DNA of 27,294 nt from Oribacterium sp. (GTDB lineage: Bacteria; Bacillota_A; Clostridia; Lachnospirales; Lachnospiraceae), in NCBI GenBank assembly GCA_017940955.1, contig JAGAXP010000302.1, positions 1 through 27,294 of the forward strand. The letters are read 5' to 3'. Position numbers and translations under genes: made by a program. The stretch's first letter is position 1. Every line of letters begins with the position of its first letter. A model generated the notes under the pieces. That model saw nothing but the letters and a program-made list of their open reading frames with translations, was not told the origin of the DNA and did not search any database. Shown here in pieces: positions 1-27,294 of the stretch.

Positions 1-49
1 CCACTAACCCCGTCCCCCAGGTCCATCTCTCGGATCAGGACACATTTTC

Positions 50-155
50 TTGACATTTTCGTCACAGAATCTCCACCAAATCAACAAAAACAAGTCACAC
101 TTTTTCCTTACTATACAATCATCAAAATCAATTTACCTTAACAACGGAGGTTATT
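50..155 (+). promoter_or_regulatory. upstream region and RBS of htrA
   Basis: TTGACA lies at 50-55 inside an inverted pair TGAC-N6-GTCA (51-64), but no good -10 stands 16-18 bases after it. A TATACA at 112-117 is a possible -10 without a clear -35. GTCACA occurs at 61-66 and again at 94-99, 33 bases apart. The ribosome binding site GGAGG at 146-150, five bases before the ATG, is strong and fixes the start of htrA. The promoter assignment is weak; the RBS is clear. Positions 1-49 hold nothing I recognise. Confidence 0.35.
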
Positions 156-1523
156 ATGTATAGAAACAATTTAGGAAAAAATGTAGCTGCTATCGTTCTT
201 AGCGCTTTAGTTTTTGGTTCAGTATCAGGTCTTGCCATGGTGGGAGTTAACAAAGCTTCACAAACTATAGAGGCTCATGCAGATGCGGCTGCCGATGCTG
301 CCGCATCCGGTACATTTGCCCAAAACAACGGTGCTGATGCAATGACTGCAGGGCAGGAGAACAACATCATAAGTAACGCACTTTTCTCAGGTAATGATGA
401 TAATGCCACCGTCCGGACAACATCCACCACAGGCGCAGTAAAATCTGTCACCGAAATAGCACAGGGTGCCATGCCTCAGGTTGTTTCCATAACAAATACC
501 ATAAGATATAAGCAGTACGGTTATTCAATATTCGGAAACGGCGGTGAGACAGAGGCTGCTGCCAGCGGCTCGGGTGTCATCGTCGGAAAGACAGATTCCG
601 AGCTTCTCATCGTAACTAACCATCATGTTATAGAGGGTTCAACCGAACTCAGTGTCCAGTTTGTGGATGGCGAGTCAGTAGCAGCAGAGATCAAGGGAGA
701 AGATTCTTCGGCAGATCTGGCTGTTATCGCAGTAAAGCTCTCCGATATGTCGAAAGACACCCTTTCTGCCATAGAAATAGCCGAATTTGGTGACTCCGAT
801 GCCCTTCAGGTAGGAGACCAGGTAGTAGCCATCGGTAATGCCCTCGGATACGGCCAGTCCGTTACAACAGGAATCATTTCCGCTAAAAACAGAGACGTTG
901 AAACCGGTGAAGGTACAGAATCCGGACTTCTTCAGACAGATGCCGCAATTAATCCCGGTAACTCCGGCGGTGCCCTTCTCAATATGGAAGGACAGCTCAT
1001 CGGTATCAATGTTGCCAAGTATTCAAGCACAGATGTTGAGGGTATGGGATATTCCATCCCAAGCAACAAGGCTAAGGAAGTTATCAATACATTAGCCCTT
1101 AAGGAAACCAGAGCCAAGGTATCAGAAGAAAACAGAGGTTATCTTGGTATTCAGGCAAAGACCATAGATTCAGCAACTGCGGAAGCCTATGGCATGGTAG
1201 AGGGCGTATATGTTTATAAGATCGTAGAAGGCTCTGCCGCAGCAAACTCAGAACTTCAGGAGAAGGACATCATCGTTAAATTTGATGACCAGAGTGTCAC
1301 AAGTCTCGATGACATGCAGGAGCTTCTCAACAGATATGCAGCGGGTGAGACCATTAACCTTACTGTAAAGCGTCCTTATGGAAGTAACTATGAAGATGTT
1401 ACGGTCTCCATCACACTGACAACCGATCCGGACAAGGCAGCTGACAGAAGACAGAATGCAGCGGACAATGCCGAGAACTTCCGTAGCTTCGTACAGGGAC
1501 TTCCGCAGTACTTCGCAAACTAA
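156..1523 (+). CDS. htrA: HtrA/DegP-family membrane-anchored serine protease with one PDZ domain
   Basis: Trypsin-like envelope quality-control protease that degrades misfolded exported proteins. The 455-residue protein has an N-terminal hydrophobic segment at about residues 9-31 that acts as signal anchor, then an Ala/Asp/Asn-rich linker to about residue 95. The protease domain follows with a full triad: His157 (TNHHV), Asp187 (SSADLAV) and Ser270 (NPGNSGG). A single PDZ domain spans about 325-425. This one-TM, one-PDZ plan and length are usual for Firmicute HtrA. The start is fixed by GGAGG five bases upstream. A hairpin terminator follows at 1636-1661. The next two genes are also envelope proteins (transglutaminase-like, rhomboid), so the neighbourhood suggests surface protein maintenance. 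Family assignment is very sure; the stress signal controlling it cannot be read here. Confidence 0.96.
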   Translation: MYRNNLGKNVAAIVLSALVFGSVSGLAMVGVNKASQTIEAHADAAADAAASGTFAQNNGADAMTAGQENNIISNALFSGNDDNATVRTTSTTGAVKSVTEIAQGAMPQVVSITNTIRYKQYGYSIFGNGGETEAAASGSGVIVGKTDSELLIVTNHHVIEGSTELSVQFVDGESVAAEIKGEDSSADLAVIAVKLSDMSKDTLSAIEIAEFGDSDALQVGDQVVAIGNALGYGQSVTTGIISAKNRDVETGEGTESGLLQTDAAINPGNSGGALLNMEGQLIGINVAKYSSTDVEGMGYSIPSNKAKEVINTLALKETRAKVSEENRGYLGIQAKTIDSATAEAYGMVEGVYVYKIVEGSAAANSELQEKDIIVKFDDQSVTSLDDMQELLNRYAAGETINLTVKRPYGSNYEDVTVSITLTTDPDKAADRRQNAADNAENFRSFVQGLPQYFAN

Positions 1524-1635
1524 AGTTCAGCCGTTAATATGTAGGTCAGAGCCTGATGGCATCACTCCGGAAACGGATCGCTTCGTCGGAAAAATCTAAA
1601 ATCGGACCCCTGAGAGGCAGTAGGCCATCGCAAAG

Positions 1636-1661
1636 AAAGAATCCTTATGGATTCTTTTTTT
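1636..1661 (+). terminator. intrinsic terminator after htrA
   Basis: A 9-bp perfect stem (AAAGAATCC, 1636-1644, with GGATTCTTT, 1649-1657) with a TTAT loop runs into seven T residues (1655-1661). It lies 113 bases after the htrA stop. Confidence 0.75.
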
Positions 1662-1700
1662 GCGCTTTTATGCTTATACTATTGTTTAAAGGCCACAAAG

Positions 1701-1723
1701 AAAGAATCCTCACGGATTCTTTT
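1701..1723 (+). repeat. second copy of the htrA terminator hairpin
   Basis: The same 9-bp stem recurs (1701-1709 with 1714-1722) with loop TCAC. About 28 bases around it (1696-1723) repeat 1631-1660 nearly exactly; both begin CAAAGAAAGAATCCT. The T run is shorter here (TTTT, then GA), so it is a weaker terminator than the first copy. Confidence 0.65.
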
Positions 1724-1790
1724 GAACCGCTCAAAGCCGCGCGGCTCCCGCGATCGGAGATCGTGGGCGGTTAAGAAAGGATTTTGATTA

Positions 1791-3269
1791 ATGCGAGACC
1801 CTTATAGACATTATGACTATACAGACCCATATAATGAGACAACGCCTCATCCCGGGAAAAAGATACAACGTCGCAGCTCCGGTGGAGGATGTTTCCCTGT
1901 TTTTCTCTGCATTCTTCTTTTGACTGCAGCTCTCTTTATCGGACTGGGAAAGTATTATAACGAGTCACCTCTGACCATTGTTAATTATATTGTTTCTTAT
2001 TATTCGGAGAAACTCAGCGTCGATAAGCTGATTTCTTCATTGCCTGAGCCGGTTAAAACTCTTTTGGAAGAAAACGGATTAATCCCCGGGGAGTCCGAAG
2101 CTCCTGACCTTCCCACCGAGAATGAAACCACCGAAGCTTCAGCCGCTTCCGCGGAAACCGGTGCATCGGAAGAAAGTACAGAAAAAACAGAACCCTCCAA
2201 AGAACTCATTAAGGATCTCCAGGAAAGTCTGGATGCAAGATTCGGAGATACCGGCGACATCACTGACGAAAGCCAGGCAGGCTACTACTGTTATAATCTT
2301 CTGAATGAAAAAGGAAAAACCGTTTACCGGGAAATCCTTGATTCTGTCACTAACAGGAAAGAGAGGTCCGTATCAACTCTTGATTCCGATGAGCTTAATA
2401 CCGTCTACAATTACGTTATGGCAGACCATCCGGAAATTTTCTACACAAGTGGGATACATTATTCCGTGGAATCCATAAACGGTGTTGTCACCTCCATAAC
2501 CGTGAAAGGTCAGTACACCATGTCGGAAGAGGAGGTTTCCTCCTACGAAGCCTCTCTTAACGAGGTTATCGGAACAGTGCTTGCAGGAGTTCCCGGCTTC
2601 AGGGACGGAACCACAACTGATGATTATACAAAGATCAAGTACCTGTACGATCAAATTGTCAGCACTACAGACTACGAAGAAGGATCCGATGAGAACCAGA
2701 ATATCATTTCGGTTCTTCTTTTCCATCGCTCAGTATGTAACGGTTACGCAAAGACTCTCCAGTATCTTTCACAGCTCATGGGGATCCCGGCTATACTGGT
2801 TACAGGTACTGCGGAAGGCGGTCCTCATGCCTGGAATGTGATCCTTATGGACGGAGGCTGGTACCAGATAGATGTTACCTTCGGAGAATCCACGGTATCC
2901 TCTCAGGATTCAACAACCTCCTTCATAAACTATTCCTACTTCGGACTTACGGATGCCGAAATGTATGTAAATCACACCCCTGATGCAAACATTCCGGTTC
3001 CCACCTGCTACTCCTACAATGATAATTACTACATTTACACCGGCAACTACTTTACATTTCCGGATATTGAAACGATTGGTTCAAAGATCAGCTCCGCCCA
3101 GAACAGCGGCAAAAACCTTGTCCAGTTCAGGACTGATAATGCTGACACCATGTCCGAAATCACAGACCGGCTGTTTACGGAACACGAGATTTACGACTAC
3201 CTTGAAAACGTCCGTTCCTGCTCCTATGTTTTGAATGCTCACAAAGATACCATCGTAATTATCTTTTAA
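1791..3269 (+). CDS. membrane-anchored transglutaminase-like (papain-fold) protein
   Basis: 492 residues. The N-terminus is cytoplasmic and basic (RR near 27-28). One hydrophobic segment lies at about 34-52, and a Ser/Thr/Glu-rich linker at about 100-137 precedes the extracellular part. The transglutaminase-like core shows the Cys-His-Asp triad: Cys316 (SVCNGYAKTLQYL), His346 (GGPHAWN) and Asp361 (WYQIDVTFGE). Family members of this kind act as cysteine proteases or peptide-modifying enzymes at the cell surface; the substrate is unknown. The C-terminal ~110 residues are rich in Tyr and Ser and match nothing I recognise. The start has AAAGGA upstream at suitable distance. The gene sits between htrA and a rhomboid protease. 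Confidence 0.85.
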   Translation: MRDPYRHYDYTDPYNETTPHPGKKIQRRSSGGGCFPVFLCILLLTAALFIGLGKYYNESPLTIVNYIVSYYSEKLSVDKLISSLPEPVKTLLEENGLIPGESEAPDLPTENETTEASAASAETGASEESTEKTEPSKELIKDLQESLDARFGDTGDITDESQAGYYCYNLLNEKGKTVYREILDSVTNRKERSVSTLDSDELNTVYNYVMADHPEIFYTSGIHYSVESINGVVTSITVKGQYTMSEEEVSSYEASLNEVIGTVLAGVPGFRDGTTTDDYTKIKYLYDQIVSTTDYEEGSDENQNIISVLLFHRSVCNGYAKTLQYLSQLMGIPAILVTGTAEGGPHAWNVILMDGGWYQIDVTFGESTVSSQDSTTSFINYSYFGLTDAEMYVNHTPDANIPVPTCYSYNDNYYIYTGNYFTFPDIETIGSKISSAQNSGKNLVQFRTDNADTMSEITDRLFTEHEIYDYLENVRSCSYVLNAHKDTIVIIF

Positions 3270-3275
3270 GTGTAC

Positions 3276-3281
3276 TATAAT
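3276..3281 (+). promoter_or_regulatory. possible -10 element of a leaderless rhomboid transcript
   Basis: A perfect TATAAT ends seven bases before the ATG at 3289, so transcription from it would start at or next to the ATG. No purine-rich ribosome binding site lies in the 19 bases after the previous stop codon. The -35 side is poor (CGTAAT at 3254-3259), so this is tentative. Confidence 0.35.
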
Positions 3282-3288
3282 CTTTTTT

Positions 3289-3906
3289 ATGGAAAACACT
3301 AATGCTAAGCCAACCCGTAAATGGGCGCCCTTTGTTACATACTATCTTATAGCTCTTAATGTGATAATGTTTATCGCGGAAGAAATGCTGGGGGGAAGTG
3401 AAGATATCGAAACTTCCCTCGCTTTTGGCGCCTTCTACACACCTTATATTATCGTGGATGGTCAGCTGTACAGATTTATCACCTCCATGTTTATTCACTT
3501 CGGAGTGGAACATCTGGGCAGCAATATGATTTCCCTTTTTGCTCTGGGTCCCTATGTAGAACACTATTATGGACACTTTCTGTATCTTGTCCTTTACGTT
3601 TTTTCCGGAATCTCCGGAAATATGCTGACCTTGCTTTATGAGGGAATATCAAACGAATTTGTGGTTTCAGCCGGCGCCAGCGGAGCGATCTTCGGCCTTC
3701 TCTCGGTATTTATACTGTTTGCCATGAATCCCCGCCTGAGAAAGCTGTTTCCCATAAAGAGAGTACTGATTTCCGTTATTCTTTCACTTGCTGCAGGATA
3801 TATGGATCCTTCCATAAACTTTATGGCTCATGTGGGAGGCTTCGGAGGCGGTCTCGTCCTCGCTTTTATAATGCAGGAGATACTGCGGTACAACTCAAAA
3901 AGATAG
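3289..3906 (+). CDS. rhomboid-family intramembrane serine protease
   Basis: 205 residues with about six hydrophobic helices and little else, the compact bacterial rhomboid plan. The catalytic Ser131 is in the GASG motif (SAGASGAIFGLL). The catalytic His181 is in the last helix (MAHVGGFGGG). The supporting His75 and Asn79 are in HLGSNM. Rhomboids cut single-pass membrane proteins near the outer face of the membrane. The two preceding genes both encode single-pass proteins with an N-terminal anchor, so they are possible substrates (inference). The gene starts 19 bases after the preceding stop without a visible ribosome binding site, so it may be leaderless or translationally coupled. Confidence 0.93.
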   Translation: MENTNAKPTRKWAPFVTYYLIALNVIMFIAEEMLGGSEDIETSLAFGAFYTPYIIVDGQLYRFITSMFIHFGVEHLGSNMISLFALGPYVEHYYGHFLYLVLYVFSGISGNMLTLLYEGISNEFVVSAGASGAIFGLLSVFILFAMNPRLRKLFPIKRVLISVILSLAAGYMDPSINFMAHVGGFGGGLVLAFIMQEILRYNSKR

Positions 3907-3991
3907 TGGATGGACCCTACAATAATTCTTAATGTCCGTCTTAAGAATTTCATAATCAGAGATTTCGTTTTTCTTCAATCACTATTTTCAG

Positions 3992-4053
3992 GGATTGTGT
4001 ATATTAGAATCAAGTTAAGAAAAGAAACGAAATAAATGCACAATCCTTTTTTT
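3992..4053 (+). terminator. terminator-like long-loop hairpin
   Basis: An 8-bp perfect stem GGATTGTG / CACAATCC with a loop of 39 bases runs directly into TTTTTTT. The large loop makes it a weak terminator unless helped by other folding. The alternative pairing of 3962-3970 with 4025-4033 could disrupt it. Confidence 0.4.
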
Positions 4054-4082
4054 ACAAATTTCAAATTATAATCCTTTTATAA

Positions 4083-4112
4083 AAAATCCCGGGACGCCTA
4101 CCGGGATTTTTT
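4083..4112 (+). terminator. intrinsic terminator upstream of the sigma-factor gene
   Basis: A 10-bp perfect stem AAAATCCCGG (4083-4092) / CCGGGATTTT (4101-4110) with an 8-base loop and a T6 tail. The A-rich 5' arm could let it work on both strands. Confidence 0.85.
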
Positions 4113-4179
4113 GTGCACAAATTTATATGTGTTATAAATAAGATTTATGTATTATTTTCCTAAATATCCCCCTTATGTC

Positions 4180-4208
4180 TTGCAATATATTTGTTTTCAA
4201 AATAAAAT
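4180..4208 (+). promoter_or_regulatory. sigma-A-type promoter of the sigma-factor gene
   Basis: TTGCAA (4180-4185), a 17-base spacer, then TAAAAT (4203-4208), in an AT-rich stretch right after the terminator. It would give a leader of about 35 bases. The sequence is close to the vegetative consensus. Confidence 0.55.
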
Positions 4209-4252
4209 AGCAAGGCTGTTTAGAAGAAAAAGATAGGGATATAGGAAGTTTT

Positions 4253-5356
4253 ATGATACATAGTGATAGAGAGCTTCTGGAGGAAAAGCACACCATATTC
4301 ATCGATTCAGATGATTATAATGTTACTTCTCCGGAAGACAGTGTTTTTAGTGAGTTTGATGACAACTCTGATGTCATCAAAAATATTAAGGAGTCTTCAC
4401 TGACAGGCATCAACCCGGAAAGAGACGATTTTTCTGACGAGGAAATATCCGAGGAAGAGCTTTCTGAAGAAGATAAGGAAGTCAGAGCCCTTGACATGGA
4501 GGCTCTCACAAATCTTGAAAATGTTTCCGCCGACGATCCGGTACGTATATACCTTAAAGAGATCGGAAGCTATCCGCTCCTTACTCCGGAGCGCGAACAT
4601 GATCTTGCAGTTCGCTGCAAAAACGGAGATATGGCAGCGAAACAGGAGCTGGTGGAATGTAACCTGAGACTTGTGGTTTCCATCGCAAAGCGCTATACCG
4701 GTCGTGGCATGAATTTCCTGGATCTGATCCAGGAGGGAAACATTGGCCTCATGCGTGGGGTAGAGAAATTTGAACCGGACAGAGGTTTTAAGCTTTCTAC
4801 CTATGCAACCTGGTGGATCCGTCAGTCAATAGCAAGAGCCCTTGCCGATCAGTCAAGAACCATCAGAGTGCCTGTTCACATGGTGGAACTCATAAATAAG
4901 ATCAAGAAAACCTCTCGTCAGCTTGCCTTAGAGCTTGGACATGAGCCTACGACTTTTGATCTTAGTGAAGCCCTCAATATTCCGGAGGAACGCATTCAGG
5001 AGGTTATCAACTATGATGCCGGTCCTGCGTCCCTTGACAGCAAGGTGGGAGAGGATGAGGATTCAGATCTTGGTTCATTTATAGCAGATGATAAGATCAC
5101 TTCACCGGAACAGAACATTAATAATGTAATGATGAAGCAGCAGCTTGAAAAGATTCTGGTAAACCTCAGTGAACGTGAACGCGAAGTCATTGAGATGAGA
5201 TACGGTCTTGTGGATGGCCGCGAAAGAACTCTTGAAGAGATCGGAACCATGTACCACGTTACCCGTGAACGTATCCGTCAGATCGAGAATAAAGCATTGC
5301 ATAAACTTCAGAATCCGAAGTATAAGCGTGAGCTTGACGGATTCCTTGAAAACTGA
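4253..5356 (+). CDS. RpoD/SigA-family RNA polymerase sigma factor
   Basis: 367 residues. An acidic N-terminal part (about 1-90) is followed by region 1.2 ([17 protein letters not shown], 94-110), region 2 ([19 protein letters not shown] and YATWWIRQ, about 137-200), region 3 and region 4 with the -35 helix-turn-helix ([14 protein letters not shown], 336-349). Length and domains equal a primary sigma factor, but no dnaG lies beside it, so it may be an additional group 2 sigma. In region 2.4 the residue corresponding to E. coli Thr440, which helps read the -10 element, is Ala194 (IRQSIARA), while the matching Gln (Q191) is kept. The -35 contacts in RERIRQIE are intact. AGGAAG lies four bases before the ATG. 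It has its own promoter and terminator. Whether it is the only SigA of the cell cannot be seen here. Confidence 0.93.
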
Positions 5357-5366
5357 TATTTAAAAA

Positions 5367-5414
5367 TCTTTGAAAACCGGCAGTAACCTCTGATTAATCC
5401 GGTATTTTCAAAGA
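5367..5414 (+). other. inverted repeat after the sigma-factor gene
   Basis: TCTTTGAAAACCGG (5367-5380) can pair with CCGG-TA-TTTTCAAAGA (5399-5414), with a two-base bulge and an 18-base loop. There is no T run behind it. It could be a processing or stability hairpin at the 3' end of the sigma-factor mRNA, ahead of the true terminator. Confidence 0.5.
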
Positions 5415-5440
5415 ACTTGTTACATAGGTTATATTTACAC

Positions 5441-5479
5441 AGGGCTTTCTGTTATAATCACAGAAAGCCCTTGTTTTTT
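5441..5479 (+). terminator. intrinsic terminator of the sigma-factor gene
   Basis: An 11-bp perfect stem AGGGCTTTCTG (5441-5451) / CAGAAAGCCCT (5461-5471), a 9-base loop, then TG and six T. This is one of the strongest terminators in the window. Confidence 0.92.
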
Positions 5480-5537
5480 GACATCAGGATGCTCGTAACC
5501 GTTTTTACCGAAAGCGAACTTACATGTTTTATCCAAC

Positions 5538-5554
5538 TTATAACAGATTTACGG
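5538..5554 (-). repeat. solitary iteron upstream of the unknown operon
   Basis: TTATAACAGATTTACGG matches the reverse complement of the rep-region iteron (ACCGTAAWTYTGTTATA type). It lies about 2 kb left of the iteron cluster and 56 bases before the gene at 5610. A single Rep site here could tie expression of that operon to Rep level, or be a leftover of origin rearrangement. Confidence 0.6.
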
Positions 5555-5609
5555 CATTAAACCATCCGGGCGGATACACTGCCCGTACACAGGATTTCCG
5601 AGGTGACCA

Positions 5610-5939
5610 ATGAATAATAAAAAACCACGTTCATTTAACAAATCAAAAAACAGTAATTCTCCCAAGACCGGCAAAAGCAGCCAGCGTCCGTTTTTTAACA
5701 CAAAGCTTAAAGGCAAGTCCGGCGCTCAGCAGGGAGACTACATAATCATTTCCGACGGAAAAAAGAAAGTAACCACCCGTATCAACCTTCCCAGCCATCC
5801 TTTCGCAAAGAAAGAGGTTGGTGAGATGGTAACCATTAAGGGCGTAGAGTGGTATCTCATAAAGATCCTTCATCAGGGAACCGCCGCCTATAAAAAGGTA
5901 TATGACGAAGACACACAGCGTGAGCATTACGGATACTGA
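5610..5939 (+). CDS. small basic protein of unknown function
   Basis: 109 residues. The first ~35 are rich in Asn, Lys, Ser and Pro and look disordered and strongly basic. The rest (from about 40) alternates short hydrophobic beta-like strands (GDYIIISDGKKKVTTRINL, MVTIKGVEWYLIKIL) and ends with charged residues. This suggests a small beta-barrel-like domain with a basic tail, perhaps nucleic-acid or ribosome binding, but I do not recognise a family. GAGGTGA ends three bases before the ATG. The next gene starts 18 bases after its stop, so the two form an operon. A lone iteron lies upstream. Codon use resembles the neighbours. Confidence 0.75.
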   Translation: MNNKKPRSFNKSKNSNSPKTGKSSQRPFFNTKLKGKSGAQQGDYIIISDGKKKVTTRINLPSHPFAKKEVGEMVTIKGVEWYLIKILHQGTAAYKKVYDEDTQREHYGY

Positions 5940-5957
5940 TATCGGAGGCAGCATTTA

Positions 5958-7439
5958 ATGTCAAATTCAATATATGAATCAATCTGTGATAACCTGAGAC
6001 CGGACGACACTTTGCCGGACGACTTCCGCATATCAAAAGCTGCTTCTTCAGGAAAGCTTGGCATCCGCCTTGTAGAAGGAGCCCTGGACGGCATGTACCT
6101 TTACCACGATATGCAGGCTGACAGCGATGAAGAAGCTCTTATCGATGTTATAAATGAAGCCTCCGGGCATGATTTTGACTCGGCAGAATATGATCTCGAA
6201 TCCTTCTTCTCAGCCCCCGAAGTCCGCATGCTTCCGCTGGTTGAAAAGCTTGAGAGGTGGGTCAATGATAACGCCGGAAGCATCGATGCCGAAGCAGTGT
6301 TTCAGTTTGCGGCCAATGTTATCATCAAAACCGATAACCCGGAAGCTCTCAAGTTTGCCCTCGTGCTTTTTGAGATGATGGACACCGATGATAATGAAGC
6401 TGTAAAGGATGTTGTTAAAGCACTTTCCAGATCCGAAGAGCTGACGCTTTTTTCTATTATGGTAGCCGAAACCTGGAAGGACGGAAATGAAGCTATCCTG
6501 GATTTTGCAAAACATACAAAGGGCTGGGGCCGCATTCATTGTGTTGAACATATAGAGGCCTCATCCGGAAAGATCAAGGACTGGCTGTTCCGCGAAGGTG
6601 TACGGAACAATGTCGGTGCCGCATATTCTGCACGCACCGTGGCAGAGAAGATAAACCTTGGTAAGGTATTCCTGAATCCGGCCTTCAATGACGACGATTA
6701 CCTTTTAGCCCGTCCCATTATTGCCGGACTTCTGGATGAAGGAACACTTCAGGGCATTTCTTCAATGTCAGACCGCACGGAAATTCTTTCAGGCTTCATA
6801 AAACAGTCTGAACACAGGGTGAAGACCACTGAGGCTCTCGGTACCTTACTTGATATCAGGGATTACCTTAACCGGAATATTTTTAATGAAAGCGGAAAGC
6901 TTGGTGAAAGACTTGAACACCTCCTTAACTCAAAGGAATTGAAAGACTTCGCATCAAAGCTTGTGACCGAAAAGAAAGACTACCGCCTTGCAAAGCGTAT
7001 GGATATAGACTGCACCGAAGAGGTTCTTGCAGCAATGGAAGAGGATTTTTCTGCCAATGCCTCACTCGTAGACATTCTTCCTAAAAACAGTGAGACACTC
7101 TCAAGAGTTTTCTCCATTTTCAGAAAGAAGCTGCCTCTTGATATGATGGCGTCGGGACCTAAGGATAATCTCGGAATAGGAGAAGAGTACAGGCCTTTCC
7201 ATCAGCTTAGTTTCCTGGTACAGAATCTTTCAGACTCGGCGGGAGAAGGAGAGGATTTTATAGTTGCCTCTCTTAATTCTCCGGTAAACGGTACAAGGCA
7301 GATGGCTCTCTCTGTCCTTGAAGAGTGGCTTAAGGATGATTACGTTCCTTCCAATGCTGTAAAATATGCTGTATGGCATCTTAAGGAGGCTGAGCCCTCA
7401 GAGGATATCAAGGCACTTTTGGAGAAGATTGACATCTGA
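5958..7439 (+). CDS. large alpha-helical protein of unknown function
   Basis: 493 residues, acidic, no signal peptide and no membrane segment, so cytoplasmic. From about residue 70 onward the sequence reads as successive amphipathic helices with Leu/Ala/Val spacing and charged turns, as in HEAT- or TPR-like solenoids; clear examples are around 290-345 and 440-493 (ALSVLEEWLKDDY, AVKYAVWHLKEAEP). No catalytic motif was seen. GGAGG precedes the ATG. It follows the small basic protein by 18 bases, so the pair are probably co-expressed and may interact (inference). A hairpin terminator stands directly after it, before the origin region. Confidence 0.8.
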   Translation: MSNSIYESICDNLRPDDTLPDDFRISKAASSGKLGIRLVEGALDGMYLYHDMQADSDEEALIDVINEASGHDFDSAEYDLESFFSAPEVRMLPLVEKLERWVNDNAGSIDAEAVFQFAANVIIKTDNPEALKFALVLFEMMDTDDNEAVKDVVKALSRSEELTLFSIMVAETWKDGNEAILDFAKHTKGWGRIHCVEHIEASSGKIKDWLFREGVRNNVGAAYSARTVAEKINLGKVFLNPAFNDDDYLLARPIIAGLLDEGTLQGISSMSDRTEILSGFIKQSEHRVKTTEALGTLLDIRDYLNRNIFNESGKLGERLEHLLNSKELKDFASKLVTEKKDYRLAKRMDIDCTEEVLAAMEEDFSANASLVDILPKNSETLSRVFSIFRKKLPLDMMASGPKDNLGIGEEYRPFHQLSFLVQNLSDSAGEGEDFIVASLNSPVNGTRQMALSVLEEWLKDDYVPSNAVKYAVWHLKEAEPSEDIKALLEKIDI

Positions 7440-7448
7440 ACCTGATAG

Positions 7449-7490
7449 AAGCCGGAGAGCAGTTACTTAAAAATATCTCTCCGGCTTTCT
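7449..7490 (+). terminator. hairpin terminator at the end of the unknown operon
   Basis: AAGCCGGAGAG (7449-7459) pairs perfectly with CTCTCCGGCTT (7477-7487), with a 17-base loop. The following TTTCTACT is a poor T run. It may end the operon before transcription enters the iteron region. Confidence 0.65.
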
Positions 7491-7510
7491 ACTAAATGAT
7501 ATAGACCACT

Positions 7511-7559
7511 TATAACAGTTTTACGGTTTTAAATCCAGACTTTATAACATATTTACGGT
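7511..7559 (-). repeat. pair of inverted-orientation iterons
   Basis: Two 17-bp copies, 7511-7527 and 7543-7559, start 32 bases apart, both in the TATAAC...TTACGGT orientation. They mark the left edge of the iteron region. Confidence 0.85.
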
Positions 7560-7866
7560 TGAAACCTATATATATTGACGGTATTCTTCATTATTTGAAG
7601 GATACCGTTTATTTGTTATAATCCAAAACCCATAAAAATCTTCTGAACCATTAAAATATAATTAAGTCATTGTTTTTATACCGTGTATTTGTTATATGTC
7701 TGAATTCATTGATTTATTTTTTTCCAATAAAGGTATTAATCACCGTATATCTGTTATAAAGTTCATCAAAAAGAAGACTTCCCGGAAAACTTGTAACAAA
7801 TTTACGGCTTAAGTATTTCTTACGATTGACCGTATTAATGTTATTTGCTCTGCTGAAAGACAGGTT

Positions 7867-7922
7867 TATAACAGAATTACGGTAAAATTGATTCCTTAGG
7901 TTTCTACCGTAATTCTGTTATG
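7867..7922. repeat. perfect inverted pair of iterons
   Basis: An iteron in minus orientation (7867-7883) faces one in plus orientation (7906-7922). The arms ATAACAGAATTACGGTA (7868-7884) and its exact complement (7905-7921) give a 17-bp perfect inverted repeat around 20 bases. It could bind a Rep dimer or form a cruciform. Confidence 0.85.
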
Positions 7923-7984
7923 TTTTTACCTTAATTACCGTAATGATGTTATCTGTCTCTTAGAATCACCGTAATTTTGTTATA
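7906..7984 (+). repeat. three direct iterons at 31-bp period
   Basis: Copies at 7906-7922, 7937-7953 and 7968-7984 start exactly 31 bases apart, about three helical turns. The copies at 7680 and 7742 are 62 bases apart, twice this period. Confidence 0.88.
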
Positions 7985-8118
7985 AGACGTTTTTGACAAA
8001 AATCAGATGGTCGATTAGTGCTTTTTGACAATATAACCATGACCTCCACATGCTTAGACTCCTTTTTTCCGGTTATTAATATTTGTCGCCGTATTCAAAA
8101 AGACCTCTTTGGGCTTTT

Positions 8119-8198
8119 ACCGTTTATTTGTTATCTTTTGCCGTTATTTTGTTAGGGGTCACCGTTAATCTGTTATGCCTTACCGTGTTTTTGTTATT
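8119..8198 (+). repeat. four direct iterons at 21-bp period
   Basis: Copies at 8119-8135, 8140-8156, 8161-8177 and 8182-8198 start exactly 21 bases apart, two helical turns, with four-base gaps. This places Rep molecules on one face of the helix next to the AT-rich region and is the likely core of the origin. Confidence 0.92.
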
Positions 8199-8240
8199 TA
8201 TGTGGACAAAAAATGACGTTATTCTGCTGTAATCCGGCAT

Positions 8241-8307
8241 TGAATAATATAAATATATATAATATTAAATATATAAAATAAAAAACCAAAACATAAAAAA
8301 ATACAAT
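8241..8307. other. AT-rich stretch, candidate DNA unwinding element
   Basis: Almost pure A/T for about 65 bases, with repeated ATATAAAT and ATTAAATATATAAAAT elements. It starts about 40 bases after the last strong iteron and just after the near-DnaA box at 8201-8209. The location fits a duplex opening site. Confidence 0.7.
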
Positions 8308-8434
8308 CCTGTGCGCGTGGAAGGCGGGTCAGAAAAGTATAATAACCGGTCTTTCAGATGCCTGATCCGGGATTAATAAGCCATTATAATGCAATTATTT
8401 TTGCCTTTTTCGGAAATCCGGGTCAGAATAGAGA

Positions 8435-8482
8435 TATAACAAAATTACGGTGATTGATTTTTCAGGTTAAGAGTTTTACTAT
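8435..8482 (+). promoter_or_regulatory. rep promoter with an iteron as operator
   Basis: An exact inverted iteron (TATAACAAAATTACGGT, 8435-8451) ends two bases before a -35-like TTGATT (8454-8459). A 17-base spacer leads to TACTAT (8477-8482). Iterons at rep promoters commonly serve Rep autorepression. The promoter elements are moderate; the iteron is exact. Confidence 0.6.
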
Positions 8483-8514
8483 ATTGACATGCGAGAGAAA
8501 CGGAGTTCTTAAAA

Positions 8515-9366
8515 ATGTCAGCATATAAAACGCAAAAAGAAAAAGTTGAGGATCAACGTACATATCTTGTTGTTAAAGACAACGCACTCATACAAAAAGC
8601 CAAGTACAATCTTACAGCCAATGAGCAGAAGCTTGTAAACTTTGTTATCACTTTAATAAAACCCGGTGAGGAAGAGTTTAAAAAGTATGAGATCCGTGCA
8701 CTTGATTTTGCGAGACTTTGTGGAATTGATCCGAAGAATGTTTATCGTGATTTCAGAAATATGATCGATTCCATCGATGAAAAGGCATTCTGGGTAAACA
8801 TCGATAACAGAGTCATAAAGCTCAGATGGTTCAATGAGCCTGAGTATAATGAGCGCAAAGGAACCATAAGTCTCCTTCTTGACAGCCGTATAAAAACCTA
8901 TCTTCTTGGCCTTCAAAACAATTTTACGGAATATGAGCTTTACAATATCCTTTCCATGACAAGCAAGTATTCACCGAGATTGTATGAGCTTGCAAAGTCT
9001 TATGCTTATAAAGGACATGTTGATATCCCTATCGATACATTGAGAGAGAACCTCATGGCAGATGTTTACAGTGCTTTCGGAAATTTCAAGCAGAGAGTTC
9101 TGTCACCGGCCATAAAGGAGATCAATGAATATACCGATATCACAGTTACCTATGACTGCATTACGGATAAAGGTGAGCTTGTTAAAGGAAGACTTCAGGG
9201 AAAAAGGATAACACACATCAGACTTTATATAGAAAACAAGGATACTCTTGATCGTTTTGCTACATATAACAAGACTGTAGGCAAGATAGAAAAGAGAAAT
9301 CTTCAGTTCAAAGGTCAGTTAAGTCTCAATTTTGATGATTCAGGAAAGCTGGTTGAGATAGCATAA
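8515..9366 (+). CDS. Rep_3-family plasmid/chromid replication initiator
   Basis: 283 residues. Rep_3 (RepB/Initiator replication protein) features are seen: the N-terminal segment with LTANEQKLVNFVITLI (about 33-48), then two winged-helix-like halves, the second starting near YSPRLYELAKSY (about 152-163). Such proteins bind iterons as monomers to start replication and as dimers to repress their own gene. The iteron cluster upstream supports this directly. GGAG lies nine bases before the ATG. Codon use is A/T-rich compared with the cbi genes. A strong terminator follows. No parA/parB genes were found in the window, so partition genes, if any, lie elsewhere. Family identification is confident; whether it drives a chromid, a plasmid or an integrated element is not settled. 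Confidence 0.92.
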   Translation: MSAYKTQKEKVEDQRTYLVVKDNALIQKAKYNLTANEQKLVNFVITLIKPGEEEFKKYEIRALDFARLCGIDPKNVYRDFRNMIDSIDEKAFWVNIDNRVIKLRWFNEPEYNERKGTISLLLDSRIKTYLLGLQNNFTEYELYNILSMTSKYSPRLYELAKSYAYKGHVDIPIDTLRENLMADVYSAFGNFKQRVLSPAIKEINEYTDITVTYDCITDKGELVKGRLQGKRITHIRLYIENKDTLDRFATYNKTVGKIEKRNLQFKGQLSLNFDDSGKLVEIA

Positions 9367-9440
9367 GATTTTTTTATGCTGTCCGGAAATCTTTGTAAAT
9401 TAGATTTTTTCTTATAAATTTATAATTTTACTACGTTTTT

Positions 9441-9472
9441 AAGTGGATGCAATAAAAAGCATCCACTTTTTT
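9441..9472 (+). terminator. intrinsic terminator of rep
   Basis: A 10-bp perfect stem AAGTGGATGC (9441-9450) / GCATCCACTT (9459-9468), an 8-base A-rich loop and a T6 run. Confidence 0.92.
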
Positions 9473-9492
9473 CATAAATTTTCTTAAAACCC

Positions 9493-9520
9493 TAGACATG
9501 CAAAAAAAACACGCTATAAT
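9493..9520 (+). promoter_or_regulatory. promoter of the alpha-subunit gene
   Basis: TAGACA (9493-9498), a 16-base spacer with an A8 run, then a perfect TATAAT (9515-9520). It would give a leader of about 100 bases. A further TTGACA at 9562-9567 has no matching -10. Confidence 0.65.
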
Positions 9521-9629
9521 AGAATAGCTTGATTCTAAAAATAATAGAGATAGTATGTTCTTTGACAGAAACTTTTTATGATCTTGCAAAGAAATTTGTT
9601 TCAATGATTTAATATAAAGAGGTGGGCTA

Positions 9630-10580
9630 ATGGCAGTAGAAATCAAACCGGTTCTTGAAGTTGAGGAAATCACAGATGATAAGAAGTTCGGACGTTTTGT
9701 ATGTGCTCCGCTTGCTAAGGGCGAAGGTACAGTCATCGGTAATTCATTAAGACGTATCCTTCTTTCCTCTATGCCTGGTGCTGCAGTAAGTGAGGTAAAG
9801 TTCGAGGGCGTTTATCATGAATTTTCATCAATTCCCGGAGTAAAGGAAGATGTAAGTGATATCATCCTTAATTTAAAGAAGCTTGCTATTAAAAATACAT
9901 CATCCAGCGATGATCCGGTTATGGCATATATTGATTATGCCGGTGAAGGAGTTGTTCGCGGCTCTGATATTAAGGTTTCTTCTGAAGTAGAGATCATTAA
10001 CAAAGATCAGGTTATCGCTACACTTTCAGGAAAGGAAGCAAGACTTTACATCGAGATAAAGATAACAAAGGGTCGTGGATATGACGGTGCAAACACACGT
10101 GACCGCAGCGATCTGGCTATCGGTGTTATCGCAGTGGATTCTATTTACTGTCCTGTAGTAAAGGTTAACATCGTTATAGATCCTATCGAAGGCACAAACG
10201 AAGAGAAGCTTACTCTTGATGTAACTACAAATGGAACTATGGCTCCGGATGATGCCGTATCACTTTCAGCACGTATTCTTGATTCACATCTTAAGCTTTT
10301 TGCTGATATGGATGTTGATACAGATAACGAGGTTAAGGTTGAGGATGCAGGCAGCAGTGATTCCAATGACCTTATGAATATGAACATTGATGAGCTTGAG
10401 CTTAGCGTTCGTTCATATAACTGTCTCAAGAGAGCCGGCATCAACACTGTTGGTGATCTTTGCAACAAGAATCTTGAGGATCTTTCAAAGGTTCGTAACA
10501 TGGGTCGTAAGTCCATCGATGAGATTCTCGGAAAGCTTGATTCTATGGGACTTGCCCTTAGCAGCAGAGATGCAGAATAA
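9630..10580 (+). CDS. rpoA: DNA-directed RNA polymerase alpha subunit
   Basis: 316 residues, full length for the family. The N-terminal assembly domain (about 1-230) has GNSLRRILLSSMPGAAV, which includes the arginines used for assembly with beta. A variable linker leads to the C-terminal domain (about 249-312) with VRSYNCLKRAGI; Arg261 corresponds to E. coli Arg265, the UP-element contact, and the MGRKS motif is kept. RpoA normally lies between rpsD and rplQ, but here it stands alone with its own promoter and terminator and no ribosomal protein gene. It is therefore either a second alpha subunit or a relocated sole copy. A strong RBS (AGAGGTGG) precedes the ATG. It sits 263 bases after rep. 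Confidence 0.95.
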   Translation: MAVEIKPVLEVEEITDDKKFGRFVCAPLAKGEGTVIGNSLRRILLSSMPGAAVSEVKFEGVYHEFSSIPGVKEDVSDIILNLKKLAIKNTSSSDDPVMAYIDYAGEGVVRGSDIKVSSEVEIINKDQVIATLSGKEARLYIEIKITKGRGYDGANTRDRSDLAIGVIAVDSIYCPVVKVNIVIDPIEGTNEEKLTLDVTTNGTMAPDDAVSLSARILDSHLKLFADMDVDTDNEVKVEDAGSSDSNDLMNMNIDELELSVRSYNCLKRAGINTVGDLCNKNLEDLSKVRNMGRKSIDEILGKLDSMGLALSSRDAE

Positions 10581-10599
10581 TTAAAAATATGAAATCACG

Positions 10600-10634
10600 A
10601 AAGCGGTTTTCCTACATGGAAGACCGCTTTTTTT
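10600..10634 (+). terminator. intrinsic terminator of rpoA
   Basis: AAAGCGGT (10600-10607) pairs with ACCGCTTT (10623-10630). An inner TTCC/GGAA extension gives a 12-bp stem with one mismatch. Seven T follow (10628-10634). Confidence 0.9.
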
Positions 10635-10669
10635 GTATAATTATAAAAGATTTAATTACGGAGGAAAAA

Positions 10670-11155
10670 ATGTCTATACTCACAACTCTTTGCTATATAG
10701 AAAAAGATGATAAATACCTCATGCTTCACCGAACTAAGAAGCAGAACGATCTTAACCACGCCAGGTGGATCGGAGTAGGAGGAAAATTTGAAAAGGACGA
10801 GAGTCCTGAGGAGTGTCTTGTGAGGGAGGTTAAGGAAGAAACGGGATATACATTAACCTCATGGAAATACCGGGGGATAGTAACCTTTATCTCCGGCAGG
10901 GCAGAGTCGGAATATATGCATCTTTTCACAGCTGACGGTTTTACAGGGGAACAGACAGAATGTGATGAAGGAGAGCTCAAATGGGTTAGCAAAAGTGAGG
11001 TGCCAAAGCTCAATGTGTGGCCGGGAGACCGCATTTTCCTGAAGCTTCTTCTGGAGAGAGACAGCTTTTTTTCACTGAAACTCATATATGATAAAGAGGA
11101 TCGTCTGATGGAAGCAAAGCTTGACGGAAAGCCATATAACGAAATTTCTGACTGA
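10670..11155 (+). CDS. NUDIX hydrolase, 8-oxo-dGTP diphosphatase-like
   Basis: 161 residues. The complete NUDIX box is seen at residues 38-60: Gly38, Glu44, then REVKEETGY (52-60), giving the metal-binding REXXEE core. MutT-type members sanitise oxidised nucleotides, but substrate cannot be read from sequence and related enzymes act on other nucleoside diphosphates. The reading frame opens further upstream (an ATG at 10589), but that part overlaps the rpoA terminator hairpin. The ATG at 10670 has GGAGG six bases before it and is the better start. TATAAT at 10636-10641 may be its -10. Confidence 0.88.
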   Translation: MSILTTLCYIEKDDKYLMLHRTKKQNDLNHARWIGVGGKFEKDESPEECLVREVKEETGYTLTSWKYRGIVTFISGRAESEYMHLFTADGFTGEQTECDEGELKWVSKSEVPKLNVWPGDRIFLKLLLERDSFFSLKLIYDKEDRLMEAKLDGKPYNEISD

Positions 11156-11166
11156 CAGATGGATTT

Positions 11167-11179
11167 CGGTGTTACACCG
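11167..11179. promoter_or_regulatory. palindrome, possible operator
   Basis: CGGTGT-T-ACACCG is a perfect 6+1+6 palindrome, 11 bases after the NUDIX stop and about 100 bases before the WYL regulator. Confidence 0.35.
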
Positions 11180-11234
11180 ATAACAGTGCTCAGAAGTTAT
11201 ATATTGTTTGAGAGGCAGACAATCATATATATTG

Positions 11235-11261
11235 ATATCGATTAAAGGAAAAAATCGATAT
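11235..11261. promoter_or_regulatory. inverted repeat before the WYL regulator
   Basis: ATATCGATT (11235-11243) and AATCGATAT (11253-11261) are perfect complements around a 9-base spacer. The repeat ends 20 bases before the regulator's ATG, just before the RBS (GGGAG). The position suits an operator for self-control of the WYL protein, or an RNA hairpin in the leader. Confidence 0.5.
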
Positions 11262-11281
11262 ATAAAAAATCGGGAGTAAAT

Positions 11282-12280
11282 ATGTACGAGGGCAGAGGCA
11301 ATAAAAAAATGCTTAATATGCTGATCCTTGAGATATTGGAAAAATATACAGACGAGGATCACAGGCTTACACAGCAGGAGATATTAAAGCTGCTTAAAGA
11401 TAATTACGGTATTGAATGTGACAGGCGTTCTGTCAGAAACAATGCGGAGTATCTGATAGATCTGGGTTATGACATCAGCATTGATGACGGCTATTGTCTT
11501 CTTTCAAGGGAATTTGACGATGCGGAGCTCCAGCTCCTGATAAATTCGGTTATCTTTTCAAAGGGTGTTACCAGGGCGCAGTCCGTGGCACTTATAGAAA
11601 AGCTTAAAAGTAAGGGCAATAAGTATTTTTCCCCGCATTTATCCTATATAGAGAATTATACCGATCTTCAGCATACCGAAAACAAGCAGGTGATGATAAA
11701 TCTGGATATCATTGATGATGCCATGACTCAAAAGCGGAAGATTTCTTTTATTTATAATGTCTACGGCACGGATTTCAAGATGCATCCCACGAGGCAGGAG
11801 CCCTTCGTTTTTAATCCCTATCAGGTGGTCATGTCCAACGGTCACTATTATCTCGTGGGAAATTACGATAAGTATGACACTATATCTCATTTTCGTATCG
11901 ACAGGATGACTGAGATGAAGCTTCTGGAGGAGCCCATAAAGGATACCAGGCTTATAAAGGGTATGGAAAACGGGCTTAATCTTCCCAAGCATATGGCTGA
12001 GCATGTTTATATGTTTTCCGGCAATTCTGTGAGCGTGCTTCTGAAGACCGATACTAAGTTCATGAATGATCTTGTGGACTGGTTCGGAAAGGATTTTCAG
12101 ATAATGAAAAAGTACACGGAAGATGGCGTGGATATGATGGAGATTCATGTTTACTGTAATGAGCAGGCAATGGAGTATTGGGCTCTGCAATATGGGAAGA
12201 GGGTTACTGTCCTCGAGCCGGAAAGTTTGAGGGAGAAAATCCGCGAGGATATCGAGGGTATGAGGGAGAGATACCGGTAG
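11282..12280 (+). CDS. WYL-domain transcriptional regulator
   Basis: 332 residues. The N-terminus has a helix-turn-helix of the HTH_11 kind (about 10-75; LTQQEILKLLKDNYGIECDR). A WYL domain lies at about 145-215 (RKISFIYNVYGT; FNPYQVVMSNGHYYLVGNYDK; SHFRIDRM), and a C-terminal extension (to about 325) ends the protein. WYL proteins sense ligands or nucleic acids and activate or repress nearby genes. It is the first gene of the run leading into cbiD, 33 bases before it, so it may control the corrin cluster (inference). GGGAG precedes the ATG. Two palindromes lie upstream. Confidence 0.9.
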   Translation: MYEGRGNKKMLNMLILEILEKYTDEDHRLTQQEILKLLKDNYGIECDRRSVRNNAEYLIDLGYDISIDDGYCLLSREFDDAELQLLINSVIFSKGVTRAQSVALIEKLKSKGNKYFSPHLSYIENYTDLQHTENKQVMINLDIIDDAMTQKRKISFIYNVYGTDFKMHPTRQEPFVFNPYQVVMSNGHYYLVGNYDKYDTISHFRIDRMTEMKLLEEPIKDTRLIKGMENGLNLPKHMAEHVYMFSGNSVSVLLKTDTKFMNDLVDWFGKDFQIMKKYTEDGVDMMEIHVYCNEQAMEYWALQYGKRVTVLEPESLREKIREDIEGMRERYR

Positions 12281-12288
12281 GTGGTGAA

Positions 12289-12312
12289 ATGGTACAGAAG
12301 AGTATCGTTTAA
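12289..12312 (+). CDS. possible 7-codon leader peptide before cbiD
   Basis: ATG at 12289 opens a tiny frame MVQKSIV ending in TAA at 12310-12312, one base before the ATG of cbiD. AGGTGGTG just upstream gives it, not cbiD, a ribosome binding site. It could deliver ribosomes to cbiD by stop-start coupling. It may also be chance. Confidence 0.3.
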   Translation: MVQKSIV

Positions 12313-12313
12313 T

Positions 12314-13525
12314 ATGAAAGAGTATATATATAAAAACCAAAAGCAAATGAGACGTGGGTTGACTACGGGGACTTGTGCGGCGGCGTGTACGAGGGCTGCA
12401 ATGGAGAGGCTTATGACCGGTAACGTTGCAGAGGAGGTAAATGTAGTACTGCCGGGGGGAGAAATAGTAACACTAAGTGTGTATCCTGTGGGGGAGTCGG
12501 AGTTTTATACGATCAAGGATTCCGGGGATGATCCGGATGTGACTAATGGGACAGAAGTGCATGTTAAAGCAGAGAGAGTTACTGCCGGTGAGGTTCCGGA
12601 AAATGCCTTCATCTGTGAAGATAACCCTAGGCTGTTTCTAACCGGTGGAAAGGGTGTGGGTACTGTTACAAAACCCGGACTTCAGCAGGAGGTCGGGCAG
12701 AGTGCAATTAATCCGGTGCCAAGGGAGATGATATTTAGAACGGCATTGGATGTGTTGGAATTGTGCCAGTCCGAAGATGATAAGTGTTTTCTCATCACAG
12801 TTTCTGTTCCGGAGGGGGAGGAGCTTGCGAAGAAGACTTTTAATCCGAGGCTGGGGATAGAGGGTGGTATATCAATTCTGGGAACTACCGGAATTGTGGA
12901 GCCTATGTCGGAAGCCTCGATAGTTGCCACAATAGAGACGGAGATAAGGCAGAAGCTTTATAGTCAGCGTAAGGAAGCCAGTCATGAATTAAAAGCCGGA
13001 ACACCTGAAGCGGAAACAGATTTGACAGAAACAGAACCTGGTGCAGTGTCATCCATCATCGCAGTTCCCGGAAATTACGGAATGCGTTATGTTGAAAAGC
13101 TTGGGCTTGATACAGAGCGGGTTGTTACGGTTTCAAATTATATAGGAGATGCCATTGACCTTGCGATTTCCTATGGATGCCGGGAGTTTTTGCTGGTGGG
13201 AAATATCGGAAAGCTCTGTAAGCTGGCAGCAGGGATCATGAATACTTACAGTAAAGTGGCGGACGGAAGGTGGGAGATATTTGCGGCACATCTGGCGCTT
13301 TGCGGAGGAGATGCATCTCAGATAAGGGCTGTAAAAGAGGCTGCTACCACAGAGGAAATGCTCACTTTGCTTGAAGAAATCGGGCTGAGAGAAATTGTTA
13401 TGGCTTCCATCATGAAGGAAATTGAGTTTCATATGGAGCAGAGGATAAAGGGACAGATGAAATTCGGAGTTATAGTCTATTCAGAGCGTTTCGGAATGGT
13501 CGGAAAAGCCGGAGAGGTTGATTAA
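12314..13525 (+). CDS. cbiD: cobalt-precorrin-5B C1-methyltransferase
   Basis: 403 residues. CbiD methylates C1 of the corrin ring in the anaerobic cobalamin pathway. The diagnostic N-terminal segment RRGLTTGTCAAACTRAA is present, as are NPGLGI-like and VPGNYGMRY segments further on. The start at 12314 (MKEYIYKNQ) matches the usual N-terminus of the family. A GTG at 12281, directly after the regulator's stop, would add 11 residues and is less likely. A short charged insert (about 220-250, rich in Glu and Thr) interrupts the domain. The next gene begins on the base after the stop, so cbiD and cbiF are one operon. G strongly exceeds C on this strand. Confidence 0.93.
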   Translation: MKEYIYKNQKQMRRGLTTGTCAAACTRAAMERLMTGNVAEEVNVVLPGGEIVTLSVYPVGESEFYTIKDSGDDPDVTNGTEVHVKAERVTAGEVPENAFICEDNPRLFLTGGKGVGTVTKPGLQQEVGQSAINPVPREMIFRTALDVLELCQSEDDKCFLITVSVPEGEELAKKTFNPRLGIEGGISILGTTGIVEPMSEASIVATIETEIRQKLYSQRKEASHELKAGTPEAETDLTETEPGAVSSIIAVPGNYGMRYVEKLGLDTERVVTVSNYIGDAIDLAISYGCREFLLVGNIGKLCKLAAGIMNTYSKVADGRWEIFAAHLALCGGDASQIRAVKEAATTEEMLTLLEEIGLREIVMASIMKEIEFHMEQRIKGQMKFGVIVYSERFGMVGKAGEVD

Positions 13526-14305
13526 ATGGTTCATTTTGTTGGGGCGGGTCCGGGAGATCCGGAGCTTATCACTGTAAAAGGATTAAAGCTTATTAAAGAA
13601 GCGGATATCGTGATATATGCGGGATCTCTGGTTAATGCTGAGCTCCTTAAAGTTTGCAAAAGTGATGCAGAGATCTACGATTCCAAGGATATGAATCTTC
13701 AGGAGGTGCTGAAGGTTTTCGAGGAAGCGGAGGAAGCAGGGAAAACTGTGGTGAGACTGCATACCGGAGATCCGTCTCTGTATGGTGCAATTCGGGAGCA
13801 GATGGACTGGCTAAAGGAGAAGGGAATTGAATATGACATCTGTCCCGGAGTCAGCTCCTTTTCCGGGGCGGCAGCAGCCATCAGAAAAGAATACACACTT
13901 CCGGGAATAACACAGACAGTTATCATTACCAGAGCTGAGGGAAGAACGGCCGTTCCGGATAAGGAAAAGCTGAGTGCTCTGGCGGCTCATCAGGCTACCA
14001 TGGTGCTTTTTTTGTCAGCCACACTTTCAGAAAAGGTCCGGAAGGAGCTGATAGCAGGAGGTTATCCTGTGGATACTCCTGCAGCTGTGGTATTCAGGGC
14101 TACCTGGCCGGATGAAGAGGTGGTTTGGACAACATTGGATAAAATTCCGGAGGCATTTCAGAGAGAAGAGGCGAGAAGAGCCGACGGAAATATGAAACAG
14201 ACCTTGATAATAGTCGGAAGAGCAATTGACGATAAAACAGTCTATGAATACTCAAAACTCTATGACCGTGATTTTGTTACATGTTACAGAGGAAATAGAA
14301 CATAA
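13526..14305 (+). CDS. cbiF: cobalt-precorrin-4 C11-methyltransferase
   Basis: 259 residues. A SAM-dependent tetrapyrrole methylase that methylates C11. The N-terminal glycine loop VHFVGAGPGDPELIT, the ADIVIYAGSLV segment and the HTGDPSLYGAI motif are those of CbiF/CobM. A later PGVSSFSGAAAAI segment and a FRATWPDE stretch agree. The ATG abuts the cbiD stop; GGAGAGG within the end of cbiD serves as RBS. Length is normal. Confidence 0.95.
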   Translation: MVHFVGAGPGDPELITVKGLKLIKEADIVIYAGSLVNAELLKVCKSDAEIYDSKDMNLQEVLKVFEEAEEAGKTVVRLHTGDPSLYGAIREQMDWLKEKGIEYDICPGVSSFSGAAAAIRKEYTLPGITQTVIITRAEGRTAVPDKEKLSALAAHQATMVLFLSATLSEKVRKELIAGGYPVDTPAAVVFRATWPDEEVVWTTLDKIPEAFQREEARRADGNMKQTLIIVGRAIDDKTVYEYSKLYDRDFVTCYRGNRT

Positions 14306-14436
14306 GACCGAAGAAGATTGATTTTAAAGCTTGATGAACGTGGTCTCTGTATATGAGTCGATAAATAACATATGTATACCAAAAACAAACTGTTAAAAAG
14401 CAGTTATAGATGAATGAGTATGGGAGAGGGGGACAT

Positions 14437-15570
14437 GTGAAGGTTCAGGTTATAGCATTCACGGAAAAAGGATACAGGCTTTCAGAGGAGCTGAAGAATC
14501 GCTGGATGGAAGCGGAGAACGAAGGACAGGGGCTTTTCAGAAGAACCGGGACTTTGAGAGAAGAGAAAGGGGAAAAGCTTGAGGTTTGTCTTCTCGCAAA
14601 GACAAAGGCTTTGCCGGAGATTTCTGACGCAAGGGATTTAAATGAAATAGTGGCTGCCTGGTTTTCGGAGGATTCCGATGCCATAATTTTTGTCGGCTCC
14701 ACCGGCATTGCGGTTCGTGCAATAGCGCCATTCCTGTCACACAAGTCAGAAGATCCGGCGGTACTTGTCATAGATGAAGCCGGGCGTTATGTTATATCCC
14801 TTCTCAGCGGTCACCTGGGAGGAGCCAATGAGCTTACTTCTTTTGTTTCAGAGCTCATTAAGGCTCAGCCGGTGATAACCACTGCGTCAGATCTGGAAGG
14901 TGCTTTTTCTGTTGATGTTTTTGCAAAGGAGAACGGACTGATCATCACTGATTTCGGGGCGGCAAAGGAAGTTTCGGCAAAGGTGCTGAGAGGCGAGAAA
15001 TTACGTATATACAGTGACATTGGCATGGAACATCTTGTGAAGAGACCCGGAATCGGGGAATACGAGCAGGTGGGGATCGGAGACATTGACAAAGCGGATG
15101 TCATCATAAGTTATCAAAGTAAGCTGCTGGAAAAAGCTGATCCGGTGGTGAGACCCTTTAATGCCATAGGTCTCAAGCTTATCGCAAAGCGTGTATATGT
15201 AGGAATCGGTGCCCGAAAGGGCGTTTCCGAGGAAGATGTTGCGAAGGCATATGATAATTGCCTTAAGTCAGCAGGAATATCCGGAGAAGCAGTCGATGCC
15301 CTGGTAAGCATTGACCTGAAAAAAAATGAACAGGGGATACTGACCTTCAGTTATAAGCGGGAGATTCCCTTTGTGACCTATACTGCAGCTGAGCTTAAAT
15401 CCATGGACGGGGACTTTGCGTCAAGCAGTTTTGTGGAAAGTGTAACAGGGGTGTCCAATGTCTGCGAACGGTCGGCTGCTTATGCCGCGTCGCAAAACGG
15501 ACATGAGCGGGTCCTCATACACAAGCAGATATACGGAAGTGTGACATTGGCGGTTGCGGTGTCTGTGTAA
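14437..15570 (+). CDS. cbiG: cobalt-precorrin-5A hydrolase
   Basis: 377 residues with the GTG start. CbiG opens the delta-lactone of cobalt-precorrin-5A, releasing acetaldehyde. The central part has IIFVGSTGIAVRAIAPFL and SLLSGHLGGANELT, and the C-terminal domain has VYVGIGARKGVS; all are CbiG signatures. An ATG at 14410 gives nine more residues, but AGGGGG six bases before the GTG at 14437 and the KVQVIAFTEKG N-terminus typical of the family favour the GTG. The gap to cbiF (about 130 bases) holds no clear signal except a small AACTG/CAGTT hairpin near 14388-14405. Confidence 0.93.
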   Translation: MKVQVIAFTEKGYRLSEELKNRWMEAENEGQGLFRRTGTLREEKGEKLEVCLLAKTKALPEISDARDLNEIVAAWFSEDSDAIIFVGSTGIAVRAIAPFLSHKSEDPAVLVIDEAGRYVISLLSGHLGGANELTSFVSELIKAQPVITTASDLEGAFSVDVFAKENGLIITDFGAAKEVSAKVLRGEKLRIYSDIGMEHLVKRPGIGEYEQVGIGDIDKADVIISYQSKLLEKADPVVRPFNAIGLKLIAKRVYVGIGARKGVSEEDVAKAYDNCLKSAGISGEAVDALVSIDLKKNEQGILTFSYKREIPFVTYTAAELKSMDGDFASSSFVESVTGVSNVCERSAAYAASQNGHERVLIHKQIYGSVTLAVAVSV

Positions 15571-15615
15571 TAAATATAAACTATTATTAGTGAATTATAA
15601 GAGAGGAGAAATATT

Positions 15616-16800
15616 ATGAGAAAGAAAGCGGCATTGGCAGCAGCATTTTGTGTTTTTGCCTTTGGAATGGTCGGATGTCAGAAGCCGGCAACAAATGTTA
15701 ATACAAATGAGGCTACAACGGCAGCAGTGGAAGAATCCACTACGGCAGCTCCTCAGGAAACTGAAGAGACTTCTCAAGAAACCACAGAAGCTGCGAAGGA
15801 AGAGGAAACAACTGCTTCGGAGCCTGATTATCCGACATTGCCCCTTCCGGAATATCATTACAACGGTCCTGAGGACTGGGCAGAGTATGCAGACGGAGTA
15901 AGCCATTTCCTTGTTGAAAACAGTTTTGGAGATGTGGCACCGGATTTAACCATATGTGTTCCTGTCGTTCTTAAGGCAGATGACAGTGATCCCAAGGACG
16001 TGAAGTTATGGGGTGAATTCTATGTAGAAGGTTTCAACCTTGTAAAGACTTCCCTTCTGAATGTAAATGGAGGATCCTTCGGAGGCGTTGTGCATCTTGA
16101 TACAACAAAAGGAGATCCCATAGTTACCGATTTTGATTTTCTTCAGGATGGCTCCGGCTTTGAGGCTTCTCTGGATGAGCTTTTCGGTAAAGAGGGTCTG
16201 AAGGATGCATATCTTGAAGCTTCAAATGAACGTGACAAGTATCTGGCAGAAGCATTGGCAAACTATATCAACACTAACGGGCTGTACATCACCCAGTATC
16301 AGGAGTACGGCTGGCCACCGGTTCCGGTTCTTAATGCGCCTCCGACGAAGGATGAAGATCAGATCGTTGATTATGAAGGAAGCTATGATTATACCGCAAA
16401 GTTCGATATGCGTGAGATCTGCTCATATGAAACCGGTGAGTCGGATATGTTCTGCAATGTTGACAGCAAGGAATGGAATGAATTCCTGATCGTAGTTTAT
16501 AAAGCGGAGAGTAAAGACATTGACAGTGCCATAACAGAGCTTCGCGCCGGTCTTGCAGACGAGAATGTGGATCTGGAGAGAACAGAAGACGTAACCTTCA
16601 AAGATATGGAGGGCTGCACAGTACTAATGACTAAGGGTCCATATAAGGAAGGTGACGCGGTTTATGTAGCTTATTTTGTTCCGAGGGGAGATGATCTCCT
16701 TGTAATAAAGATCTCATCTACATACAGTGAAGATGAAAAAATCCAGATGTCTACAGATGCTATCATCGAGGACTTCCTTGGAAATATGGAGCTAAAGTGA
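15616..16800 (+). CDS. lipoprotein of unknown function inside the cobalamin cluster
   Basis: 394 residues. The signal peptide ends in a lipobox GMVGC with Cys21 as the lipid site. A linker rich in Thr, Glu and Ala (about 33-72) leads to an extracellular domain of about 320 residues with many aromatic and acidic positions. I do not recognise a family. It starts 45 bases after cbiG with a good RBS (GAGGAG) and ends before a strong terminator, so it is co-transcribed with the cbi genes. A role in binding cobalt, corrinoid or a precursor at the surface is possible only from context. The linker style resembles that of the transglutaminase-like protein at 1791. Confidence 0.85.
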   Translation: MRKKAALAAAFCVFAFGMVGCQKPATNVNTNEATTAAVEESTTAAPQETEETSQETTEAAKEEETTASEPDYPTLPLPEYHYNGPEDWAEYADGVSHFLVENSFGDVAPDLTICVPVVLKADDSDPKDVKLWGEFYVEGFNLVKTSLLNVNGGSFGGVVHLDTTKGDPIVTDFDFLQDGSGFEASLDELFGKEGLKDAYLEASNERDKYLAEALANYINTNGLYITQYQEYGWPPVPVLNAPPTKDEDQIVDYEGSYDYTAKFDMREICSYETGESDMFCNVDSKEWNEFLIVVYKAESKDIDSAITELRAGLADENVDLERTEDVTFKDMEGCTVLMTKGPYKEGDAVYVAYFVPRGDDLLVIKISSTYSEDEKIQMSTDAIIEDFLGNMELK

Positions 16801-16829
16801 TATAAAACTGTACTGCAAATCAAGATATA

Positions 16830-16890
16830 CCCCCTTCCGGATAGACAGGCTAAACTACAAAAAGCCTGCTGCCCGGAAGGGGGCATTTTT
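16830..16890 (+). terminator. intrinsic terminator after the lipoprotein gene
   Basis: CCCCCTTCCGG (16830-16840) pairs perfectly with CCGGAAGGGGG (16873-16883). An inner stem CAGGC (16846-16850) / GCCTG (16864-16868) tightens the loop. Five T follow one base after GCA (16886-16890). It splits the cbi cluster into two transcripts unless read through. Confidence 0.85.
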
Positions 16891-17009
16891 CTTGAAGACC
16901 GTCACTTCCGGTTTCGATAAAGCTGCCGCAAGGGTGTGTAGGGGTTTTTTTGCGGGCCGGATTAGGATAAAATTATAAAATATGAGTGATTTGGTTCACG
17001 GAGGGTGAA

Positions 17010-17768
17010 ATGGGAACGGTATATGCTGTGGGCTTCGGGCCCGGAGATGTAAAGTACGAGACATTGGAAGCAAGGGAAGTGCTTTCAGGTGTGGATGTGA
17101 TAGTAGGGTATAAAACTTATGCGGATATAGTGAGTAAACAGTATCCTGAAAAGGAATTCGTGGTTTCCGGGATGCATGAGGAAGAGGAACGCTGTAAAAA
17201 GGCTCTGGAGCTTGCAGTGTCCGGGAAGAATGTTGCCGTTATCTCCTCAGGTGACGCCGAGGTTTACGGTATGGCGGGACTTTTGTACGAGCTGTCGGAA
17301 AAGGAAAGCTACTGTGGGGTTCAGGTGAAGAACGTACCGGGTCTTTCTGCAGTTCTCAGTGGAGGAGCAGTTCTGGGAGCTCCTGTCGGGCATGATTTTT
17401 GTGTCATCAGTCTTTCGGATCTGTTGACGCCTTGGGAAACCATAGAAAAGAGGCTTAGGGCAGCAGCAGAAGGTGACTTTGTCATAGTGCTTTATAACCC
17501 GGTGAGCCACAAGAGGCTGGAGACTTTTAAGAAAGCCTGCGGGATACTCTGCGAAGGGATTCCTTCCGACAGAGTCTGCGGATATGTCAGAAACATCGGA
17601 AGGGATGGATGTAAGAGCCGGATCTTTTTATTATATGAGCTTGAGAAGCTTGGTGAAAATTCTGAAATTGATATGCTGACTACAGTTTTCATAGGCAATT
17701 CGGAGACGAAGATTGTTGAAACACCGGATGGATCCAGAATGGTTACTCCGAGAGGGTATAAAGGGTGA
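17010..17768 (+). CDS. cbiH: precorrin-3B / cobalt-precorrin-3 C17-methyltransferase
   Basis: 252 residues. Tetrapyrrole methylase that methylates C17 with ring contraction. The start MGTVYAVGFGPGDVKYET, the VDVIVGYKTYADIV segment, ISSGDAEVYGMAGL and VPGLSAVLSGGAVLGAPVGHDF are those of CbiH/CobJ; LYNPVSHKR and TVFIGNSET also agree. A GTG at 16986 could add eight residues, but GGAGGGTGA right before the ATG at 17010 decides the start. It follows a strong terminator, so it should have its own promoter (a TATAAA-rich stretch lies around 16970-16980). Confidence 0.95.
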   Translation: MGTVYAVGFGPGDVKYETLEAREVLSGVDVIVGYKTYADIVSKQYPEKEFVVSGMHEEEERCKKALELAVSGKNVAVISSGDAEVYGMAGLLYELSEKESYCGVQVKNVPGLSAVLSGGAVLGAPVGHDFCVISLSDLLTPWETIEKRLRAAAEGDFVIVLYNPVSHKRLETFKKACGILCEGIPSDRVCGYVRNIGRDGCKSRIFLLYELEKLGENSEIDMLTTVFIGNSETKIVETPDGSRMVTPRGYKG

Positions 17769-17854
17769 TAAAAGGCATGTAGGCATGTGTTTTTACGGAT
17801 GATTACATTGCTTACGCCGGGAAATTGTGACTGCTAATCAGCAGCAGGAGTTTT

Positions 17855-18787
17855 ATGCATATATTTTTATTTGGCGGAACCACCGAAGGACGGAAAATTG
17901 CGGAGCATATTGTGGCAGAAAACAAAAAAAGAGAGGCTGATGGACGAGAAGATTTTCTTGAGACCGAAGTCTTTGTGGCTACCGACTACGGAGCAGGACT
18001 TCTTCCAACGGAAAAGCATTTGGCTGTAAATGTTGGAAGGCTGAACGCCGAGGAAATGGAGGAGCGTTTTATAACTGCGAATAGTCTCTTTAGAAGTTTA
18101 ACCATGGGTGAGTCCAAATCAGTAATTGATAAACATCCCATCAATGATGATTTTTTAGAGAAGATATCAGAAGATAGAGCTGAGTCTGTTTTGGTTATCG
18201 ATGCAACTCATCCGTATGCTGCGGAAGTAACGGAAAATATCTACAAAGCCTGCAGGGCATCCGGAGTCAGATGCCTGAGAATAGTTCGTCCTGAGGCAGA
18301 CTCTGATACAGATAACTCTGACTTTCTATATTTCGAAAATTTAAAAAAGGCCGTACAATGGCTCAACTCAACTTTCGAAAATTTTCCGGAGAAGCGAAAG
18401 CATATACTCATAACCACAGGTTCAAAAGAAATTCAGGAATACACTGCCATACCGGATTTTGAGGAGTATTGTTATGTGAGAGCATTACCCACGCCTGAGG
18501 TTCTTGAAAAATGCATGGCGCTGGGATTTAGGAGAGACAGGCTGATCCTCATGCAGGGTCCCTTCAGTATTGATATGAACCTGGCTCAGTTAAGATATGC
18601 TTCTGCCGGATACATTGTTACAAAGGATTCGGGGGAGATCGGAGGATTTCCCGGGAAGTGTGATGCAGCTATAGAATTGGGAGTGAAAATTCTTGTCATC
18701 GGACGACCGGTCTTAACGACTGTTCCGGTGGAGGAATGGTATAGTATAATGTCTTTAAGTGATATTTTAGCAGGAGGAATGTTATGA
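17855..18787 (+). CDS. cbiJ: precorrin-6A / cobalt-precorrin-6A reductase
   Basis: 310 residues. NAD(P)H-dependent reduction of the macrocycle. Motifs: LFGGTTEGRKIAEHI at the start, VIDATHPYAAEVTENI (about 110-125), ITTGSKEI, VRALPTPEVLEKC, LMQGPFSIDMNLAQL and VTKDSGEIGGFPGKCDAA. It is about 50 residues longer than usual, mainly from charged inserts at about 23-40 and 70-105. AGGAG precedes the ATG. The last four bases overlap the next start (ATGA), so it is coupled to cbiET. The 86-base gap before it shows no clear signal. Confidence 0.93.
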   Translation: MHIFLFGGTTEGRKIAEHIVAENKKREADGREDFLETEVFVATDYGAGLLPTEKHLAVNVGRLNAEEMEERFITANSLFRSLTMGESKSVIDKHPINDDFLEKISEDRAESVLVIDATHPYAAEVTENIYKACRASGVRCLRIVRPEADSDTDNSDFLYFENLKKAVQWLNSTFENFPEKRKHILITTGSKEIQEYTAIPDFEEYCYVRALPTPEVLEKCMALGFRRDRLILMQGPFSIDMNLAQLRYASAGYIVTKDSGEIGGFPGKCDAAIELGVKILVIGRPVLTTVPVEEWYSIMSLSDILAGGML

Positions 18788-20106
18788 GAATCATAAATTT
18801 AATCGGTGTTGGTCCGGGAAGTCCGGAGATGATGACAACTCAGGCCATTAAGGCGATAAAGGAGTCCGAGGTTCTGATGGGGGCGGCGAGAGCCCTGAAG
18901 ACCGCTCAGGATGCGGTTCCGGAGCTTGATATAGAAATCTGTGAGGCTGTGAAAACCGATGATATGGTGACGTACATCAAGGGTCATCCCGAGAAGAAGG
19001 TGATCTCCTGCGTATTTACTGGAGATACCAGCGTTTACAGTGGTGCCATACCTTTAAAGAAAGCATTGGAACAAAATATGGGACCGGACGGTGGTGATGA
19101 CTCAGAGGATGAGGACAGAGCCGAGAACTTTGATATCAGAAATTTTGCAGGAGTTTCCAGCATCCAGTATTTCCTTAGTAAGCGCTCTGTAAGCATGGCC
19201 AATGTTAAGCTGGTAAGTCTTCACGGACGCCATAAGGACATGATTCCGTTGATCCGGGAAAACAAGTACGTGTGTGCACTTCTGGGCAGTGAAGATACGG
19301 TTTCAAAGATTTCCCAGGAGCTTGCCCGTTTTGGTTTCGGCTCTGTGAAGATCATAGTCGGAGAGAGGCTGAGCTACCCGGATGAATGTTTTACCGTTGG
19401 AAAGCCCAGGGACATGAAGGGTAAGATGTTTGACCGTCTTGCCATCGCGCTTTTTGAAAATGACAATGCAGAAACTCCTGTCCGTTCCTATGGTATCGGA
19501 GACGATCATTTTGAAAGGGCTGATGCAGTACCTCTTACAAAACGTGACGTGAGAGCCCTGAGTCTCTGCCGTTTGGCTATAAAAGAGGACAGCATCATCT
19601 ATGATATCGGTGCAGGTTCCGGCTCTATGTCCATCGAGGCAGGTCTTGCATGTCCGGAGGGAAAGGTTATCGCCGTTGAACTGAATCAGGAAGCCATAGA
19701 TACCATCGAAAGAAACAGATATCAGTTCAAGGTTGACAACATCCGTGTAATCCGCGGCAAGGCTCCAGAATGCTTTGAAGAGTTTGAGATGCAGAAGCCG
19801 GGAGAGAGAAAGAATGTAGCAGATGAGGGATTGCTGCCTATTCCCGACCGTGTTTTCATCGGAGGCAGCAAGGGAAATCTCCAAAAGATCATAGACTGGG
19901 CTGTGAAGGTTAATCCGGATGTAGTCATTGTAATAAATACGGTTACTCTTGAATCGGTTGCAGAGGTTCTGGAGGTCGAGAGAAGGCTTACAGATTATAA
20001 CTTTGAGATGGTGGAGATACAGTCAACCGGTCTTGAAAGACGCGGAAGTTATCACATGCACAGAGCGGAAAATCCTATAACTATTACAAGAATTTCCAGG
20101 AGATAA
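18784..20106 (+). CDS. cbiET: precorrin-6Y C5,15-methyltransferase (decarboxylating), CbiE-CbiT fusion
   Basis: 440 residues. The N-terminal half (1 to about 215) is the CbiE C5-methylase with NLIGVGPGSPEMMT and VFTGDTSVYSGA. The C-terminal half (about 235-440) is the CbiT C15-methylase/decarboxylase with the Rossmann SAM site YDIGAGSGSMSIEAG followed by VIAVELNQEA. The fused form is common in anaerobes. A short acidic insert (about 100-112, DGGDDSEDEDRA) stands in CbiE. It begins by ATGA overlap with cbiJ. No further cbi gene follows; CbiC, CbiL, chelatase and late-step genes are not in the window. Confidence 0.94.
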   Translation: MRIINLIGVGPGSPEMMTTQAIKAIKESEVLMGAARALKTAQDAVPELDIEICEAVKTDDMVTYIKGHPEKKVISCVFTGDTSVYSGAIPLKKALEQNMGPDGGDDSEDEDRAENFDIRNFAGVSSIQYFLSKRSVSMANVKLVSLHGRHKDMIPLIRENKYVCALLGSEDTVSKISQELARFGFGSVKIIVGERLSYPDECFTVGKPRDMKGKMFDRLAIALFENDNAETPVRSYGIGDDHFERADAVPLTKRDVRALSLCRLAIKEDSIIYDIGAGSGSMSIEAGLACPEGKVIAVELNQEAIDTIERNRYQFKVDNIRVIRGKAPECFEEFEMQKPGERKNVADEGLLPIPDRVFIGGSKGNLQKIIDWAVKVNPDVVIVINTVTLESVAEVLEVERRLTDYNFEMVEIQSTGLERRGSYHMHRAENPITITRISRR

Positions 20107-20204
20107 GATCCGACGTGCAGAATTTGCTGACTGATAAGAGTTATCAAACATAGCGGAATATTATAACGGGGTGATCCAAATATGAAACAGTAGCCATTTT
20201 CTCT

Positions 20205-20214
20205 GCCAATTGGC
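20205..20214. promoter_or_regulatory. small palindrome upstream of the ABC importer
   Basis: GCCAATTGGC is a 10-bp palindrome 50 bases before the importer start. A start-like ATG at 20182 after GGGGTG reads only three codons. Nothing else was recognised in the 158-base gap. Confidence 0.25.
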
Positions 20215-20264
20215 TTACAACGTTAATGAGGTGTTTGAAAAAATAAAAGGGATAGGAGCTTGGT

Positions 20265-22604
20265 ATGAAGAGTGGATGTTTTCATAAAGGTGATTTTTTG
20301 AAGAATCCGGTTCGTTTCTTGTTGGCAATAGTTTTTCTTTTGACATGTGTGTTTGCAGTCAGCTCATTTGCAGCAGAAGATACAGGGACCTCCGGGCAGA
20401 CCGGGACAGGTGTTGCTGACTGGGGAAGCTACAACGGAAAACGTATCGGGGTTCTCACAGGAACTCTGTTGGAGGATGTGGCAAAGGAATTTTTTCCTGA
20501 CAGTGAATATGTTTATATCGACAGTTATCCGGACTGCGGTGCTGCGCTGCTTTCGGGTAAGATAGATGCATTTCTTGCAGATGAGCCCAATGTAAAGACC
20601 ATGCACTTTGAAGAGCCTGATATCGATTATATTCACGACAGGATAAGAGAGCAGGATGTAAGTTTTGCTTTCAGAAAGAATGATCCCGAAAGCGAAAAGC
20701 TGTGTGAAGAGTTCAATGTCTATCTCGCCAAGATAAGGACCAATGGGGTTTTGCAGCTCATGGATGACATCTGGATGGGAGTGGATGAGTACAGGAAAAC
20801 AGTAGACATGTCAGCACTTACCGGAAAAAACGGGACTATCAGGGTGGTGACCACTGCTACCGATATGCCCTGGTCATACATTAAGGATGGAAAAAATGTA
20901 GGTTATGATATCGATCTTCTCGCTCATTTCTGTATGGACAGAGGTTACACTCTGGAAATCGAGGATGTGAGCTTTGCTGCCCGTATTCCTGCACTTCAAT
21001 CAGGAAGAGGGGTTCTCACTACCGGGATGAATGTCACTCCTGAACGTAAGGAGGAGGTGCTTTTCTGCGATGCGACCTATAAAAATGGAATCGTACTTGC
21101 GGTTCCCTCGGCTGATTTAAAGGGCATAAGTCAGGACAAAAAGGATATCTCCACCGGTAAAGAGCCGGAGTTCAGGACATTTGATGAGCTAAAAGGAAGA
21201 ACTATCTCCATGATCACAGGAGCCCCTTTTGAGAATATGATCCTTTCAAAGGTTTCTGATGTCAAGGAGTTCACCTATTTCACCACCATGCCGGATATGA
21301 TGCTTGCCATAAGAACCGGAAAGACAGATGCCGGGCTTATGAACAATGCAGTTGCGGAGCTTGCTGCCAATAAAGACCCTGAGCTCTGCGTTTTCCCCGA
21401 GTCTCTGGGTGATACAGCCTTTGGCCTCGGATTTAAAAAGGGAGATCCGAGGCGGGATGAGTGGCAGGCGGCATTTGACAGAATTCCTGCGGAAACCAGG
21501 GAGGCTCTCTGGAATAAATGGACCGGAGCGGATGACAGTAAAAAAACTCTTCCGGCCCAGGACTGGCCGGGGAAGAACGGTACCGTAAATGTAGCCTGCT
21601 GTGATGCTCTGGAGCCTATGAGCTATATGGGAGAGGGAGGTGAATGTCTCGGCCTTGACATCGAGACCATCCTCCTCATAGCGAAGGAACTGGATGTTCA
21701 TGTGGAGTTTACACCCATGGATTTTTCTGCAGTTCTGTCTTCGATCGGCGCAGGCAAGGCGGATATCGGATGCGGATCCATAGTTATTACTGCTGAGCGT
21801 AAGGAATCCATGGATTTTCTGGAGTATGCACCGGCGGCGTTTGTTTTCATAGTGAGAACCGCAACCCATGATGCTCCCGCCAATAATTTCATTGACCGAA
21901 TCAAAGCGAGCTTTGAAAAGACCTTTGTAAGAGAGAATCGTTACGAGCTGTTCATTTCGGGAATCATCACCACCATTCTTATCACGGTTCTGTCGATTAT
22001 ATTCGGAACCGCTTTCGGCTTCCTTGTATATATGGGGACCAGGAACGGCAACAAAGCGGCTAATGCCCTGGCCGGAGCTTTTGTGTGGCTCATTCAGGGC
22101 ATGCCTGTTGTGGTTCTTCTTATGATCCTCTACTACATCATCTTTGCCAAGGCCAAGGTTTCGGGAACTGCTGTTGCGGTGATTGCATTTACGCTTGTGT
22201 TCGGCGCAGGGGTTTTCGGAATGCTGAAAATGGGTGTCGGAGCTGTGGACAAGGGACAGTCCGAAGCTGCTCTTTCTTTAGGTTACGGGGATATAAAGGC
22301 CTTTTTCAGAGTCATTTTCCCACAGGCCATACCACATTTCCTGCCTACCTATAAGGGCGAAGTGGTTGCCCTTGTAAAGGCAACCGCCATCGTTGGTTAC
22401 ATCGCTGTTCAGGATCTGACCAAGATGGGAGATATCGTAAGAGGCCGAACTTACGAAGCATTTTTCCCGCTTATCGCAGTGGCGGTTATCTATTTCATTC
22501 TGGGAGCAATGCTTACATCGGTGGTTGATAAGCTGGAGGTAAACATTAATCCAAAGCTTCGTAAGAAGGAAGACATACTTTCGGGGGTAAAAACTGATGA
22601 TTGA
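20265..22604 (+). CDS. amino-acid ABC importer permease fused to substrate-binding domains
   Basis: 779 residues. A signal peptide (about 14-36, ending SSFA) is followed by three binding-protein segments of the SBP_bac_3 type. The first (about 50-180) looks like a second lobe only (GKRIGVLTGTLLEDVAKEF, SGKIDAFLADEP). The second (about 188-425) is a complete two-lobe domain. The third (about 436-535) looks like a first lobe only (GTVNVACCDALEPMSY, KADIGCGSIVITAERK). A HisM-type permease domain follows with about five membrane helices from 561 and an EAA loop (EAALSLGYGDIKAFFRVIFPQ, near 667). AGGAG precedes the ATG. Its 3' end overlaps the ATPase gene by eight bases. Polar amino acid uptake is the likely role; the ligand is not readable. 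Confidence 0.9.
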   Translation: MKSGCFHKGDFLKNPVRFLLAIVFLLTCVFAVSSFAAEDTGTSGQTGTGVADWGSYNGKRIGVLTGTLLEDVAKEFFPDSEYVYIDSYPDCGAALLSGKIDAFLADEPNVKTMHFEEPDIDYIHDRIREQDVSFAFRKNDPESEKLCEEFNVYLAKIRTNGVLQLMDDIWMGVDEYRKTVDMSALTGKNGTIRVVTTATDMPWSYIKDGKNVGYDIDLLAHFCMDRGYTLEIEDVSFAARIPALQSGRGVLTTGMNVTPERKEEVLFCDATYKNGIVLAVPSADLKGISQDKKDISTGKEPEFRTFDELKGRTISMITGAPFENMILSKVSDVKEFTYFTTMPDMMLAIRTGKTDAGLMNNAVAELAANKDPELCVFPESLGDTAFGLGFKKGDPRRDEWQAAFDRIPAETREALWNKWTGADDSKKTLPAQDWPGKNGTVNVACCDALEPMSYMGEGGECLGLDIETILLIAKELDVHVEFTPMDFSAVLSSIGAGKADIGCGSIVITAERKESMDFLEYAPAAFVFIVRTATHDAPANNFIDRIKASFEKTFVRENRYELFISGIITTILITVLSIIFGTAFGFLVYMGTRNGNKAANALAGAFVWLIQGMPVVVLLMILYYIIFAKAKVSGTAVAVIAFTLVFGAGVFGMLKMGVGAVDKGQSEAALSLGYGDIKAFFRVIFPQAIPHFLPTYKGEVVALVKATAIVGYIAVQDLTKMGDIVRGRTYEAFFPLIAVAVIYFILGAMLTSVVDKLEVNINPKLRKKEDILSGVKTDD

Positions 22605-23694
22605 AGTAAGGAATCTTAAAAAGGAATATGATTCGGTTACTCCTGTTAACGGGGTGACATTTACCATAAATGACGGAGACGTGATCTCTGTCATCGGCCC
22701 CTCAGGCACCGGGAAGTCCACACTTATACGATGCATAAATCTTCTGGAGAAGCCCACCGGGGGTCAGATAATATTTGACGGTGAGGACATCACTGCGCCG
22801 GGATATGACATCCGGAAGGCGAGAAAAAAGATAGGCATGGTATTTCAGTCCTTCAATCTTTTCGGGCATCTCACAGTTATCGAGAATCTGATGCTTGCGC
22901 CTATGGATCTTCTCGGAAAGAGCAAACAGGAGGCCTACGATAAGGGCATGGAGCTTCTCAGGCGAGTGGGGCTCGGAGACAAGGCTTTGAGTTATCCGGA
23001 TGAGTTGTCAGGCGGACAGAAACAACGTGTGGCCATCGCGAGGACTCTGTGCATGGATCCTGAAGTGATACTTCTGGACGAGCCCACCAGTGCCCTGGAT
23101 CCGACCATGGTATCGGAGGTTCAGTCGGTTATCAGAGACCTTTCCAAGAGTGGAAAGACCATGATGATAGTCACCCATGAGATGAACTTTGCCAGGGCGA
23201 TATCCAACAGGGTTTTCTATATGGACGAGGGAGGCATTTACGAAGAAGGTACTCCGGAAGAGATTTTTGAGAATCCAAAGAAGGAGCTCACCAGAAGATT
23301 CATCCGGAGACTAAAGGTTTTCGAGGCTGAGATCGACAGTAGAAACTATGATTTTATAGGTTTCGGAGCGGAGCTTGACAGGTATTTTCTCAAAAATGAT
23401 GTTTCATCTCAGGAAAAGTACCGCATCAGACTTGCTATAGAGGAGCTGGTGCAGCAGATACTTTTGCCGAGATTTGGTAAGCCGGATATTCATGTGACGG
23501 TAGAGTATTCCGCTGAGGACAGAAGTACAGAGATTACTGTGAAGTATGGTGGAGAGGCTTTTGATTTCAGAGATTCCGATGATAAACTGTCCCTTTCAAT
23601 GATCGAGAATACAGCAGCAAAAATTGACTACAGCTTCCATGAAGGGGAAGCACATCCAAACGAGGTGAAGGTTTGGGTGAAGAAGACAGAATGA
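22597..23694 (+). CDS. ABC importer ATPase with extra RsbW-like C-terminal domain
   Basis: 365 residues. The first ~240 are a GlnQ-type ATPase: Walker A GPSGTGKST (34-42), Q84, signature LSGGQ (137-141), Walker B VILLDEP (157-163) and His194. Residues about 248-365 form an extra domain that reads like a GHKL/RsbW-type (HATPase_c_2) fold: YRIRLAIEELVQQIL, then beta strands ending VKYGGEAFDFRD, then LSLSMIENTAAKIDYSFHEG and VKVWVKK. The nucleotide-site residues of that family seem lost: the N-box Asn is Gln, the DxG Asp is Tyr, and the GLG loop is SLS. So it is probably a binding or regulatory module, not an active kinase. It overlaps the permease gene by eight bases. Confidence 0.9.
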   Translation: MIEVRNLKKEYDSVTPVNGVTFTINDGDVISVIGPSGTGKSTLIRCINLLEKPTGGQIIFDGEDITAPGYDIRKARKKIGMVFQSFNLFGHLTVIENLMLAPMDLLGKSKQEAYDKGMELLRRVGLGDKALSYPDELSGGQKQRVAIARTLCMDPEVILLDEPTSALDPTMVSEVQSVIRDLSKSGKTMMIVTHEMNFARAISNRVFYMDEGGIYEEGTPEEIFENPKKELTRRFIRRLKVFEAEIDSRNYDFIGFGAELDRYFLKNDVSSQEKYRIRLAIEELVQQILLPRFGKPDIHVTVEYSAEDRSTEITVKYGGEAFDFRDSDDKLSLSMIENTAAKIDYSFHEGEAHPNEVKVWVKKTE

Positions 23695-23712
23695 TTACAG
23701 CTTGAAAATACA

Positions 23713-24935
23713 ATGATAAACGAAAAAAAGGACTGCGGAAAAAATATAAGAAACATGTTTTTTGCATAGACAGTAAAGGAATTCCGGCTCAATACGGGGG
23801 ATTTGAGACCTTCATGGAAAATCTGACCTTACATAAAAAAAGTGAGGAGATTGCATATCACGTAGCGCATATATCTGATAATAATGAGGTATTTGACTAT
23901 AACGGTGCAAGATGCTTTAATGTGAAAGTGCCGGATATAGGAGCCGGAAAAGCTGTCATTTACGATGTAAAGGCACTTCTCAGAAGTATCAGATATTGTG
24001 AGAAGAGAAAATATATAGAAGACCCTGTATTCTTTATCATGGCCTGCAGGATAGGACCTTTCATGAAATATCTGAAAAGGAGAATTGAAAGGCTGGGAGG
24101 CACAGTAGTACTTAATCCGGACGGACATGATTGGGCACGAGCCAAGTGGTCAAGACCTGTAAAAGCGTACTGGAAAATATCTGAAAAGCTCATGGTGAAA
24201 CATGCTGATATGATAGTATGTGACAGCAGGGAGATAGAGAAGTATATCGTAGAGAAGTACAAAAAGTATAAGCCTGCAACATGCTTTGTCCCATATGGTA
24301 CGGATACAGGTAAATCTATACTGAAGGATGATGACCGGAGATATATAAGTTGGCTTGACAGTACCGGTACTCGTACCGGAGAGTATTATCTGGCTGTTGC
24401 AAGACTTGTTGAGGAAAACAACTTTGACATCATAATCAGGGAGTTTATAGAGTCAGCATCAGCCAAGAAGCTTATCATAATATCAACCATGAACAGAAAA
24501 CTCTACAAGAAGCTTGACGAGAGATTTCATATCAAAACTGTTCATAATATCAGGATAATCCCACCTATTTATGATAAGGAGCTTGTGAAGAAAATAAGAG
24601 AAAATGCCTTTGCCAATATTCACGGTCATGAAGTCGGAGGCACAAATCCATCTCTTTTGGAGGCACTCTCATACACGGAACTTAATCTTGTATATGATGT
24701 TAAGTACAATAGGGAAGTAGCACAGGATGCAGCGATTTACTGGAATAAGGACGAGGGAAATCTTGCAGATGTTATAGGCAGAGCGGAGGCTATGGATAGT
24801 TTTATACGAAAGGATTATGTCAAAAAGAGTAAGGACAGGATTCGTTCGAAATATACATGGGATCTGGTTGCTGATGAATATGAGAAAATATTCACGTCCG
24901 GATGTTTTACATCAACGGATGAGATAGATACTTAA
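23713..24935 (+). pseudogene. frameshifted GT4/DUF1972 rhamnosyltransferase
   Basis: The longest intact frame starts at ATG 23814, but family features begin upstream: codons before it read IDSKGIPAQYGGFETF, the conserved N-terminus of DUF1972 (Cps2T-type) glycosyltransferases. That frame has no ATG, GTG or TTG back to a stop at 23703. An ATG at 23713 lies in another frame and stops at 23767. One extra T in the T6 run (23758-23763) would join them into one protein. The rest shows VVLNPDGHDWARAKW, a DSREIEKYI segment and NIHGHEVGGTNPSLLEAL, all typical. No good RBS lies before 23713. Gene decay, a sequencing error or slippage-based switching could explain it. It follows the ABC ATPase by 18 bases with no terminator. 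Confidence 0.75.
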
Positions 24936-24941
24936 AAGTTT

Positions 24942-25775
24942 GTAGATGATGGTTCAACTGATAAGACATGGAATATCATCAATGAACTTGCTGGTTTTGA
25001 TGAACATTATATAGGGATCAGAGAGAGCCGGAACAGAGGACACCAGAATGCTGTTCTTGCCGGTATGATGGAAGCAAAAGACAAATGTGATATGATCATC
25101 TCCATAGATTGTGACGGGCAGGATGATATTTCGGCCATGGGTGAAATGGTTGATAAGTATCTGGATGGTGCAGAAGTAGTATATGGGGTTCGCGACAGCA
25201 GGAAGAAGGATTCGTTTTTTAAACGATTTACGGCAGAAATGTTTTATAAGTTTCTGCGTATCATAGGTGCAGAAGTTGTTTTTAATCATGCAGACTATCG
25301 CCTGGTAAGCAGTCTGGTTCTTGATGGTTTTTCGGATTTTAAAGAAGTAAATCTCTTTCTCAGAGGAATGTTTCCGTTGGTGGGTTATAAGAGTGATATT
25401 GTGTACTATGAAAGGCAAGAGAGGATGGCCGGAGAGAGTCATTATCCTTTAAGAAAGATGCTTCATTTTGCATTGGAAGGAATAACAAGCTTCTCTGTAA
25501 AACCTATTTCCCTGATTGCAGGTTTGGGTGTTATGGTGAGCATTTTGGGATTTATCGGTGTGATATGGGCGATAGTATGTGTGATCATGCATAAAACAGT
25601 TGCGGGATGGGCATCTATCGTATGTATCTTGTGTTTTTTAAGTGGGATACAGCTTTTCTCTATTGGAATTCTGGGAGAGTACATCGGAAAGATATACCTT
25701 GAGACGAAACACAGACCTAGATACATAATATCCGAAAAGACATGGGAGAAATCCGAGAGGAAATATAAGGGATGA
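24942..25775 (+). pseudogene. 5'-truncated GtrB-like polyprenyl-phosphate glycosyltransferase
   Basis: GT2-family enzyme with two C-terminal membrane helices (about the last 80 residues; ISLIAGLGVMVSILGFIG and ILCFLSGIQLFSIGILGEYIG). The frame starts abruptly at VDDGSTDKTW, a motif that normally lies about 35 residues into the protein; the earlier VIPCYNE part is absent. It directly follows the TAA of the preceding gene in the same frame, and the first possible start is ATG at 25065, which skips VDDGSTD. The IDCDGQDD acidic motif and NRGHQNAVLAGMMEAK are intact. It looks like a deletion scar. A shortened protein could still be made, but probably without activity. Confidence 0.8.
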
Positions 25776-25812
25776 AGAAAGAACGGTGTGACACTGTCAG
25801 TCATATCCGTGA

Positions 25813-25926
25813 ACTCAGGTGCGGACATTCCGGAAATATACAAATGTTGAGAAAGCGATAGCATATGGAATTTTGGGCGGCATTCCCAGATATCTCATGG
25901 AATTTTCTGATGATCTGTATGAATGA
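25813..25926 (+). pseudogene. remnant of an AAA/archaeal-type ATPase gene
   Basis: A 37-codon open stretch after a stop at 25810 reads ...VEKAIAYGILGGIPRYLMEF then SDDLYE and a stop. GGIPRYL preceded by an aromatic and ILG is the conserved segment of PF01637/DUF234-type ATPases. Neither the P-loop half nor the C-terminus is present. The family call rests on one motif. Confidence 0.45.
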
Positions 25927-26071
25927 CATCATCTTGACAAAATTGGTCAATAATAATGCAGTATTAGTGTCTGCTTAAATAAGTGTAAATATAGTACGGA
26001 GAATACATGAAATACAGCATGTTAATTATGTTAGTATAGGTGTAGATAGTGAAGAAACGGGGTGTAATCAA
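25927..26071 (+). promoter_or_regulatory. upstream region of the AAA-ATPase-like gene
   Basis: TTGACAAAATTGGTCAA (25934-25950) contains a -35-like TTGACA and an inverted pair TTGAC/GTCAA. TAATAAT follows closely, but the spacing is short. ACGGGGTG (26057-26064) is a weak ribosome binding site for the ATG at 26072. No gene is seen here. Confidence 0.3.
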
Positions 26072-27294
26072 ATGTTAAAGACAGTCGGACTTGGATTACA
26101 GGATTATGAACAGATTATAGAACTGAATAATTTTTACATAGATAAAACAAAATTTATATCTGAGTGGTGGAGAAGAAACGATGGTGTTACATTGATCACC
26201 CGTCCCCGACGTTTCGGAAAAACACTGATGCTGAGCACGGTAGAGAAGTTCTTCTCGGTGAGACAGGGAAACAATGAGGAGCTCTTTAAAGGATCAAATG
26301 TTTCCAAAGACACAGAGATGATGAAGGAGTGCGGCAAGTGGCCGGTACTCTTTGTTTCCTTTGCATCCATCAAAAGAGAAAATTTTAAAGGGGCTTTGGT
26401 TCAGTTCAATCAGTTGTTCACTGAGATGGCATCTCAGCTTTCTTTTCTTAAGGACAATCTGGATGATAAGGAAAGAAAGTTCTATGACGCAATCGCGGAT
26501 GATATGGATATGGATCTGACCATCAGGTGTCTGAATAGGTATGCTGCCTGGCTAAGTGATTATTACGGGAAAAAAGTCATTATCCTCATTGATGAATATG
26601 ATACACCGATGCAGGAAGCGTATGTAAGTGGATACTGGGATGAAATTGTCGGATTCATGCGGAATATGTTTAATGCGACATTAAAAACAAATCCGAACCT
26701 TCAAAAGGCACTTTTGACAGGAATCACAAGAGTCAGCCGAGAGTCATTGTATTCTGATCTTAACAATCTGAAAATTGTGACGATTTCATCGGAACAGTAT
26801 GCAGATTCGTTTGGCTTTACCGAGAAGGAAGTGTTTGAATCACTTGATGCTTATGGATACGGAGCCGAAAAGGAAAAAGTGAAGGCATGGTACGATGGGT
26901 TCAAGTTTGGAAGTACCGAAGGTATATATAATCCATGGTCCATCATTTCGTTCCTTCAGACCGGTAAATACGAGGCTTACTGGGCCAATACAAGCTCGAA
27001 TTCACTGGTGTCAAAGCTTGTGAAAGAAGGAAGCGTCGAGATAAAGAAGTCCTTCGAAAACCTTCTGCAGGGAGGAAGTATCAAAACAGAGATAGATGAG
27101 CAGCTTGTATTCGGAGAAATGGACGGAAATGAAAAAGCTGTGTGGAGCCTTCTTTTTGCCAGTGGATATCTGAAGCCTATATCTGTAGAGGGAGAAGCAA
27201 GTAAAGCTTTATACAGTCTTAAACTTACAAATCATGAAGTGAGGGACAGCTTTGATCTTCTTGTCAGAAGATGGTTCGAAAAATCAGATGCATA
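26072..27294 (+). CDS. AAA-ATPase-like / PD-(D/E)XK nuclease family protein, partial at the window end
   Basis: At least 407 codons, still open at the window edge. The N-terminus has LNNFYIDKTKFISEWW, then the unusual P-loop ITRPRRFGKTLML (GKT at 49-51), and a Walker B VIILIDEYDTP (Asp174, Glu175). LTGITRVSRESLYSDLNNL and WYDGFKFG, YNPWSIISFL follow. These are the marks of the AAA-ATPase_like (PF09820) proteins that end in a DUF1703 nuclease-like domain, which would lie beyond the edge. Such genes are multi-copy in many anaerobes and are suspected mobile or defence-linked, without a settled role. The preceding 2.3 kb is decayed accessory DNA, which fits an unstable region. Confidence 0.85.
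   Translation, partial: MLKTVGLGLQDYEQIIELNNFYIDKTKFISEWWRRNDGVTLITRPRRFGKTLMLSTVEKFFSVRQGNNEELFKGSNVSKDTEMMKECGKWPVLFVSFASIKRENFKGALVQFNQLFTEMASQLSFLKDNLDDKERKFYDAIADDMDMDLTIRCLNRYAAWLSDYYGKKVIILIDEYDTPMQEAYVSGYWDEIVGFMRNMFNATLKTNPNLQKALLTGITRVSRESLYSDLNNLKIVTISSEQYADSFGFTEKEVFESLDAYGYGAEKEKVKAWYDGFKFGSTEGIYNPWSIISFLQTGKYEAYWANTSSNSLVSKLVKEGSVEIKKSFENLLQGGSIKTEIDEQLVFGEMDGNEKAVWSLLFASGYLKPISVEGEASKALYSLKLTNHEVRDSFDLLVRRWFEKSDA

Follow-up and report, generated by a model that had tools for sequence, protein, structure and literature searches.

An orphan RNA polymerase alpha gene beside a Rep_3 origin in Oribacterium, probably a member of a split alpha pair

Oribacterium is a genus of anaerobic bacteria, and the stretch of its DNA analysed here (27,294 nucleotides, referred to as the window) resembles Oribacterium NK2B42. 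A first-pass annotation had placed an RpoD-family sigma gene and an rpoA gene on either side of a Rep_3 origin in this stretch, and the domains, the initiator and the iterons were all confirmed there (Table 1). The alpha gene, rpoA-A, encodes a protein in which PF01000, PF01193 and PF03118 all score over their cut-offs, as expected of a bacterial alpha subunit; its TIGR02027 score is 325.9 (cut-off 227.8), and its NF003515 score of 364.6 is below the cut-off of 406. Each of the two genes had also been credited with its own promoter and terminator. The terminators are borne out, with hairpins after both genes (8 terminator-like sites in the stretch, compared with 4.6 in shuffles), and the promoter match before rpoA-A is the best of the stretch, but the match before sigma is only 9/12 and promoter-like sites overall are at chance level (19, compared with 17.6 expected). 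Relatives of the NUDIX ORF adjoin rpoA-A in one genome without a Rep_3 match (hereafter Rep-less; G412, 61%) and lie at most 3 kb from it in another (G399, 60%). An assembly chimera is ruled out, because nine further assemblies also have sigma, rep and rpoA together on one contig, and two of these nine (G001 and G408) are collinear over the 100-kb upstream flank.

Table 1. Features identified in the window around the Rep_3 origin
Feature	Position	Strand	Basis
RpoD-family sigma (sigma-A), Oribacterium-specific secondary paralogue, 367 aa	4253..5356	+	Pfam regions 1.2, 2, 3 and 4 over cut-offs; tree
Terminator-like hairpin 3' of sigma	5441..5471	+	
Lone iteron-like site preceding 109-aa ORF	5541..5554	+	
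109-aa ORF, no family match	5610..5939	+	Profile searches
493-aa ORF, no family match; conserved adjoining rep in relatives	5958..7439	+	
Iteron cluster, 12 sites TAACANNNTTACGG, both orientations, putative origin	7513..8450	.	GC3 skew flips there
Rep_3 replication initiator (WH1-WH2)	8515..9366	+	Rep3_N 1.5e-34, Rep3_C 2.2e-14
Terminator-like hairpin 3' of rep	9441..9468	+	
Promoter-like site TAGACA-16-TATAAT preceding rpoA-A	9493..9520	+	11/12, consensus match only
rpoA-A, orphan RNA polymerase alpha paralogue, 316 aa, complete, NTD and CTD	9630..10580	+	Pfam, TIGR02027
NUDIX ORF	10589..11155	+	Profile search; relatives near rpoA-A elsewhere
Terminator-like hairpin 3' of rpoA-A	10599..10631	+	

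We found rpoA-A in all 17 Oribacterium genomes searched, including seven Rep-less ones; in two of these seven, a single contig makes up nearly the whole genome. A second alpha gene, rpoA-B, is present in 15 of the 17, and the two genomes in which it was not found are 73% and 77% complete. This second gene lies in the ribosomal operon, with rplQ adjoining at all 13 loci tested and rpsD also at 12 (the thirteenth locus is cut by a contig end). Neither rpsD nor rplQ was found within about 1.5 kb of rpoA-A at any of its 17 loci (one of them shorter on one side), in agreement with the absence of these partners from the window, so that the flanks of a canonical rpoA locus are seen at 0/17. Further RpoD-type genes were likewise found in Oribacterium genomes; both genes of the window are second copies, as had been considered, and the alternative, that they are the only copies and make the replicon essential, is rejected. 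Another 40 genomes of the family had given at least two alpha hits each and were therefore searched a second time; among them, only G011 and G261 have a second full-length alpha.

In the alpha tree, rpoA-A and rpoA-B form one clade (SH-aLRT 93, the node not starred; A stem 0.53), and a tree constrained to place B with the other Lachnospiraceae has a p-AU of 0.045. Horizontal gain of A from outside is unsupported, the two copies grouping together within Lachnospiraceae. Identity to the loci of 28 other genera (12 genomes) is 57.8% for A and 68.4% for B, compared with 86.1% among those loci, and in the same comparison the operon neighbours give 74.4 versus 79.6 (rpsD) and 70.1 versus 77.7 (rplQ); both alpha copies evolve faster than these neighbours.

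The changes in the two copies are complementary (residues are numbered as in E. coli alpha; 18 A and 13 B rows were aligned, two of the 15 B copies, G398 and G410, being left out). In E. coli, F35A abolishes alpha dimers and T38A weakens them, and beta is reported to protect alpha residues 30-55 and 65-75 and beta' residues 175-185 and 195-210 (PMC3294249). All 18 A rows have E in place of F/Y35 and V in place of T38, at the dimer helix and interface, as against 0/13 B rows, and S50 is altered in 10/13 B rows and 0/18 A rows; changes thus fall within the dimer-interface set (35, 38, 39, 46 and 50) that marks a Francisella-type pair. The RVG motif at 191-193, which sits between rather than within the beta'-protected segments, is deleted in 14 of the 18 A rows and replaced in the other 4, and is retained in 45/45 B-clade rows. 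Conversely, A retains the beta-side motif, HEFS at 64-70, which is gone from B in many lineages: HE is lost in 30 of the 45 B-clade rows and kept in 15, of which 12 are database rows of unknown genus. Among the best 120 database matches, all 94 A-type sequences have E35 and none has TRVG, and among 150 other alphas HE is kept in 148, RVG in 148 and F/Y35 in 150. Counted over near-invariant positions, A lost six and B none of 13 in 175-210, B lost six and A two of 13 in 60-80, and A lost five and B two of 19 in the beta-protected range 30-59. The split is not clean, because of those five losses in A, and the pooled position test (Fisher p 0.046) is weak and was made after seeing the alignment.

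R45 and L48 are the classic beta-contact residues. The single-residue signs of the Francisella pair, including loss of Arg45 in one paralogue, are absent, because R45 is kept in 18/18 A and 13/13 B rows, neither copy has lost L48, and A largely keeps K86, V173, V180 and K200. Nor is there strict residue-by-residue covariation, because E35 is universal in A and the S50 change is not so in B; the B copy of G405 retains both HEFS and S50, and seems capable of working without a partner. In the CTD, residues 265, 268, 269, 271, 296, 298, 299 and 302 are unchanged in both copies.

The explanation of the whole that we think probable is that rpoA-A is half of a split alpha pair, and that a Rep_3 origin works beside it in chromosome-derived DNA. 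After duplication of rpoA in the stem of Oribacterium, A lost RVG and gained E35 and V38, and is on that account predicted to form homodimers and to contact beta' poorly; B retained RVG and its residues at 35 and 38 and, in many lineages, gave up HEFS. The core polymerase would then be built on an oriented heterodimer in which A faces beta and B faces the beta' side, and both alpha-CTDs would remain able to bind DNA. In that case rpoA-A would be essential, and the A sequence does predict a subunit that the operon-borne alpha needs as its partner, and not an optional re-programmer.

We infer the oriented heterodimer by likeness to Francisella, despite the R45 kept in both copies. There, an alpha1/alpha2 heterodimer is reported from reconstitution (Mukhamedyarov et al. 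2011, PMC3294249), and, as in Oribacterium, the published account describes a genus-wide, lineage-specific duplication giving two full-length paralogues, of which one belongs to the ribosomal operon and the other is an orphan; both are accelerated and have substitutions at the dimer and beta/beta' contact regions. Unlike Francisella, Oribacterium is a Firmicute whose duplication is of separate origin, it keeps R45 in both copies while one lacks the 191-193 motif and many of the other lack 64-70, its orphan adjoins a Rep_3 origin in some members of the genus, and its heterodimer is a prediction from sequence. The same source also lists Chloroflexus species and Streptomyces avermitilis as carrying two rpoA genes (PMC3294249). 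In Rpb3/Rpb11-type heterodimers of archaea and eukaryotes, two different alpha-like proteins likewise form the assembly platform, and the larger is described as facing the beta-like subunit (PMC13374769, PMC3294249); unlike these, both Oribacterium alphas have complete NTDs and CTDs, and the split is found inside a single bacterial genus.

How far the sigma gene belongs with rpoA-A bears on a different reading, possible but in our view unlikely, in which A serves a separate class of polymerase (as a homodimer or in an optional mixed dimer) that works with sigma-A on a subset of promoters. Sigma-A scores 344.1 bits against the RpoD_Cterm profile, under the cut-off of 354, and falls in a fast-evolving clade separate from the primary-type (L005-type) sigma copies of the genus; as judged from these scores and the tree, it is a genus-specific divergent RpoD paralogue that does not qualify as a primary sigma (RpoD/SigA). 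It is close to rpoA-A (4 kb in the window, with a clade member about 52 kb away in G405), and A has a complete CTD, a promoter-like site of its own and a terminator, all of which suit such a class. However, full-length members of the sigma clade could be placed for only 14 of the 17 genomes (for a fifteenth, G404, there is a partial match, at 67%, which was left out of the tree placement), compared with 17/17 for rpoA-A, and sigma-A and rpoA-A are therefore not an obligate pair. E35, V38 and the loss of RVG also count against an AA homodimer, the DNA-reading surface of the CTD is unchanged, and an optional A would leave the loss of HEFS from B unexplained. Re-programming of host transcription, which had been suggested for both second copies, would fit sigma-A better, because it is a divergent RpoD paralogue, than an alpha that is genus-wide and predicted to be a required partner.

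It is improbable that one alpha copy is simply on its way out and that neither set of losses reflects functional specialisation. Both copies do evolve fast, and the B copies of G179 and G412 have long branches, but the A reading frame is uninterrupted in 17/17 genomes, no stop lies within any rpoA-B match, the losses of residues are confined to particular segments and complement one another, and HE is kept in 93 of the 94 A-type database sequences among the best 120 matches.

At the origin, the 12 iterons (at most one mismatch to TAACANNNTTACGG) adjoin the WH1-WH2 initiator, as in a Rep_3 iteron replicon, and the whole window has 15 copies, whereas five single-base shuffles averaged 0.6. Rep_3 is present in 10 of the 17 Oribacterium genomes, 91-100% identical. 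Coding GC3 skew flips at rep in the window and in six of the seven Rep-bearing genomes tested; for co-oriented genes left and right of rep it is -0.16 and +0.19 in the window, -0.13 and +0.13 in G001 and -0.25 and +0.18 in G402, and the flip is alike in G400, G401, G408 and G409 (p 2e-3 to 5e-13; the right side of G408 has only 5 genes). No flip is seen in G407, which has rep and iterons (+0.03 on both sides), among the minus-strand genes of G001 (6 left, 4 right), or in Rep-less G405 and G399.

The flanks carry a pur operon, V-ATPase, cysS and glmS, all named from translations, and look like core-gene DNA rather than plasmid; core genes together with a plasmid-type initiator are the combination that characterises a chromid. 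The genes purH and rpoA-A are separated by 103 kb in Rep-bearing G001 and by 104 kb in Rep-less G399, with order and orientation unchanged, but in G399 only a handful of the intervening genes match those of G001; V-ATPase is missing from several Rep-less genomes, and the main contig of Rep-less G405 (2.5 Mb) includes the rpoA-A neighbourhood. The Rep_3 initiator appears to have been inserted in old chromosomal DNA, and the Rep-bearing form may be a second chromosome or a second origin; the gene order that it shares with Rep-less relatives would suit a fission of the chromosome and its absence alike. Three contigs examined in Rep-bearing genomes all start inside rRNA genes, and no link from the pur side to oriC-side DNA was found in these genomes. 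The gene that follows the rRNA in G405 is placed, in those Rep-bearing genomes in which both were found, on contigs without rep or the pur arm. At the G405 terminus (about 1.59 Mb), neither of two dif consensus patterns was matched convincingly (best 20/28). That the locus is instead a Rep_3 plasmid whose captured housekeeping transcription genes re-program the host, as the first-pass annotation had envisaged, is hardly credible: the initiator and iterons are of plasmid type and a relative is present in 5000 or more plasmid records, but identity to Rep is below 60% in all 5000 counted (at most 41% in the 15 matches listed), rpoA-A occurs without rep in seven genomes, and the core-gene flanks, collinear as described, share the order of purH and rpoA-A with a Rep-less genome.

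For the Rep-bearing clade, the split-pair reading adds a putative bidirectional Rep_3/iteron origin in chromosome-derived DNA; lying just upstream of rpoA-A, it would cause that gene to be replicated early and the genes upstream to be transcribed head-on to the forks. A doubtful extension is that Rep-bearing Oribacterium has one chromosome on which a dnaA oriC is joined by a domesticated Rep_3 origin that reverses the forks over at least 100 kb of core genes, and that polymerase, assembling only on the oriented alpha heterodimer, has its dosage tied to this second origin, from which the gene for the beta-side subunit would be replicated. In fused Vibrio chromosomes, a plasmid-type origin reportedly works in addition to the dnaA origin. 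Unlike those two-origin chromosomes (PMC6594386), Oribacterium apparently had its Rep_3 initiator inserted in old chromosomal DNA, and a single molecule is only putative. The Butyrivibrio chromids BPc2 and BhuII, likewise of Lachnospiraceae, are described as combining plasmid-type maintenance with core genes (PMC2914790, PMC5716241); unlike them, the rpoA-A neighbourhood sits on a main contig in a Rep-less genome (G405), and the Rep-bearing form is known from draft contigs.

Judging from titles and the starts of abstracts, no Oribacterium alpha pair is recognisable among the papers that literature searches listed; Oribacterium with rpoA returned nothing, and Oribacterium with chromid only papers unrelated by the same measure. 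To our knowledge, nearly all bacteria studied have an alpha dimer of two identical subunits. If the proposal is true, Oribacterium would be a second, independent case in which alpha has split, the two copies having their losses on opposite faces. It would illustrate how asymmetric alpha pairs like those of archaea and eukaryotes can come about, and the orientation of alpha could be read off evolution, with no need of designed mutants. A plasmid-type origin that seemingly reverses replication over core genes in some species and not in their relatives would, in addition, be a natural experiment on head-on transcription.

A search with the window alpha (rpoA-A, or A) found a copy with 67-100% identity to it in all 17 Oribacterium genomes and a more distant one (rpoA-B, or B; 43-60%) in 15 of the 17, the two genomes without B being 73% and 77% complete. 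B is the ribosomal operon gene: of 13 loci tested, all have rplQ next to it and 12 have rpsD as well (a contig end cuts the thirteenth); neither neighbor lies beside A at any of 17 loci. Within the family, 373 of 397 genomes have an alpha match (up to five candidates scored per genome), and a re-search of all 40 non-Oribacterium genomes with at least two matches found a second full-length alpha only in G011 and G261, the remaining extra matches being CTD-only matches or split genes. Short proteins of two Oribacterium genomes, G001 and G408 (open frames of 237 and 269 aa, respectively), end alpha-CTD-like, and CTD-only matches like these occur in many of the 40. In the alpha tree (quick method, 49 rows), the A rows form a single clade (SH-aLRT 100), whose stem measures 0.53 changes per site, and the B rows form another (support 77); A plus B make up one clade inside Lachnospiraceae (support 93, not starred); constraining B to the other Lachnospiraceae gave a p-AU of 0.045 with this method and these rows. 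Both A and B evolve faster than their flanking genes.

We compared residue losses at 109 near-invariant positions in an alignment with 48 other alphas (E. coli numbering; B copies of G398 and G410 absent). Of 13 such positions at 175-210, 6 are lost in A and none in B. The 13 at 60-80 include 6 losses in B and 2 in A. Losses at 30-59 number 5 of 19 in A against 2 of 19 in B, so that the beta side of A is also affected. In all 18 A rows the aromatic residue at 35 is Glu and T38 is Val; all 13 B rows retain Y35 and T38, and S50 is altered in 10 of them. The Francisella alpha1/alpha2 paper (PMC3294249) reports that beta protects alpha 30-55 and 65-75 and beta' protects 175-185 and 195-210, that residues 35, 38 and 39 of one monomer pack on 46, 50 and 227 of the other, and that F35A abolishes dimerization. 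With this packing, an A:B interface would have one half that contains both the 35/38 changes of A and the position-50 change of B, and a second, ancestral half made by B 35/38 on A 46/50; we infer that an A:B pair of this kind would be favored over AA.

The A signature is present in 94 of 94 A-type sequences within the 120 best database matches, the other 26 being canonical or almost so. In a wider set of 214 rows, built from both database searches, B-clade rows retain RVG (191-193) in 45 of 45 and have lost HE (part of the beta-side HEFS motif, 64-70) in 30 of 45; among 150 other alphas HE is retained in 148, RVG in 148 and F/Y35 in 150. Counting against complementary loss, R45 and L48 are retained in A and B alike, A mostly retains K86, V173, V180 and K200, and the B of G405 is nearly canonical; a pooled position test on near-invariant losses gave p = 0.046, which is weak and post hoc.

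Coordinates of features in the window and at other Oribacterium loci
Feature	Sequence	Position	Strand
RpoD-family sigma gene (sigma-A)	window	4253-5356	+
Lone perfect iteron-like site	window	5541-5554	
109-aa ORF	window	5610-5939	+
493-aa ORF	window	5958-7439	+
Iteron cluster	window	7513-8450	
rep (Rep_3)	window	8515-9366	+
rpoA-A	window	9630-10580	+
AAA-ATPase_like ORF (PF09820)	window	26072-27292	
ORF of similar start	G001:C4	136870-138540	
Third RpoD-like sigma	G402:C11	46456	
Third RpoD-like sigma	G400:C23	44150	
Third RpoD-like sigma	G401:C19	6759	
Third RpoD-like sigma	G409:C19	895	
Short alpha-CTD-like protein	G001:C48	17999	
Short alpha-CTD-like protein	G408:C25	19982	
rRNA gene end	G409, L316	1-523	
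23S gene	G405, L347	5614-8020	

The window shares 44% of sampled 31-mers with G001, and its rpoA is 100% identical to that on G001 contig 4. Its genes, all on the plus strand, encode a trypsin/PDZ protease, a transglutaminase-fold protein, a rhomboid and sigma-A, followed by two ORFs of no Pfam or NCBIfam family, the iterons, rep, rpoA-A, a NUDIX protein, a WYL regulator and cobalamin genes; a tRNA search of the window found none, and an Rfam search gave zero matches above the gathering score. Relatives of the 493-aa ORF adjoin rep in six genomes (52-91% identity), and a lone iteron-like site, 2 kb off the array, lies directly ahead of the 109-aa ORF. The AAA-ATPase_like ORF is truncated at the window end, and an ORF of G001 has a similar start.

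The rep gene occurs in 10 of the 17 Oribacterium genomes (Rep 91-100% identical), presumably those of 'rumen' species, with others 'oral', and adjoins rpoA-A in all 10. Every one of the eight Rep-bearing regions in the iteron scan, which left out G403 and G406, has a cluster; no sites were found near rpoA-A in six Rep-less regions scanned, and Rep-less G405 has a single stray site in 200 kb. Genes oriented like rpoA-A have negative third-position GC skew on the upstream side of rep and positive skew on the downstream side in the window, G001, G408, G402, G400, G401 and G409 (p from 2e-3 to 5e-13); in Rep-less G405 and G399 the skew is positive on both sides, with no flip. It is flat across rep in G407, whose contig 2 (loci L254 and L255) has rep and iterons, and the origin there may therefore be young or silent. 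On the upstream side, G001 keeps negative skew for roughly 100 kb and G408 does so in seven of eight bins of 15 kb; contigs G402:C6 and G409:C41, which match this arm and whose adjacency to rep is assumed, are negative too. The dnaA locus is intact, with an ordinary oriC-type flip, in G001 and G402.

This upstream arm, which is collinear in G408 and in those two contigs of G402 and G409, contains purE-purD, glmS, Rnf, V-ATPase, ftsEX and cysS (named from translations). From purH to rpoA-A is 103 kb in G001 and 104 kb in Rep-less G399, with like order and orientation, and 234 kb on a 2.49-Mb contig of Rep-less G405, in the same order; few of the intervening genes are common to G001 and G399, which means that chance may partly account for the equal distance. 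The pur operon is directly preceded by rRNA gene sequence in G409 (a gene end) and G405 (23S); forks leaving the Rep_3 origin would meet that of G409 head-on. The likeliest history is that this origin was inserted into ancestral chromosomal DNA, so that the upstream arm, once co-directional, became head-on; today the region may be part of the main chromosome or a split-off chromid, both of which fit the draft assemblies.

In the sigma tree (FastTree, 56 rows, midpoint-rooted), the sigma-A clade contains Oribacterium only and lies apart from the copy clustering among sigmas of other genera. Full-length members were placed from 14 of the 17 genomes; G404 has a partial match (67% over 136 residues) that was not placed, and no member was found in G179 or G398. 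At the motif RQ-(A/S)-(I/V)-T-R, all 10 window-type rows have Ala versus Thr in primary-type copies, presumably the position of E. coli T440 and the -12 base; RERIRQ is retained in region 4.2. A third RpoD-like copy, present in four Rep-bearing genomes (G400, G401, G402 and G409), has Ile where primary-type copies have Thr.

The best explanation, which we consider probable, is that A and B are a split alpha pair forming an oriented heterodimer, and that the Rep_3/iteron origin lies in chromosome-derived DNA; that the alpha copies are instead redundant and decaying seems very improbable. The losses of A at 30-59 and the scarcity of genes shared with G399 make the first of these slightly less likely and the second slightly more so. 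Under the split-pair explanation, separate transcription units would yield A and B, which we infer would pair as an oriented dimer and nucleate assembly with beta and beta'. The dimer would present two CTDs with identical DNA-reading residues, and sigma-A would probably compete with the primary sigma at a subset of promoters.
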